Assembly: GCF_004319545.1 (NCBI RefSeq)
Contig: NZ_CP036313.1
Location: 3,164,501 to 3,228,500, forward strand
Source of the DNA: Desulfobacter hydrogenophilus
GTDB lineage: Bacteria; Desulfobacterota; Desulfobacteria; Desulfobacterales; Desulfobacteraceae
Length of the DNA: 64,000 nt
Direction of reading: 5' to 3'
A model generated the notes under the pieces. The model was not told the origin of the DNA. It saw nothing but the letters and a program-made list of their open reading frames with translations, and searched no databases. The position numbers were made by a program, and so were the translations under genes. Shown piece after piece: positions 1-64,000 of this stretch (positions are counted from its first letter, which is position 1; every line of letters begins with the position of its first letter).

Positions 1-348
1 GCCTCCCACAGGTTTGTATATGTCAACAATCACATGGGTTTGAACTGCTTTATGGAGGTTGAACAGTGCCTCTTCATTAAAAGGTGTTCCCTGGCCCAAC
101 AGACCATAGACCAGCTCAATGGCCCTGGCATGTCCCACCACTTCCTCATGGTCTTTAAGTGGCTTACCCGAAACGGTTAAGCCCTCTTCAAGAACAAAAG
201 CGGTTTCCCCCAGGGTCAGGGTATTGCCCTCAATGGCCGTGGAGGTGTGAGTCCATAGGTTGCGCAGTTGGGTTATCAGGGCTTTTTGGAGGTCTTTGTC
301 CAGGTTTTTTAAAAAATCCATGAAGCGTGGGTCCAATTTAAAATCCAT
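1..348 (-). CDS. Fic family protein, N-terminal part (cut by window start)
   Basis: The first 116 residues of a Fic-domain protein, which typically transfers AMP or another nucleotide phosphate to target proteins. Residues about 36-41 carry the class II inhibitory-helix motif (S/T)xxxE(G/N), seen here as STAIEGN, followed by TLGET. The visible part ends in DIYKPVGG, the usual lead-in to the Fic core. The catalytic HPFxxGNGR loop lies outside the window and cannot be checked. I chose the ATG at 348, which overlaps the cas7 stop by 11 bases in another frame, so translation is probably coupled to cas7. The position is where cas4-cas1-cas2 normally sit in type I-C operons. Family assignment is fairly sure; a role in CRISPR biology is inference from position only. 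Confidence 0.85.
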   Translation of the reverse strand, partial: MDFKLDPRFMDFLKNLDKDLQKALITQLRNLWTHTSTAIEGNTLTLGETAFVLEEGLTVSGKPLKDHEEVVGHARAIELVYGLLGQGTPFNEEALFNLHKAVQTHVIVDIYKPVGG

Positions 349-1189
349 TAATGATTTCAGGTGTTAAACCGTCAAGCGCGCTTTTTAGTTCGTTCTCATC
401 AAAAGAACCATCGGAATTGACCTGCAAGGTGCGATGAACTTTTGCAGAAGAATATTGACCGGATTTATTGTTGTGTTTCCACCAGATGACCTTTTCAACA
501 TTCATGCTGCCTTCCGGGCGTGCCGAAGATGCGTCACCTTCAAATAATCTGGGTAAAACATTTTTAATCGTTTCGGCATCTTCATCATTGAATTCGGTTC
601 TTTCTGCAAGTTGGGGGCTCATGGCACCATAGGTCACATAAACAGCTTTGTCCACCCTGTGTTTCATGCCCATGGTATCGGAACTTTTCTTGGTTCCGTC
701 TCCCTCACCGCTCACACTTTTGGTGATTTGGGTACTTGTCACACTGACAGGTTCCACACTGAAAGCGGAATGAAGAGTAACAGGTCCGCGAATTGGTATG
801 GAAACGCCATCATTCTTAGACCCGCTGAAAGCAAAAAGCTGTCCAAAACTTCTTACATCAAGCCATTTCTGACAAGCAAGCTTTGCAGTTTCTTCCGGCT
901 TTGTTTTTTTACTATTGAACGCATCTTTGCCAAGGCCGAACTCTTTTGATTCAGCCCGGTTTCTCAAACTTGTGGAATCATCTTTTTTATTGTCATCGGA
1001 TTGAACAAATATGGATTGGCCGTCTGCCAGCAGACGATTGCGTATTTTCCTTTTCAGGCAGACATCTGATATTTCGCCAAAACCTTCATAGTCAACCCTT
1101 GGCCTGTTACCGTTTAAAGGATCTCCATTGGGGTTTGCATTTTTCACGCTGAAAATTACCGCAAAATCAATTTTGTGTTCAAGACTCAT
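338..1189 (-). CDS. cas7: Type I-C Cascade backbone protein Cas7 (Csd2)
   Basis: A 283-residue Cas7/Csd2-family protein that polymerises along the crRNA to form the backbone of the type I-C Cascade. The N-terminus has the family signature NANPNGDP within the first 25 residues, and length fits the family. It lies 14 bases downstream of cas8c and overlaps the Fic start by 11 bases, so cas3-cas5-cas8-cas7-fic reads as one transcript. No frame problem is visible. Confidence 0.95.
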   Translation of the reverse strand: MSLEHKIDFAVIFSVKNANPNGDPLNGNRPRVDYEGFGEISDVCLKRKIRNRLLADGQSIFVQSDDNKKDDSTSLRNRAESKEFGLGKDAFNSKKTKPEETAKLACQKWLDVRSFGQLFAFSGSKNDGVSIPIRGPVTLHSAFSVEPVSVTSTQITKSVSGEGDGTKKSSDTMGMKHRVDKAVYVTYGAMSPQLAERTEFNDEDAETIKNVLPRLFEGDASSARPEGSMNVEKVIWWKHNNKSGQYSSAKVHRTLQVNSDGSFDENELKSALDGLTPEIINGF

Positions 1190-1203
1190 GGTTAGGCTCC
1201 TTT

Positions 1204-1590
1204 TTATTCGTTCTCTTTGTTTTGATTTGATTTATTTTGCCACGCCTGTTTCTGGCAGTGATATCCAAGAAGGAACTCTCCGGACAATGGCTTTTCGCTG
1301 GTGAAGTCATCTGGGGAAAATGCCTCAAAGATTGAATCCAGTTCTTTTGTCCTGTTAACTAAAAATCCGGCTCTGTTGGATTTGAGCCTCTGCATATAAG
1401 GCTGGAGTGCGAGTTCAATATTACGCCAGGTCGAAAACGGGTGGTCCGCAAACCGTTGCATAAGCCTTGCAGCTGTTGTCGGCCTGTTCTCTCCACCCAC
1501 ATAAAGAGCGGTTTCTTCGATTTTTTCTGCAATAGCCAACAATCGTCCATAAAGATAATCCCTGGTTGTCCTTTCTTCTTCTAAAGCCAT
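1204..1590 (-). CDS. cas11c: Cas11c small subunit from an internal start in cas8c
   Basis: Type I-C systems are known to make a separate small subunit, Cas11, from an internal start codon in the 3' part of cas8c. Here an in-frame ATG at 1590 (MALEEERTT...) is preceded by AAAAGGAGA (core at 1601-1605), a strong ribosome-binding site about 9-10 bases upstream. The product would be 128 residues, helical and charged, which matches Cas11c size. The internal site is seen in the sequence; function is from family knowledge. Confidence 0.8.
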   Translation of the reverse strand: MALEEERTTRDYLYGRLLAIAEKIEETALYVGGENRPTTAARLMQRFADHPFSTWRNIELALQPYMQRLKSNRAGFLVNRTKELDSIFEAFSPDDFTSEKPLSGEFLLGYHCQKQAWQNKSNQNKENE

Positions 1591-3195
1591 TTTGTATTCT
1601 CTCCTTTTATTTTGTTGGGGGTGTCGAAGATAAAAACCTTTGTAAAGGGCACAGGTAATCCCAAGATTTCTTTCCCATTCCCATTTTTCACAATTATGCC
1701 GGTTACAGGTTCTGCGAACCGAAGAAAGAACAAGATCATGGGGGAAGTGCCTTCCGTCCACAATGCAGGGCAAAATTCGTTCAATGACACCTTTTTTAAG
1801 TTTTTCATTGCTTTTGAGAATATTGCCGTAAGCGGCTTCGGCAATGTTTCTGGGAGGCGGGCTGGAAACTGACCAGACAGTTTTTTTTGCGTTTTTCTTT
1901 TTACTTTCCGGGGTTGGGACAGTGAAACGCTGGGGCCAGGCAAATTCATAGTGCCATTTTTTCATTCGTTCAAGAAATTCGCTGGCCAGCAGTTCACGAT
2001 AGTATATGATTCCCATTCGCCCTGGTGTGGCGGAATCAAGGCCCATGATGATAATCTGTTCATTGGGATCTAATTTTGCGCGATAACCCGCCATGTATTT
2101 ATTAAGCAGATTTGAAAAAGACTCCCCTACGTCTATGGAATAATCCAGAGCAGAATTTTCTTTCTCCTCAGTTTTTTCTTGAAAAACAGGGTCTATATTG
2201 AGAAGGTTCCATGTACTTTCAAGCGGTTCTGGAGTCGTTTTGCCGGAAATCGCCCATGACACGAAAACCTGATCCCCATTCCGGAATCCTTGGCGGGAAA
2301 TCAGCCAGCGTAGTGCATTATGGGCTTTCTGAGTTACCTCATAACTGATACTGGTCGCCTGCCTTCCATTTGGATCAGTAAAACGTCCCCGGAATGTGAA
2401 CCCGGAAGAGTCATTTGCAGAGACCAGTTTGGCTTTATCCCCGGTGTGGCGGAGTTTGGCTGGGTGGTTAACTGCAATGGGGCTTGAATTTCCAGTTATA
2501 AAACAAAAGTCCGAAATATCTCCAGTCCGGGAATTATAGGCAATCCAGCTTTGCTGTAGCCTCTCATCTCGCCAGGTATTGCTTTCTGGTTCCCCTTCTT
2601 TTTCAACTGACCAGCAAACCAGAGCATCGCCAGGTTCAATCTCGACCTTGTCTTTATTTTGTCTTTTGTTTTTCGGTATTGCCGGAAGGACTTTAAATAT
2701 CAGGGGTGGATTCTTATCTTCTTCACCAGGCCAGTATGTCATTAGTTGATTGTTTTCATCAACGTACAATATTTTTGAGGCAATAAGGTCGGCCACCACT
2801 TGACCTTTTTTAATATATTTATAAACTGCAACAGCTTTTGGATGACTTTGTTCTGAAGAACACCATGCATTAAGCTGTTTTTCATAGTCTCCAAAAAAAC
2901 AGCTTTTTCTTCCGCCGTAGCCTGAATAGTCTTTAGCAACGTATTGAATCTTATCTGCCAAAGGATGTGGAGGCGGCAACTTTCCAGAACGCCCTGCAGA
3001 TTTTTCAGTTGCAGGGAGAATGATTTGGGTACCTTCAAGGACAAGGGCTCTCTTAAAACAACCATCGTCATCAATCACAATATTGATGTGCGCATTTTGC
3101 AACGTGTGGCTAATGGGCATTAGTTTATTCTCATCGGATAAGTCTAAACCCGTGCCACTCTCATAGGTGTCGTAAAGTTTGGCCATCCAACTCAT
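1204..3195 (-). CDS. cas8c: Type I-C Cascade large subunit Cas8c (Csd1)
   Basis: A 663-residue Csd1/Cas8c protein, the large Cascade subunit that recognises the PAM and recruits Cas3 in type I-C systems. Length is a little above the common 580-620 residues. The start overlaps the cas5c stop by 4 bases (ATGA type), so the two are translationally coupled. The C-terminal 128 residues are also an independent reading unit (Cas11c, listed separately). Assignment rests on overall sequence character and on operon position between cas5c and cas7. Confidence 0.93.
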   Translation of the reverse strand: MSWMAKLYDTYESGTGLDLSDENKLMPISHTLQNAHINIVIDDDGCFKRALVLEGTQIILPATEKSAGRSGKLPPPHPLADKIQYVAKDYSGYGGRKSCFFGDYEKQLNAWCSSEQSHPKAVAVYKYIKKGQVVADLIASKILYVDENNQLMTYWPGEEDKNPPLIFKVLPAIPKNKRQNKDKVEIEPGDALVCWSVEKEGEPESNTWRDERLQQSWIAYNSRTGDISDFCFITGNSSPIAVNHPAKLRHTGDKAKLVSANDSSGFTFRGRFTDPNGRQATSISYEVTQKAHNALRWLISRQGFRNGDQVFVSWAISGKTTPEPLESTWNLLNIDPVFQEKTEEKENSALDYSIDVGESFSNLLNKYMAGYRAKLDPNEQIIIMGLDSATPGRMGIIYYRELLASEFLERMKKWHYEFAWPQRFTVPTPESKKKNAKKTVWSVSSPPPRNIAEAAYGNILKSNEKLKKGVIERILPCIVDGRHFPHDLVLSSVRRTCNRHNCEKWEWERNLGITCALYKGFYLRHPQQNKRREYKMALEEERTTRDYLYGRLLAIAEKIEETALYVGGENRPTTAARLMQRFADHPFSTWRNIELALQPYMQRLKSNRAGFLVNRTKELDSIFEAFSPDDFTSEKPLSGEFLLGYHCQKQAWQNKSNQNKENE

Positions 3196-3896
3196 AACAC
3201 GGCCTCCTCTTCATCCACGGGTAAAACATTGTCCCCGAGTCCAAATGGTTTAGGTTCCATTTTGCGGATAAATCGTTTTTTGTCGCAGGTCTCCGGTCGG
3301 GGAAAATACAGAACCCCCTTTTTCATGACAGCCTGCCAGAATCGGGTACATAATTCTTTTTTGCCTGTTTCATCAGGATAATCAAAACTATGGAACATCA
3401 GTCCGAAGTTTAGTTCATCAATATTATCATAGGCCCCGTCTCCCTCACCAAAAAGGCAGGGCTCCACATATCCCTGACAGTCCCGGGTGCCCAGAAAAAT
3501 ATCCTGGCGCCCGCCTTTTTCAAGCATTCTTTTGGCGATATTGAAATGTTTGCCTTCAATCTGATCCTTTTTCAATTCCGGGCGGAATTCATTCCATTCA
3601 AAATGGGCATGAACCTGATATTCTACCTTATGCAGAAAGGTATAAATGGCCAGGGTATTTCCGCCGCCCCAGACCAGGGGCTTTGTCCCTTTGGTTTGGG
3701 TTTGAATGGACTTGATGACCCTTATTTTATCCACATACCAGATAATTGTGGGTTTCCAGTAAATGGACTTTAAAACGCCTTTGATCGCTTCATAGGTGGG
3801 GATATGGTAACTGCATTTTTCTCCGCCGGTTTTGGTCACCGGGTCGGTGAATAATGCATATCTTCCCCACAGCCTGAAGCTGATGTCATTTCTCAT
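3192..3896 (-). CDS. cas5c: Type I-C Cas5 (Cas5c/Cas5d) pre-crRNA endonuclease
   Basis: A 234-residue Cas5 of the Dvulg subtype. In type I-C there is no Cas6, and Cas5 cleaves the pre-crRNA repeat itself and stays bound to the 5' handle. The catalytic residues described for the Bacillus halodurans protein (Tyr46, Lys116, His117) appear at exactly these positions here: Y46 in KSIYW, and K116-H117 in EGKHF. The protein is therefore predicted to be active. Spacing is 12 bases from the cas3 stop upstream and a 4-base overlap with cas8c downstream. Start is the ATG at 3896. Confidence 0.95.
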   Translation of the reverse strand: MRNDISFRLWGRYALFTDPVTKTGGEKCSYHIPTYEAIKGVLKSIYWKPTIIWYVDKIRVIKSIQTQTKGTKPLVWGGGNTLAIYTFLHKVEYQVHAHFEWNEFRPELKKDQIEGKHFNIAKRMLEKGGRQDIFLGTRDCQGYVEPCLFGEGDGAYDNIDELNFGLMFHSFDYPDETGKKELCTRFWQAVMKKGVLYFPRPETCDKKRFIRKMEPKPFGLGDNVLPVDEEEAVL

Positions 3897-3908
3897 TTAT
3901 GAGCCTCC

Positions 3909-5588
3909 TCAAATAATAGGTGTTTCCATTTCATTGACAACTTCAGTGGATACGCCAAATTTCGGATTGTAATGCTGCTCGTCCAGGTAATAGATCTCTT
4001 CTCCCTTTTGAACAGGGTGTACGGCCTGGGCTTTGACTAACTTATTCCAGACATTGGGAAACAGGTTGACACTGTATTTTTGTGCTTTTTTCAATAACTC
4101 ATATGTTTTGGCAGGCTCATATGCTGCACACAGATCTGCCACAATGCTTTTCCCTTCTTTATTATATTGAACAATTACAGCCTGGGTTGGGGCGTCAATG
4201 GATTTAAAGATCCTGCCGGCTGTTTTAAAAGACTGCTGCAAACTGAAAGTGGCCTTTTGAGCATCTTTTTCCCGACCGACATTGAGCGGGTTATCACTTA
4301 GCAGGTTCAGCAATGTGTCCTGTCTTCCGGCCTGTTTTGCTGTCAAGGGGTACGTCATCTGATCAGCCCGTTCATAAAAATAATAAGAGAAATATCTATC
4401 CATGGACATAGGGCTTAAAAAATCTTCATGTCCTTTTTCTTCCAGAACCCGTTTGGCCTTATCCCTGCCTGTTTTTATATCTGTCAGCAAATCAATGGAT
4501 TCATTGTCAGGGTTGACTACATACACCTGGGAAATGTCATTGTTTCCATTCCGGTTGCAGCGGCCTGCTGCCTGGGCAATGGAGTCGAGACCTGCCAGAA
4601 ACCGGATCACAGAATTAAAATCAACATCAACGCCTGCTTCAATAAGCTGTGTTGAGATACAAAGTAGCGGAAGTTTGTTATCCAGGCGTTGTCTAATCTC
4701 ATCCAGAATTTCAGTCCGGTGCGCGGGACAAAGGCTGGTACTTAAATGGAAAACAATATTTCCATCATCCCCTTGGTTCATTAGATCGGCACACATCTCA
4801 TACAGTTGCCTTGCCCAATCCTTGGTATTTACGATTACAAGGCAATTGCCTTTTTCCTGAACCTGGGCGACCGCCAGATCTGCAATTTGTTCTTTGGTCC
4901 AGCCACCCGGCCGGGTTCTGTTTTCAATGTCTACTCTTTTTAGTTCTCTAAATAGGTCAGCTGTATCTCCCGCCAATTCATTTTCTGCAGGAATCTCAAG
5001 CGCACCATATTTTTTGTTGACACAGTTAAGCACCGGCTGGGTGGCGGTACAAAGCACCGCAGTGGTTCCGGCATGATCTGTTAAAAATTTAAGTCCGTTG
5101 CAAAACAGGTGAATACAGTTAATGGGAAGGCATTGAATTTCATCAAAGATGATAACGGCGTTCGCCAGGTTGTGCATCCGTCTGGGTCCTCTGGTGCCGC
5201 CGCCGAATAAAGCCTCAAGAAATTGGACCATCGTGGTGAAAATGACAGGTGCGTCCCAGTTCTCAGAAGATAGTTTGGACTGCCAGGTCTGCTTTTCCGG
5301 TTCAAGATTGGAGTGGTGTTCAAGTACCCAGGGATTTTCATCTCCAGCCTGCTCCAACACGTTCCTGATTTCCCGGGCATTCTGGTCAATGATCGACGTA
5401 TAGGGAATGACATAAATAATGTGATCCAGTTCATGCTTTTGGGCGTGATGAAGGGCATAACGCATGGAAGCAAATGTTTTTCCGCCTCCGGTTGGAACCG
5501 TTAACAAATATAGGCCTTGTTGTTTAATCGCGGCTTTCAGGCAATCTTTTGAAATTTTATTTCGTAATTCATCAACCCGGTTGCGCAC
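3909..5588 (-). CDS. cas3: Cas3 helicase portion (separated from HD part by frameshift)
   Basis: The SF2 helicase part of Cas3, which unwinds target DNA recruited by Cascade. Counted from a GTG at 5588: Walker A PTGGGKT at residues 32-38, DEIQ box at 149-152, TAT at 181-183, and a motif VI segment QAAGRCNRNG near residue 350. The frame is open upstream of the GTG and encodes more matching Cas3 sequence (IDWQIAINRLEEKLAGFNV) back to the A-run at 5642-5650. The GTG is therefore probably not a true start; the unit is the 3' portion of one split gene spanning 3909-6352. Whether an active full-length protein is made depends on the frameshift, discussed in the findings. Confidence 0.92.
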   Translation of the reverse strand: MRNRVDELRNKISKDCLKAAIKQQGLYLLTVPTGGGKTFASMRYALHHAQKHELDHIIYVIPYTSIIDQNAREIRNVLEQAGDENPWVLEHHSNLEPEKQTWQSKLSSENWDAPVIFTTMVQFLEALFGGGTRGPRRMHNLANAVIIFDEIQCLPINCIHLFCNGLKFLTDHAGTTAVLCTATQPVLNCVNKKYGALEIPAENELAGDTADLFRELKRVDIENRTRPGGWTKEQIADLAVAQVQEKGNCLVIVNTKDWARQLYEMCADLMNQGDDGNIVFHLSTSLCPAHRTEILDEIRQRLDNKLPLLCISTQLIEAGVDVDFNSVIRFLAGLDSIAQAAGRCNRNGNNDISQVYVVNPDNESIDLLTDIKTGRDKAKRVLEEKGHEDFLSPMSMDRYFSYYFYERADQMTYPLTAKQAGRQDTLLNLLSDNPLNVGREKDAQKATFSLQQSFKTAGRIFKSIDAPTQAVIVQYNKEGKSIVADLCAAYEPAKTYELLKKAQKYSVNLFPNVWNKLVKAQAVHPVQKGEEIYYLDEQHYNPKFGVSTEVVNEMETPII

Positions 5589-5620
5589 ATTAAAACCAGC
5601 CAGCTTTTCTTCCAGCCGGT

Positions 5621-6352
5621 TTATGGCAATTTGCCAGTCAATTTTTTTTTATTTCGAAATCCCTTATTTTCGGGGCATTCAAAATCTGCGCTGTCAATAC
5701 GGTCTGCATCAATAAGACAACTGAACAGAAAACGGGTGAAAAATCCAAGCCTGAAATGCTTTAGACGGTCAGGCTCTTTTTTCCCCGGAGAAACAATACC
5801 AGCAACTTGCTTTAAAATTTGTTTTAAAAAATTTTCTGTTGCAATGTGTTCAATGCACTCTTTTATTTTCAGATCTGCTGCGTCAAGGCTTGTTTGAAGA
5901 TGAGTTAATTCATCATTTTTTTGGATTCTTTTCAGAAAACCATTTTTACCTTCTATGCGCAGACAATCAATCATACCTCCGTGATGGGAAGCCAGACATA
6001 CCGCAAGAATCTGTCCAACTAAATTGCCCTGAGGACCATAACGGTTAAAGCGCTGCCATATCCATTGAGCGCCTGCTGTCGAATGGTCAATTTTGCCTTT
6101 AAGATTTTTGGTGTCATTATTTGTATCATCAATATCAGGGTTGAGAAGACCTGTTTCTGTTTTTATATAATTTTGGAAATTAGTGCTGTATTTGCCTAAA
6201 TCATGGAGCAGGCCAAGCAATTCTCCTGCTTTAGGTAATCCAATTTTCGATGTAAGTTGTTTACAGATATTTGCCACACCCGTTAAATGTTCGTATACTG
6301 TTTGTATCTCATCATCGTGGCTGCGGTGGTGGGCAACAAAGTTACTTTTCAT
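5621..6352 (-). CDS. cas3: Cas3 HD nuclease portion (5' part of split cas3)
   Basis: The HD phosphohydrolase/nuclease domain that nicks and degrades target DNA in type I systems. From the ATG at 6352, chosen because AAGGG lies about 5-6 bases upstream, the metal-binding motifs are H22, H50-D51 (LLHDLGKYS), H90 (DHSTAGAQ) and H123-H124 (SHHGG). The frame ends at 5621, just after a run of nine A (5642-5650 as T on the plus strand). One extra A, or two fewer, would join it to the helicase frame, giving a Cas3 of about 800 residues, the normal size. This is the first gene of the operon. Confidence 0.92.
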   Translation of the reverse strand: MKSNFVAHHRSHDDEIQTVYEHLTGVANICKQLTSKIGLPKAGELLGLLHDLGKYSTNFQNYIKTETGLLNPDIDDTNNDTKNLKGKIDHSTAGAQWIWQRFNRYGPQGNLVGQILAVCLASHHGGMIDCLRIEGKNGFLKRIQKNDELTHLQTSLDAADLKIKECIEHIATENFLKQILKQVAGIVSPGKKEPDRLKHFRLGFFTRFLFSCLIDADRIDSADFECPENKGFRNKKKLTGKLP

Positions 6353-7267
6353 GGTGACCCTTTTTTGTTTCAAGAAATAATCTGTTTAAAGTTTCTACGG
6401 GATACTTCTGCTTTTTTTAAGATACGCTTGCGCATATATTTCCTTTTTATGAATTAGATTTTCACAAGTTTTAATTCCTGGGCAATGGCATGACTCTGTG
6501 TTTGATGCGCAGGACAAGATTATAGCTCCAACTGTTAGGGATGATGTCCAAGTGGCCCACGGTGGTTCGTATTGTGGTGGCAAGCATGAAAAAGGTGGCG
6601 GTAAAATGTTTGGTAGCCCGTCTGGGGTTCATGGGCCAGCGCTCGGATGCTGGGGCGGTTTCCGGAAAATCGTGTCTTTTTGAATTTTTATTTGATTGGA
6701 AATCAGGATTTTGCCCAATTCTGTTTAAAGCTAACCGTGGCCGATAAGAGTTTGCCGGCCAGCTCAATGCGGTCAGACGGCCCTTTTGGGATACCGATTT
6801 TTGAGGCCAATTGTGTCAGAGTCCAGCTGCCTGACCGGCGAAATACGCGGATATTTTCCTCGATAGAGTTTAAGTCTTTGAGCATAAAGTTATAGAAACC
6901 ATATCGTCTCTTTTGTGTCAATTAATAAAATAGATTTATAGATGTTAACCCTGTTTAATTTTTCACATGATCGACAAACAGGCTGGATTATGAAATAGCA
7001 TTGTAGTGTTGCAGGGTCGACAAACGGGCAGCGTTGCCCACCATAGTCCCTAACAGTGGCCACAAAAAGCGTGCCCACCCTACCGAACTTTATTTTTCAG
7101 ATTGCGATATGAATTGATTTTTACCGGTAGTTAAGGTCAAGAAAAATAAACTTTAAGTTGCTTTGAAGATTTTTCCATATTTAGAATTGATAGTCTGTCT
7201 TGACATGGCTGGGCTCATGGCCTAAAAATTAAAAACCTTTAGATAAACCCTAACCCGTACAGGCAAT
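6353..7267. other. Gene-poor stretch between cas3 and tamB with repeat-like debris
   Basis: No convincing gene in 915 bases. It must hold the promoter of the leftward cas operon and that of tamB. At 7019-7080 lies GC-rich text with paired GCGTTGCCCACC and GCGTGCCCACCC blocks, resembling short repetitive elements scattered in many bacterial genomes. At 6531-6580 a related GTTAGGG / GTGGCCCACGGTGG block occurs. A 72-residue minus-strand reading frame at 6703-6921 has a weak helix-turn-helix look (LTQLASKIGIPKGPSDR) but no recognisable family. I see no CRISPR repeats here. Confidence 0.4.
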
Positions 7268-10200
7268 ATGACAGCCCCTACAGATTTTCAAATCGCTTCC
7301 AAGACTACCCACAGTCCCGGCAAATTTTACCAAAGACGCTGGTTTCGGGTTGTTCTTTTTACATGTTTACTGGGCGTTTGCCTTGTGGCAGGGCTGGTTG
7401 TGGCCGGTCTTTTTTTTATTGAGACCAAGTCTGCCCAGGACTTTATCCAAAATCAGGTCAACAAGGCGATTCCCGGCACCTTGTCATGGGAACAGTTTCG
7501 TTTGGATCTTAGGGCGGGCAGGGTTCAAATTTCCGGCGTTCATCTTAAGGGCGTTTCCGGCAAAGAATTGGCCGGTATCTCTTTGGTGTCGGCCAAGGTT
7601 GACTGGTCTGCACTGACCCGGCAGAAAATTGAATTGACCCAAGTCCTGATTGACAAGCCTGTCCTTGACATCAGCATGTCGGAGCAGGGGGATATTGACA
7701 TTTTATCGGCCCTGGTTTCGGATACCGGGTCGCCGGCGGATGCCGAATCTTTAGAGCCTGATAAATCCCCGGGCATTGATTTTTGGGTCCGTGAATTCAA
7801 GGTGCATCAGGCTCGGATAAAAGTTACGGCTCCGCAATTTAATACGGATCTGCCCGGATTGTCGGTTGAGGTGAACGGGTTTAAATTGGCCGACCTTTCT
7901 GCGTCGGCTAAATTGGCCTTGACCGGCGGTCATCTGGGATTAGGGGACATGGATTTTATCCTTGAATCCTTTGATGTCCAGGCGCGCATTGATAAGGATA
8001 AAATTTCAGATATTGGTATCAATCTTAGGATGCCGGGCATTGGATTCAATGCCAAAGGGTCTGTTGCAGGACTTTTGGGGACGCTGGCGCCGGACATCAC
8101 TGCTACCATTGATGTGCAAACACCTTTGGCCACAACGGCCTTGGGCCTGCCCGAGGATCTGGTCCAGGGAAACGGCCGGATCAATTTAACCATTAAAGGC
8201 GATATCGATAATCCCGTTGCCGGGATTCAGTTTGAGTTTGGTCAGGGTAGTATAAACAACACTGCCATATCAGGCATAAATATTTATGCCGGGCTTGAGG
8301 ACCGGCATTTGAGTCTTAAAGAGTGCCGGATAGATCTGCCGGCCGGGACCATACCTTTCGGCGGCAATGTGGATCTGTCAAAAACCTTTCCTGATGGGTT
8401 TACCAGTTCCATGGCCGGCCTGGAAACCCTGGCCTATACCTTTTTTCTTAATCCAGGCGATCTGGCCCTGGATGCCCTTGAATTGGGAGAAAATACGCCG
8501 GAGGGGAAAGTTGCCGCCCAGGTTCGGGTTCGGGGTCAGGGGGTGATACCCGGCCAGATGTCTGCCCATGCAGACCTGGATATTACGGCCCATGACCTGA
8601 TCTTGCCCCGGATGTCGGAACCGGCAAAGGTGCAGTTCAAGGCTGGTGCCGAACTGAAAAAAGAGCATTTGACGCTGACCGGCATGACCCTGGACGGACC
8701 CGGCATGACCGGTACAGGCGCTTTTCGGCTGGATATGCCGGGGTTTGATCCCCAGGCCATGACAATGGCCGGAAATTTGGACCTGGATGTGGCGGACATA
8801 TCTATTCCTTTAAGCCTCGTGGGCCAAAAGGCTTCGGGCAGTGCCGGTGTGCATGTGGCTGTTCAGGGTGCTTTACCGGCACCGGATCTGACCCTGGATA
8901 TCACCGCCGGCAATCTATCTTCTAACAGGTTCCAGGCCGATGAATTGCTTTGCAAGGCCCGGATGGACAAGGGGTTGCTTCAGGTTCAGGAGCTAACGCT
9001 TAGACGCAATCAGGGGGTGCTTCATGCCGGAGGAACCCTGGCGCTGGGTGGGAAAAAGGGGCAGGTGCATGCCCTGGACTTAACTGTGGATTTTCATCAG
9101 CTTGAGTTGGCTGAACTGGCCCCGGACCTGGGTGCCAGGGGGGCTTTTTCAGGTAAAATAACCGGGTCCGGGTCTCTGGATAAGCCGAATATTCAGGTTT
9201 CATTTTCAGGACAGAATCCGGGCTTTGAAGCATATGCCCTGGACAACATCCAGGCACAGCTTAGGTTTGTCAACAATATTCTGACCTTTGAGCAGGCTCG
9301 CATCCAGAAGAATAACGCGAACCTGGATATTACCGGGCAGGTCAATATGGCGGATAAGACCCTTGATCTCCGGGCCGTGATTCCGGAAACCGACCTTAAG
9401 GGGTTTGACCCGGCTGCGGATGCTGCCTTTGCCTCGGGGCGGCTGGGCCTGGACATTTCCGCCAGGGGCAGTCTGCTTGCCCCGGATATTTCAGGGCGCA
9501 TTAAGGCTGTGGATCTGGGTCTTCCCAATGCCCCGGACATGGTGGCTGATGCCAGTGCCGCCATAGAGGTGCACGGGCCTTTGGATAACCCTGAAGCGAT
9601 GCAGGTATCTGTTAATATCTCCCGGCTGGCACTGGCCCGGCAGGACCAGATGTTGATTCGCATTGAAAATGCCGTCGTTTTGCTCAAAGATGGCCGGTTC
9701 ACGCTTGATTCGGTGCCGGTTCGGATTATGGACAAGGGACAGCTTGCCCTGTCGGCCAGCGGCGATATTAAAGGCGATTTGGCTGCACAGGCCTCCGGCA
9801 GCTTGCCTGTGTCCATACTGGCTCCCCTGACAGACGGGATTAATTTCGCAGACGGGGATATTCTGGTTTCGCTGCGTGCCACGGGCAAATCCGCCTCTCC
9901 TGATCTCAACGGCAGTGTCGAATTTTCAAACATGACCCTGGAACTCCAGGCTTTGGAAACGCCTTTGCAGAAAATTTCCGGCCGCATTGTACTGACCCCT
10001 GATGCGCTTGATATCCAGGATGTCACAGCCAATCTTGGCGATGGTAAAATTACGCTGACCGGAAATGCCGAATTGAAAAACGGTATGCCGGATAAGTTTA
10101 AACTAAACCTTGATGCCGAACAGGTTCCCGTGGATGTACCTGACACCCTGGAGATGACGTTGAACAGTCAACTGACCTGGGCCGGCACCATGCATAAATC

Positions 10201-11056
10201 GGCGATCACCGGTAGGATAGATATCTTTGAAGGCACCTATTATAAGGATGTGGATTTAAGCCTGGTGAGTATAGCCGCCCAGACAACCAAAAAATCCCGT
10301 CCCAAAGTACGGGAACCCGGGCCTGATTTTCTAAAAACCATTGGGCTCAATATTTATGTCACCCGCAGGGAAGCCATTGCCGTGGACAACAACCTGGCAT
10401 CCATGACCATCAGTCCTAATATCAGTGTCAGAGGCACCGCCTATGCGCCGTCCCTGGATGGCCGGGCCGTGGTGGATGAGGGCACTATTACTTTTCAGAA
10501 GGCCGAATTTGAAATTACCGAAGGATCCATTGATTTTATCAACCCGTATAAAATCGAACCCGAGATTAAACTGATCGGTGAAACCACGATCTCATCCTAT
10601 ACCATTACCCTGTCCGTGACCGGCACGCCCGATGACCTGTCGCTTAAATTCTCTTCAGATCTTGATGCTACGGATGCGGATATTCTTTCCCTGATTGCAT
10701 TTGGCAAAACCACGGATGAAATGAGTGGAGACAGTGGCGGTGGTTCAATGTCGGCAGCGGCCATTGCCAAGATGATGTTAGATTCTTTAAGTGAAAAAAT
10801 TAAGGATACCACCGGGTTAAGCGAAGTCAGCTTCAGTATGGATCACCAGGGTGATGAAACCAGTGTACATGTCGGTTTAGGCGCAGATCTTTCCCGCCGG
10901 CTCAGTGTCTCCTACGGTATAGATATCAGTGACGGAGAGACCGTGCAGAAGGTTACTACTTATTATAAACTTTTGGAGCGCCTGCTGTTAAGCAGTTTTC
11001 AGGACACCAGCGGTAAGTTGGGCGGTGAACTTAAATATAGGCTGGAATTTAGATAA
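7268..11056 (+). CDS. tamB: TamB-like translocation/assembly module inner-membrane protein
   Basis: A 1262-residue protein of the TamB/AsmA-like family: one N-terminal membrane helix (residues about 26-52), then a very long beta-rich periplasmic body, and a C-terminal TamB domain (about residues 930-1262, ending GELKYRLEFR). TamB spans the periplasm and, with TamA, helps place outer-membrane proteins or carry phospholipids to the outer membrane. Length matches E. coli TamB. The gene is followed after 2 bases by the Omp85 gene, so the pair is an operon, but in the order tamB-tamA, the reverse of E. coli. Start is the ATG at 7268. Confidence 0.93.
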   Translation: MTAPTDFQIASKTTHSPGKFYQRRWFRVVLFTCLLGVCLVAGLVVAGLFFIETKSAQDFIQNQVNKAIPGTLSWEQFRLDLRAGRVQISGVHLKGVSGKELAGISLVSAKVDWSALTRQKIELTQVLIDKPVLDISMSEQGDIDILSALVSDTGSPADAESLEPDKSPGIDFWVREFKVHQARIKVTAPQFNTDLPGLSVEVNGFKLADLSASAKLALTGGHLGLGDMDFILESFDVQARIDKDKISDIGINLRMPGIGFNAKGSVAGLLGTLAPDITATIDVQTPLATTALGLPEDLVQGNGRINLTIKGDIDNPVAGIQFEFGQGSINNTAISGINIYAGLEDRHLSLKECRIDLPAGTIPFGGNVDLSKTFPDGFTSSMAGLETLAYTFFLNPGDLALDALELGENTPEGKVAAQVRVRGQGVIPGQMSAHADLDITAHDLILPRMSEPAKVQFKAGAELKKEHLTLTGMTLDGPGMTGTGAFRLDMPGFDPQAMTMAGNLDLDVADISIPLSLVGQKASGSAGVHVAVQGALPAPDLTLDITAGNLSSNRFQADELLCKARMDKGLLQVQELTLRRNQGVLHAGGTLALGGKKGQVHALDLTVDFHQLELAELAPDLGARGAFSGKITGSGSLDKPNIQVSFSGQNPGFEAYALDNIQAQLRFVNNILTFEQARIQKNNANLDITGQVNMADKTLDLRAVIPETDLKGFDPAADAAFASGRLGLDISARGSLLAPDISGRIKAVDLGLPNAPDMVADASAAIEVHGPLDNPEAMQVSVNISRLALARQDQMLIRIENAVVLLKDGRFTLDSVPVRIMDKGQLALSASGDIKGDLAAQASGSLPVSILAPLTDGINFADGDILVSLRATGKSASPDLNGSVEFSNMTLELQALETPLQKISGRIVLTPDALDIQDVTANLGDGKITLTGNAELKNGMPDKFKLNLDAEQVPVDVPDTLEMTLNSQLTWAGTMHKSAITGRIDIFEGTYYKDVDLSLVSIAAQTTKKSRPKVREPGPDFLKTIGLNIYVTRREAIAVDNNLASMTISPNISVRGTAYAPSLDGRAVVDEGTITFQKAEFEITEGSIDFINPYKIEPEIKLIGETTISSYTITLSVTGTPDDLSLKFSSDLDATDADILSLIAFGKTTDEMSGDSGGGSMSAAAIAKMMLDSLSEKIKDTTGLSEVSFSMDHQGDETSVHVGLGADLSRRLSVSYGIDISDGETVQKVTTYYKLLERLLLSSFQDTSGKLGGELKYRLEFR

Positions 11057-11058
11057 AG

Positions 11059-13839
11059 ATGCGATTTATAAATTTCCGTCCATTCATTATTTCTGTTGTT
11101 TTTGCGGCCTGTGTGCTTTTGGGTGTGGCTGTACCTGTGTCTGCGGCAGATGCCGTCAAGGTGACGGATATCAATATCTTGGTTAACTGTCCTCCTGAAA
11201 AACAGGCGTTTTGGCACTCCATTGCTTCAAGCTTTATCCCCGTAAATGTCGGGGATGATTATTCCATCGAGGTTATGGCTTCGGCTATAAAGGCATTAAC
11301 ACAGGCCCAGCTTTTTGAATTTATCAATGTACCGGATCCTGAAAAGACAGAGCACGGTATGGTCCTCGCCTTTGAATTGACCCCGTTTTCCAGGATAAAG
11401 GATATTCATATTAAAAACGCATTTCCCGTGTTTGAACAGGAAGTGCTGAATGCAATGACCATCAAGACCGGGGAGGTTTATCAGGCACAGAAAATGGCCG
11501 ACGAGGTCCAGCGGGTGGAAACACTTTTTAAGCGCCATGGGTTTTATGCGCCAAAGGTGAATTTATCTGCCGTGAAGCAGGGTGATTGCTACGTTATTGA
11601 TGTAGATATTGACAAGGGTCCTTTTCACAATATTCGCAAGGTTGAGTTTAAAGGCAATGATGATATCGGCCAGGTCCGTCTTCAATTGATGACCGGGGTC
11701 TGGCGTAAATCCCTTTTGCCGTGGCATGGCAACCGGTTTACAGACAAACAGATGACGGATGATATCAAGAAAGTCATTCAACTCTATCGGAAAAATGGGT
11801 ATGCCGATGTTCAGGTGACGGCAAAAACGTTACCGGTTAAAGGCAGTGATGCCCTGGATGTTATTTTCACAATTGATGAAGGCCCGCTGTATAAAATTGA
11901 TATTCAGGGCAATGAGGCCTTTTACAACTGGTCTTTGAAAAAAGAGTTTTTGCTTAAAGAGAGCGGGAATAAAAATGATTTTGCCCTGAAAAAAAGCATA
12001 CGCAATATCAGGACGCGGTATGAAGCCAAAGGCTTTAGAGATGCAAAAGTTAAAGACGAGAAAGATGATTCTCAACGCCTGGGTGTACGGCAGGTCAATA
12101 TCGTTATCGACGAAGGCTTAAAGCACAGGGTGTCTGAACTTAAAATCAGTGGTGCAGACACCTTGCCTTTCAAGGAGCTTCAAAAAAATATTTTGACTCG
12201 AAAAAAGGGCGTTTTCAGCCAAACAGAACTGAGAGATGATCTCAAAGCGGTTAAGGCATTGTATTTTAGCAAAGGGTTTACAAAAACCAAGGTGAATAAA
12301 AAAGTTAAGATCAGTGATACACCAGATAAGAACGAAAAGCAGGTTGCCGTTGAGATCATCATAAAGGAAGGTCCCAGAACAAAGGTAGAACAGGTGGAAA
12401 TCCAGGGGCTTTCCGTCATTGCTTTGGATGAGGTCCGTGATGCCATGGTCATGAAAGCGGGGCGTTGGTATGACAGAGCCCTGATCGAGGCTGATATTTC
12501 AGCTCTGCAGCAGAAGGTATCAGAAAAAGGCTACCCCCATGCCCAGGTAACAGCGGATTCCGAATTTTCCAAGGACAGAACCCGGATCCGGATCACCTAT
12601 CATGTGGACCAGGGCCCCAAGGTGGTGGTGGGCAAGATTTTTTATGCCGGGGCCCTGCGAATGAAACAGGAAGAGCTTGAAGATGAGATGGCAGTCGCTC
12701 CGGGAGATCCGTTTTCCATGCTCAAGATTGTGGACTCTCGCAGGAACATCCAGGACCTTAATGCCGTGGATACTGTCAGAATCAGAGTTGCAGGTCTTAA
12801 AAACCGGCAGAGCGAGGCTGACCTGATTGTGGAGATATCCGAGAAAAAACCCTATTATGTGGAATTGGCCGTCGGATATGATACCTCCCGGCATTTGTAC
12901 ATGGAAACCGGCATTGGAGATAAGAATTTTCTGGGTCATAACCTGAATGCTCAAGCCGGTCTTGAGTTGAGCCAGGTGGGTTACGGTATGGAAGTTTTTT
13001 TAACTGAACCCAGGTTTCTTTCTACCCGTTTCACCTCCACAAGCAAGGTCTATACAAAAGAAAACGAGGCATTCAATAAAGACTACGGCATCCGAACCTA
13101 TGGCCTGTCCCAAACGTTTCTGCGCAATTTTAGCAATAAGAAGATCAACCTTTTCTTAGGCGGGGGCTATGAATACCGGGATCAGTATTTAAGGGTGGAT
13201 CGCGAGCTTGATGATGATGAAAAGGACGATTATGGTTTTCGCAATATCGGCCAAATTAATACAGGTATTAGCTGGCGTACCACGGATTCCCTTGTCCACC
13301 CCCGAAAAGGGTTGTTTGCATCGACAACCTTTGATGTGTTCAAAGGCATTGATTCCAGTCTTAATGACTTTTACAAATACGGCCTGGAGCTGCGGTATTA
13401 TTTGCCGGTCACCGATGATCTGGTTATTGCCATGCGTGGCCGCTACGGATACATGGACACTTACGGGGGCAATACCAATATTTCCGATGGCCAGCTCTAT
13501 TATCTGGGTGGTGCGTCAACCGTAAGAGGGTTTGATGAAAATATGCTGCAGTATGATGATGATGACAACGCCGTGGGAGGCCGGTCCATGATGCTCGGCT
13601 CTGTGGAAGCCCGATACGGTCTGAGTTTAAATTATGAGTTTGCCCTGTTTTTTGACACCGGCGCCTTAACCGAAACCCAGGACTCGGTCATCTCGGAATC
13701 ATTCAGAAGTAGTGTTGGCATTGGTCTGCGCCGTCAGACACCGGTGGGGCCCATCAGTGTGCTGTACGGCTGGAAATTGGATCCCCAAGCCGGTGAAAGC
13801 AAAGGGTGTTTTTATTTTTCCATGGGGTATACTTTTTAA
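11059..13839 (+). CDS. tamA: Omp85-family outer-membrane protein (TamA-like) with about seven POTRA domains
   Basis: A 926-residue secreted protein: signal peptide (about residues 1-29, cleavage after VSA), a long series of POTRA domains, and a C-terminal 16-strand barrel (about 600-926, ending with Phe). POTRA boundaries can be followed by the repeating end motif (I/V)xEGP-x-K/Y-x-(I/V)xGN, at roughly residues 110, 190, 277, 356, 443, 523 and 600, which suggests seven domains. E. coli TamA has three and BamA five. Its place directly after tamB supports a TamA role, but the number of POTRAs makes plain transfer of function unsafe. A BamA-like role is possible if no other bamA exists in the genome. 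Confidence 0.9.
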   Translation: MRFINFRPFIISVVFAACVLLGVAVPVSAADAVKVTDINILVNCPPEKQAFWHSIASSFIPVNVGDDYSIEVMASAIKALTQAQLFEFINVPDPEKTEHGMVLAFELTPFSRIKDIHIKNAFPVFEQEVLNAMTIKTGEVYQAQKMADEVQRVETLFKRHGFYAPKVNLSAVKQGDCYVIDVDIDKGPFHNIRKVEFKGNDDIGQVRLQLMTGVWRKSLLPWHGNRFTDKQMTDDIKKVIQLYRKNGYADVQVTAKTLPVKGSDALDVIFTIDEGPLYKIDIQGNEAFYNWSLKKEFLLKESGNKNDFALKKSIRNIRTRYEAKGFRDAKVKDEKDDSQRLGVRQVNIVIDEGLKHRVSELKISGADTLPFKELQKNILTRKKGVFSQTELRDDLKAVKALYFSKGFTKTKVNKKVKISDTPDKNEKQVAVEIIIKEGPRTKVEQVEIQGLSVIALDEVRDAMVMKAGRWYDRALIEADISALQQKVSEKGYPHAQVTADSEFSKDRTRIRITYHVDQGPKVVVGKIFYAGALRMKQEELEDEMAVAPGDPFSMLKIVDSRRNIQDLNAVDTVRIRVAGLKNRQSEADLIVEISEKKPYYVELAVGYDTSRHLYMETGIGDKNFLGHNLNAQAGLELSQVGYGMEVFLTEPRFLSTRFTSTSKVYTKENEAFNKDYGIRTYGLSQTFLRNFSNKKINLFLGGGYEYRDQYLRVDRELDDDEKDDYGFRNIGQINTGISWRTTDSLVHPRKGLFASTTFDVFKGIDSSLNDFYKYGLELRYYLPVTDDLVIAMRGRYGYMDTYGGNTNISDGQLYYLGGASTVRGFDENMLQYDDDDNAVGGRSMMLGSVEARYGLSLNYEFALFFDTGALTETQDSVISESFRSSVGIGLRRQTPVGPISVLYGWKLDPQAGESKGCFYFSMGYTF

Positions 13840-14056
13840 TCTTAGGTCATTAGATTCCCTAAAGTCAATTGGAGGTAGCTGGGGAAGGACAGTTTTTCTT
13901 GTTTTGTTTTCGAAAATATTTTATAAAATCCGGTTTTAAGGTTATGGAGCGGTATGGCAAGAGGCATAAATGGTTTTTATCCTTGCGGCCGGGGGCAAAA
14001 TCATCTTAGGATAGACCATTTAGACATTTAAAAATGCACAAATTAAGGAATGGTAG

Positions 14057-14452
14057 ATGAAACTTATCGTGGGCTACAAACGTGGCACAAACCAGGCGGA
14101 AAATCTTCTTGAACTTGCATTGAAACGGGCGCAATTTTTTAATGCAACAGTATTGATCGTTACCGTAATGCCCGAGGGTATGGAAAAGGATCAGGCGCTG
14201 ATCAATGAGACTGAAGCCGGTATGGAAAAGGCCAAAACCCATTTTGACAGGAAAAAGATTCCCTGTGAAACCCATTTATTGATTCGCGGCATTGATTCCG
14301 GGGATGATCTGATTAATTTTGCCAAGGAAACCCAGGCAGACGAAATCATTATCGGTGTGAAAAACAGAACCAAGGTGGGAAAACTGCTGCTGGGTTCCAC
14401 AGCCCAGGCCGTGGTTCTCAATGCTCCTTGCCCGGTGGTTACCATGAAATAG
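14057..14452 (+). CDS. Universal stress protein (UspA family)
   Basis: A 131-residue UspA-fold protein. The C-terminus has the ATP-binding pattern Gx2Gx9G(S/T), seen around GVKNRTKVGKLLLGSTA (residues about 97-113). Start is the ATG at 14057 with AAGGA 7 bases upstream. It stands alone between tamA and gluQ; there is no sign of an operon. The specific stress cannot be told from sequence. Confidence 0.9.
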   Translation: MKLIVGYKRGTNQAENLLELALKRAQFFNATVLIVTVMPEGMEKDQALINETEAGMEKAKTHFDRKKIPCETHLLIRGIDSGDDLINFAKETQADEIIIGVKNRTKVGKLLLGSTAQAVVLNAPCPVVTMK

Positions 14453-14503
14453 GCTTTGGTCTTTTATAAACCTGTAAAAATTTAGAAGACAAGGTAAAAG
14501 CCA

Positions 14504-15439
14504 TTGCAGGGAACATCCCTCTTTTTTGAAAACAGTTCACCTCTGTGCCTTTCCAATTTGCCGATCAATCCGGTTTCACGCCTTGCGCCCACCCCCAGCG
14601 GTTTTTTGCACCTGGGAAATGCCGTAAATTTTCTGGTGACCTGGGCTATTATTAGAAGCCGAAAAGGACGCCTTCATCTGCGCATTGATGATATGGACGG
14701 TATGCGTTTCAGGCCAGATGTGCTAGACGATATTTTTACCAGCCTTGATTGGCTGGGACTGGACTGGGATACCGGGCCGGTCGGGCCGGATGATTTTTAT
14801 CAAAATTTTTCTTTGCACAAAAAAAAAGAGTATTACCGGGACAGATTGCAGGCCCTATATAAAACAGGCGAAACAGGGCAGAATACCTTTGTGTGTCGGT
14901 GCAGCCGGGCATCCATAAAAAAAATATCTTCCAATGGACTGTATCCAGGCACATGCCGGAATGCTGGTCTTGTATTTGAACCCGGTCTTCATGCTGTCCG
15001 GTTAAGGGTGAAAAATGATACCTGCATCCAGGTAAACAATCAGTCCATTGATCTTGCCAAGACATTTGGTGATTTTGTCCTCTGGCGTAAGGATGATCAA
15101 CCCAGTTATCATCTGGCAAGCCTCTTGGAAGATGAAGACGGCGGTATCAATCTTATAGTCCGGGGTGGGGACCTTCTCTTGTCCACTGCCGCCCAGATTT
15201 ATCTTGCGCAATGTTTTGGTTTTTCTTCATTTCCGGCATGTCGGTTTATTCATCACGGACTTGTTTTGGGCGATAATGGTGAAAAGTTGTCAAAATCAAG
15301 GGGGGCGCATGCCCTCAAAGACTTGAGGCAGGCAGGGGGCTCTTTTGCCGGCGCCGTAAAAACAGCTGCCCGGATTTTAGGGCTTAAACACAATACGATT
15401 TTTACCGCACAGGATCTGAAACAAGCATTGAATTCATGA
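14504..15439 (+). CDS. gluQ: Glutamyl-Q tRNA(Asp) synthetase
   Basis: A 311-residue glutamyl-tRNA-synthetase-like protein without the anticodon-binding domain. Such proteins charge glutamate onto the queuosine base of tRNA(Asp). The class I signatures are present: a HIGH-type PSGFLHLGN near residue 35 and KLSKS near residue 265. A zinc-site pattern CxC...YxxxC is visible (VCRCSR...LYPGTC, residues about 130-150), as in E. coli YadB/GluQ. I use the TTG at 14504 because AAGG lies just upstream, but an internal start is possible. Confidence 0.88.
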   Translation: MQGTSLFFENSSPLCLSNLPINPVSRLAPTPSGFLHLGNAVNFLVTWAIIRSRKGRLHLRIDDMDGMRFRPDVLDDIFTSLDWLGLDWDTGPVGPDDFYQNFSLHKKKEYYRDRLQALYKTGETGQNTFVCRCSRASIKKISSNGLYPGTCRNAGLVFEPGLHAVRLRVKNDTCIQVNNQSIDLAKTFGDFVLWRKDDQPSYHLASLLEDEDGGINLIVRGGDLLLSTAAQIYLAQCFGFSSFPACRFIHHGLVLGDNGEKLSKSRGAHALKDLRQAGGSFAGAVKTAARILGLKHNTIFTAQDLKQALNS

Positions 15440-15599
15440 TCTGATGCCTTTTGAAATCATCGTAAAAACAGTTTTGTGTCGTGAATCATGGCCGTTATAT
15501 TGCTTGAATCCCGGATAAAAATCGCTTATATATCTTCATATACTACGTTAAATAATTTGTGATTAAACGTTGAACCTTTGGAAAACAAGGAGTTAAAAG

Positions 15600-16028
15600 G
15601 TGACGGTTACATTTTCAAAAGACGATGCGCTCCTGAATGAGATAATGTCGGAAGTCCGTTTCCTGACCGAGGATCTTCAAAAGGATATTCTTGCGTATAT
15701 TCGCAATATTAAGGAACCCAGATCCTATACCCGGGTGAATAAACCCATTGAAATGGATGTGCTGATCGGTGATAAAGTAATACAGTCTAATGCCGGAAAT
15801 CTGAGTGCGACAGGGGTTTTGGTCAAATCCAGGATGAATCCGGAGATCGGGGTGCCGGCAAAGGTCGTTTTCTCCCTGCCCGGTCAGGCCCGGCCTTTTA
15901 AGCTTACCGGCATTGTGGTTAGAACAGACTCGGGTGGGATCGGAATATATTTTTCCGAGATGACACCCTATGCGCGGGAACACCTGGATAATCTGCTCAA
16001 AGGGGAACGGGGTTCAGATCTTGAATGA
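15600..16028 (+). CDS. PilZ-domain protein, likely c-di-GMP receptor
   Basis: A 142-residue protein with an N-terminal helical stretch (residues 1-38) and a PilZ domain (about 40-135). Both c-di-GMP binding motifs are present: RxxxR as RSYTR near residue 41-45 and (D/N)xSxxG as NLSATG near residue 68-73. The protein therefore probably binds c-di-GMP and passes the signal to an unknown partner. Start is a GTG at 15600 with AAGGAG about 8 bases upstream. It is a single gene with no flagellar or pilus gene nearby. Confidence 0.88.
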   Translation: MTVTFSKDDALLNEIMSEVRFLTEDLQKDILAYIRNIKEPRSYTRVNKPIEMDVLIGDKVIQSNAGNLSATGVLVKSRMNPEIGVPAKVVFSLPGQARPFKLTGIVVRTDSGGIGIYFSEMTPYAREHLDNLLKGERGSDLE

Positions 16029-16383
16029 CTCTTCCGAGTTCCTTAGAGCCTATTTGAGCATTTATCAAACAAACGAGGTTCTTATCGATAATATTCCCAG
16101 TAGAGGATAACATTGTCCCATGCGATGGGGCTTATGTGTTTAACCGATTGAATATCAATCTAATTTCCTGCCAGATCGCAATTTAAAATGACCTGATTTA
16201 TCTCTTTCGTTTGCCAATAGACAATACAGCCCCAAATAAAGGTCAGACAGCTACAAGAATCAGGCCTATTGGGCCTTTAATGCAACGAAGTAGATGGGCC
16301 AAAAGGCAAGTTATTTCGTTCAAGTTATTTAATCTGCGGTCCTTAGGAACGGGGCTTAAATAACTTGCCCATTTGCTATATCC

Positions 16384-16438
16384 GGGAGCGCGGGCGTCTC
16401 GCCTGCAGTATGGATGCAGGCGAGACGCCCGCGTTCCC
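16384..16438. repeat. GC-rich 24-bp inverted repeat (palindromic repeat element)
   Basis: Two 24-base arms (16384-16407 and 16415-16438) match in 23 of 24 positions around a 7-base loop. The arms carry GCGGGCGTCTCGCCTGC, itself partly self-complementary. AAGTTATT-type words flank the hairpin on both sides. It has no T-tract and does not follow a gene closely, so it is not a good terminator. It resembles the short palindromic repeats dispersed in many bacterial genomes. Confidence 0.75.
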
Positions 16439-16611
16439 AGATTAAGTTATTTCGGATTCATTCCTTAATCAATTCAGCCCTCTGATTCAATGAGACACCA
16501 TTCATAGATATGATACTGGATGACTTGATTGATATATAAGCTATAATTGAAGATCACCATAGAAAGCTAATGAGAACCTACAAAGAATACATGGGAAATT
16601 GCCGACCTTGA

Positions 16612-16639
16612 TATATACCCTACCACGATGTAGTATATA
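16612..16639 (+). promoter_or_regulatory. AT-rich dyad upstream of copA leader, candidate metal-regulator site
   Basis: An imperfect dyad with arms TATATACCCTAC (16612-16623) and GTAGTATATA (16630-16639). It lies about 30 bases before the first small reading frame and 115 bases before copA. Copper ATPase genes are commonly controlled by CueR or CsoR at such dyads, but the bases do not match either consensus closely enough to name the regulator. Confidence 0.35.
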
Positions 16640-16668
16640 GCATGGCATACGAATTATAAAGGAGACAC

Positions 16669-16741
16669 ATGAACCTCAAATGAAAACGATATTTGAGAAA
16701 AAAATGAAGAATTAATGCAGCGGTTAAGCAAGCGAATATAA
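16669..16741 (+). other. Three tiny overlapping reading frames ahead of copA
   Basis: Three very short frames are chained: MNLK (16669-16683, preceded by AAAGGAG), MKTIFEKKMKN (16680-16715, sharing ATGA with the first) and MQRLSKRI (16715-16741, sharing TAATG with the second). The copA ribosome-binding site AAAAGGGGG follows at once. The pattern could be a leader that couples translation into copA, or the remains of a small decayed gene. Confidence 0.4.
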
Positions 16742-16754
16742 AAAGGGGGTCATT

Positions 16755-19268
16755 ATGACTATTAATACCCAAATATTTGATATCAAAGGAATGACCTGCG
16801 CAGCATGTGTAAAAAGAGTAGAAGATGCCATTGCCGATGTGAAGGGGATAAAATCGGCAACAGTTAATTTAGCAACTGAAAGAGTCCGTATAACTTTTTC
16901 AAATAATGAACTGGATCTTTCTGATCTTTTCCACGTGGTTGAAACAGCAGGTTACAAACTTGTGGAAGCCGGTAAAAAAGAGTCTCAAGATAATAAAAAC
17001 ATAGAACTTAAACAGCAATTTTTCAGCCTTGCTGTTTCCATAGGTTTTGCGATTCCATTGGTTCTTATTGCTATGCTTGAGATGATTGGAATTGCTCTTC
17101 CGGACTTCATCAGTCCGATGCACAGTCCGAAAACTTTTGCTGTGAGTCAACTATTGCTTACAATTCCCATAATTTTCTGCGGTCTCCATTTTTATGTTAA
17201 GGGGTTTCCTGCGCTTTTCAGGGGACATCCCAATATGGATTCTCTGATCGCCATAGGTACAACCTCAGCTATCGTTTACAGTGCTTTTAATACTGTCTTG
17301 ATACTGACAGGCAGGACCGATCTTGTGATGAACCTGTATTATGAAACTGCCGGGGTGATCATCGCATTAATCAAGGTTGGAAAATATATGGAGGCTGTCA
17401 GCAAAGGTAAAACATCAGGCGCAATAAAAAAACTGATGGGATTGCAGCCTAAAACAGCTATCCTTGTGAAAGGGGGTAAGGAATCCATTGTCCCGATTGA
17501 GCAAGTTGTTTCAGGTGATGTGCTCCTGGCAAAGCCTGGAGAAAAAATAGCTGTGGACGGCACTGTCCTTGAGGGACGCACATCGGTCGATGAATCCATG
17601 TTGACAGGGGAAAGTATCCCGGTTGACAAAACAGCTGGAGATACAGTTACAGGTGCCAGCATGAATCAGACCGGAACTATTCGTTATCGCGCAGATCGAG
17701 TCGGCAAAGAAACAGCGCTTGCCCAAATCATTCAGCTAGTTGAGGAGGCCCAGGGTAGTAAGGCACCTATTGCAAGAATGGCTGATACCATTGCCGGCTA
17801 TTTTGTTCCGATTGTTATGGGTATCGCCCTGATTTCCAGTGGTGCCTGGTTTATCGGTGGTGCAGAAATAACCTTTGCATTGAAAATTTTTATTGCAGTA
17901 CTCGTGATTGCCTGCCCCTGCGCTCTGGGACTTGCGACGCCGACGGCAATTATGGTCGGTACAGGACGGGGGGCTTCTCTGGGTATTTTGATCAAGGGTG
18001 GTCAACCTTTGGAAATCGCCAGCCGGGTTAAAACCATTGTGTTTGATAAAACCGGCACCATCACAGAGGGTAAACCAAAGGTGACCGATGTTATCGCATT
18101 TAACGGTTTTGGAAAAAATGAAGTTTTACAGTTTTCAGCATCAGCAGAAAAAGGATCTGAACATTCGTTAGGTACCGCCATTGTAAAAGAATATGAAAAG
18201 CTGGATATGCCCTTTCATCAGCTGAACGATTTTACCGCAGTGGCAGGAAGGGGTATTCGGGCAAAAGTAAATGATAGAAACCTGATGCTTGGTAATATTG
18301 AATTCATGACTGAAAACAATATTTCTGTAAACGATATCCCGCAAGTCGACATCTTATCTATGGACGGTAAAACAGTTATGTATTTGGCATTTGATGAAAA
18401 ATTAGCCGGTATCATTGCGGTTGCAGATATCGTAAAATCCGATTCAGCGGATGCCATTGCAAAACTTCATAAGATGGGCATTAAAACTGTAATGCTGACT
18501 GGCGACAATAAACTAACGGCTGCTGCCATAGCAAAACAGGTGAAAATAGATGAAGTCGTATCCCAGGTTATGCCTGGCGAAAAAGCGGAGCAAGTTAAAC
18601 AACTTCAAGCTGATGGCTCGTTTGTGGCTATGGTTGGAGATGGTATAAACGACGCCCCTGCATTGGCTCAATCAGATATTGGATTCGCAATTGGATCCGG
18701 AACCGATGTGGCTATGGAATCCGCAGGTATTGTTTTAATGCGCAATAGCCTGAGTGGTGTTGTGACAGCAATAGAACTGAGTCGGGCTACCTTACGAAAT
18801 ATAAAACAGAATTTGTTTTGGGCATTTGCCTACAATACTGCGGGGATTCCCTTGGCAGCAGGCGTTTTCTATTTATTTGGAGGACCGGTGTTGAACCCGA
18901 TGTTTGCTGCCGCAGCCATGGCAATGAGTTCTGTATCAGTTGTAACCAATGCGTTGAGATTAAGATATTTTAAATCTGATGAAGGAATACAGTATCCTGA
19001 TCAAAATATAAAATCTGAAAAAAAGGGGACGGAAATGAAAACAAAAATCAACATTGATGGTATGAGCTGTATGCATTGTGTAAAAAACGTAACAGAAAAA
19101 CTTAATGGTGTTGAGGGCATTTTTTCAACAACGGTTAATCTTGAAGAAAAGCATGCGATTGTGGACTCAAATTCTCCCTTGGACGAGGCGCTTGTCACCC
19201 AGGTGATAACTGATGCGGGTTACAAAGTCATGGGAATTGAAGCACAACCGTCTGATTCTAATTCTTAA
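16755..19268 (+). CDS. copA: Cu(I)-exporting P1B-type ATPase CopA with extra C-terminal HMA domain
   Basis: An 837-residue copper-export ATPase of the inner membrane. In order: N-terminal heavy-metal domain with C15-x-x-C18 (GMTCAAC); membrane helices; actuator TGES motif; the P1B-1 metal site C387-P-C389; phosphorylated D431 in DKTGT; TGD; GDGIND hinge; last helices with MSS; then a linker and a second heavy-metal domain with C772-x-x-C775 (GMSCMHC). N-terminal domains are usual, but a C-terminal one is rare and resembles a free CopZ chaperone. The 3' end overlaps topA by 4 bases tail-to-tail. Start is the ATG at 16755 after AAAAGGGGG. Confidence 0.95.
19035..19268 (+). CDS. Possible internally started CopZ-like copper chaperone
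   Basis: An in-frame ATG at 19035 lies exactly at the start of the C-terminal heavy-metal domain of copA and is preceded by AAAAGGGGAC, a good ribosome-binding site 6 bases upstream. Translation from here would give a 77-residue protein ([15 protein letters not shown]...) with the size and fold of CopZ. So the gene may make both the pump and a free chaperone, or the fusion may be recent and the site a leftover of the former separate gene. Confidence 0.5.
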
Positions 19269-21562
19269 ACAGGCTCTTCTTTTTCCGGAATAGGCAAAAC
19301 ACTTTTTTTAAACCCGCATGAACGGTCCGGGCATTTGTGTATTTTACCATCCCGCTTTGTCTCTTTTTCCAGTAGATAGGGGCTGCCGCAATCCGGACAG
19401 CTCTCGTTGACCGGTTTGTCCCAGGTGGCAAAGGTACAATCCGGATATTTGGAACACCCGTAGAATATTTTTCCCCGTTTTGAGTGCTTTTCCACGATTG
19501 TGCCGTCACATCCTTTTTCCGGGCAGGGTACGCCTGTATCTTTACTTGAGTTTTCCTGGGCAACCGATTCCGTGTGTTTGCATTCGGGATATCCGGTACA
19601 GGCGATGAACAATCCAAATCGACCATCTTTTTGTACCATGGGTTTGCCGCATTTAGGACAGTCCTTTACCGGTTCGCTATCCTGGATTTTTTCAACAATT
19701 TCAATATTGCCTTTTTCATCCCTTGTGTAGTTACTGGTAAAGCTGCACTCGGGATATCCCGTACAGGCCAGAAAATGTCCGTTTCTGCCGATTTTGATAT
19801 TAACGGGTTTTCCGCATAAAGGACATTTAATATCGGTTTCAATGCCTACGCCTTTGACGGAAACCATATCGTCCTTGGCGTTATCCAGGGTGGTTTTAAA
19901 ATCGGAATAAAATGCTTTTAACAGGTCAACTTCGTTGAGTTTTCCCTGTTCCACATCATCAAGATTGGTCTCCATCTGGGCCGTGAATGAAATGTCTAAA
20001 AGGTCGGGAAATGCACGGACTAGAAGATCATTGACAATAAAGCCAAGCTCGCTGGGGGTGAAATACCGTTTGATCAGATCCACATATCCTTTATCCTGGA
20101 TCACGGCTATGATGGATGCATAGGTGGATGGCCTGCCGATGCCGTTTTTTTCAAGCTCTTTGACAAGGGATGCTTCGGAAAATCTGGGTGGGGGCTTGGT
20201 AAAATGCTGGTCTGGATTGATTTTACGAGTTGCCAGCTGTTCCTTGGGTTCCACCGGCGGCAGGGACTGTATATCTTTTTCACTGCTTTTTTCCTGGGTT
20301 GCATACAACCGCATGAATCCGTCAAAACGGGTCGTAGATCCGGAAACGGAAAACAGGTATTTTTCTGTTGCCTCAATTAGGATGGATTTCTGGTCGATCA
20401 GGGCCTGATTCATCTGGGAGGCCACAAATCGTTTCCATATCAGATCATAGAGTTTGAACTGGTCGGGTGACAGAAAGGATTTAAGGTTTTCAGGAGTATT
20501 GTAAACCGATGTGGGACGGATGGCTTCATGGGCATCCTGGGCCTTGTTTTTGTTTTTAAAAAATCTGGGCGCATCCAGAGCATATTCGTCTCCATAGGAT
20601 TTGCGGATCAGGCCTAAAGCCTCCTCGGCCGCTTCCGGAGCAATACGGGTGGAATCGGTACGCATGTAAGTGATCAGACCGTCTGGTCCACCGCTGCCAA
20701 TCTCAATGCCTTCATATAGCTGCTGGGCAACAACCATGGTTTTTTTTGCGGAAAAGCGAAGCCGGTTAATGGCATCCTGCTGGAGTTTACTGGTGATAAA
20801 AGGCGGTAACGGATTGCGCTTGATGGTTTTGTTTTTGATTTCCCGAACGATGAAATTGGCCTTTTCAAGGTCTGCCACAATGGCATGGGCCTGTTCCGCA
20901 TTGGTGACCTTGGTTTTTTTGCCGGATATTTTTATCAATGCCGCATTGAAAATCGGCGGATTTGCCGCCTCAAGATCCGCGGTAATCGTCCAGTATTCTT
21001 CCGGCTTAAACACCCGGATTTCCCGCTCCCTGTCACAGATGATTTTAACGGCCACGGACTGAACTCGACCGGCACTGAGTCCTCTTTGGACCTTTTGCCA
21101 TAAAAGCGGTGATATCTGGTAGCCCACTAGCCGGTCCAGTTTTCTTCTGGCCTGTTGGGCGTCATACTTGTCCACATCCGGTTGTGTTGGATGGGAAAGG
21201 GCATCGGCAATACCTTTTTTTGTTAATTCATGGATAAGAACCCGGTGGAATTTGCGATCCTTTTTTTTCAGAATATCCATGATATGAAAGGCAATGGCTT
21301 CCCCTTCACGATCCGGGTCAGGGGCAAGGAATATTTCATCCGTGTCACCGGCAGTTTTTTTCAGATTGGAAATGACCTTGGATTTATCTTTTATATTGAC
21401 ATATTTGGCCTTAAAATTGTCGTCCACATCAATCCCCAGGTTTTTTACCGGAAGGTCGCGGATGTGGCCGGCACTGGCCGCCACATTATAGTCCTTTCCG
21501 ATATATTTTTTCAGGGTTTTGATTTTGGTTGGCGATTCGACAATGATAAGCGGCTTTGCCAA
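19265..21562 (-). CDS. topA: DNA topoisomerase I
   Basis: A 765-residue type IA topoisomerase that relaxes negative supercoils. The N-terminal Toprim domain has the acidic DPDREGE motif near residue 82. The catalytic tyrosine is in [12 protein letters not shown] near residue 297. The C-terminus has four zinc-finger-like CxxC...C...C units (CPLCG, CPKCG, CPEKGC, CPDCG). The start is a TTG at 21562 with GGAGG 7 bases upstream, inside the 3' end of dprA. dprA and topA are 2 bases apart and form one operon. Confidence 0.96.
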
Positions 21563-21564
21563 TT

Positions 21565-22683
21565 TTATTCCTCCAAGATTGAAAATTTATTGCCTGGATG
21601 ACGAACAATCAGCCCTGATAATTCCAAGTCAAGTAGGGCTGCAGAAACCTGGGCACTCGTCAGACCGCTTGATGCGGTGATATGATCAATATGTTCGGGG
21701 TAAAGATCGAGGTGTTTATATACCATGGTCTGGATTTTGTCCATGGTTGGTTTATTTTTTGTCGGTTCAAATGAGGGTGTTTCATATGCGGCATGAACAA
21801 ACTGGGACAGTTCATCAATGATGTCCATCTCATTTTCTATGAGGTGCGCACCCTGTTTGATCAGATGGTGAGTCCCCCGGCTTTTGGAGGATTTGATGCT
21901 GCCCGGAACGGCAAATACCTCGCGGTTGTATTCACCGGCTAAGCGTGCAGTAATCAGAGACCCGCTTTTCTGGGCGGCTTCCACCACAACCGTACCGCAG
22001 GACAAACCAGCAATGATCCTGTTGCGCCGGGGAAAATTGCCGGGCAACGGAGCCGTGTCCGGAAAAAATTCGGAGATGACGGCCCCCTGTTTTCTGATCC
22101 GGCAGTACAAGGGTCGGTTGTGTCTAGGATAGATATGATCAAGGCCTGATCCAAGAACTGCCAATGTCTGCCCGGTTTTATTTTCAAGTGCGCCTTTGTG
22201 GGCAGCAGTATCAATTCCCAGGGCCATACCGGACACAATGGTAAAACCAAATGCCGTAAGGCGTTGTGCAAGGTAATAGGCAGTATCTATGCCGTACCGG
22301 GTTGCATTTCGTGATCCCACAATGGAGATACAGGGCGCATTAATATCGAATGTACCGTCATAAAATAAAAGGGCGGGGGGATCGGGAATTTCTTTTAGCA
22401 GGGCAGGGTATTCAGGTTCGGTTAACACCACAACCCGGTATCCGGATTCCTGGGCCTGGATAAGGCGTTTTTCGGCACTCGATTCAAATCCTTTGTGTCC
22501 AAGAAGACTTTTTATGGATCTGGAAGATATATCCGGTACAGATAACAGTTGTGTCTTAGATGCCGTTAAAATGGCTTCGGGTGTTTTAAAATGTTGAATC
22601 AGATTTTTGATTACACGGGGGCTTAGACCCGGCAGTTCCGTTAAAAGAAACCAGGGTAAATATGTGTCCGGACAGGGTACCAT
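21565..22683 (-). CDS. dprA: DNA-processing protein DprA (Smf)
   Basis: A 372-residue DprA that loads RecA on incoming single-stranded DNA in transformation. It has an N-terminal helix-hairpin-helix part, a central Rossmann-fold domain with VGSRNATRYG, SGMALGIDTAAH, GSGLDHIYP and the PRRNRIIAGLS loop, and a C-terminal winged-helix region (DHITASSGLTSAQVSAALLDLELSG). The dprA-topA pairing is common in bacteria. It lies just downstream of the TPR lipoprotein gene. Confidence 0.95.
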   Translation of the reverse strand: MVPCPDTYLPWFLLTELPGLSPRVIKNLIQHFKTPEAILTASKTQLLSVPDISSRSIKSLLGHKGFESSAEKRLIQAQESGYRVVVLTEPEYPALLKEIPDPPALLFYDGTFDINAPCISIVGSRNATRYGIDTAYYLAQRLTAFGFTIVSGMALGIDTAAHKGALENKTGQTLAVLGSGLDHIYPRHNRPLYCRIRKQGAVISEFFPDTAPLPGNFPRRNRIIAGLSCGTVVVEAAQKSGSLITARLAGEYNREVFAVPGSIKSSKSRGTHHLIKQGAHLIENEMDIIDELSQFVHAAYETPSFEPTKNKPTMDKIQTMVYKHLDLYPEHIDHITASSGLTSAQVSAALLDLELSGLIVRHPGNKFSILEE

Positions 22684-22691
22684 TTAAATAA

Positions 22692-23417
22692 CTACTGGGT
22701 TTGGGAAAGTTTTTGTTGGGCTTTGTCTGCTGCCGGTGAAAAGGGATAGCGGGTAATGACTTGCTTGAAGTAGTCATTGGCCTGGTTGACATTGTCTAAG
22801 GACATATATGAATAACCTGTTTTAAGCAGTGCGTCCGGGACTTTTTGACCCTTGGGATAGGTCTGGATAAGCGTTTTAAAAATTTTTGCAGCCATTTCAT
22901 AATCACCTGTGGTGTAGCTGCATTCCCCAAGCCAGTAAAGAGCGTTGTCTGCCAGATCATGATCTGGAAATTTTTTAACAAAATCTGAAAAAAGTGCCTG
23001 GGCCATAGGAATATTACGTTCGCGCAGCAACAGGACCCGACCTTTTTTGTAAAGCTTGACAGGATCTAATTTTCCGGGTTTTTCAGGAGATGCCGGTCGA
23101 TCCTGATTGGGAGGGGACGCTGGGTACGCCTGTTTTGGGGGCGGCGATGGTTGAGTTTGTGCCCCGACCTTTTTTTCCAGCAGTGCCAACCGGTTTTCGA
23201 TTCCGGTAATTTTTTCTTCCAGATGGCTGGTGCGGATATCCTGGCCAAGTGATGTATCTATCGGCACTGATGTGGCGTCAGGCACAGTCACATTGGTGGT
23301 CTGTGCCTGATCGGCAGTCGTCAGTTTATAAGTTTTCAGCGACCCGCAGGAGACGGTCAAAAATGGAATAAGAAAAAGCAGCGCAATCCTTGAAATAGGT
23401 TGTCTGGATGCGAGCAT
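22692..23417 (-). CDS. TPR lipoprotein, CpoB/YbgF-like cell-division coordinator
   Basis: A 241-residue envelope protein: signal peptide with lipobox LTVSC (Cys near residue 25), a short coiled coil (HLEEKITGIENRLALLEKKV, about residues 66-85), a Pro-rich linker, and C-terminal tetratricopeptide repeats of YbgF/CpoB type (about 118-241). CpoB normally links Tol-Pal to peptidoglycan synthesis, but no tol or pal gene is adjacent here; it sits between secF and dprA. The lipobox is also unlike classic CpoB, which is a soluble periplasmic protein. Confidence 0.75.
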   Translation of the reverse strand: MLASRQPISRIALLFLIPFLTVSCGSLKTYKLTTADQAQTTNVTVPDATSVPIDTSLGQDIRTSHLEEKITGIENRLALLEKKVGAQTQPSPPPKQAYPASPPNQDRPASPEKPGKLDPVKLYKKGRVLLLRERNIPMAQALFSDFVKKFPDHDLADNALYWLGECSYTTGDYEMAAKIFKTLIQTYPKGQKVPDALLKTGYSYMSLDNVNQANDYFKQVITRYPFSPAADKAQQKLSQTQ

Positions 23418-23428
23418 AATCGTTATCC

Positions 23429-24466
23429 TTACTTTTTTCTATGGGCCATAAAAACAAGGGGAGATGCAATGAAAATGGATGAATAGGTACCCACCACCAC
23501 CCCGATGATCATGGCAAAGGCAAAGTTGTGAATGATTTCTCCGCCGAGCAGGAAAAGTGCCAGCAAGACAACCAATGTGGTCAACGATGTCAATATGGTC
23601 CGTGACAGGGTTTCATTGATACTCCGGTTAAACAGGTCCGCTACCATGGTATGGTCTGAATTCCCCTTGATATTTTCCCGGATTCGGTCAAAAACGATAA
23701 TGGTGTCGTTCAGTGAATAACCGATGATGGTCAAAAGGGCTGCAATGATCTGCAGGGAAAAATCAAGGTTAAGCAGGGAAAATACCCCCACGGTAATAGT
23801 CACATCGTGAATCAGGGCCACAATGGCGCCAATGGCGTACTGAAGTTGCAGATACCAGAATAGCACCAGAGAGACAATTAGGGCGGCTGCAATCAAAACA
23901 GGCATGGACAGGTTGAAGACGGATAAAAAGTAGACCGCCGCCATCAATGCGCCTGCGGTGATTCCGGCAATGGTCCATTTTTGTTCAAAACGACCCGATA
24001 TGTAAATCGTGATAAAGAGCAGGGAATAAAAAATAGCCAGAAGCGCATTCTTTTTTAAATCTTTTCCCACCTGGGGGCCGACCATTTCCACACGCCGGAT
24101 ATCAGGCTCAAGGGATGTGGCTTCTTTTAGTCCTTTTGAAACGGTGTCAGACAGCTGATCGCCCAAGGCGTCGGTGTCACTGGAGGTGCGGATCAGGTAT
24201 TCATTTGCCTCCTGCTCACCAAATCCCTGGACAGATACATCTTTAAGGCCAATCTCGTCCAATCCTTTACGGATGTCGGAAACATCAACCTTCTGGGGGA
24301 ATTTTACCTGTACCAGGGTGCCGCCGGCAAAATCAATGCCGTAATTGGGACCATTATGAATAATCAGGGAGACAATACCTGCCAGAATCAGGATCAGGGA
24401 AAACACAAATCCGATTTTGCGTTTTCCCATAAAATCGATATTGGTACCAGGCTTGATAAACTGCAT
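23429..24466 (-). CDS. secF: Protein translocase subunit SecF
   Basis: A 345-residue RND-type SecF, the partner of SecD that uses the proton gradient to help preprotein release on the periplasmic side. It has an N-terminal helix, the periplasmic region with YGIDFAGGTLVQVKF, and five further helices including SLNDTIIVFDRIREN. It lies 13 bases downstream of secD. Confidence 0.96.
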   Translation of the reverse strand: MQFIKPGTNIDFMGKRKIGFVFSLILILAGIVSLIIHNGPNYGIDFAGGTLVQVKFPQKVDVSDIRKGLDEIGLKDVSVQGFGEQEANEYLIRTSSDTDALGDQLSDTVSKGLKEATSLEPDIRRVEMVGPQVGKDLKKNALLAIFYSLLFITIYISGRFEQKWTIAGITAGALMAAVYFLSVFNLSMPVLIAAALIVSLVLFWYLQLQYAIGAIVALIHDVTITVGVFSLLNLDFSLQIIAALLTIIGYSLNDTIIVFDRIRENIKGNSDHTMVADLFNRSINETLSRTILTSLTTLVVLLALFLLGGEIIHNFAFAMIIGVVVGTYSSIFIASPLVFMAHRKK

Positions 24467-24479
24467 GATGATAAGTTCC

Positions 24480-26060
24480 TTATATGCTCAATGTGTCGGA
24501 TTGTTTGTTTGCAAGAATCATATCGTAGATGCTCTTGGACAGGATCAGGGCAGTAAACAGACTGGCCACGATACCAAGACCCAGGGTTACGGCAAATCCC
24601 TTGATGGGACCTGTGCCGAACTGAAACAGAACAGCGGCTGCGATTAACGTGGTAACATTAGCGTCCATGACGGTCAACGTAGCACGGTCATACCCGGCAT
24701 TCACCGCTGCCCTGGGAGACCGGCCGGCTCGAAGCTCCTCCCGGATTCGTTCAAAGATAATAACATTGGCATCCACTGCCATGCCAATGGTCAGGATGAT
24801 ACCGGCAATACCCGGCAAGGTCAAAGTAGCACCGAAAAAAGCCAGTCCACCACCGATCAGAAAAATATTCACAACCAGGGCAATGTCGGCGATCAGACCT
24901 GCCCCCCTGTAATAAATGACCATGAAAAGAACAACCAGGGCACCGCCTACCAGCATAGACATCAGGCCTGTGCGAACGGAGTCTGCACCCAGGGTGGGGC
25001 CAACGGTTCGTTCCTCAATGATTTTAACCGGCGCCGGCAAAGAACCGGCCCGCAAGGCAATGGCAAGGTCCGTGGCTTCTTCAAGAGTAAAATGCCCAGT
25101 GATTACAGCCTTACCGCCGGAAATGCGGTCCTGGATATTGGGCGCGGAGTATACATTCTTATCCAGTACAATGGCCAGCCGTTTGTTAATATTGGCACCG
25201 GTGATCCGTTCAAAGGTTCTGGCACCTTTACGACTGAATTCAATGCCCACCTGGGGCTGCTGGAACTGGTCAAACTCCACCCGGGCATTGGTTAATTGGC
25301 TGCCGTCAAGCTCCACATGCTTTTTGATCAGAAACGGCGTTCTGGCCTGATTGCCTGTTCCGGCATTTTTTCTCAGCTGGTAAAGAATTTCATCTCCAAC
25401 AGGCGGCTTGCCGCGTAAAGCGGCATTGACATCGCCTTGTTCATCCACAAGCTGGAATGTAAGTTGAGCGGTTTTTCCAATCAGGCCTTTGGCCCGTTCA
25501 GGATCACTGATACCCGGCAGCTGCAGAAGGATTCTGTTGCCGCTCTGGATTCTGATATCCGGTTCACTGACGCCAAATTCATCAATACGGTTTCGAATCG
25601 TTTCCAGGGCCTGTTCCGTAGCCATTTTTTTGATGGAATCCGATTCCTTGTCAGGCAGGCGCAGAGTAAAGGAAATTCCGCCGCTAATATTTTTTACCGA
25701 AGGAATCTCAAGGCCTGCATATTCATCCGACAACAGTTTTTCCACACCTGATTTGTTGTCTGCACCTGATATTTTGGCTATTATTTTATGATCAGAGGCC
25801 TTGTCAATGCCCATATGCTGTATCTTTTCATTTTTTAGATCCAGTTTAAGCTGGCTGATGGTACGGTCAAGCTCGGCGTTAACCGCTTCTTCGCTTTGTA
25901 CCTCAAGGATTAAGTGCATGCCGCCCTGCAGGTCAAGGCCAAGGTTGATTTTTTTATGGGGCCAGGTATTGGTAAACGTGGGAAGCAGGCATACGACTGC
26001 AGCAACAATGACCCCCAGAATCAATACGCGCTTTATGGTAAAAAATTTCAATCTCATCAC
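24480..26060 (-). CDS. secD: Protein translocase subunit SecD
   Basis: A 526-residue SecD with the family motifs LGLDLQGGMHL near residue 40 and GMAVDANVIIFERIREE near residue 445. It forms a complex with SecF and associates with SecYEG and YajC. The reading frame opens with GTG at 26060 directly followed by ATG at 26057; AGGAG sits unusually close, so which codon is used is not certain. yajC is 15 bases upstream. Confidence 0.96.
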   Translation of the reverse strand: MMRLKFFTIKRVLILGVIVAAVVCLLPTFTNTWPHKKINLGLDLQGGMHLILEVQSEEAVNAELDRTISQLKLDLKNEKIQHMGIDKASDHKIIAKISGADNKSGVEKLLSDEYAGLEIPSVKNISGGISFTLRLPDKESDSIKKMATEQALETIRNRIDEFGVSEPDIRIQSGNRILLQLPGISDPERAKGLIGKTAQLTFQLVDEQGDVNAALRGKPPVGDEILYQLRKNAGTGNQARTPFLIKKHVELDGSQLTNARVEFDQFQQPQVGIEFSRKGARTFERITGANINKRLAIVLDKNVYSAPNIQDRISGGKAVITGHFTLEEATDLAIALRAGSLPAPVKIIEERTVGPTLGADSVRTGLMSMLVGGALVVLFMVIYYRGAGLIADIALVVNIFLIGGGLAFFGATLTLPGIAGIILTIGMAVDANVIIFERIREELRAGRSPRAAVNAGYDRATLTVMDANVTTLIAAAVLFQFGTGPIKGFAVTLGLGIVASLFTALILSKSIYDMILANKQSDTLSI

Positions 26061-26075
26061 TCCTGAAGGATTTGG

Positions 26076-26423
26076 TTAATTTTTTTCTTTGGATTTTGTT
26101 TGGGCTTCATTATCGGAGATCAGGCCGCCAATGTTTCCTCTTGAAACCTTAATTTTAACTTTTTCGGCAATTTCAAGACCAATGGTGGTGTCATCTATGG
26201 AGACAATGGTGCCGAAAATACCGCCGGACGTTACAACCCGGTTGCCTTTTTTAAGATTGTCGATCATTGCCTTATGTTCTTTGGCTTTTTTCTGCTGGGG
26301 TCTGATGAGCAGGAAATAAAAAATGGCGAACAGAATAATAATGGGTAAAAAACCGGCTATTCCTCCGCCTTGTCCGGCCTGTCCACCAGTGGCGCCCATG
26401 GCGTATGCATTGCTAATAAACAT
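26076..26423 (-). CDS. yajC: Preprotein translocase subunit YajC
   Basis: A 115-residue YajC: an N-terminal segment, one membrane helix (about residues 24-42, ending LIRPQQKKAKEH), and a cytosolic tail with the conserved GGIFGTIVSIDD core. It is the head of the yajC-secD-secF run. A Gly-rich stretch precedes the helix. No promoter could be named in the 190 bases upstream. Confidence 0.95.
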   Translation of the reverse strand: MFISNAYAMGATGGQAGQGGGIAGFLPIIILFAIFYFLLIRPQQKKAKEHKAMIDNLKKGNRVVTSGGIFGTIVSIDDTTIGLEIAEKVKIKVSRGNIGGLISDNEAQTKSKEKN

Positions 26424-26612
26424 GTTCCTCCTCCTTCTTCAATAGGGTAAGTTTTTTTTAACTTTTTTAGTGTCCGTCCAGAAATAAGACTTTTTGTTCA
26501 AGTTCAAAGCGGATAAAAATTTTAACCACAGGCATATATTGAATATTCCGAGGATAAAAATTTTCATCCAACGCGGAAATTGGGCAAAAAGCTATTTATG
26601 GATGGGCACAGA

Positions 26613-27416
26613 TTAATGTACAGGTATCCAGATATTACTTCCATCAAACCGGAGTCTGTCCACATGATTAATGTCAATTTGTTCAAGCAGGGCAAATATC
26701 TCATCCATATTGTAGATGACCACCTTGCTTAAAGGGTCTATGATGTTTACATCCGCGGTCACCTTTTTTTCTTTTAGATTATAAATAATCACCATGGCTT
26801 CCGAGAATTTTAAAATTTTTCCGATACCCGAACTCATGCCTGAGCTTTCGGGTTCATCAGCGGTTTCCCCTAAGCGAATACCTTTCCGGGTATAATACTC
26901 TTTGAGCATCCTGAAGTGGACGTTCCAAATATTGTCTTTTGGCTGGACCACATAAACCCCGTAGGTGGTTAACGCCCCGGGCTTTTGGGCCCCGGATTCG
27001 TCAAGTTCCTTTTCAAGCACCTTGCCCTTATCGGCAAATGCCTGCTCAATCACCTTTTCCATGGAAACCGTATTACCTCCCACGGTAAAGGTTTCATCGG
27101 ATTTGACAATCAGATCCACACTATTATTGAGACCTAAGTCTTTTTTTCGGGCCGTCATCAGATCCTTCATAATGCTTTCTTTTGCAAGTTCATTATAGTC
27201 AATGGCCGCGGGTTTGCTTATCTGTTTGACCACAGCACCAGGCAAAGAATCTATTTTTGGGGCCCCGGATTTATCCTGGGTGACGTCCGTATTTTGCTCT
27301 TCTGTTCGCATCGTGTTGCCGGGTAGCCTCTCCATGACAATCCAGACCACTATAAGGGCTGCTGCAATTACCACGGCAAGGGCGATGATAGGCATTTTTT
27401 GCTTGTAAGTACTCAA
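26613..27416 (-). CDS. Membrane-anchored hypothetical with LysM-like segment
   Basis: A 267-residue protein I do not recognise as a named family. It has one N-terminal helix (residues about 9-28) and a long periplasmic part. At about residues 150-170 the segment YGVYVVQPKDNIWNVHFRML looks like a LysM opening (VxxGDxxWxI), but the rest is not a clear LysM. It sits between RNase G and yajC, on the same strand. A link to the cell wall or to secretion is only suggested by the LysM-like piece and the neighbours. Confidence 0.55.
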   Translation of the reverse strand: MSTYKQKMPIIALAVVIAAALIVVWIVMERLPGNTMRTEEQNTDVTQDKSGAPKIDSLPGAVVKQISKPAAIDYNELAKESIMKDLMTARKKDLGLNNSVDLIVKSDETFTVGGNTVSMEKVIEQAFADKGKVLEKELDESGAQKPGALTTYGVYVVQPKDNIWNVHFRMLKEYYTRKGIRLGETADEPESSGMSSGIGKILKFSEAMVIIYNLKEKKVTADVNIIDPLSKVVIYNMDEIFALLEQIDINHVDRLRFDGSNIWIPVH

Positions 27417-27500
27417 AGCCTCTCCTTTCTAAACGCACCTAAGGTCGTTTCAGATACAATAAAAAATTAGACATTGTCAAGTAGACCTTACTTACAACTA

Positions 27501-28958
27501 TTAATTAACGCTGTTCTGGCCGGAAACCATGCTTCTGTCTATTTCAATATTTATGCGGACTTGACGTTTTGTTTCAAGCTCAAGAAGTTCTTCCCTTTTG
27601 GAATTAAGCATGTAATAGGCGACGTCTTCTGGTACCCGGCAGATAAATTTTTGATCAGGTTCTGCTTTCAGGGTTTTTAGCGCCAATATTCGAAGCAGTG
27701 CAAGTGCCTGTATTTCAACAGACGGTGTCAGACCCCGGCCATTGCAATGTCTGCAGATTTCATAGGACCCGTAAGTGATGGAATGGCGGATTCTTTGCCT
27801 GGACATTTCAAGAAGTCCGAAGGCGGTAATTCCTCCTACCTTAGTTCTGGCCTTATCGGATTTTAAATGTTTTTTCATAGTCTTGGTGATATCTGCCTTG
27901 TGGCGGCGTTCCTTCATGTCAATGAAATCCACCACAATAAGCCCGCCCATATCCCGCAGTCTCAACTGCCGTGCCACTTCTTCAGCCGCTTCGAGGTTGG
28001 TGTGATAGGCTGTCTCCTCAATGCTGTTTTTTTTTGTGGACTTGCCGGAGTTGACATCAATGGAAACCAGGGCTTCGGTTTGTTCAATAACCAGAAAACC
28101 ACCGGATTTAAGAGCCACATCTCTTTTGTAAATGGAAGATATCTGCTCCTCAAGCTGGTATTTTGTAAAAATGGGTTTTTCACTTTTGAACAGCCGGACG
28201 ATTTTTTTCTGTTTGGGTGCAATCATCCCGATGAAGTCCAGAACTTCTTTGTAGGTGTCTGGATTGTCAATGAGGATCTCTTTGATATCTGTTGTAAAAT
28301 AGTCCCTTAAAGAACGAACGGCCAGGCTTTGTTCCTTGTAAAGCAGACAGGGGGCCTGGTTTTCCAAAGCCAGTTTGTCGATGTTTTTCCATACGCGCAT
28401 CAAATACCGAAGATCTGATGTCAGCAAGGTTTTGGTGGCGCCCTTGCCTGCGGTTCTGACAATCATTCCGAAGCCTTCGGCAATTGTCATGCCCTTGAGA
28501 ATTCCAACCAGCCGTTTTCGTTCATCGTCCTCAACAATTTTGCGGGAAACCCCCCGGGTATTGTTACCCGGCATAAGTACGCCAAAACGACCGGGAAGGG
28601 ATATATAGGTGGTGAGCATGGCCCCTTTGAGATTAATCGGGTCTTTGGCGACCTGGACAATCATTTCTTGGCCTTTTTTAATTAAGTTGAACAGGGATCT
28701 GTTATTTTTTTCGATTTCCTGGAAATAATCCGGGTGTATTTCGTTTTTTTGCAAAAATCCGTTTTTCTCGGCGCCGTAATCCACGAACACGGCCTGCAGA
28801 CTGGGTTCCACCCGGGTGACAATCCCTTTATATATATTACCTTTAGTTGCCGCTTTAGCGGCTGTTTCAATGTGAAATTGATCCAGTTTGTTGTCAAAAA
28901 CCATGGCTATACGGTTTTCTTCCGGATCCACTGCATTAATTAGAATTTTTCTAGTCAT
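27501..28958 (-). CDS. rng: Ribonuclease G (Rne/Rng family)
   Basis: A 485-residue RNase E/G family endoribonuclease for rRNA and mRNA processing. The N-terminal S1 domain (GNIYKGIVTRVEPSLQAVFVDYG) occupies residues about 38-120; the catalytic Asp-containing stretches SIDVNSGK (near 303) and VDFIDM (near 346) bind the metal; the zinc-link CRHC is near residue 408. The length fits RNase G and not full RNase E, since the long C-terminal scaffold is missing. Confidence 0.95.
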   Translation of the reverse strand: MTRKILINAVDPEENRIAMVFDNKLDQFHIETAAKAATKGNIYKGIVTRVEPSLQAVFVDYGAEKNGFLQKNEIHPDYFQEIEKNNRSLFNLIKKGQEMIVQVAKDPINLKGAMLTTYISLPGRFGVLMPGNNTRGVSRKIVEDDERKRLVGILKGMTIAEGFGMIVRTAGKGATKTLLTSDLRYLMRVWKNIDKLALENQAPCLLYKEQSLAVRSLRDYFTTDIKEILIDNPDTYKEVLDFIGMIAPKQKKIVRLFKSEKPIFTKYQLEEQISSIYKRDVALKSGGFLVIEQTEALVSIDVNSGKSTKKNSIEETAYHTNLEAAEEVARQLRLRDMGGLIVVDFIDMKERRHKADITKTMKKHLKSDKARTKVGGITAFGLLEMSRQRIRHSITYGSYEICRHCNGRGLTPSVEIQALALLRILALKTLKAEPDQKFICRVPEDVAYYMLNSKREELLELETKRQVRINIEIDRSMVSGQNSVN

Positions 28959-29075
28959 TCATGATCTCATTTTCGTTTTAATCGTTTAAATTGGGTATGT
29001 ATCTGCATGCACTTAAATGAAATATTTTTAACGCACTGCAGATTTATATGTCTTAAAGCTTGCCACAACTTTTTG

Positions 29076-30467
29076 TTACCCGGCCATGGCGGCTTTTTTC
29101 TGTTTGAGAATGTCGAAATATGTCTGAATACGCTCTACATACTGAACCGGTTCCCAGCCCCGGGCATATCCGTATTTTGTCTGATTATAATATTTTGCCT
29201 TGGATAACAGAGGAAGTGTCGCCTTGATCCCTTTCCAGGTATTGGGATCGTGCCCTTCCTCCTTTGCCAGATTTATGGCATCTTTGACGTGTCCGTATCC
29301 GATATTATAACTTGCAAGGGCAAACAACAGTCGCTGGGATTCATCTTTTATATAATTAAACCGTTTGTACATCAATGCCAGATATTTTATCCCTGCGCGG
29401 ATGCTTTGTTGAGGGTCCAAGCGGTTTTTAATGCCCATTTCCTTGGCGGTTATTTCAGTGACCTGCATCAATCCGAGAACATTGCTAAAACTTTTTGCTT
29501 CCGGATCAAAGTGGGATTCCTGGTACACAATGGCCGCGATCAGACGCCAGTCAAATCCGTGTTTGGCAGACTCTGCTTTAATTACGTTTTTGTATTTGGG
29601 CAACTGGGTCTTTATGCGGTTATGGAATTTTTTCAGTTCATAGGCGTCAAAATTGTCGATATTGCCATAATATCTGGTTGTGATGCGTTTCAGGATGCCG
29701 GTGTTGGTTGCATAAAGAAAGAATTTGTTGACCTGCTTGAGCATCTCACTATCATTTCTCCGGACCGCCCAAGCCAGGGATTCACGTTCCTGGATGGGAA
29801 TTCCAATGCGTATATCCGGAAAAAAACGCCGGCTGAGCAGGGCGATATTAGAATTGGCTATGGTGAACTTAATCTCCCTGTCATGAACCATGCCGATGAG
29901 TTCTTCGGTGGGGATGTTGTTATGCAGCACATACTCCAGAGGTAGACCCGAAGCCTTCATATCTGCCAGCCTGTAATGATAGGATGTCCCTCGCCTGACA
30001 TGAAAAACTTTAAATTTCATGTTTTTGATGTCCTTGGGACTAAAGATGAGGTTATGGTGAATAATACGCTGCTGTATAGTCATGTAGGGAATCGAAAAAT
30101 CTACATATTCCAGGCGTGGGGCAGTAATGGGAATCCCTGCGGCAATAAAATCGCCTTTACCCTGCTTGAGATACGCGAACATGTTATTCCAGCCCGGTGT
30201 TATGACATCAAGTTCCACATTCATGAATTTGGCAAACTCCCGGGCCAGATCATACTCAAAACCCGTGGGTTTGTTATTGTATTGATAATAGGTGTTAATG
30301 GCCTTGCTGGTGATCAGGCGCAGTTTGCCGTTTTTGCGTATTTTTTCAACGGTATTCAGGGTGCTGCCGATTTCCTGGTGGTGAATCAGCACACAAAATC
30401 GTACAACCCCTAAGGTCGCAATAATAAGGAATAAAAATATAAAATGTTTAGTTAAAAATAATTTCAT
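29076..30467 (-). CDS. mltF: Membrane-bound lytic murein transglycosylase MltF-like
   Basis: A 463-residue two-domain protein. An N-terminal helix (residues about 8-28) is followed by a solute-binding type 3 domain (about 40-270), then a lytic transglycosylase SLT domain (about 290-440) with the catalytic Glu in YQESHFDP and the motifs GLMQV and ALASYNIGYGHV. It cleaves peptidoglycan, and the binding domain may regulate that. It overlaps parC by one base, so it is probably cotranscribed from parE-parC. The C-terminus is short and basic. Confidence 0.93.
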   Translation of the reverse strand: MKLFLTKHFIFLFLIIATLGVVRFCVLIHHQEIGSTLNTVEKIRKNGKLRLITSKAINTYYQYNNKPTGFEYDLAREFAKFMNVELDVITPGWNNMFAYLKQGKGDFIAAGIPITAPRLEYVDFSIPYMTIQQRIIHHNLIFSPKDIKNMKFKVFHVRRGTSYHYRLADMKASGLPLEYVLHNNIPTEELIGMVHDREIKFTIANSNIALLSRRFFPDIRIGIPIQERESLAWAVRRNDSEMLKQVNKFFLYATNTGILKRITTRYYGNIDNFDAYELKKFHNRIKTQLPKYKNVIKAESAKHGFDWRLIAAIVYQESHFDPEAKSFSNVLGLMQVTEITAKEMGIKNRLDPQQSIRAGIKYLALMYKRFNYIKDESQRLLFALASYNIGYGHVKDAINLAKEEGHDPNTWKGIKATLPLLSKAKYYNQTKYGYARGWEPVQYVERIQTYFDILKQKKAAMAG

Positions 30468-32749
30468 TAATCCGTATCATCTCTCGCCGGCTGGGGGGAG
30501 ATAATTTCAAGGTGATCTACGTTTCTGTATCCACGGGGAAGCAATTTCCCCCGTCGCCCCCTTGTACTTGTGTAGTCCTGCTGGTTGCCTGGTGTCAGCC
30601 GCAAGAAATGTTTGCCCGAATATATAACAAGATTCGAACTTAGAGGCAATATTTTTAGAAACTTAAGCTTTTCAGGACTATTTTGGCTTTTGCCGGATGC
30701 CGGAATGTGAATTATTTTATTGCCCTTGCCTTTTTTCAGGCGCGGCAGTTGGTTGACCGGGAAGATCAGCATCCTGCCGCTGGTGGTGATTGCGGCAATG
30801 CTGTCGGAATTGACGTCTGGTATGGGAAGCGGCGCCATGGGCACATCATTTTGGGATAAAGTGATCACTGCCTTTCCGTTTTTAAAATTGGTTAAAAAAT
30901 CACTGAACTTGATGATATATCCATAACCATTGTCAGCACCGTTGAGAAACAGGTCGTCATCTTCGGCGGCTATCATGGTGTAGATGGTGGTATCCGGGGC
31001 AAGGGTCAGATGCCCTGTGACAGGTTCCCCGTTTCCTCTGGCCGAGGGAAGGACATGGGCGAACAGGGTATATGCCCGGCCCGAGGTATCAATGAGCACA
31101 ATGGGTTTGTCGGATCGGATGCGCAGGTGGCACAGTAGTTGGTCCCCGGTTTTAAATTTTACATTTGCAGGATCTATATCATGGCCCTTTGCTGTCCGTA
31201 TCCATCCATTGGCTGACAGGATAATGGTGACAGGCTCCACCTCAATAACATCCGTAACCGAGAATGCTTCGGCATCTTTGCGTGTTTTGATGGGGGATCT
31301 GCGCTTATCTCCAAAGTTTTTGGCGTCTTCTTCAATTTCTTTGATTATAAACGTCTTAAATGCTTTAGGAGAGTTCAAAAGTTTATCAAGGCGCGCCTTT
31401 TCTTTGGAAAGCGCGGCCATCTCCTCGGTGATTTTGATCTCTTCCATTCGGGCAAGCTGGCGCAACCGGATTTCCAGGACCGCCTTAACCTGGATTTCGG
31501 ACAGGCCAAAGGTGTCCATGAGTTCTTTGGCCGGATCATCTGTCCTGCGTATGATTTCGATTACCTGATCAAGGTTCAGGTAAACGGTTTTAAATCCTTC
31601 CAGAATATGCAGCCGGCTGACAATTTTTTCCAGATGAAACCGGAATTTTTTTTCAATGGTTGCTCTTCGGAAATTCAGCCATTCGTTCAGGATCGTTTTT
31701 AAACTTTTTACCCTTGGCCGACCGTCAAGACCGATCATGTTCATGTTGATTGAAAAGGATTTTTCAAGATCCGTGGTGGCAAAAAGATGGTCTGCCAGAA
31801 TATTAAGATCCACGCGGTTTGACCGTGGCATTACCACCAACCGTGTGGGGGCCTCGTGGTCGGATTCATCCCGCAGATCCGACACCATGGGCAGTTTTTT
31901 TGCACTGATCTGGGCTGCGATCTGCTCGTAAATTTTTTCAGAGGATGCATGATAGGGAAGGGCTGTGAATACCAGTTCTCCGTCTTCTATGATATACTGG
32001 GCCCGCATTTTTACACGCCCCTTGCCTTTCTCATAGATGTCGCCAATTTCGTTTGCCGGGGTTATGATTTCAGCTTGTGTGGGAAAATCAGGACCTTTAA
32101 TAAATTTACACAAGTCTTTTGCATCGGCATTTTCATTTTCAATAAGGAAAATTAAGGCTTTTGCCACCTCTCTTAGATTATGGGGCGGGATGGAGGTGGC
32201 CATGCCCACGGCGATGCCGGTGGTGCCGTTGAGCAGAATATTAGGCAGACGGGCCGGCATCAGGGACGGTTCTTCCAAAGTGCCATCGAAATTGGGAACC
32301 CACCCCACCGTACCCTGTTCCAGTTCGTCCAAAAGGATTTTTGCATACCTGGACAGTCTTGATTCAGTATACCGCATGGCTGCAAAGGATTTGGGATCAT
32401 TGGGGTCACCCCAGTTGCCCTGTCCGTCCACCAGCGGATATCTTAAGGAAAACGGCTGGGCCATCAGAACCATGGCTTCATAGCAGGCTGCATCGCCGTG
32501 GGGGTGAAATTTACCCAGAACATCGCCCACGGTTCTGGCCGATTTCTTGAACTTGGCCGTGGAAGAGAGCCCCAACTGGCTCATGGAGTATATGATTCTG
32601 CGCTGGACAGGTTTGAGCCCGTCCCCGATATGGGGCAGAGCCCGATCCAGAATGACATACATGGAATAGTTTAGGTACGCGTTTTGGGTAAACTCTTTGA
32701 AGGGTAGGCGTTCAAATTCTTCAACACTGGAACTTGGGATCTGGGTCAT
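30467..32749 (-). CDS. parC: DNA topoisomerase IV subunit A
   Basis: A 760-residue type IIA topoisomerase A subunit. The N-terminus follows ParC and not Gyr[26 protein letters not shown], with the active-site Tyr in MRYTESRLS near residue 127. The residue aligned with E. coli ParC Ser80 is Ala87, while Glu91 (E. coli Glu84) is kept. The C-terminal beta-pinwheel is present but degenerate, as usual in ParC. It lies 5 bases downstream of parE. Confidence 0.95.
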
Positions 32750-32754
32750 TCGTA

Positions 32755-34794
32755 TTAAATCTCTTTGATTACTCCATGGGTTTCAATCCAGCGTTTCCGG
32801 TCCCGGGCCCTTTTTTTGCTCAAAAGCATATCCATGACCTGGAATACATCATCCTTTTCTGACGTTCGGACATTATCTGTTGCCGGGGAGTCAGGGGGAC
32901 ATTTGTTTTCAGATAAGGCTGATGACAATTCTTCGTTTTCCCGTGCCGTGCCGGTGTTTTGTTCGCCGGCGTCTGGTTCGTCCGTAATTGTTAACTGGAC
33001 TAGGCGCCGGGAGTCCGGGGCAATGGTGGTCTCCCGTAGCTGGGATGGGTTCATCTCCCCTAAGCCCTTGAAACGTTGGACATTGATTTTGGATGGCTTT
33101 TTTCTGCGGCTCAATCGCTTGATGATGGCGTTTTTTTCTGAATCATCGAGGGCATAAAATACCTCTTTTCCCTTGTCAACCCGGTAAAGGGGGGGCATGG
33201 CAACAAATACATGGCCCTGCCGCACCACTTCCGGGAAGTGTTTTAGAAAAAGTGCACACAAGAGGGTCGCAATATGCAGACCATCGGAGTCTGCATCAGC
33301 CAAAATACATAATTTGTTGTAGCGCAGTTTGGAAATATCCTTTGATCCCGGGACTACACCTAATACCTGGGAAATATCACGGATTTCCTTGGATTCAAGT
33401 ATGGCTGAAGAACTTAAATCCCAGGTATTTAAAATTTTTCCCCGCAAGGGCATGATGGCCTGGAAGCGTCTGTCTCTGGCCTGCTTGGCCGAACCGCCGG
33501 CAGAGTCTCCCTCCACAAAAAAAAGCTCCCGCTGTCTTTGGTCATCACTGGTGCAGTCTGACAATTTGGCCGGTAAAGAGGCTCCGCTGGTCCGGGTTTT
33601 CAGCGTCACTTTTTTGCGTTTTCTTTCACGACGTCTGGCATTTTCAATGGCTGCCAGGGCAAGGGCTTCGCCTAACGCCACATTTTGGTTCAGCCATAAA
33701 CTAAAAGCGTCCCGGACTTGAATATTAACCAGGCTTGCACAGTGCCGTGAGGAGAGACGTTCTTTGGTCTGGCCTGAAAACTGGGCTTCCACAAGTTTTA
33801 CGGACAGTACATATCCCACATTTTGCCAGATATCCTCAGGGGTAAGAAACACACCTTTAGGCAGAAGGTTTCGAAATTTGCAGAACTCTTTAACAGATTC
33901 CAGCAAGCCGGACCTGAAACCGTTGACATGGGTACCCCCAAGTTTTGTGGGAATAAGGTTGACATAGCTCTCCTCAATGTCAAGAGCATCTTCCAGCCCC
34001 CAGTTCACCGCCCATACAGCCTTTAAATCATCATTGTCAGCAGATCCTGTGAACGGTTCCGGAAAAATAGTCTTGGAGCTGCTGATCATTTCTTGAAAAT
34101 ATTGATCCAGGCCCTGGTCGTAATGCCAGGAGTCGGTTTCTCCGGTTTGTTCAACGGTAAAGGTGGTGGTCAGCCCCTGGCACAGAACCGCCTTGGATTT
34201 AAGCGCTGCCCGGATGGCGACCACATTGAATTGATCTGTATCAAAATAGGCCGAATCCGGTTTAAAATTCAGCGTAGTTCCCGTATTGGCGGCTTTTCCG
34301 ACCTCTTCCAGGTCTTTTGTTTTAGCGCCGTTTTGAAATTCAATTGTGTACCGTTTTTTGTCCCGGCAAATATCAATGCACAGATGAATAGACAGGGCAT
34401 TGACCACCGAAACACCTACCCCATGAAGCCCGCCGGAAAAAGCATAATCCTTGTTTGAGAATTTGGCGCCTGCATGCAGCTTGGTCATGATCAGTTCGAC
34501 ACCGGAAATACCTTCCTCGGGGTGAATGTCCACGGGCATTCCCCGGCCGTTGTCCGATACAATGATTCTGTTGTCCTGTGTCAGGGTGACATCAATGCGT
34601 GTGGCAAAACCTGCAATGGCCTCATCGACACTGTTGTCAATAACTTCAAAGGCCAGATGGTCCGGGCTTGATGTGTCCGTGTACATGCCAGGTCTGCGCT
34701 TGACCGGATCAAGGCCCTTGAGCACCTCGATGGACCGGGCATCATACCCTTGGTCTGCGGTCTTGTCCTGTATTCTGCCATCAAATAAGTTCAT
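32755..34794 (-). CDS. parE: DNA topoisomerase IV subunit B
   Basis: A 679-residue GHKL ATPase/Toprim subunit. ATP-site motifs [16 protein letters not shown] and [14 protein letters not shown] lie in the first 130 residues; the Toprim part has [18 protein letters not shown] and [15 protein letters not shown]. The last conserved block ([15 protein letters not shown]) is followed by an acidic, low-complexity insert of about 45 residues before the typical ParE end [18 protein letters not shown]. The insert is unusual. parE heads the parE-parC-mltF unit and is divergent from the cyclase gene, with 159 AT-rich bases between. Confidence 0.95.
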
Positions 34795-34953
34795 AAAATA
34801 GTTCTGGTATGATATACAATATTAAAGCACTATTGAAGATTGTATCGAAATTTTAAATTAAACTTAAATCATATACCAAATTTGAATTAAAATATAGCCC
34901 GGCATGACATAAAATTTTAAAACCACCTGGACTATGGGAGTTGACACAGCAGT

Positions 34954-37900
34954 ATGGATGACTCTAATCCTGGATTTGATCGTCAAACCTTTGATGGTTA
35001 TTGGAAGAACCTTGATGAACAACAGCGTAAGGACCTGGTCCTTCATGCGCCACAATTACCAGTTTACCTTGGTCTTCTGCCAATTTTAAGCAGTGTTTTT
35101 TCAACCCATTACCCTTTAAGGGAAGTGGGAAAAAAAAGTTTAACCTCAATGACTTTTGTTATTCGGAAGAATATTGAAACACCGCTGGAAAATAAACCGT
35201 TGAAACAGGCACAGGCCGAAGCATTTCAGGGGGCAGCCCTGATTTACCGCAAGATCTTTATGCAAATGGCATTTTCAGATAAAAGCGTCCTTATCCAGGC
35301 GCTTATGAATATTGGGAATGTCGGCGCTTTTTTTGCCTTCAAAGCCATTTACCTGGAACGGGTGTCACAGGATGTGATAAAAAATTGTATCAAGAATCTG
35401 GATGACCGGCTTCGTTTGACTTTTGCCGATCAATATCTGCAGGCAAATCCTGCTGTCCGTCTGCGTTTTGCCGGCTTGTTTCGCTATGTGCTTGCCGGCG
35501 TTAAGCAGCGTCAGGCCGTGACCTGGTACTATGCAGGTCTGTTTGACCGGGGCCGGGATGTTGACCCTTATTTGAATAATATTGACGCATCGTTGCGAAA
35601 CCCTTTACTCATAGAAGAGAATGAGCTGTTGTCCCCGGATTATCAAGATAGGATTGCCGGCCTTAAAGCCATCTCAATGATGCGATCAAAGGTGCCTTTA
35701 CGAGTTTTTAAAAAAGCGTTGGCCCAAGAAACCGTAAAAAAGATCAGGATGGCTGTATACGGTCTGATTGAAAATTCATCCTTTGGGCTGTACCCGGAAC
35801 TGTTCGAGCCCGTGCTTCAGCGGCTTCAGCACGCCAAAACCAATGAGGCCGTCAGCGCGTTTAAAGCCCTTGTTGTGACCGGCAGACATCCTTTTCACAA
35901 GGTCATGGAGATAGTTCGAAATACGAACGCTTCCATTATTCCCATCATCCACATGGAAATTTCGGCGCTGTCCAGACTCTCCTTTTTTGCGCTCCAGGAC
36001 ATTGCCCTGAATAAGGATGCCTATCAGGGTGAAAATTATGATATCAACCTGGCATGTATTTTCGGGATGATAAAAAAACGTCCGGAACGGGTGGTCAGGA
36101 TTTTAAAAGAGAACGTAGGTCTTTGCGGCTCGGACCGGATCAGGAAAGAAGTGGACAGGCTCATGGTAAAAACCCAAAGTCTGCTGCTCAAGGAACGCAA
36201 AAGTATTGCCGCTCCTTTTAAGGACATCCAGACACAAATGCCCGAAAAAAAATCCATGGTCACCTTTTTCAAATCCATATTCAAGGATCCGGTCCAAAAA
36301 AAACTGGATGATTTAAAGCAGCGGATTATTCCCCAGGATCTGGATCTCGAGAAAGCAGTTATTCGGGACCTGGATCTGTCCGGGCTGGATTTAACCCGAT
36401 CCGTTCTTAATCTGACCCATGCACAGATTGTTAATACGTTGATGACAGGCATTCATGTGTCAGGCGGTATATGCCGCAATACCCTGTTTTACAATATGAA
36501 TCTGAATGGGGCTGTGTTTGATTTGACCTGTTTTGATAATGCTGTTTTTGTCAATGTATCTGCCCAAAATACAAAATTCAGTCAGTGCAGTTTTCAAAAC
36601 GCCTCTTTTTATAATTGTAATTTCAATGGGGCAGACATGAGCGATGCTCTGTTCATTGAGGCAATCATGGCAAAATCTTCTTTTAACGAAACAAATTTGA
36701 CCTGTGCTGTTTTTGCACATGCGCGACTATCAGGCCTTTCCTTTGCTAATGCCTGGCTTCATATGGCGGATTTCACTAATGCGAGGGCCCGGTTTTGCCG
36801 GTTTGCATCGCATGCGGCCATGGATCTGCGTACCCGGGATCTAAATTATAATGACAGGGAATACCAACTCAGCTTCAATGACCTGCCAAGAATTGATCCC
36901 AGGGTAGTTAATGAAATCAACATGCTCATTTTCTGTGAGTTTATTCATTTCGGACAGGCAAAATTTCTCAAACAGAATAAATTGAGTCTTCTGGCTGCCT
37001 TTGATATCTTTAAGCCGGAACAGGCGGATTTTTTTCAACTTCTTCCTTTATTGCTCCATGAAAATATTGCGATGCCGGAAACCAGCAACGTTCCGTCGTC
37101 AACGCCTTGTGGCGTGGCAGATTATTTGCCTTCAAGGGAGGTCGAACGGGTTGGCCGGCAATATCTGGGAGGCGCCAATGTTCTCATCCGCCGGCATCCG
37201 GATCCTTGCATTCTTGCGATATATTCCATGGGAAGTGTTGGGTCTGTTGCCCAGACTGCCGAGTCCGACATTGATTATTGGATTTGTATAGATGAAAAAC
37301 GGTTGGGTGGCCAGGCAATCGATCTTTTGCGCCGGAAATTTGATGCCCTGGAAGGCATGGCTCTGGATCGGTTTAAAATTCAGGTCACCTTTTTTCTTGT
37401 GGATATTTTCAAAGCTCGTGATAATGACTTTGGCGGTTCCTCCCAGGAAAGTTCAGGCTCTGCCCAGGCCCGGTTGCTCAAGGAGGAGTTTTACCGGACC
37501 ATGATCCATGTGGCAGGCAGGCTACCATTGTGGACGGCGCTTCCAACCAGCATCAGTATCAATTACTATAATCTGATTTTTGACTGCATCAATCGTCTGC
37601 CCGGTACTAAACGGTATATTGACCTGGGTGATATTCATGCCGTACCACGAAATGAATATTTTGGCGCGTCTATCTGGCAGATGTTTAAGTGGCTGAAAAG
37701 CCCTTTTAAATCAGTTATTAAAATGGCTTTGCTGGAAAAATACATAAATACCTATGGCCGGGAACCCATGCTGTGCAATGAGTATAAAAATGAATGGATG
37801 AATTCAGGGACCCATCTGAAGCCGGGGCAGAACGATTCCTATATTATTTTGCTCAATACCATGATTCAGTTTTATATGAAGTCGGGAGATACTCGTTCCA

Positions 37901-38829
37901 TCAAGCTTTTGCTCACCTGTTTTTTTCTTAAATTGGGAATTACAAAACAATCGGAGTTGGATTCCAGTGTTTTTGGCCTGCGACGCATCCTTTTGGGAAG
38001 GTGCCTGCGGGAATGGGAGTGGACCCAGGAGAAGGTGTTTGAGATCGGCCGGTTTAAATCCTGGCCTTATGCCGCCATTCACCGCCTTTCCTTGACCATA
38101 GAACAGTATATGATAACACGGTACACGGACCTTAAAAGCCGGTTCAGGGATGATGCCGAGCTGGCGATTTCCGAGCAGGATCGTATGGTCCTTGAGCGCA
38201 AGGTGGACATTCAGTTCCAGGATAAGCCGGGTAAAATTAAAAAACTGCTTTTAATTTCAAGTGGAGATCGTCATTTTTCAAAGCTTTATCTGAGATACCT
38301 GGTTCCGTCCGGAAAAAGATACGGCCAGTGGGAATTGATCCATAAACCCTCTATCCAGACCGGGATGGATGAAGAATCTATACTCACGGCAAATTCGGTG
38401 GAAGAGATTGGAGCCTGGCTGATTCACAATCATCTTTATACGGACCACACTTTTTTGACCATGGCGCCTAATCCCACTGAAGTTTCCCACGACAGCATTG
38501 AAAAACTTTACAGGGCCATGTATGATTTTTTTACTCCTGAATTAGCAAAATCGTTTAGTTTTGATGCATTAAAAAAAAGGTCATTCATTACAAGTCTTTT
38601 TATTTCCGTCAATTTCTATGCGGAAAGACCCAGCGGCAGAATTTCAGATTTTACATTGATTTACCTGAACTCCTGGGAAGAGATGTTTTTGCGCACCACT
38701 ATACTTAAAATACCGGTGGCGGATCTTGAACCGGTTAAAAAACATATCTGCACAGGGCTTGGTTTAAAGCAGTTGCCCGAAAACACCGTTTTTCATGTCC
38801 CAAGAAGGGGGGCTTCAATGATGATTTGA
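34954..38829 (+). CDS. Large class I adenylate cyclase fused to pentapeptide repeats
   Basis: A 1291-residue soluble protein in three parts. Residues about 1-480 are helical and repeat-like. Residues about 488-630 are pentapeptide repeats, A(D/N)LXX style, e.g. NLNGAVFDL, NASFYNCNFNGADMSDALF, forming a right-handed beta-helix. From about 700 on it matches class I adenylate cyclases: the nucleotidyl-transferase signature MGSVGS...ESDIDYW near residues 760-776, then a long C-terminal part. It would make cAMP. The E. coli enzyme is about 850 residues and has no pentapeptide repeats or long N-terminal extension. Start is the ATG at 34954. Confidence 0.85.
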   Translation: MDDSNPGFDRQTFDGYWKNLDEQQRKDLVLHAPQLPVYLGLLPILSSVFSTHYPLREVGKKSLTSMTFVIRKNIETPLENKPLKQAQAEAFQGAALIYRKIFMQMAFSDKSVLIQALMNIGNVGAFFAFKAIYLERVSQDVIKNCIKNLDDRLRLTFADQYLQANPAVRLRFAGLFRYVLAGVKQRQAVTWYYAGLFDRGRDVDPYLNNIDASLRNPLLIEENELLSPDYQDRIAGLKAISMMRSKVPLRVFKKALAQETVKKIRMAVYGLIENSSFGLYPELFEPVLQRLQHAKTNEAVSAFKALVVTGRHPFHKVMEIVRNTNASIIPIIHMEISALSRLSFFALQDIALNKDAYQGENYDINLACIFGMIKKRPERVVRILKENVGLCGSDRIRKEVDRLMVKTQSLLLKERKSIAAPFKDIQTQMPEKKSMVTFFKSIFKDPVQKKLDDLKQRIIPQDLDLEKAVIRDLDLSGLDLTRSVLNLTHAQIVNTLMTGIHVSGGICRNTLFYNMNLNGAVFDLTCFDNAVFVNVSAQNTKFSQCSFQNASFYNCNFNGADMSDALFIEAIMAKSSFNETNLTCAVFAHARLSGLSFANAWLHMADFTNARARFCRFASHAAMDLRTRDLNYNDREYQLSFNDLPRIDPRVVNEINMLIFCEFIHFGQAKFLKQNKLSLLAAFDIFKPEQADFFQLLPLLLHENIAMPETSNVPSSTPCGVADYLPSREVERVGRQYLGGANVLIRRHPDPCILAIYSMGSVGSVAQTAESDIDYWICIDEKRLGGQAIDLLRRKFDALEGMALDRFKIQVTFFLVDIFKARDNDFGGSSQESSGSAQARLLKEEFYRTMIHVAGRLPLWTALPTSISINYYNLIFDCINRLPGTKRYIDLGDIHAVPRNEYFGASIWQMFKWLKSPFKSVIKMALLEKYINTYGREPMLCNEYKNEWMNSGTHLKPGQNDSYIILLNTMIQFYMKSGDTRSIKLLLTCFFLKLGITKQSELDSSVFGLRRILLGRCLREWEWTQEKVFEIGRFKSWPYAAIHRLSLTIEQYMITRYTDLKSRFRDDAELAISEQDRMVLERKVDIQFQDKPGKIKKLLLISSGDRHFSKLYLRYLVPSGKRYGQWELIHKPSIQTGMDEESILTANSVEEIGAWLIHNHLYTDHTFLTMAPNPTEVSHDSIEKLYRAMYDFFTPELAKSFSFDALKKRSFITSLFISVNFYAERPSGRISDFTLIYLNSWEEMFLRTTILKIPVADLEPVKKHICTGLGLKQLPENTVFHVPRRGASMMI

Positions 38830-38845
38830 TTTTAGCAAAATACTA

Positions 38846-39009
38846 AGAGCCTGTTTAAAAATAGATGAATCGGCTGCAATCACATGAGAATGGCCCCAAT
38901 CTCCCCCAAATGTTCGGCCAATAGTCCGGCTATTAACAGAAAATTTGAGAACATTGGTTCTCCTTCTCATGAGATTTCGCTTCGATTCTCTAATCTTTAA
39001 GCAGGCTCT
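38846..39009. repeat. MITE-like element with terminal inverted repeats
   Basis: 164 bases bounded by AGAGCCTG (38846-38853) and CAGGCTCT (39002-39009), with further matching inward (TTAAA / TTTAA). A second inner pair, CATGAGAA and TTCTCATG, shows that the whole can fold on itself. No gene is inside. It fills the space between the cyclase stop and the stop codon of the LOG gene. Confidence 0.55.
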
Positions 39010-39673
39010 AAGTTCGTTTGTAAAAGTTATCGACTATTTCAAGTGCCTGTTCCGGGGTATCAACTAATGAAAACAGGTCCATATCTTCGGGCGAGATTAA
39101 TCCGTTTCCGGTAAGTGTTTTTTTGATCCACGCCAGAAGTCCTGCCCAGAATTCCTTATTCATTAAAATGACAGGCATTTTTCGGATACGCTGGGTCTGG
39201 ACCAGCGTCAGCGTTTCAAACATTTCGTCCATGGTGCCAAGTCCTCCCGGCATAATAATATAGGCTTGGGCGTATTTTACAAACATGACCTTGCGGATAA
39301 AAAAATAATTAAAGTCCAAAGACCGGGTCATATATGCATTGCCCTTTTCTTCAAAGGGCAGGGCGATTTTTAAACCTACGGACTCCCCGTTTTGCTCTGA
39401 TGCGCCTAGGTTTGCTGCTTCCATTATACCCGGACCGCCACCCGTAATGACCGCATAACCGCCGGCTGCAAAACAGGCTGCTGTCTTTCTTGCCGTTTCA
39501 TAATCAGGGTGATCCTTGGCCGTTCTCGCGGAACCGAAAATAGATATGGCAGGTCCCAGGTCATGAAGTTCGTCTATACCGTCAACAAATTCACCCATAA
39601 TTTTAAACAGGCGCCATGACTCGCCGGATTTGAAATCATCAATGGGATACTGAATGGTCTTGGGTGTTCTCAT
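39008..39673 (-). CDS. LOG family protein (Rossmann fold nucleotide-binding)
   Basis: A 221-residue protein of the LOG/TIGR00730 family, which includes cytokinin riboside 5'-monophosphate phosphoribohydrolases that hydrolyse nucleoside monophosphates to base and ribose phosphate. It has GGGPGIMEAANLGA and the family motif PGGxGTxxE (PGGLGTMDEMFE). I moved the start to the ATG at 39673, which has AGGAG 6 bases upstream. Its stop codon TAG lies at the outer edge of the MITE-like element, so the last codons may have been reshaped by that insertion. Confidence 0.9.
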   Translation of the reverse strand: MRTPKTIQYPIDDFKSGESWRLFKIMGEFVDGIDELHDLGPAISIFGSARTAKDHPDYETARKTAACFAAGGYAVITGGGPGIMEAANLGASEQNGESVGLKIALPFEEKGNAYMTRSLDFNYFFIRKVMFVKYAQAYIIMPGGLGTMDEMFETLTLVQTQRIRKMPVILMNKEFWAGLLAWIKKTLTGNGLISPEDMDLFSLVDTPEQALEIVDNFYKRT

Positions 39674-39849
39674 GTTCAACTCCTCTTGGAACGGTTCAGG
39701 CTTCAGGTTCAGGGCAGTTAACCCAACTGGCTAAAATATATTAAATGTGGTATATACTATCCAATTTGTGGTAACTGATCAAGTTGGTCGGTTAACACTT
39801 TCAATTTATTATTTTTTGGTGACAGAAAAAAAATCAAAAATCATTTGGA

Positions 39850-40152
39850 ATGACTATAAACTTGGATTTTCAATATTCAGTATTGCGGCAGGTAACTGTT
39901 GTCAATGACTTAGGAATGCATGCGCGGCCTGCAGCAGTAATTGCCGGAATGGCCCAGGACGCCGGTGGCGGCATCTGGTTGTCTAATGGACAAAGCATTG
40001 TGGATGCCGCAAGTATTATCGAAATTTTATCCCTGTGTGCGGTTAAAGGAACAAAGGTGACTATTTTTACGGAAAAAGAAGAAGATACTAACCTGGCAGA
40101 TAAGATAAAAGATTTCTTTGATATCGGATTTGGGGAAAATGAAAATGAATAG
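39850..40152 (+). CDS. ptsH: Phosphocarrier protein HPr
   Basis: A 100-residue HPr, about 12 residues longer than usual at the N-terminus. The phospho-accepting His24 lies in LGMHARPAA, and Ser55 in DAASIIEIL aligns with the regulatory Ser46 of classical HPr. It takes phosphate from Enzyme I, whose gene begins within its last codons. No sugar EII gene is in the window, so it may serve regulation and not sugar import. Confidence 0.93.
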   Translation: MTINLDFQYSVLRQVTVVNDLGMHARPAAVIAGMAQDAGGGIWLSNGQSIVDAASIIEILSLCAVKGTKVTIFTEKEEDTNLADKIKDFFDIGFGENENE

Positions 40153-41914
40153 AACCGTTACGGATCAAATCACTCTCCGGGGTCTCAGCGGCTCTCCCGG
40201 TATCTGTATTGGAAAGGCTTATCTTGTTGACCGGGAGGGTGTTAACCTTATTAAACGCTATCCTGTAAGCCCGGATATGGTTCCTAATGAAATAGACCGG
40301 TTTAAAAATGCAGTGGATAAAGCCAAAAAAGACCATGCCAGGGCTATTGATTCTCTTGGGGATGATTTAAGTGAGAATCTGAATATCCTTGAAACCCATA
40401 TGGTTTTGTTCAAGGATAAGATGCTTTACGGAAAAACCATTGATACCATTACCAGTGATCATGTTAATGCTGAGTGGGCGCTTCGCCGGGTTTCCAGGCG
40501 TATCAGCCGGATGTTTGATCAAATCAATGATCCGTATCTTCGGGCCAGGGGTGATGATATCATTCAGGTTTCAGACAAGATAATGACTTATCTGGTGGGT
40601 GAAGCTGAAATTCGGATTAGCGAAATCAACAAACGCGTCATCATAGTCGCCCATGACCTTTCCCCCGCAGATACCAGCCAGATCCAGCTTGAGCATATCA
40701 AGGGATTCATAACGGACAGGGGCGGTAAGGACTCCCATACAAGCATCGTGGCAAAATCCCTTAAAATTCCTTCGGTGTTGGGACTTGGCAATGCCACGGC
40801 AAATATCAATAATGATGCTATCCTCATTGTAGATGGTTCCGCCGGAATTGTTATCATTAATCCGGATGAAGATACCCTGTTTCGATATGAAGATAAGATG
40901 GCGCGGTTTGCAGCCTACCGGGCTGATATTGAACGGGATAGCCATCTGCCTGCAATCACTGCCGACGGGATACCCATTAATCTTCTTGCCAATATAGAAC
41001 TTGTGGAAGAGGTGGTGTCTGCCAAGGACAATAAAGCGGCTGGTATCGGATTATTCAGAACGGAATTTTTATGTCTGGATTTAAACCGGTTACCCACCGA
41101 GGACCAAATGCTGCAAAAATATGGGGAGCTTGCGGAACTAATGCACCCGGCGCCGGTGACCATCCGGACCCTGGATATCAACGGGGATAAATTTAATCCA
41201 TATATAGATCCGGTGAAAGAGGCCAATCCTGCATTAGGTTTGAGGGCCGTCAGGTTTTGTCTGGAGAATGAAGGCGTTTTTATCGCCCAGATCAAAGCCA
41301 TTTTACGGGCTGCGGCTTTTGGTAATATCAATCTTCTTATCCCTATGATTTCTTGTGTTGAGGAAATTATTGGCGTAAAGTCATGTATTGACAAGGCCGT
41401 TATTGAGCTTGAGTCCGAAGACAAAATATTTAATAAAGATATTCCTTTGGGAATTATGATTGAGGTGCCTTCCGCCGTGATGATGGCCCGGGAACTTGCC
41501 GAATACGTTGATTTTTTTAGTATCGGCACCAATGATTTGATTCAGTACTCCATGGCCATTGACCGGCGTAATCGCAGGGTGGCGCATCTTTACCAGGCAT
41601 TAAACCCTGCGGTACTGAAAATGATCCGCCTCATCGTGGATGCGGCAGCCGAAAAAAATATTGAAGTGTTTATGTGCGGTGAAATGGCAGGAGACGCCAT
41701 TAATATCCCTGTGCTTCTTGGTTTGGGACTGACCAATTTGTCAATGAACGCCGGTGCCATCCCTGTCATAAAAAAAATGATCCGGTCCATGAATGTTTCA
41801 AAAGCACGTAAAGATGTTCAGACGATCTTTGGCTTTCAAACGGTTCAGAAAATTGTTGATTATATCCAAACGGAATACAGGGACCTTCTGCCTTACAAGG
41901 ATAACGAGGAATAA
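40145..41914 (+). CDS. ptsI: Phosphoenolpyruvate-protein phosphotransferase (Enzyme I)
   Basis: Enzyme I of the PTS, which moves phosphate from PEP to HPr. From the ATG at 40145 it has 589 residues. The active His is about H198 in GGKDSHTSIVAKSL, and the PEP-binding part has GIGLFRTEFL and IGTNDLIQYS. Alternative upstream starts are a TTG at 40118 and an ATG at 40139; I prefer 40145 because GGGGA lies 8 bases before it. The overlap with ptsH is 8 bases and smpB follows after 3 bases, so ptsH-ptsI-smpB reads as one unit. Confidence 0.94.
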   Translation: MNRTVTDQITLRGLSGSPGICIGKAYLVDREGVNLIKRYPVSPDMVPNEIDRFKNAVDKAKKDHARAIDSLGDDLSENLNILETHMVLFKDKMLYGKTIDTITSDHVNAEWALRRVSRRISRMFDQINDPYLRARGDDIIQVSDKIMTYLVGEAEIRISEINKRVIIVAHDLSPADTSQIQLEHIKGFITDRGGKDSHTSIVAKSLKIPSVLGLGNATANINNDAILIVDGSAGIVIINPDEDTLFRYEDKMARFAAYRADIERDSHLPAITADGIPINLLANIELVEEVVSAKDNKAAGIGLFRTEFLCLDLNRLPTEDQMLQKYGELAELMHPAPVTIRTLDINGDKFNPYIDPVKEANPALGLRAVRFCLENEGVFIAQIKAILRAAAFGNINLLIPMISCVEEIIGVKSCIDKAVIELESEDKIFNKDIPLGIMIEVPSAVMMARELAEYVDFFSIGTNDLIQYSMAIDRRNRRVAHLYQALNPAVLKMIRLIVDAAAEKNIEVFMCGEMAGDAINIPVLLGLGLTNLSMNAGAIPVIKKMIRSMNVSKARKDVQTIFGFQTVQKIVDYIQTEYRDLLPYKDNEE

Positions 41915-41917
41915 ACC

Positions 41918-42379
41918 ATGAACGCACAGTACACCAAACTGATTGCCAACAATAAAAAAGCTCGGCACAATTACCACATTGATGATGAATATGAAGCCGG
42001 TATTGTACTGGTGGGCTCAGAGGTTAAAGCCATTAGGGAGGGCAGGGTCAGTTTCAAGGATTCTTACGCAGATATTAAGCGCGGAGAAGTTTTTTTGCGT
42101 CGGCTCCACATTTCTCCTTATGAGTTCGCATATAATGCCAATCATGAATCCCTGCGCACCCGGAAGCTTTTGTTGCATAGTCATGAAATTAAAAAACTTG
42201 TCGGCAAAATAAAAGAACAGGGGTATACCCTGGTACCGTTAAAAATTTATTTTAAAAATGACAAAATAAAGATACTCTTGGGCCTTGGTAAAGGCAAAAA
42301 GCTTTACGACAAAAGGGAATCCATTAAGCAGCGGGATGTTAAACGGGATATGGATCGTGAAAGGAAAAAATATTCTTGA
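41918..42379 (+). CDS. smpB: SsrA-binding protein SmpB
   Basis: A 153-residue SmpB that binds tmRNA and brings it to stalled ribosomes. It starts KLIANNKKARHNYHI and has the conserved GIVLVGSEVKAIREGRVSFKDSYA block and a basic tail DKRESIKQRDVKRDMDRERKK. The tmRNA gene lies 69 bases downstream, a common and functionally matched neighbour. Confidence 0.96.
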   Translation: MNAQYTKLIANNKKARHNYHIDDEYEAGIVLVGSEVKAIREGRVSFKDSYADIKRGEVFLRRLHISPYEFAYNANHESLRTRKLLLHSHEIKKLVGKIKEQGYTLVPLKIYFKNDKIKILLGLGKGKKLYDKRESIKQRDVKRDMDRERKKYS

Positions 42380-42448
42380 TGATAAAATCCTTGACTTCAA
42401 CCTTTATGGTATTATATTAGTTAAGGTTCTTTTGATCTTTTACAATTT

Positions 42449-42803
42449 GGGGGCGTAATGGTTTCGACGGAGATTTTGATGTCCATGGTAGCATGTCGAG
42501 TGTTTGTCAACTCGTAAACTTGGCAAGTTTTAAACATAATCGCAGACGATTATAACTACGCTGTAGCTGCTTAAGGCGGCTTCCGTCCTCCTGACATCCT
42601 TCTTGCAGATTCAGGTCAGGGCGTCGACTTTGCAAGACCGCTTTTGGAATTTCCTGAGTTCTAAAAGTTAAATTTTTCAGGATACACCGGTTTGTATCCC
42701 TCCTGAAGGAGACTTCCCGGCCAATTTTAAAGTTCAGGATAAGCATGTAGAAGCTTGGGTTGATTGTTTTCGGACGCGGGTTCAACTCCCGCCGCCTCCA
42801 CCA
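42449..42803 (+). ncRNA. ssrA: Transfer-messenger RNA (tmRNA)
   Basis: The 5' end GGGGGCGTAATGGTTTCGAC and the 3' end GGTTCAACTCCCGCCGCCTCCACCA are the classical tmRNA ends; 7 bases pair in the acceptor stem. The T-loop TTCAACTC and an encoded CCA are present. The resume codon GCA at 42542 begins the tag ADDYNYAVAA, and TAA is at 42572-42574. Length is 355 bases. Confidence 0.96.
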
Positions 42804-42810
42804 ATATAGG

Positions 42811-42841
42811 GCCAGAAATACCAATTATTTCTGGCTTTTTT
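42811..42841 (+). terminator. Intrinsic terminator of ssrA
   Basis: A perfect 10-base stem, GCCAGAAATA / TATTTCTGGC (42811-42820 and 42826-42835), with a 5-base loop followed by six T. It lies 7 bases after the tmRNA CCA end. Confidence 0.9.
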
Positions 42842-42930
42842 GCTCCCTTCCAGTTGCCGTTCCTTAATCAGGGATTGTTCAAATTCGGTCACGGCTACCA
42901 TGATCTGAAACATAAGTATGGATATGGGGG
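42836..42930 (-). pseudogene. Serine recombinase (resolvase/invertase) fragment
   Basis: About 30 residues read in one frame as ISILMFQIMVAVTEFEQSL followed by IKERQLEGSKK. This matches the region of the long helix of serine recombinases (usual form: FxxMAxxAEFERxLIxERxxxG). Upstream the frame is lost in a run of seven C and no catalytic Ser region is visible. It is therefore a small relic directly behind the tmRNA terminator. Confidence 0.7.
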
Positions 42931-43008
42931 GGCCTCTCCTTTTTGTCCAGATGATGATACCTTTATATATCCCACTTCAGCCATCATTTGCTCATAGAGG
43001 GCTGCCGC

Positions 43009-43590
43009 TTATTTTGATTCAAATTCAATATCCCAATAAATTTCATACAATGGCAATTCGCAATTAACGGATTCCATCTTTAAAACCTGGTTTGCACCTT
43101 CGTAAGAATGATATTCCCACTTGCCCTCATCGCTGCGTATATATTGTTCAACATGATATTCATCTTGAGAAACAAGGATATCTTCTCGAAGTGTCGGGAT
43201 TGTCCGGTAATAAGTAAACTTTTTCCCTCTATCAAATGCTCCTGTTGAATCTGAAAGAATTTCCATGATGACAACCGGGTTTATCAGCGTATCAAATTCA
43301 CTATCTTCAAACTTTGCATCACCACAATGAATGAATATCAGGGTAAATATAGTTGTCTGAAATTTTCATACGCATATCATTAGAAACTGCTTTACAGGTG
43401 GAGTTATCAGCTTTGAATTTATTTCTTAGTTCCCCTGTAAGGCTGGCATTAATATAGATGTGATTTTTTTTTTTGCTCCAACCATGTCAAATAGCTCACC
43501 GTCAAAAAATTTATGCTTAATATCCAAAGAACTTCTTTCAAGGGCAAGATATTCTGTCGGTGTTATTTTTTTTTGTGGTTGTGCGGTCAT
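43009..43590 (-). pseudogene. Uma2-family gene broken by two frameshifts
   Basis: Three frames together give a Uma2 (PD-(D/E)XK-like) protein of about 190 residues. The N-terminus is MTAQPQKKITPTEYLALE (ATG at 43590, GGGGGA upstream). After a run of eleven A (43464-43474) it continues in another frame with NHIYINASLTGELRNKF, and from about 43330 in a third frame with CGDAKFEDSEFDTLINP and EILSDSTGAFDRGKKF. The core acidic and Lys residues are still present. Two indels, one in the A-run and one near an ATTCATTCATT repeat, break it. Confidence 0.8.
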
Positions 43591-43700
43591 TTTCCCCCAC
43601 CCTTTTCTGTCTCGAAAGTCCATAAATAAATATATTATATCATGTAACAGAAGAATACTAGATCATCGAGTAATAGTGTATTAGAAAAATCCATCGAGAT

Positions 43701-43722
43701 AAATGAGGCTTTTACCTCATTT
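43701..43722. terminator. Short AT-rich stem-loop, possible terminator
   Basis: AAATGAGG and CCTCATTT pair in an 8-base stem with a 6-base loop; runs of A and T lie on both sides, so it could act in either direction. The stem is short and weak. Confidence 0.35.
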
Positions 43723-43918
43723 TAACCGTTTCAGCATGCACCTGGCCTTTACAGCTTTATTTCATCCGAGACACAAGTTTTTACCGATTCATTTATAGGC
43801 CTGGGAAGACTATCCTTTCTATATACCAAATTTTTTATTTGACCTGATTGATCTGGATGGAAATATAAAAAAGGTGAATACCACTGGGAACCCAAGTCAC
43901 ACATACAAGGAGGATAAC

Positions 43919-44097
43919 ATGGGAATGGAAGTAGGCGGTCTTTTCGGGCTGATTATTTTAATCGCAGATATATGGGCTATCGTAAAGACAATCGAAAGCT
44001 CCGTATCAACAGGGAAAAAGTATTCTGGACCCTTCTGATACTTTTTCTCCCCGTATTGGGGTTTCTTCTTTGGATTGTTGGTGGACCACGAAAGTGA
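43919..44097 (+). pseudogene. PLDc_N-domain small membrane protein, frameshifted
   Basis: A small two-helix membrane protein. From the ATG at 43919 (AAGGAGGATAAC directly upstream, a very strong site) the first frame gives GGLFGLIILIADIWAIVKTI. After AGGGAAAAAG near 44020 the frame is lost, and another frame carries on with VFWTLLILFLPVLGFLLWIVGG up to the TGA at 44097. This is the PLDc_N layout (about 59 residues). One missing base, probably a G after the A-run, explains the break. Whether it is a true mutation or an error cannot be told. Confidence 0.75.
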
Positions 44098-44137
44098 TGG
44101 AAGATATGCTCTGCTAGCCGCTGAAAGGTGTCATCAA

Positions 44138-45472
44138 TCAGATATCTTTGAGGAGGCGCTCCCCGGAAGACTGCTTGGCAGCTGCCGCAAAAGTTTCCAG
44201 GCTCTGCTCCAGCGCTGTCAACTCCAGTGTGTCTCCCAGATACAGATCATCTTTTCCCATATTTTCAAAGGCTGTAACAACATCCATGACAGTCATGCAT
44301 TCAATGTCCCGGGCCGGGGTAAAGCCGGGTTCAGGGGCACTCACTTTGAACAGAATGCGGCTGTGGACCAGTTTTTTCATAAAAACCGATGTAATGTTCA
44401 CAGACAGGTGGAGATGATCGGCAACGGATAAGGATGTCACCGGCGCTCTGCCCTGGGCAAACCGTTTCACACAAAAAACCGCTATTCTGAGGAGGATCAA
44501 TTTTTTCATCCGCACACTGATGTGCTCATATTCCGGGTCTTCTGTCTGAAGCACATCAAAATGTTCCCAGACAAAGGATATTTCAGCGCCGAACAGCACA
44601 ATGGTCCAGGACGCATTTAACCAGAACAAAAACAACGGTATGGCTGCAAAACTGCCGTAAATGGCATTATAGGTGGAGACCCCCACCTGGAATTTCAGAT
44701 AGGTTATCTGGGCCAGCTGAAAAATGGTGCCGGCAATTACACCTCCGGCCAGAGCGGCTCGGATATTCACATTTTTATTGGGAATAAACATATAAAAAAA
44801 GGTAAATACGATCCAGACAGTCAAAAATGGAATTATATTCAAACCAAAAGAAAGCAGACGGCCCAAGCTGACTGGAAGATCAAGGATTACCATGAATTTT
44901 TCCAGATAACCGGTGACAAAAATGGTGGCACTGCCGGAAAAAATCACCAGCAGCCCGGCAGCCATGGCAATGGAAATATAATCAGTAATTTTGCGGATCA
45001 GAAGGCGGCTTCCCCTGACCCGCCAGATCCGGTTGAATATATCTTCCATGTGGCCCATCATCTTTATCAGCGCATACATCAAAAAGATGATGCCCAGCAC
45101 GGCCATGAGCCCGCCTTTGGTTCTCTCCAGCAGATTGACGGAAAAAGTCAGAACATTCTGGATGATCTGTTCCTGGCCGGCAAACAAAGACAGTATCCGG
45201 GTTTCAAGATATTTCTGGAAACCAAAACCCTTGGCAATGCCGAATGCCATGGCCATAACCGGTACAATGGACAACAGGGTATACAGGGTTAAGGCAGATG
45301 CCTGCAGGCTGCACCGGTCCCGGACAAATTCCTTGAACGACATCTGGAAAATACCATATCCTAATTGCCAGTATTTGTTCAGGACGTTTTTGATATTTTT
45401 CCTCCTTATATTGCGTTCTGCTGAGATTTCGAAAGGAACATCTATTCTCAAAGCATCAGACCACACCAACAA
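44138..45472 (-). CDS. YihY/BrkB-family membrane protein
   Basis: A 444-residue protein with six membrane helices in the N-terminal 300 residues (ALTLYTLLSIVPVMAMAFG, then helices near 110, 160, 205, 235 and 270) and a C-terminal cytosolic part of about 130 residues, winged-helix-like. Older annotations call the family ribonuclease BN, which is not supported. The function is unknown; it is often found with stress genes. The start is unclear: the frame opens with a TTG at 45472, 17 bases inside the DUF4112 gene, while a strong AAGGAGG lies further down with no ATG at proper distance. Confidence 0.88.
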   Translation of the reverse strand: MLVWSDALRIDVPFEISAERNIRRKNIKNVLNKYWQLGYGIFQMSFKEFVRDRCSLQASALTLYTLLSIVPVMAMAFGIAKGFGFQKYLETRILSLFAGQEQIIQNVLTFSVNLLERTKGGLMAVLGIIFLMYALIKMMGHMEDIFNRIWRVRGSRLLIRKITDYISIAMAAGLLVIFSGSATIFVTGYLEKFMVILDLPVSLGRLLSFGLNIIPFLTVWIVFTFFYMFIPNKNVNIRAALAGGVIAGTIFQLAQITYLKFQVGVSTYNAIYGSFAAIPLFLFWLNASWTIVLFGAEISFVWEHFDVLQTEDPEYEHISVRMKKLILLRIAVFCVKRFAQGRAPVTSLSVADHLHLSVNITSVFMKKLVHSRILFKVSAPEPGFTPARDIECMTVMDVVTAFENMGKDDLYLGDTLELTALEQSLETFAAAAKQSSGERLLKDI

Positions 45473-45935
45473 ACACGTTCAAAAAAGCACGAACCAGAAA
45501 AAATCCAAGCATACCGACAAAAATCACCAATCCTATTAGTACCGCACCAAGCCCCCAGACAAACAGTCGACTGGTGACAACGGTTTCCCGGGGATTGGCA
45601 AGATAGCTGTCGAGCAGATGGACGTTGCGCTGGTTTGCCTTCCAGACAAAATCGAAAAGGTCTCCCAGCACCGGCACAGTGCCTGCAAGTGCATCAAGGG
45701 CAATATTCAAGGCCATTTTCAGAAGCAGAACCTTTGGTGCGCCCAAACGGGCTGCTTCTGAAATGACCACACTGGAAATGAGCGCTCCGATCGTATCGCC
45801 AAACCCGGGAATAAGGCCAATCAATCCGTCAAGACCAAACCGCGCATTGAATCCTGGCACCTTGATTAAACTGTCGAGATAATGGGCCAGACGTTCCAGT
45901 TTCTTCCTGGATTTTTCCTTGTCGGTCTTCTGCAT
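45456..45935 (-). CDS. DUF4112-domain membrane protein
   Basis: A 159-residue membrane protein of the DUF4112 family, recognisable by LDSLIKVPG...FGLDGLIGLIPGFGDTIGAL and VPVLGDLFDFVWKANQRN. It has helices near 40-60, 75-95 and 125-150. The function is unknown. It overlaps yihY by 17 bases, so the two are probably made together. Confidence 0.88.
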   Translation of the reverse strand: MQKTDKEKSRKKLERLAHYLDSLIKVPGFNARFGLDGLIGLIPGFGDTIGALISSVVISEAARLGAPKVLLLKMALNIALDALAGTVPVLGDLFDFVWKANQRNVHLLDSYLANPRETVVTSRLFVWGLGAVLIGLVIFVGMLGFFLVRAFLNVFVGVV

Positions 45936-45990
45936 TCAAGATTTACCTATTTATGTTTAAAATCCAAACAGGCGTTTTGATGAAGTAACG

Positions 45991-46455
45991 CTACTTGTTG
46001 TCAGTATCAAATTCGCTTTTGGCTTTTTCCCAGGAGTCGCTCATCGCCTGGTAGGCGTCTGAGAATCCCTTTTTCATCTGTCCCCATGCACCTTGAGAAC
46101 TGTTTTTGAAGCTTCCATACCACTCGGCAAGCTCATTTCTCTGTCGGCGCAGCGTTTTCAGATTGGCCCTGGCTTTTTCACGGGCTGTCTGGGTCATCTG
46201 GTCCCACTCATTGTCAACGCGGCTTTCCAGTGCGTCAATTCGTGCGTCGACCTTTTTGATTGCCTGATTGGCCTCCTTGACTGCCTGGTCCCGTTGGTCA
46301 ACGGTGTATTGCTGAAGGGTGTTGATCAGCTGCTTTGTTTCTTTTTTAACATCCTGGGCAGTGACGGTGTCATTGCCGGATTGCGCTTGTACAGTTGGCA
46401 TAAAGCATAACACCATCACTACAATCATGCTTAGAATCAACCTCTTTTTTCTCAT
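45991..46455 (-). CDS. Secreted coiled-coil hypothetical
   Basis: A 154-residue protein with a signal peptide (about 1-24, ending VQAQS) and then an almost entirely helical, heptad-like body (TKQLINTLQQYTVDQRDQ and onward), with SSQGAWGQMKKGFSDAYQAM near the end. It has no cysteine and no enzyme motif, so it is probably a periplasmic structural or stress protein. The Shine-Dalgarno AAGGAGAT is 5-6 bases before the ATG. It resembles the second coiled-coil gene at 46755 in its C-terminal W...LKxGxxxAW pattern. Confidence 0.75.
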   Translation of the reverse strand: MRKKRLILSMIVVMVLCFMPTVQAQSGNDTVTAQDVKKETKQLINTLQQYTVDQRDQAVKEANQAIKKVDARIDALESRVDNEWDQMTQTAREKARANLKTLRRQRNELAEWYGSFKNSSQGAWGQMKKGFSDAYQAMSDSWEKAKSEFDTDNK

Positions 46456-46470
46456 AGTTTATCTCCTTAA

Positions 46471-46715
46471 CTCCCCATTCGCTTATTTTTTTTAGTGTTT
46501 TGTTAATTTTTACACACAATATATTGTGTTATAATACTCTTGCTCAGAAAAATTATGTCATATTTGGAATGCAAAATCATAATTTTTATATGCAAAAAAC
46601 AAACCATATAAGAATTAAAAACTAAAATTATTCAGGATTGTCTTTTTTTAGGCAAATAATGACTCCCCATGATTATAAATTGGCTTTTCTGATTTCAAAA
46701 TAAGCGAATGGGGAG
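46471..46715. repeat. 245-bp AT-rich segment with perfect 19-bp terminal inverted repeats
   Basis: CTCCCCATTCGCTTATTTT at 46471-46489 returns in exact reverse complement at 46697-46715. The inside is AT-rich, without a gene, and has a CTCCCCAT word again at 46662. The left end is part of the 5' untranslated region of the gene at 45991. This looks like a miniature transposable element, or a duplicated and inverted promoter region. Confidence 0.65.
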
Positions 46716-46754
46716 CCTTAATATAAAATTATGAATAATTTTGTTTTGTCCTTA

Positions 46755-47042
46755 TCAACTGAAACGTGATGTAGCCGATTTGATGGAACTGCTGAGAGAA
46801 TCCCAGGCCCTGTCGATGCCGGCTTTGAGATCTTCCCAGGCGTCATCACTGGCTCCCTTGAGTTCATCAAGCTTTTTACCGGCCTCATCCTGCATGGCCC
46901 GCAGCTCTTCAATCTGTTTGTTATATTCCAGCTGCGCATCTGCTTCGACTGAATCAGCCTTGGCTTTAAGCTTGTCAATTTCTGCATTCCATTCATCCAA
47001 TTTGCTCTGCAGTTTCTTTTCGTAGGCTTCTTGCATACTCAT
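46755..47042 (-). CDS. Small coiled-coil hypothetical
   Basis: A 95-residue protein, nearly all helix, with heptads in residues 5-60 (EKKLQSKLDEWNAEIDKLKA) and the end ASDDAWEDLKAGIDRAWDSL. It lacks a signal peptide, so it is cytosolic. Start is the ATG at 47042 with AAAGGAGAT upstream. Similar proteins commonly sit in ion or envelope stress clusters. The function is unknown. Confidence 0.75.
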   Translation of the reverse strand: MSMQEAYEKKLQSKLDEWNAEIDKLKAKADSVEADAQLEYNKQIEELRAMQDEAGKKLDELKGASDDAWEDLKAGIDRAWDSLSSSIKSATSRFS

Positions 47043-47223
47043 ATCTTATCTCCTTTGTTGTGTTGTGTCTCCCCATTTGGGAGTGCAATTCCGGTCAACC
47101 GATTGCAGGTCTTCGACCAGCCTGGGAGAACCGGCATACTTAAATTAGCCCTAATATCAAACCGTTCGATTATACCCCGCTCGTAAATGCGCAACATCAT
47201 TTGATCATAGAACGATATGCATG

Positions 47224-47880
47224 TTATTTTTTTTCCCCTTTGCCGGACAACCGTTTTGTTATCCATATATTTCCTGCAATCATCACAATTGCCAGGGCTG
47301 CCGCAATGAGTCCATTCACCCAGCGGTGTCAAAACTTCTTCCTGCGCGCCCTCGGCCAGCCGGAAAATATGCCCCAGCTGGGTGGACATACCGGTGGCTA
47401 CCACCACGCCTTTGCCTAATCCATGGGTCAGAGCGGTGCCGTTGAAAAGCATGTTTTTCCGCTCTGCAAGGAGGGTGTCTTCGGCCAGCGCCGCCACATC
47501 CTTGTCCACCGGCATAGACTCTCCGGTCAAGACGGATTCATCGGCTTTAATCCAGTTGGCCTCGATCAGCCGGAACCATATCCCCGCCTTCCAGAACCAG
47601 AATGTCTATGGGAACCAGTTTGGCGGCATCAATTTTCTGGATTTTTGATTGGCGCAGCATCTTGGCATGCCTTCTGGTCATCTGCTGTAATGCTTCCATG
47701 GAGCGTGCGGCCCGCAACTCAGTGCCGAACCCGATGACCACATTGATGATCAAAGCCACCAGTATGGCGATCCCTTCCAGGAACTGCCCGAGAATGAAAG
47801 ACACCCTGCAGCCATAGCCAGAAGCAATACAATGAGATTCTTGATCTGGGCAGTCAATATCTGCCAGATGCATGTTACTG
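47224..47880 (-). pseudogene. P-type (plasma-membrane H+/cation) ATPase remnant
   Basis: Pieces in several frames fit the N-terminal third of a P-type ATPase: LTAQIKNLIVLLLAMAAG, then EGIAILVALIINVVIGF, TELRAARSMEALQQM, VPIDILVLEGGDMVPAD, and MTGESMPVDKD up to LGHIFRLAEGAQEE. The phosphorylation site DKTGT and all that follows are missing. The text goes instead into a short hydrophobic tail, LIAAALAIVMIAGNIWITK, ending at a TAA at 47224. At least two frameshifts and a large deletion make it non-functional. Confidence 0.8.
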
Positions 47881-48113
47881 GGTATCTTTACATGTTTGAT
47901 TTGCCCCTTTTCCTTTTATTATCAGATATTATCCAGTAAGCTGCCATTTTTTGTAACCATACCAGACTCTGAAAATTGATCATATGGTGAAAAACCACCA
48001 TTTTCTTATTGTCCCGGTATGCAGTTCGGTTAAATTTACTTTTTTCACCTGGCTGTCATGGGATCAAAAATTCATAAATAGAAAAATTATCCCAATATGA
48101 GGGTTATTATGTA

Positions 48114-48416
48114 TTGCATAACAGGCAAAAAAAAAATGTATCGTTATTCTATGTTAAAAACAGCTCAAATCGATATCAGGCAAAAAGTACTCTGACACCT
48201 ATTTTCAATGATCCAGACAAGGCGTTCCTGGACGAAAATATCCGGCAGACACTGGAAAAAGTGGCCGGGAAATGGGTGGTGGCCGTCATCAGCGGCAGGG
48301 ACCTTGTCAGGGCGTACCACAATGCCACGCGGACCGTAAACGGCCTGGCGCGGAAAAAGAGTTTGACTCCGGTAAAAATAAATAAAAGCAGATGGACCTT
48401 GAGAAGATACAGATAA
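48114..48416 (+). pseudogene. Trehalose-6-phosphate phosphatase (OtsB) remnant
   Basis: Within this frame, STLTPIFNDPDKAFLDEN and VVAVISGRDL match the region of HAD-type trehalose-phosphatases that follows the DYDGTLTPI active site and includes the SGR motif. The catalytic DxDGT is damaged (the text before STLTPI is unrelated), and the rest of the domain (over 150 residues) is missing. It is a relic of about 45 residues. The gap from 47881 to 48113 holds nothing I recognise. Confidence 0.65.
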
Positions 48417-48496
48417 AAGCCCAAGCAGAAGGCGTTTGCGTTGACAATTGATCTTGGCAGCCACCGGCTAAAACCATGATTCAGGAATGAACCCCT

Positions 48497-49080
48497 ATGC
48501 AGTCACTATCTTACAGCGTTCGGTTTTCAGTCGTTTTGAAATACTTCGGCCATCTCAATCTTGTTCTGGCCGTCCTGGTCCTGGTTCCCCTAACGACTTC
48601 CCTGTTTTTGGGAGACTATGCCATCAGCGTGAGATACCTATTGGTTCTTGTTGTTTTTCTCGCGATAGGCAGTGGATTTTCACGGTTGAGGACAAACCCG
48701 CCACGTTTTTGTTTGCCCGTGCATGGATGCAATAGTATGGGGGCTTGGGTATTGCCGTGTTGGCGTTGGCCGTGTTGATAAAGCCGGGCCAGACTGCCAG
48801 GCGGTTGGGCGATCTGGCGGATTATAATGACGATCTTGTCGGCACCACCCGCTCACATGTCAAACATGTTCTTCTGGTGTACGGGGTTCTGACCCTGGTC
48901 AGCATTCTTGTGCTGGCGGCCCTTGGGACCGGCTGGTGGGATGCTGTACTGTATATCTTCGCTGCCGTTTCCACGGGCGGTTTTGCCCCTTATGACAATA
49001 GCTTGGCTGCCATGGGGGGGGGGGCTGGCCCCAGGAGGCGGTCCTGCCAACCATCCGTCGGAAACACAATTTTTTCATAA
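48497..49080 (+). pseudogene. TrkH-family potassium transporter remnant
   Basis: Two frames give pieces of a Trk/Ktr potassium channel subunit. The first, 48497-48720, starts MQSLSYSVRFSVVLKYFGHL with two helices. The second, from about 48740, reads GIAVLALAVLI, then PGQTARRLGDLADYN, VLTLVSILVLAALG and FAAVSTGGFAPYDNSLAAM, close to the TrkH selectivity-loop consensus. Frames break near 48720 and in a run of eleven G at 49014-49024. The C-terminal half is absent. Confidence 0.75.
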
Positions 49081-49510
49081 AATCGTCATTGATTCCCACA
49101 TCTGCCAGCGCACCGTTCACTGCACTAACGGCTGCCCTCACAACCGCCTCCAGAAAAAGGTCACTCATCTTTTTTTTTGTCCTCACAGGTTGGGGTTGAT
49201 ATTCGGTTTCAGCATACATCTGCATTTTCAGGAAAGATATACGCAGGTAATATCATATTGCTCCGGGAAAGTTCTGTAACGACGGTCCGGGCGCTGCAGT
49301 AGGCCGCGAGCATAATACATGAATTCGTATTCTTAATTACAGGTATTGCTGGATTTAAAAAACAAGCTGAATCGTTAAACTGGTAGTTACAGGATCAGAT
49401 GTTGATTGAGAGCTGTGCTGGAAAAAGACCGTTTCTGACGGACAATCCTGGCCGGAAAGGGCCGCAATGGACGGTAGCGGGTCCGCAATCGCCGCATTAG
49501 GAGAGGGTTT
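49081..49510. other. Non-coding stretch before the AarF-like gene
   Basis: 430 bases without a supported gene. A minus-strand frame (MSDLFLEAVVRAAVSAVNGA..., start near 49170) runs back into the TrkH relic and has no recognisable family. The end contains AGGAGAGGG, the ribosome-binding site of the next gene. Confidence 0.5.
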
Positions 49511-51163
49511 ATGCAGATAAATGATTTGAGAAAACTTGGCCGGTTCAAGGATATTGTTGCCATTTTAGCGAAATACGGCTTTGATGATATTGTTCTGCGT
49601 CTGGATGTGCCGGGATCGGATCTGCTTCGAAAGATGCATCCCGTGGAGACCGGCAAAAGCGGTTATGAGCGGTTTCGAGCCGCCATTGAAGATCTCGGTC
49701 CCACCTGTATAAAATTCGGACAGATCATGAGCCTGCGTCCCGACCTGCTTCCCCAGGAAGTTCTGGCGGAACTGGAAAAGCTTCAGGATGACGTTCCGGC
49801 TGCTGAATATCCGGACATTGAGTCGGTGGTCCGGGAAAATTTGGGGGTGCCGATCAGGGACGTGTTTTCCCGTTTTGACAGGGAACCGATTGCCGCCGCT
49901 TCCCTGTCCCAGGTACACCAGGCGGTTCTTCGCCGGGAGAAAACATTTGTCGCCGTAAAAGTGCAGCGTCCGGACATTGAAAAAACAATAAAACTCGATC
50001 TGGACATACTCGAGGGCATCGCCGGATTTCTGGATCAGCAGTTTGAAGACCTGCAGGTTTATGATTTGCCTGAACTGGTTCGCGTGACCCGCCGGAACAT
50101 GATCAAAGAACTTGATTTTACACAGGAGCGGAACAATATGGAAATTGCGCGCTCCTATGTTTCCGAGGAAAGCTATATTATTCCCGTTACCTATGAACAA
50201 TACTCCAATGACAAGGTGTTGGTCATGGAATTGATCCGGGGCAAAAATTTCAAAGGACTGTGTTCGGCGTCGGGATGGGACCGGGAGCGGATTGCGTTAA
50301 AAGGGCTGAAGGTGTTGGTCAAACAGATACTTGATGACGGCTTTTTTCACGCCGATCCTCATCCCGGCAATCTGCTGATTACCGAAGATATGAACCTGTG
50401 TGTCATTGACTGGGGATTGGTGGGCAGGCTTACCGAAAAAGATCGGTTTCAGCTGATTTCGCTGCTCAAGGCGTTTGTGGAAAAGGACAGCGAAGCGTTG
50501 GTGCATATTTTTTTGAGAATCTGCCATACCGGCGGTCGTAACGTTGATGCCGGAAGAATTGAACGGGAACTCATGGAAATTCTGGACAATTACCATGCCG
50601 TGCCCATCAAGGATATCAACGTGGGCCAGTTTTTGATGAGCATGACCGCTTTGATGAGAGCGCATCATTTAGGCATGCCGTCCAATCTGAGCCTAATGGT
50701 CAAAGCCCTGGTGACGGCCGAGGGCTCGGCCCGGCTCGTCTATCCTGAACTCGATATTGTTTCCGAAATCAGCGATTATGTCCACGGCCTGGTAAAAAAA
50801 CGGTATAGGCCGGAGGTGATATGGCGGAGCGTACGCAATTCATTGGCGTCCCTCTGGTATTCACAGCGGCAGATACCTGAACAGTTAGGCCGGGTGGTCG
50901 GCAGACTCGAGCAGGGCAGACTGGGATTCAGGTTTCGCCTGGAAAAGCTTGAACAACTGGTCGACAGCCTGGAGAGTGCCTCAAACCGCTTGACGGCGGG
51001 TATCATCACCGGGGCCATCATCATGGGATCATCCATGATCATCACCACCGGGGTCGGTCCGTTTCTTTTCGGTTTTCCCGCACTCGGGGTCATCGGTTAT
51101 ATCGTATCCGTGGTGCTGGGGCTGTGGCTGATTTACACCATACTCAAAACCAGACCACATTAG
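49511..51163 (+). CDS. AarF/UbiB-family (ABC1) atypical kinase
   Basis: A 550-residue ABC1-type protein. It has the KxGQ-helix (KFGQIMSLRPDLLP, about residues 74-87), the Ala-rich loop AAASLSQVHQA near 131, a VAVKVQRP lysine near 152, HADPHPGNLL near 280 and DWG near 300. Two membrane helices lie at the C-terminus (about 495-545). Members act as ATPases or kinases in quinone synthesis or lipid homeostasis. No ubiquinone gene is near, and the place in a stress/ion cluster suggests a membrane-lipid role, which is inference. Start is the ATG at 49511. Confidence 0.93.
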   Translation: MQINDLRKLGRFKDIVAILAKYGFDDIVLRLDVPGSDLLRKMHPVETGKSGYERFRAAIEDLGPTCIKFGQIMSLRPDLLPQEVLAELEKLQDDVPAAEYPDIESVVRENLGVPIRDVFSRFDREPIAAASLSQVHQAVLRREKTFVAVKVQRPDIEKTIKLDLDILEGIAGFLDQQFEDLQVYDLPELVRVTRRNMIKELDFTQERNNMEIARSYVSEESYIIPVTYEQYSNDKVLVMELIRGKNFKGLCSASGWDRERIALKGLKVLVKQILDDGFFHADPHPGNLLITEDMNLCVIDWGLVGRLTEKDRFQLISLLKAFVEKDSEALVHIFLRICHTGGRNVDAGRIERELMEILDNYHAVPIKDINVGQFLMSMTALMRAHHLGMPSNLSLMVKALVTAEGSARLVYPELDIVSEISDYVHGLVKKRYRPEVIWRSVRNSLASLWYSQRQIPEQLGRVVGRLEQGRLGFRFRLEKLEQLVDSLESASNRLTAGIITGAIIMGSSMIITTGVGPFLFGFPALGVIGYIVSVVLGLWLIYTILKTRPH

Positions 51164-51311
51164 ATTGGAGAGAATATATTATTGCCACGCGCCACCCCTG
51201 AACACCTTAAAAGACAATATTCGGGGGAGGACCTGAACGATGACGAACATCAAACGACCGTGTAAGAGCTTTGTGGATAAAAAGAATGATGATGATCAGA
51301 AAGGAAGCATT

Positions 51312-52694
51312 ATGCCTGAATATGATGTGATGATAATCGGCTCTGGAACTGCCGGACAGACCGCTGCGTACCGGCTGAGGGATGCGGGTTTTAAAATAGG
51401 GCTGGTGGAACACAGCCCGCAACCTGGTGGAACATGTGCCCTGCGGGGATGTCAAGCAAAAAAATATTTCTACGAAGGCGCTGAGACCGTTGCCCGGTCC
51501 AGACATATGGAAAATATTGGTATAAAAACGCCTGCACAGGGGGATTGGGGTCAGCTTCTCAATGCCAAAAATAAATTTACGCAAAAAGTCCCTGAAAATA
51601 CCGTTACCAGGCTTGAAGAGAAAGGGATTGATTTCATCAGAGGGCATGCGCGGTTCACCGGAGAGAAAAGTCTGTCCGTGGAGGGTACCAATTATACGAT
51701 GACCAACGCCATTGTGGCTGCCGGTGCTGCACCTGCATCTTTACCCATTCCAGGTATGGAACTGGCATTGGACAGCCAGAGCTTTTTGGAACTGGAAAAG
51801 CTGCCCCGCAGAATTCTTTTTGTGGGAGGCGGTTTTATTTCTTTTGAATTTGCTCATTTTGCAGCCCGCCTTGGCCCATCAGGCAGCAGCTGCGTTATAT
51901 TGGAAGCAGGTCCCCGGCCCCTTGGCCCATTTGATGAAGAGATGGTCGCCTTGTTAACCGAGGCATCGGCCCCGGAAAATATTACAGTCCATTGTCAGGT
52001 GGAAGTTACCGGCATTGAAAAAATAGGTTCGGAAAAAATGCGGGTTCACACTGCGGATAACGGTGTTTTTGACACCGATATTGTGGTTCATGGTGCCGGC
52101 CGTTCTCCGGCGATTGATGATCTCGATCTTGAAAATGCTGACGTTACATATTCAAAAAAAGGAATTTCAGTTGACCGTTTCATGACCACCAGCAACCCCC
52201 GAATTTATGCCGTAGGAGATTGTGCGGATACGATTCAGCTGGCCCGGGTGGCCGATGCCGAAGCTGGTGCGGCTGCTCAAAATATCCAAAAACGGCGCAG
52301 CGGGATGGCGGCAAGTGCCACTGTGGCATATTCATCAGTCCCATCACTTCTGTTTACCTATCCCCAGTACGGTATGGTGGGCGAAACTGAAAACAAACTG
52401 GAAGAAAAGGCAATCTCATACAGGAAAAACCAGAACATGAGGCTGGAATGGCCCACATACAAACGGGTGGGATTAACATCCGCCGCCTACAAAATACTGG
52501 TCGGGGATCAGGGACAGATTCTGGGGGCACATATTCTTTCAGACAACGCATCAGGTATGATCCAAACCTTTTCACTGGCAATGAAAAACAATATATCTGT
52601 TCATAAGCTTCATGAACAATGTATCCTTGCACCATACCCTTCCCGGGAAAGTGATCTGACCTATATGCTGAACTCCTTTGTTCCTGGCAATTAA
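51312..52694 (+). CDS. FAD-dependent pyridine nucleotide-disulfide oxidoreductase
   Basis: A 460-residue flavoprotein of the glutathione reductase/lipoamide dehydrogenase family. It shows the FAD site GSGTAGQTAAYRL near residue 11, a redox pair CALRGC (about residues 42-47, preceded by GGT), the NAD(P) site VGGGFISFEFA near 173, and FAD motif GDCAD near 302. The C-terminus has a dimerisation domain, but in place of the HxxHP motif of lipoamide dehydrogenases it reads APYPSRES. So it is an orphan reductase whose disulfide substrate is unknown. I chose the ATG at 51312 (AAGGAAG upstream) over the longer frame from 51240. Confidence 0.88.
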   Translation: MPEYDVMIIGSGTAGQTAAYRLRDAGFKIGLVEHSPQPGGTCALRGCQAKKYFYEGAETVARSRHMENIGIKTPAQGDWGQLLNAKNKFTQKVPENTVTRLEEKGIDFIRGHARFTGEKSLSVEGTNYTMTNAIVAAGAAPASLPIPGMELALDSQSFLELEKLPRRILFVGGGFISFEFAHFAARLGPSGSSCVILEAGPRPLGPFDEEMVALLTEASAPENITVHCQVEVTGIEKIGSEKMRVHTADNGVFDTDIVVHGAGRSPAIDDLDLENADVTYSKKGISVDRFMTTSNPRIYAVGDCADTIQLARVADAEAGAAAQNIQKRRSGMAASATVAYSSVPSLLFTYPQYGMVGETENKLEEKAISYRKNQNMRLEWPTYKRVGLTSAAYKILVGDQGQILGAHILSDNASGMIQTFSLAMKNNISVHKLHEQCILAPYPSRESDLTYMLNSFVPGN

Positions 52695-52846
52695 GTTATG
52701 TTGCGGTGAAAAAATATTTATGCATATGAACCAATTGATGTTCCGGCAATTGAGTGCTGAAAGACTCGTAAAAAAATACTGATTAACTCGTCGATATTTA
52801 TAGTAGAACGAATTTTTAGCAGGGACTCTCTAAGGAGACAATAGTT

Positions 52847-53293
52847 ATGGAAAATTTTCAAATTGAATGGCAGCTGGTCTATGATCATTCGCTCCATTTG
52901 GTTTTTGCCTATTTACTGGCCTTACCAATCGGTTGGGATCGTGAGCGCAGTAGTCGTAATTTTGGTTTGCGCACTTTTCCTTTAGTGGCTGTTGTTACCT
53001 GCGGTTATATGCTTGTCGGAATATCCGTAATTGACAGCACGGGTGGAGAGGCACGGGTAATCCAGGGGATACTTACAGGTATCGGATTTATTGGTGGGGG
53101 AGCTATTTTAACCGACCGGGACAAGGTTAGTGGCACTGCTTCAGCTGCGAGTATTTGGAATACAGGTGCAATCGGAGTAGCTGTTGTAGTTAACCGATAT
53201 GAAATCGCTGTCATGCTTTCTTTTTTAAATGTTATAACATTGTTCTTTTTCAGTAAATTAAAGGACGAGATGCGGTCTGATGAGAACACCTGA
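52847..53293 (+). CDS. MgtC/SapB-family membrane protein
   Basis: A 148-residue protein with four membrane helices and the family sequences ALPIGWDRERSS, GLRTF and GIGFIGGGAILTD. It lacks the C-terminal cytosolic domain of Salmonella MgtC, as most environmental members do. It is thought to modulate ion transport or ATP synthase. Start is the ATG at 52847 after AAGGAGA. It lies 59 bases upstream of the cotransporter gene. Confidence 0.9.
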   Translation: MENFQIEWQLVYDHSLHLVFAYLLALPIGWDRERSSRNFGLRTFPLVAVVTCGYMLVGISVIDSTGGEARVIQGILTGIGFIGGGAILTDRDKVSGTASAASIWNTGAIGVAVVVNRYEIAVMLSFLNVITLFFFSKLKDEMRSDENT

Positions 53294-53352
53294 GATTACA
53301 AAATAATATGGTAATCATGTACAAATACCTAAAAACTTAAAAAGGGGTTTGT

Positions 53353-55693
53353 ATGGATAAAGAAAAATTAAGTTCTTTAGAAAACGACACCGAAGGCAAT
53401 GAAATCCAAGCAGGGAATTCGTTGACAGAAAAATCGAATGTTGAACAATTCGAAAGCGCAGGGGGGGAGGAAGCAAAGGATGTTCAGCAACAGACAGAGG
53501 AACATGAAGCCAGACAGTCGACAAAATATGGTACGTTCGGCGGAGTGTTCACTCCCACTCTGCTCACAATTCTTGGTGTTATTCTTTTTCTCAGGGAAGG
53601 TTGGGTTGTTGGTAATGCCGGACTGGCGGGTGCCTGGCTGATCATCGGCTTATCTTTTGCTATTACCGGATGCACCGGTCTTTCCATGTCATCATTTGTG
53701 ACTAACATCAGAGTCGGACCCGGTGGCGCATTTTCCATGATTTCACAATCCCTGGGCCTGGAAGTGGGTGGAGCCATTGGTGTGCCGCTCTATTTTTCAC
53801 AAGCTCTCGCAGTGGTAATGTACATTTTCGGTTTCCGTGCCGGGTGGGAGTGGGCTGCGAGTTCCATGGGATTTCCGTCATTTTCACCGCTTGTTATAGA
53901 CCTGGCTGCCTTCGCATTAATTTTTGGAATTACTCTGATCAGTACCAGTCTTGCGTTCAAAGTTCAGTACCTTATCCTGGCTGTGGTTATCATATCTCTC
54001 TGTAGGAGTCGCCGCCATACGGGGGCCTATGGCTAATCCGATCGAATGGTGGGGAAAATTTCCCGGATCGCCGGAAAATAACTTTTCAGGTATAACCTTC
54101 TGGGCTGTTTTTGCCGTATTTTTTCCTGCATCTACTGGTATTATGGCCGGGGCAAATATGTCCGGAGATCTCAAGGATCCAAGAAAATCCATTCCGCTGG
54201 GTACAATGGCCGCTATAGCTTTGAGTCTCTTTGTATACCTGGGAATTGCGTATTGGCTTATGCGCGTTGCAACGGTTGAGGAACTGACCGGCAATTATAC
54301 AATAATGATTGATCGTGCCTTCTGGGGGCCTGCCGTCTTGGCCGGCTTGCTGGCCGCAACATTTTCATCTGCTCTGGCGTCATTTGTTGGTGCACCTCGT
54401 ATTCTCCAGGCACTCGGCAGTCACAGCATCGTCCCTGCAAGTCGCTGGACAGCCAAGCGCACTAAAAAAGGAGAGCCGCGAAACGCAATGTTTATTACAA
54501 CCATTATAGTGCTGGCGGCTATTATGTTGCGCGAACTGAATGCGATTGCCCCACTCATCACGATGATTTTTCTACTTACCTATGCGACTATAAATCTTGT
54601 TGTATTAGTTGAACAAAGTTTACGTTTGTTGAGCTTTCGTCCTCTTTTACGCATTCCGAAGATGGTGCCGTTCATAGGGTTGACAGGTTGCTTGTTTTCA
54701 ATGTTTATTATTAACCCTGTCTTCAGTTTGGTCTCAATAATTCTGGTGACGGCTCTCTACTTCGTTCTCATGCGGCGTAAACTCACTTCTCCTTTTGGTG
54801 ATGTACGAAGCGGTATGTTTACGGCAGTCGCGGAATGGGGAGCCAAGCAGGTCAAGATGATTCAAGGAACATCCGAGAGGGCGTGGAAACCGAACATACT
54901 CATTGCACTTGAAGACCCACAACGTCTTCGCGGTGCCTTCGAACTTATTAACCATCTTGCATATCCCATGGGATCAATAAAACTATTAGGTGTTTCCAGG
55001 GCTGGTGAAGTTGATTCATTACAAAAAAGACTTCTCGATTCCCAACAGGCATTTGTGGATAACGGCATTTTCACTTCTGCAACAATATTGGAATCAGACG
55101 ACTATCCTGCAGCGGTCAAAGTCGGTTTACAGGCCCTTGGAGGATCATTTTTCCGTCCGAATCTGCTGTTAATGAATCTTCCTAAAGATAAAAACACTCA
55201 CGAATCACTCACCGATCTCATTGCGGAAGCCAAACGTCAGAAAATGGGTGTTGCCGTATTCGTTCAACATGATGATGCCGGTCTTGGCCGTCGTAACCGT
55301 GTCAATTTATGGATTCCTGATATGGGTCCTCATTGGGAGTTGGAAATGGAATTTGTTAATCTCGATCTAGCTATCCTGCTTGCTTACCGGATGATGGACA
55401 GTTGGGACGCCGATCTCACTGTGATCGGTGCGGTAAGCAACGCAGCAGAGAAACAAAAGGCTGAAAAGTTTCTTGCCAGGCTTGTCGGTCTTGCCAGGTT
55501 ACCGGCTCATACGGCTGCCCATGTCGCTGACGGAGATTTTGGTCGTTATGCCAGTTCAGCGCCGGAAGCTGATTTAAATGTCTTTCCTCTTCCTGAGAAG
55601 TTTGATGCTGAATTTTTATGGAGCCTAAGAGATGCTACAGGTTCCTCCTGTCTCTTCACCCAGGATGGCGGTGACGAAAGTGCATTGGCTTAG
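53353..55693 (+). pseudogene. Cation-chloride cotransporter (SLC12-like), broken by 2-bp loss
   Basis: Two overlapping frames (53353 to about 53995 and about 53995-55693) form one protein of about 780 residues: an N-terminal acidic tail, the APC-type helices (GVFTPTLLTILGVILFLREGW, GPGGAFSMISQSLG and later ALASFVGAPRILQALG), and a C-terminal soluble domain of about 300 residues (from KPNILIALEDPQRLRG), as in SLC12 cotransporters. Near 53990 the text has three TC units where four restore IISLSVGVAAIRGP. It may be a true break, a slippage switch or an error. If intact it would move Na+, K+ and Cl- together. Confidence 0.85.
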
Positions 55694-56317
55694 ATTCTGT
55701 TCCAAATTACTGCAAGATAAATTAACGCTGAAAAAGCCACCGGCCAACGGCTGCTTCAAGACGATACCAATACATGGGATTTTTTCCGAAACAGTGACCC
55801 AAACCCCAAAATGGAACGGCAAACTTACGCAAAAATAATGACTTTTCAACATTTTTTACAAATCCAGTCATATCGGGCATGGCAAAAGACGGCCTTATTG
55901 TGTAACTGATACCAGAAATGACTATTCTTCGGATTTTTAATTTCAGTTTTTTTGAGACTCTGATCTCCTTCACTTTTGTATCCGAAGGCGATTTCAGGCG
56001 GAAAAAGTTCAGGATGTTCCTTGACTCAAGGTTCGTGCCATACTGGTCCGGGAAGGACCCCAGACTTAGGTCTCTTTTCGACTGGCTTTTGATGCCCTCG
56101 ATGAAATGATCCAGGCCGCCAATGAAGGAAAAAAATTGGAGGAATTCTAACTCCTTTATCCAAGGGCATCAACTCAAATGGGCCACCACTGTTCGGACCC
56201 AGGCCTTCATGCCCGGTCAGGAGCTTGTACTTGTTGATGATGGCCGGGAAAATGCGATGGGGTGCTGGTGAGGGCTCCTTTGTTGCCTTTGGTATTTTTG
56301 TCGGCTGATTGATTTTG
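55694..56317. other. Non-coding stretch between cotransporter and DUF2254 gene
   Basis: 624 bases without a firm gene. A short plus-strand piece around 56060-56150 reads LAFDALDEMIQAANEGKKLEEF and stop, which looks like the end of a real protein, but upstream frames are broken and I cannot name the family. The rest has no clear structure. Confidence 0.45.
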
Positions 56318-57580
56318 TCAAAAGGTCCCGACAAGTTTGGTTGCTTTCCTTGCAATATCGAGATCTTCTGGGAGATTCAGTGATAGCTCAGCCCTGGCAA
56401 GTGCCAAGCGGGCTTGAAATATTGCCACCTCCCGAATTTTGGGGTCTCCGATTAATGCCAGCGCCTGAAAGGCCTTTTGTAATCTCACCACTACTTCAAT
56501 GGCGCCAGCCCCTTCACGGGCAATGGCGTTGAAGGCATCATCAAACATGTCCCATAATGATATTTCCGGCACCATTACCCGATCATATTTAAAGTCTCGA
56601 CTGTCATCATCTTCAACGGTTTTACTCCAATGCGTAAAAAGCCGCACAAGCGTCCCGATAACATCGATTGCGGTACCGGGATCATTGACGGCGGGCGACA
56701 ATGCTCGAATGGCAATTTCTGAGAGAACGACGAGGCCAAATCGAGGATCTTCATCAAAGGTCCTGTCCCCACCGATCAAAAACGTTTTCGCTATCTGATC
56801 AGTGTCTTTTTCTGACAGAGCTCCCGAATCTGTGGTAACATAAGCAAGAACCCTGCCTGGCGCTACGAAGGTACCGGGTAAAGCATCCACCATAATCTGC
56901 AGCTGCAATCTTTCTGCAGTACCCTGTAAACCAGCCATCTCTATGCGCTGGACATATCCAATCGAATTTCCATAAACGGCCTGTCCCACAGGTTTAAGCT
57001 GCCCCGAAGGAACACCACCCAGGGTGGGTGCTAATCGTCTTCGCTGCAAAGCATCATCTGTTGCTTTTTCCACCTTATTGACGATTCTGCCGAGACGCCC
57101 AAGACGGGCAATACTGTCAACCCAGCGAACAAAAGTAACAATAACCGCACCAAGAACAATTAATGTCAAAGCAAATATCATAAAACGAGCTGATTTACCG
57201 TAATATCCATTTTTTAAAACCATAAGTGCGATGACGCTGAAAATGAATGTGCCGATAAAGGTAGAAAGTGCATTTTGGGATTCGTCATCGGAAATAATCA
57301 GCGGAAAAGAGCGCGGCGTTGCACTGCTGCCGGCTGAATTATAGGCGGAGACCATTGATCCGACAGCAAAGGTGGCAATTGCCAGCATACTTGAGGCGAT
57401 AATGGAAAGCAACGTCTCTACCGAGTTTTTATTAATCTCGGGAACAAGCTGATCGATTTCGTAATAGTCCACTTGCTTTATCAGAAACACAATCATTATT
57501 GAGAGCACGCAGGTGATAAGTGGCTTAACCCAAAGTTTTTCGCCGATACGGTTATAAAGAAATCTCAATCGTTCAAACAT
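56318..57580 (-). CDS. DUF2254-domain membrane protein
   Basis: A 420-residue member of DUF2254: four membrane helices in the first 160 residues (VKPLITCVLSIMIVFLI, LSIIASSMLAIATFAVGSMV, FIGTFIFSVIALMVL, FALTLIVLGAVIVTFVRWV), then a cytosolic or periplasmic domain with ALSPAVNDPGTAIDVI, a typical block. The function is unknown. It faces the cotransporter gene tail-to-tail and closes the ion/stress cluster. Start is the ATG at 57580. Confidence 0.9.
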   Translation of the reverse strand: MFERLRFLYNRIGEKLWVKPLITCVLSIMIVFLIKQVDYYEIDQLVPEINKNSVETLLSIIASSMLAIATFAVGSMVSAYNSAGSSATPRSFPLIISDDESQNALSTFIGTFIFSVIALMVLKNGYYGKSARFMIFALTLIVLGAVIVTFVRWVDSIARLGRLGRIVNKVEKATDDALQRRRLAPTLGGVPSGQLKPVGQAVYGNSIGYVQRIEMAGLQGTAERLQLQIMVDALPGTFVAPGRVLAYVTTDSGALSEKDTDQIAKTFLIGGDRTFDEDPRFGLVVLSEIAIRALSPAVNDPGTAIDVIGTLVRLFTHWSKTVEDDDSRDFKYDRVMVPEISLWDMFDDAFNAIAREGAGAIEVVVRLQKAFQALALIGDPKIREVAIFQARLALARAELSLNLPEDLDIARKATKLVGTF

Positions 57581-57836
57581 TTTAAATCCCCTATTTAGTG
57601 TTCGGTTAGGTTTTCAGGCAAACATCCCCAATTGTACTGTTTATCAAGCACTTCAAGACATGATCTCTATATGCCTTTTGGGCCACCGATTTAAGCCGGG
57701 ACACCCCGTAGAATAAGCATCTTCCGGGAGACCTTATTTTGAAGCTTATGTGCTATAAAAACTTTCATCAACCAGTTCAAACTGTCCCGCTTTAAGTTGC
57801 TAGCCGCCTTTTGTGTAAGATTTCCCGGGAATACGT

Positions 57837-58147
57837 CATGGGTATCGTTCTGTTGTTGTCGGTTCGTTATCGCATTCTAAGCATTGAGTGCGACGTTGCC
57901 GAATTTTTAAATACACTTTTCGTCCAAAAATCGGCAAGTGCCTAATCGTTATCCATTCATCATAGCCTATGAAGCGTTGAGTTTCTCTTCCCCATTTTCT
58001 GCAGATGCCCTTTTTTTCCTGCTCTGAAGTTCAATGACATAGTTTCCTTTGCTATCGCGGAAGACATTCAAAATTTTAACATCAGGCAACTCTAAATCTA
58101 ATTCAATAGTATAGGAATTTGCATTTTAATAGTATAGGAATTTCCAT
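57837..58147 (-). pseudogene. ISL3-family transposase remnant (N-terminal part)
   Basis: Several frames read as the N-terminus of an ISL3 transposase: MQIPILLN and LELPDVKILNVFRDSKGNYV, a lost segment where the first CxxC should be, then FIGYDEWITIRHLPIFGRKV and YLKIRQRRTQCLECDNEPTT with the second CxxC, ending in a stop at 57837. The catalytic DDE domain is absent. The stretch 57581-57836, between it and the DUF2254 start, has no gene. Confidence 0.8.
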
Positions 58148-58150
58148 TTT
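58105..58150. repeat. 23-bp tandem duplication at the transposase start
   Basis: Unit AATAGTATAGGAATTTGCAT plus TTT at 58105-58127, repeated at 58128-58150 with one mismatch (G for C). It covers the start codon of the ISL3 remnant on the minus strand. Confidence 0.9.
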
Positions 58151-58174
58151 ATCCCAATCTATAGTCAAAACTAT

Positions 58175-58355
58175 GGACTTTAGTCCAAGACTTTTAGTGC
58201 ATTATTGTTATAGGCATTAAGGAATCAAGCTATGGGCTTCGATCCTTGGTTCTCGTAGTCGTATAAAAATGATTCGCGCAGCGGCACACTTTACATCAGC
58301 GACTTTCAGTCGAAACGGGCTTTAGCCCGCCATTCTATAGACTTCCAGTCCATAG
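58175..58355. repeat. Array of four small stem-loops, IS200/IS605-like end
   Basis: Four short palindromes with a similar core are clustered: GGACTTTAGTCC (58175-58186), CGACTTTCAGTCG (58300-58312), CGGGCTTTAGCCCG (58316-58329) and CTATAGACT...AGTCCATAG (58335-58355, one mismatch). The core (G)xxCTTTAGxx(C) is typical of the subterminal hairpins recognised by Y1 transposases. No transposase gene is next to them. Confidence 0.6.
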
Positions 58356-58662
58356 TGGTTGAAATTCTACACATGATATAGATGCGATCGAAAGAGTCGA
58401 CCTCCGAAAAAAGGAGCCCGGGGTGATATTGATCATGCCAAAGCTGTCAAGAAGCAAAAACAGATTGATCCCGGGTTTCGCTTTATTCGCAACGGAATAT
58501 CGTATCATTTAAAAATAATGGATTTTTTTATGTTAATGGTGTACTTAAAAAGTTCATAATTTAATTCGATATTTTAATGTGTTGTCCGTTCTTTTGATTT
58601 TAAGAGCATCGTTTCAATCTTTTGCTTTCGGCAACGAATCTAAAACAAGGGGGTCAACTCGT

Positions 58663-61518
58663 ATGCCAAAATTGTTCATTTCAATGGTTGCAATATCTCT
58701 GTTTTGTTCTGTGCTGAATGATGTCCATTCTATGGAAAGAACTGATTCATCCCAAGTCGTTGCCATTGTTTTAGAGGACTGGCCTTTACAATACTCAATA
58801 GACAAAGAAACAGGCCAGCCAGAGGGATTTGCAATAGACATCCTGGACAAGGTCGCTGAATTGAGCGACATGGATATCCATTACATCAATGTTCAAACCT
58901 GGGCCGAAGCAAATAGACAGGCTGAAAAATTTGAAACCATCATTTTCCCCAATTGCGGTATATCTGATGAACGGTTAAAAAAATATGATTTTACAACACC
59001 GTATGAAACCGCTTCACTGGGTGTTTTTTTTCGTAAAACAACCCCTTGTGTCAATTCTATGGCCGGACTTTCAGGTAAAAAAATAGGGGCAGTTGAAACA
59101 AATATAGGTGTTGATTTCATTAAAAAAAAGATCAATGCTGATGTAACGCTTCAGGTGTATCCATCGTTGGAAGAAATGATTATGGCACTGCTGTCAGGTA
59201 CGGTGGATGCTATTGTCTATCCGTCGGAGCATGTGTTGAATGTTGTCAGAAGATCAGGACTTGAAGGTAAAATTAAAAATTGTTTCGGCCCGATCATGGA
59301 AGTCAAGCGGGCAATAGCCATAACAAAGGGAAATCCAGTTTTGCTTGAAAAACTCGAGACGGGTTTACAGCAGTTAATGACGTCAGATGAGTTTAAAATA
59401 ATTTACGAAAAATGGTTTGCAACCCCCGGCTCTTTTTGGACCGCCAAACGCTTTTTGACATTCGCAGGAATTTTCGCAGGCTTCGTTGTTTTGACGGGTT
59501 TATGGTGGCGACATAGGATGATCGTAAAATCAGATCAAGTCAAAACAGAAATCATTGCCCGGTTAAAGCAGGTTGAAAAGGCAAGAGCCCGATCTGAGGC
59601 CCTTCATCAAAATTTGATCGATACAATTCCCGATTTAATCTGGCTGAAAGATTTAAATGGTGTGTATTTGAGTTGCAATCAAATGTTTGAACAGTTTTTT
59701 GGCGCCAAAGAATCTGAAATTATCGGCAGGAAAGATTATGATTTTATAGATAAAGATTTGGCTGATTTTTTCCGCCACTATGATAACAAGGCCTTAAAAC
59801 TTGAAAAACCCAGCAGGAACGAGGAAATACTGACATTTGCTTCAAACGGCGACACCGGTATCTTTGAGACGATCAGAGCCCCTATGTATGACAACGACGG
59901 TGACCTTATAGGTGTCTTTGGGATTGCCCGGGACATCTCCAAACGAAAAAAGGTGGAATATGGGCTGGAAAAAAATAAAAAAAGGCTGATGAGTGCTCAG
60001 CGGATCGGCCGTCTGGGCAATTGGGAATATGATATTTCAACAAATCGGATTTGGGCGTCAGAACAGGCAAAACGGATTTATGGATTTGACCCGGCATGTG
60101 ATAATTTTACACTTGATGAAATCGAGGCCTGCATTATCGAATGGGAACGGGTTCATAAAGCACTTACTGACCTGATACAATATGATAAGCCGTATGATAT
60201 CGAATTTGAAATCAATCCTGCTAACGGTGATCTGCCTGTCAGGACCATCAAGTCTACTGCAGAACTTCTCAGGGATGATAATGGTCAACCAAGAAAAGTT
60301 GTCGGCGTTATTCAGGACATTTCAAAATGGAAAAAGGCAGAAACTGAAAAAAATAAGCTAACCAACCAACTGCGGCAGGCTCAGAAAATGGAAGCGATCG
60401 GAACTTTAGCCGGCGGCATTGCCCATGATTTTAATAATATCCTTGCAGCCATTATCGGTTTTTGTGAATTGGCGTTTTATGATGTTGAGGACGGCAGCAA
60501 TATCCAAAATGACCTCAAAGAAATTTATGCGGCAGGGCATCGGGCAAAAGACCTGGTTAAGCAAATTCTTGCTTTTTCCAGGCAGTCAGGGGGAGAAATT
60601 GTCCCTGTCCAAGTGAAATCTATCATGAAGGAAATTGTATCTCTTTTAAAAGCATCAATCCCTTCTTCAATTGAAATTAAACCATTCATCGAGAGTAAAT
60701 CCTTCATCAAGGGAAATCCGACTCAAATCCACCAGGTGATATTGAACCTGTGCACCAATGCCGCCTACGCCATGGAGAAAAACGGCGGGGTCTTGATGCT
60801 GTCACTTAAAGATGTTGAGATCAAAGCGCCCTTGAATGTGAACCCTCTGTATGAAATACCGCCTGGGAAATATTTGGAAATTGTAGTTTCCGATACCGGG
60901 GAGGGTATTATGCCCGATGCTATGGATTCAATTTTTGAACCGTATTTTACCACCAAACCCCATGACGAAGGAACCGGACTGGGCCTGGCATTGGTTCACG
61001 GCATTGTATACAGCTGCGGTGGGGCGGTAACCGTCTCAAGCGAGGTTGGCAAAGGCAGTATTTTCAGGGTGTTGTTTCCCATAATTGAGATCAAAAAACC
61101 CCAATTAACCGACGGTATCGAAGAACTGCCCACTGGTACCGAGCGTATTTTATTTGTCGATGATGAAATATCGATTACCCGAATGGTAGAACGTGCGCTC
61201 AAGCAATTGGGGTACTCGATTATGGTTCAAACAAGCAGCCTGACGGCATTGGAAATATTCCAGGCCGGTCCGGATGCGTTTGACATGGTCATTACAGACA
61301 CGACCATGCCCAAAATGTCCGGGGAAAAGCTGGCGATGATGCTGTTGAAAATTCGGCCGGAACTGCCTATTATTATCTGTACCGGTTTCAGTAAAAATAT
61401 TTCTAAACAAAAGGCGCTTAACGAGGGGATCCGTGCCTTTTTAGATAAACCGGTGAACACCACCGATCTTGCCAAAACCATTCGAAAAGTGTTTGATGAG
61501 GCCAAAACCAACAGTTGA
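58663..61518 (+). CDS. Hybrid sensor histidine kinase with periplasmic solute-binding sensor
   Basis: From the ATG at 58663 (AAGGGGG 9 bases upstream; a longer frame from 58579 has no such site) the protein has 951 residues. In order: signal peptide (about 1-23), type 3 solute-binding domain (about 30-260), membrane helix (about 268-288), two PAS domains (about 315-430 and 440-560), HisKA with H588 in GIAHDFNNIL, HATPase_c (about 690-810, DTGEG, GTGLGLA), and a receiver domain with D879 in VITDTTMP. It probably senses an amino-acid-like ligand. No partner regulator is next to it. Confidence 0.93.
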   Translation: MPKLFISMVAISLFCSVLNDVHSMERTDSSQVVAIVLEDWPLQYSIDKETGQPEGFAIDILDKVAELSDMDIHYINVQTWAEANRQAEKFETIIFPNCGISDERLKKYDFTTPYETASLGVFFRKTTPCVNSMAGLSGKKIGAVETNIGVDFIKKKINADVTLQVYPSLEEMIMALLSGTVDAIVYPSEHVLNVVRRSGLEGKIKNCFGPIMEVKRAIAITKGNPVLLEKLETGLQQLMTSDEFKIIYEKWFATPGSFWTAKRFLTFAGIFAGFVVLTGLWWRHRMIVKSDQVKTEIIARLKQVEKARARSEALHQNLIDTIPDLIWLKDLNGVYLSCNQMFEQFFGAKESEIIGRKDYDFIDKDLADFFRHYDNKALKLEKPSRNEEILTFASNGDTGIFETIRAPMYDNDGDLIGVFGIARDISKRKKVEYGLEKNKKRLMSAQRIGRLGNWEYDISTNRIWASEQAKRIYGFDPACDNFTLDEIEACIIEWERVHKALTDLIQYDKPYDIEFEINPANGDLPVRTIKSTAELLRDDNGQPRKVVGVIQDISKWKKAETEKNKLTNQLRQAQKMEAIGTLAGGIAHDFNNILAAIIGFCELAFYDVEDGSNIQNDLKEIYAAGHRAKDLVKQILAFSRQSGGEIVPVQVKSIMKEIVSLLKASIPSSIEIKPFIESKSFIKGNPTQIHQVILNLCTNAAYAMEKNGGVLMLSLKDVEIKAPLNVNPLYEIPPGKYLEIVVSDTGEGIMPDAMDSIFEPYFTTKPHDEGTGLGLALVHGIVYSCGGAVTVSSEVGKGSIFRVLFPIIEIKKPQLTDGIEELPTGTERILFVDDEISITRMVERALKQLGYSIMVQTSSLTALEIFQAGPDAFDMVITDTTMPKMSGEKLAMMLLKIRPELPIIICTGFSKNISKQKALNEGIRAFLDKPVNTTDLAKTIRKVFDEAKTNS

Positions 61519-61538
61519 TTCCGGCCTCCTCCCAACGC

Positions 61539-61712
61539 TCAGTGTTGTTTCAAAATAGTATCAAGATCTTCATCGGGTAATGGCAATGGCTGTCGGAAAA
61601 AACAATTGTCGGGATGAAACGGCAGAAAAACCTTTTTAATCCACTCTGAAGGTGGATACAAAATGACATCATTTTCTCCAACGATAGCCAGGCGTTCTAC
61701 TCAATCGTTCAT
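61539..61712 (-). pseudogene. Small gene interrupted by in-frame TGA
   Basis: An ATG at 61712 overlaps the stop of the upstream gene (ATGA), the usual mark of translational coupling. It reads MND, then TGA at 61701-61703, then VERLAIVGENDVILYPPSEW and on to DEDLDTILKQH with a stop at 61539. The coding part after the TGA looks like real protein (57 codons in all). It may be nonsense-mutated, or the TGA may be read as selenocysteine; the first is more likely. Confidence 0.4.
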
Positions 61713-61964
61713 TGGTTTTTTGCATCGATGTTGTCTTTAAGCTGTCTGATTTCAAGTCCTAAGCTGACGCACTGTTTTCCTTCTATACAGAGTTCTGCGT
61801 CACCGGGTTCCAGAAATGTATCCAGGTGTTTATTTCCTTTTTGGAGTTTTACCTTCCAACGGTTGTTTGCATCATCAAATTCGACATCCACATCAATGCC
61901 ACAGGTGCCGATGTCCGGATAAATTGTTTCTATTTGTTTGCACAGTTCCTGTTTATTCATCATG
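61709..61964 (-). CDS. Conserved-looking small hypothetical protein
   Basis: An 84-residue cytosolic protein from the ATG at 61964 (GAAAGGATGG upstream; a longer frame begins at 61990 without a site). It starts MMNKQELCKQIETIYPDIG and contains DVDVEFDDANNRWKVKL and LEPGDAELCIEGKQC. It has three to four Cys and no known motif. I do not recognise a family. Its stop overlaps the next start by 4 bases. Confidence 0.6.
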
Positions 61965-62493
61965 TACCATCCTTTCTTTGTCTTTGCCATTTAAGACTGC
62001 TGTGATTGTCCTGCACGTTCAAGCATAAAGCCATCACATGCAATGATTTTACAATTTCTTTACTGTTTTCAGAACCTTTGATCCCGGCAGTATTCTGACG
62101 GATTGTTTTTCTGTCCTAGTCCACAATGGGCTGTCTTTGGAAAACAACCCGTCTAACCTCTAATATAATTGCGTGTAATGGGTTTTGAAATAGGGAACAT
62201 CATGTATATTTGAACTGTAAGTCATGTATATAACGTATCGTAGAAAAGATTTCTGGTTTCATCAATCTGGTAAAAGAAGTCAATGCTGCCAAACATTCTA
62301 AATTCATACCGACCGATTCCAATTCTTTAAGCTGAGAGCAGTCTATTTCACGATGATGAAAACGCTTCTATATCATGCGGTTTGAGCCACAGCACTCTTC
62401 TGGATCATCTCCAACACTGTATTTTCCATATGGTCGCCTGTGGAAATAAAGACCATGGAAATTATAAAATTAACAATATTGTGTCCACGGCCC
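61965..62493. other. Gene-poor stretch between small hypothetical and sensor kinase
   Basis: 529 bases with no firm gene. On the minus strand at 62380-62460 a short frame, MVFISTGDHMENTVLEMIQKS, resembles the end of a response-regulator receiver domain and may be a relic. Otherwise nothing is recognised. Confidence 0.4.
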
Positions 62494-64000
62494 TCATTTC
62501 CTAATTTTATCCAACTGTTTTCTGATTGTGCCGATCAGTTTATGTATGGCAACGGGTTTCATGAGAAATGCGTCTGCGCCCTTGTCCGCGTAATTCACAT
62601 TAGAAATATTTTCATTGAACCCCGTGCATATAATGACGGGAATATTATCTCTAATGCGCTTGATATGTTGAACTAATATATCTCCTGTCATGTCCGGCAT
62701 GGTCATATCAGTGAGCAAAAGATCAAAGGACGCAGGTTTTTTTTCAAATGCGTTCAACGCCTCAAAACTGCTGGTAAAAACCGAAACGCGATAGCCGTAT
62801 TTTTCCAGCGCGGTCTTTCCCATTTGTGCGATACTGCCCTCGTCATCTACGAGCAGTATATGCTCCGTTCCTTTTGCAATGTTGATATTTTCTCCTGGTT
62901 CCCGAACTTCTTTTATGCTGGTTACCGGTATGTAGACATGAAAAGTCGTGCCTTTATTGGGCTCTGAATAGACTTTAATCTCCCCATTGAGCGTCTTTAT
63001 AATGCCATATGAAATAGAAAGTCCTAATCCGGTTCCTTTCCCTTCTTTTTTTGTCGTAAAATAAGGATTGAATATCTGTTCCAGAGTTGTTTTGTCCATA
63101 CCGCATCCTGTATCAGATACAGTTAGGCGGATGTAGTTGCCAGGGGGGAGGTCGACAATACCATACTGACCCTCTGTGGTAACCCGAATTTCTTCTAAAG
63201 CAACATCAATTGCCCCCCCTTTTTCCTGGACAGCATGAAACGCATTCGTGCAAAGATTCATAATCACTTGGTGAAGGTTCGTAGGATCGGCAAAGACCGG
63301 CTTGCACTTGGAAATGACATTCTGGCGAATCTCAATATTTTTTGGTATAGTCGATCTTAACAATTTCAGGGCTTCTTTAACGATGCTTTGGAGCGATACA
63401 ATTTGATTCTTCGTTTCCCCTTGACGGCTGAAGGTCAGAATCTGCTCAATAAGCTCCTTGGCTCTGGAGGCTGCCTGTAAAATTTCTTGAGCCATTTCAT
63501 GTTTAGGATCATCCTTGGGAAAATCATCCAAAAACATTTCAGCGTAGCCCTGAATCGGAAACAAAATATTGTTAAAATCGTGGGCAATGCCGCCGGCAAG
63601 TGTACCGATGGCTTCCATTTTTTGATAATGCCGGATTCGTTCTTCAAGCAAATCCTTTTCTTTCTGAGTTTTTTTCTGTTTTTCCGCCTGGTTTTCCAAT
63701 GCCCGGGCCATTTCGTTAAACCCGTCAGCAATAATTTTACTGTGTTTAACGTCCGACAATTCATTGAGGCGATATGAGAAGTCTCCGGATTTAACCCGCT
63801 CAAAAGCAGTTTTAATTTTCCGGTCAATGACATGCTCCATTGATTGACGTGGAAAAACACAAAATAAAAGCCAGTGGACCCCCGGGATTGCATGGTAATA
63901 TCCCACTGACTCAGATGCCGTTTCTGGATTAAGCACAAAGTGCCCTTCTTTTTTTTTCAGCAATTCCCGGGGTGACAATGATTTGAACCCAGCACCGAGT
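62494..64000 (-). CDS. Hybrid sensor histidine kinase (5' end cut by window)
   Basis: At least 501 residues are visible and the frame is open to the window edge. The visible part begins in the membrane-distal end of a Cache-like sensor (SLSPRELLKKKEGHFVLN), then a HAMP-like/coiled segment, HisKA with GGIAHDFNNIL, HATPase_c (DTGCGM, GTGLGLS), and a receiver domain with the acceptor Asp in LLLTDMTMP. Its kinase-receiver half is a close paralogue in plan of that at 58663, on the opposite strand. Confidence 0.92.
   Translation of the reverse strand, partial: LGAGFKSLSPRELLKKKEGHFVLNPETASESVGYYHAIPGVHWLLFCVFPRQSMEHVIDRKIKTAFERVKSGDFSYRLNELSDVKHSKIIADGFNEMARALENQAEKQKKTQKEKDLLEERIRHYQKMEAIGTLAGGIAHDFNNILFPIQGYAEMFLDDFPKDDPKHEMAQEILQAASRAKELIEQILTFSRQGETKNQIVSLQSIVKEALKLLRSTIPKNIEIRQNVISKCKPVFADPTNLHQVIMNLCTNAFHAVQEKGGAIDVALEEIRVTTEGQYGIVDLPPGNYIRLTVSDTGCGMDKTTLEQIFNPYFTTKKEGKGTGLGLSISYGIIKTLNGEIKVYSEPNKGTTFHVYIPVTSIKEVREPGENINIAKGTEHILLVDDEGSIAQMGKTALEKYGYRVSVFTSSFEALNAFEKKPASFDLLLTDMTMPDMTGDILVQHIKRIRDNIPVIICTGFNENISNVNYADKGADAFLMKPVAIHKLIGTIRKQLDKIRK

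What the first reader, a model, noticed from the sequence alone, without database searches (positions are those of the whole stretch)
1..348. Fic-domain gene inside a type I-C CRISPR-cas operon, coupled to cas7
Seen: the Fic start codon overlaps the cas7 stop by 11 bases, so it is almost certainly in the same transcript as the Cascade genes. Known: type I-C operons normally continue with cas4-cas1-cas2 at this place. Inference: a toxin-like AMP/NMP transferase with its own inhibitory motif is linked to interference, perhaps as a back-up or guard system that acts when Cascade is lost or blocked. I know of no described role for Fic in type I-C.
Basis: partly seen in the sequence, partly recalled or inferred. 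Interest (0 to 1): 0.75.

Follow-up and report, generated by a model that had tools for sequence, protein, structure and literature searches.

The report
Fic enzyme embedded in CRISPR operons
A protein-modifying enzyme with its own built-in brake sits inside a bacterial CRISPR immunity operon, at a boundary where many relatives also carry such genes, so it is probably a second line of defence packed into the same locus rather than a chance insertion.

Summary
In a Desulfobacter genome a complete type I-C operon reads cas3-cas5-cas8c-cas7-FIC-cas4-cas1-cas2-array. The Fic is unbroken, with HPFFDGNGR and an N-terminal STAIEG brake. It overlaps cas4 by one base.

It is not a chance insertion. In a 94-row Fic tree all 35 CRISPR-linked rows fall in one 45-row clade; 0 of 49 rows outside are linked. 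The effector|cas4 boundary holds extra DNA in 35 of 54 readable I-C loci of the class: unbroken stand-alone Fic 14, broken Fic 3, RhuM 8 (RhuM-Fic fusion in both of these that were scanned), other or unknown 10. It was empty in 9 of 9 readable loci from outside the class.

Fic follows the adaptation genes, not Cascade: in two pairs within the genus the effector proteins are 19-35% identical while fic, cas4, cas1 and cas2 are 90-97%, with the break at the fic start.

Best reading: a self-restrained, second-line defence toxin carried as operon cargo. The guard idea is untested. Fic in type I cas loci was reported in 2013; the dedicated clade, boundary site and co-inheritance appear new in the library searched.

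The parts
1..321 (-). Fic-domain protein, N-terminal 107 codons from the probable start Met10; the gene continues left of the window to genome position C1:3164006 (271 aa in all)
322..348 (-). Possible 9-codon upstream extension of fic (ATG at 348-346) that overlaps the cas7 stop by 11 bases; probably not the real start
   Evidence: twenty closest homologues 270-277 aa; alignment; DNA similarity starts near Met10; start comparison
214..243 (-). Codons 36-45 (STAIEGNTLT), holding the class II type inhibitory motif (S/T)xxxE(G/N)
   Evidence: sequence; exact STAIEG in 75 and STALEG in 10 of 94 Fic rows
338..1189 (-). cas7c (Csd2), last gene of the effector set
   Evidence: TIGR02589 325 bits, cut-off 182
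1204..3195 (-). cas8c (Csd1)
   Evidence: TIGR01863 368 bits, cut-off 219
3192..3896 (-). cas5c
   Evidence: TIGR01876 255 bits, cut-off 85
3909..5588 (-). cas3 helicase part, separate ORF here
   Evidence: TIGR01587 124 bits, cut-off 102; one ORF with the HD part in six relatives
5621..6373 (-). cas3 HD nuclease part, separate ORF here
   Evidence: TIGR01596 121 bits, cut-off 43

Best explanation
The gene encodes a class II-type, self-inhibited Fic nucleotidyl-transferase that is carried as second-line defence cargo at the boundary between the effector and adaptation cassettes of a type I-C CRISPR operon. Shown: position and spacing, unbroken catalytic and inhibitory motifs, one CRISPR-linked clade, co-inheritance with cas4-cas1-cas2, purifying selection. 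Inferred: it is made together with the Cas proteins, held off by its own N-terminal brake, and, when infection or stress releases the brake, it modifies a host protein and stops the cell (abortive infection). This would parallel the published picture of Doc/Fic and RhuM-Doc toxins and PrrC inside restriction-modification operons. It need not bind any particular Cas protein.
For: Operon and motifs. All 35 CRISPR-linked rows fall in one clade of 45 (quick tree, SH-aLRT 95; careful tree of 53 rows, 99/96). Linked contexts include three deep I-C effector lineages and I-E, so Fic is not specific to one Cas partner. Boundary census: 35 of 54 effector|cas4 boundaries hold over 300 bases of extra DNA against 4 of 57 for cas4-cas1, 1 of 58 for cas1-cas2, 0 of 47 for cas5-cas8, 0 of 53 for cas8-cas7, 5 of 41 for cas3-cas5. 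A second Fic architecture, RhuM-Fic with HPFTDGNKR, sits at the same boundary. dN/dS of fic is 0.11-0.22, like cas4. PADLOC defence models PDC-S04 (1.1e-31) and SoFic (5.8e-22) match. Sofic is described as an abortive-infection AMPylator (PMC12249575, abstract). RhuM/Doc toxins in R-M operons: PMC3710099 (passages).
Against: No activity, target or trigger was tested. Non-toxin-like genes (Bro-N, 23S-IVP-like) and unidentified DNA occupy the same boundary, which a mere tolerant site would also explain. Fic is broken in 3 of 59 I-C loci (an insertion in G128, remnants in G227 and G352), so it is dispensable there. Most I-C loci of the class lack it. The NCBIfam SoFic model scores 19 bits against a cut-off of 550.
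Confidence: 0.45

Rival explanations
1. Tolerated passenger: the boundary between the two cassettes is a recombination point at which assorted small genes land, stay while they happen to be co-transcribed, and decay. Fic is one of them and does nothing for CRISPR.
For: Bro-N, 23S-IVP-like and unidentified DNA occupy the same boundary; broken Fic in G128, G227 and G352 beside cas1 without stops.
Against: A single Fic clade holds all linked cases; Fic domains make up 25 of 35 filled boundaries, broken ones included, if all 8 RhuM hits are fusions (fusion confirmed in the 2 scanned); dN/dS 0.11-0.22; 0 of 9 readable I-C loci from outside the class have an insert.
Confidence: 0.22
2. Guard: Fic is held inactive by a Cas protein or by normal CRISPR function and is released when a phage blocks the system, as PrrC is by the PrrI restriction enzyme.
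For: Operon position; published PrrC precedent (PMC3710099, passages); self-inhibition means that some release signal is needed (inference).
Against: G100 keeps an unbroken Fic with only the last 14 bases of cas7 and the first 174 of cas4, and no Cas1c match; clade members sit beside unrelated I-E genes; Fic does not co-vary with Cas7 or Cas8.
Confidence: 0.15
3. Regulator of adaptation: Fic nucleotidylates Cas1, Cas2 or Cas4 and so tunes spacer acquisition.
For: Fic identity tracks cas1 (Spearman 0.465), cas2 (0.378), cas4 (0.297) and not the effector genes; partial fic~cas1 given cas7 0.463, permutation p 0.001; fic-cas4 overlap or closeness; the block fic-cas4-cas1-cas2 stays when the effector changes.
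Against: Neighbouring genes that share a recombination block co-vary without any interaction; in I-E loci the Cas1 is of another family; Fic is broken in three loci with cas1 kept.
Confidence: 0.1
4. Addiction module that keeps the CRISPR locus in the genome by killing cells that lose it.
For: Toxin-type family; the Fic left behind in G100 after loss of the I-C genes could be read as a survivor.
Against: That survivor lives without a detected I-C Cas1; no separate antitoxin gene lies between cas7, fic and cas4; no CRISPR-repeat-like mini element in the operon (best 19 of 32 matches, outside it).
Confidence: 0.06

Closest known systems
Fic/DOC toxin genes in type I cas loci (Zhang, Doak, Ye 2013, PMC3936711; passages seen)
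   Same: Fic-domain genes, some with a Virulence_RhuM domain, inside type I cas loci; coupling of immunity and dormancy/suicide proposed there
   Different: 10 sequences, only two with the exact HPFxxGNG motif; the passages read describe no dedicated clade, boundary site or co-inheritance with the adaptation genes
RhuM-Doc / Doc toxins and PrrC in restriction-modification operons (PMC3710099; passages seen)
   Same: Same two architectures (Doc/Fic alone, RhuM-Doc) embedded in a defence operon and seen as a further defence layer
   Different: Host operon is R-M there, CRISPR-Cas here
Sofic abortive-infection AMPylator (PMC12249575; abstract seen)
   Same: Fic domain; PADLOC SoFic model match 5.8e-22
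   Different: 271 aa here against a 361-position model matched over 49-244, so the C-terminal region is not matched; cas4 follows directly where Sofic has a small antitoxin gene
Fic structures BT_2513 (3cuc) and FICD
   Same: Best sequence and fold matches
   Different: No CRISPR context known to me for these (recalled)
CreTA / CrePA CRISPR-regulated toxins (review PMC12737573; passages seen)
   Same: Toxin tied to a CRISPR locus
   Different: CreTA is silenced by a crRNA-like RNA; no repeat-like element was found in this operon

Membership tests
Fic/DOC family, class II (self-inhibited by an N-terminal motif) | Pfam Fic domain over the curated cut-off | tested here: met
   61.6 bits, cut-off 24
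Fic/DOC family, class II (self-inhibited by an N-terminal motif) | Catalytic HPFx(D/E)GNGR | tested here: met
   HPFFDGNGR here; exactly so in 71 of 94 rows, HPFWDGNGR in 12, other or no match in 11
Fic/DOC family, class II (self-inhibited by an N-terminal motif) | (S/T)xxxE(G/N) N-terminal to the core in the same chain | tested here: met
   STAIEG at residues 36-41; STAIEG in 75 and STALEG in 10 of 94 rows; the definition is recalled
Fic/DOC family, class II (self-inhibited by an N-terminal motif) | Fic fold | tested here: met
   Model pLDDT 74, pTM 0.80; Foldseek to 3cuc E 3.6e-10, TM 0.66/0.70; the stretch 38-57 at the brake has low confidence
Fic/DOC family, class II (self-inhibited by an N-terminal motif) | Nucleotidyl-transfer activity held off by the brake | not testable with these tools
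   -
Type I-C CRISPR-Cas | cas3-cas5c-cas8c-cas7-cas4-cas1c-cas2 and array | tested here: met
   cas3 is in two ORFs here
Core cas gene | Present in most loci of the subtype | tested here: not met
   Next to Cas1c, unbroken, in 14 of 62 genomes (one of the 14 cut by a contig end) and broken in 3 more
SoFic defence system | Reaches the curated NCBIfam equivalog cut-off | tested here: not met
   19.1 bits, cut-off 550
SoFic defence system | C-terminal domain of the full-length family | tested here: not met
   match covers 49-244 of 361 positions
Class I Fic toxin-antitoxin pair | Separate small antitoxin gene next to fic | tested here: not met
   cas7 and cas4 flank fic directly
CreTA-type CRISPR-regulated toxin | Degenerate repeat giving a crRNA-like antitoxin near the toxin | tested here: not met
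   best 19 of 32 matches, outside the operon

The most novel reading that the evidence does not exclude
The boundary between the effector and adaptation cassettes is a dedicated cargo bay of CRISPR operons in Desulfobacterota. It holds interchangeable, self-restrained Fic-type toxins (stand-alone Fic or RhuM-Fic) that stay with the adaptation genes while whole effector sets are exchanged, and that act as a second line of defence, or guard, when CRISPR immunity fails. It would be the CRISPR counterpart of toxins embedded in restriction-modification operons.
Probability: 0.35. Interest if true: 0.8.

Novelty: new variant of a known kind. Interest (0 to 1): 0.62.

Why it matters
If right, type I CRISPR operons can carry built-in suicide or growth-arrest enzymes, as type III systems carry ancillary effectors, but without a known second messenger. 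Effector sets can be exchanged around a fixed Fic-plus-adaptation block, which makes it directly testable whether the embedded toxin responds to CRISPR failure, to infection, or to neither. It also marks the effector|cas4 boundary as a place to look for new accessory defence genes.

Tried and rejected
Chance insertion: rejected by the clade pattern (35 of 45 against 0 of 49; Fisher 4e-17, which ignores relatedness). Phage cargo: IMG/VR gave one weak relative (32% over 73 residues); of 50,697 phage records one matched at E <= 1e-20 (36% over 73% of the query). Plasmid cargo: 4 of 72,556 records at E <= 1e-40, 49-56% identity; I looked at two of the four regions in annotation and saw no cas gene listed. 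CRISPR-silenced toxin: no repeat-like element in the operon. Essential partner of Cascade: set aside because of the lack of co-variation and the effector swaps.

Retracted on the way: I first thought that genome G103 had no CRISPR system; one search found a Cas1e in it on another contig, so I do not claim that any clade member lives without CRISPR. PF01867 at 1e-10 evidently misses some I-E Cas1. Four Fic matches next to Cas1c that flags with one stop (G252, G265, G293, G350) were rechecked: for G252, G265 and G350 the match ends on the gene's own stop codon; for G293 the same follows from the ORF listed for the same contig (L013).

Led nowhere: literature searches for Fic with type I-C gave no paper on this link; the closest hits were off topic (passages). 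The gene-neighbourhood survey of Shmakov and others (2018, recalled) is not held, and its lists may include Fic or RhuM. The I-E association is thin: Fic within 6 kb in 3 of 44 Cas1e genomes (G093, G132, G002), and several linked I-E rows lie beyond the array or beside Cas1e fragments. The 5 of 41 wide cas3-cas5 gaps were not inspected.

Full report
What is there. The window lies at G000:C1:3164501-3228500 of a 5.16 Mb genome. Reading right to left, the - strand carries the cas3 HD part (5621-6373), the cas3 helicase part (3909-5588), cas5c, cas8c and cas7c (338-1189). Then comes the Fic gene, which runs out of the window to C1:3164006. Further left are cas4c, cas1c, cas2 and an array of ten 32-nt repeats. 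The cas genes are over the curated cut-offs of NCBIfam models. So this is a complete I-C operon with one extra gene between cas7 and cas4.

The start codon. From the first ATG the Fic is 280 aa and overlaps cas7 by 11 bases. The protein database lists this protein as 271 aa, which is the length from Met10; the 120 relatives listed are 267-289 aa. In relatives the start is at or next to codon 10. DNA similarity with a relative that has a different effector set begins two codons after the Met10 codon starts. I therefore place the start at 321, leaving 16 nt to the cas7 stop. At the other end fic and cas4 overlap by one base, with GGAAGGAG just before the cas4 ATG. Of 21 other loci examined there, 13 have 30 bases or less between fic and cas4, and 6 of those 13 have a Shine-Dalgarno-like sequence by a loose test. 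The intimate neighbour is cas4 rather than cas7.

The protein. Pfam Fic scores 61.6 bits. Of 94 Fic rows, the window's included, 71 have exactly HPFFDGNGR and 12 HPFWDGNGR; 75 have exactly STAIEG and 10 STALEG. The predicted model (pLDDT 74, pTM 0.80; the stretch at 38-57 at the brake is poor) matches BT_2513 and FICD best, as does the sequence profile.

Is the CRISPR link more than chance? A scan of one genome per species (84,980) gave 122 relatives, of which the best 80 were kept. With 14 further sequences, counting the window, they made 94 Fic rows after duplicates were dropped. Linked means a cas gene, or a CRISPR array beside Fic, in the DNA held, looked for with cas proteins of I-C and I-E. 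All 35 linked rows are in one clade of 45; 0 of 49 outside are linked. The careful tree on 53 rows supports the clade at 99/96. Of the ten unlinked rows of the clade four have under 5 kb of DNA; of the 49 outside, five. One outside row (L052) has a four-copy repeat next to Fic, spaced about 66 bases and of unclear nature, which I did not count. Not all linked rows sit at the boundary: L014 and L034 lie some kilobases beyond the array, L118 just beyond it, L102 beside an array, L030 is divergent from I-E genes, L033 and L039 lie beside Cas1e fragments, L041 follows cas2, and L016 and L027 have irregular order. Cas systems of other types would have been missed if their proteins are too unlike the I-C and I-E queries.

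How common is it? In 389 genomes of the class, Cas1c is over its cut-off in 62 and this Fic (E <= 1e-60) occurs in 39. Comparing coordinates, Fic stands next to Cas1c in 16 of the 39: 14 unbroken with Cas1c over the cut-off (G265 among them is cut by a contig end), G223 with a partial Cas1c, and G128 with a split Fic. G227 and G352 have remnants. Cas1e is over its cut-off in 44 of 389, and Fic lies within 6 kb in 3 of these.

The boundary is special. I examined 59 I-C loci: 58 of the 62 genomes plus G223; G024, G025, G079 and G358 were not fetched. Gene limits were estimated by extending tblastn matches to full query length. Gaps over 300 bases: cas7-cas4 33 of 48, cas3-cas4 (a third gene order) 2 of 6, cas4-cas1 4 of 57, cas1-cas2 1 of 58, cas5-cas8 0 of 47, cas8-cas7 0 of 53, cas3-cas5 5 of 41. 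The 35 filled effector|cas4 boundaries hold: unbroken stand-alone Fic 14; broken Fic 3; RhuM hits 8; Bro-N only 2; a 23S-IVP-like family 4 (Pfam run on two, both below its cut-off; the other two by their similar N-terminus); unidentified 4. Two of the eight RhuM proteins were scanned and both are RhuM-Fic fusions; HPFTDGNKR was seen in five; L137 and L150 look truncated or broken. A RhuM protein outside this census (L029, beside a stand-alone Fic, 229 aa) showed RhuM only. As a contrast I read 12 of 48 plasmid records with a related Cas7c, one per genus: 9 have cas4 within 55 bases of cas7 and none of the 9 has an insert; 3 have no cas4 listed there, and this gene table is incomplete. One of the nine, Nitratidesulfovibrio, is of the same phylum but another class. 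These counts are not corrected for relatedness.

What does Fic travel with? This genome and L011 share their upstream flank (83.6% DNA over 3.8 kb) and everything from the fic start through cas2 (90.7%). Their effector regions show no DNA match, and their effector proteins are 19-35% identical against 90-97% for fic, cas4, cas1 and cas2. A second pair of the genus, L093 and L094, shows the same: fic 91%, cas4 94%, cas1 96%, cas2 92%, effector 20-35%. Over 16 loci (120 pairs) fic identity correlates with cas1 0.465, cas2 0.378, cas4 0.297, but with cas7 0.058, cas8 0.003, cas5 0.038 and cas3 -0.029 (cas2, cas5 and cas3 on fewer pairs). The partial correlation with cas1 given cas7 is 0.463 (permutation p 0.001), and with cas7 given cas1 0.008 (p 0.43). 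In G100 an unbroken Fic, with the last 14 bases of cas7 and the first 174 of cas4 of an I-C locus, stands beside an array of another repeat type, with a different Cas1 11 kb away.

Selection. Pairwise dN/dS among Desulfobacter relatives is 0.11-0.22 for fic, 0.12-0.19 for cas4 and 0.05-0.08 for cas1. Residues that set the clade apart by the test are few: S123, F135, I211 and H228. Two of them are in the predicted beta-hairpin at 123-136, the part that in Fic proteins binds the target (recalled).

How it works. I favour a self-restrained nucleotidyl-transferase made with the Cas proteins and released in infection to stop the cell. Sofic is a published Fic described so (PMC12249575, abstract only). 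Doc/Fic and RhuM-Doc proteins embedded in restriction-modification operons have been proposed as a further defence layer, with PrrC as the known case of a toxin held off by its R-M partner (PMC3710099, passages only). The release signal and target are unknown. A guard needing I-C Cas proteins is disfavoured by G100 and by the I-E cases, but not excluded. A passenger is the strongest rival.

What is known. Zhang and others reported ten Fic/DOC genes in type I cas loci in 2013, some with RhuM (PMC3936711, passages). In the searches I saw no listing on a Fic clade tied to the effector|cas4 boundary; most listed papers were seen only as titles and abstract starts. The library holds only open-licence papers, so this is a limited statement. 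CreTA and CrePA were seen through a review (PMC12737573, passages).

Noticed in passing
window 5561-5660: cas3 is read as two ORFs (HD part and helicase part) with the frame changing near a run of nine A on the coding strand (5642-5650); six relatives checked have one ORF of 799-842 aa over both parts. It may be a real break, a slippage site or an assembly error; if real, interference may be impaired in this strain.
   Followed up: partly
L011, L093, L094, L096 against the window: Two deeply different I-C effector sets (19-35% protein identity) occur in one genus with the same fic-cas4-cas1-cas2 block; the exchange ends at the fic start.
   Followed up: yes
L136, L138, L142, L145, L148, L165: RhuM hits at the same boundary; a RhuM-Fic fusion in the two scanned (L138, L145), with a Doc-like HPFTDGNKR motif in the first five of these loci.
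   Followed up: partly
L131, L135, L151, L154, L159, L170: Bro-N proteins and a 192-204 aa family weakly like 23S rRNA intervening-sequence protein at the effector|cas4 or cas4|cas1 boundary.
   Followed up: partly
L127:9431-10955: An insertion of about 1.5 kb with a transposase-like gene (integrase core) splits fic in an I-C operon of G128.
   Followed up: partly
L012:2775-8403: A third I-C effector lineage: its 755-aa large subunit has no match in NCBIfam or Pfam at the thresholds used but matches PADLOC Cas8c model PDLC01562 (642 bits); cas3 follows cas7.
   Followed up: partly
L156:5594-6655: A different Fic (353 aa, HPFRDGNGRVSR) between cas4 and cas1.
   Followed up: no
L102:8819-11363: Relic of an I-C locus (unbroken fic, last bases of cas7, first 174 bases of cas4) directly beside an array with another repeat.
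   Followed up: yes
L032:10001-11557: Type I-E operon with Fic and a Bro-N gene between cas6e and cas1e, the same module boundary as in I-C.
   Followed up: partly
L009 and L010: Two further cas1 genes of this genome (C1:1601375 and C1:2194553), each close to a CRISPR array.
   Followed up: no
L052:4899-5096: Four copies of a repeat spaced about 66 bases right before a Fic outside the CRISPR-linked clade (Thiomargarita); nature unclear.
   Followed up: no
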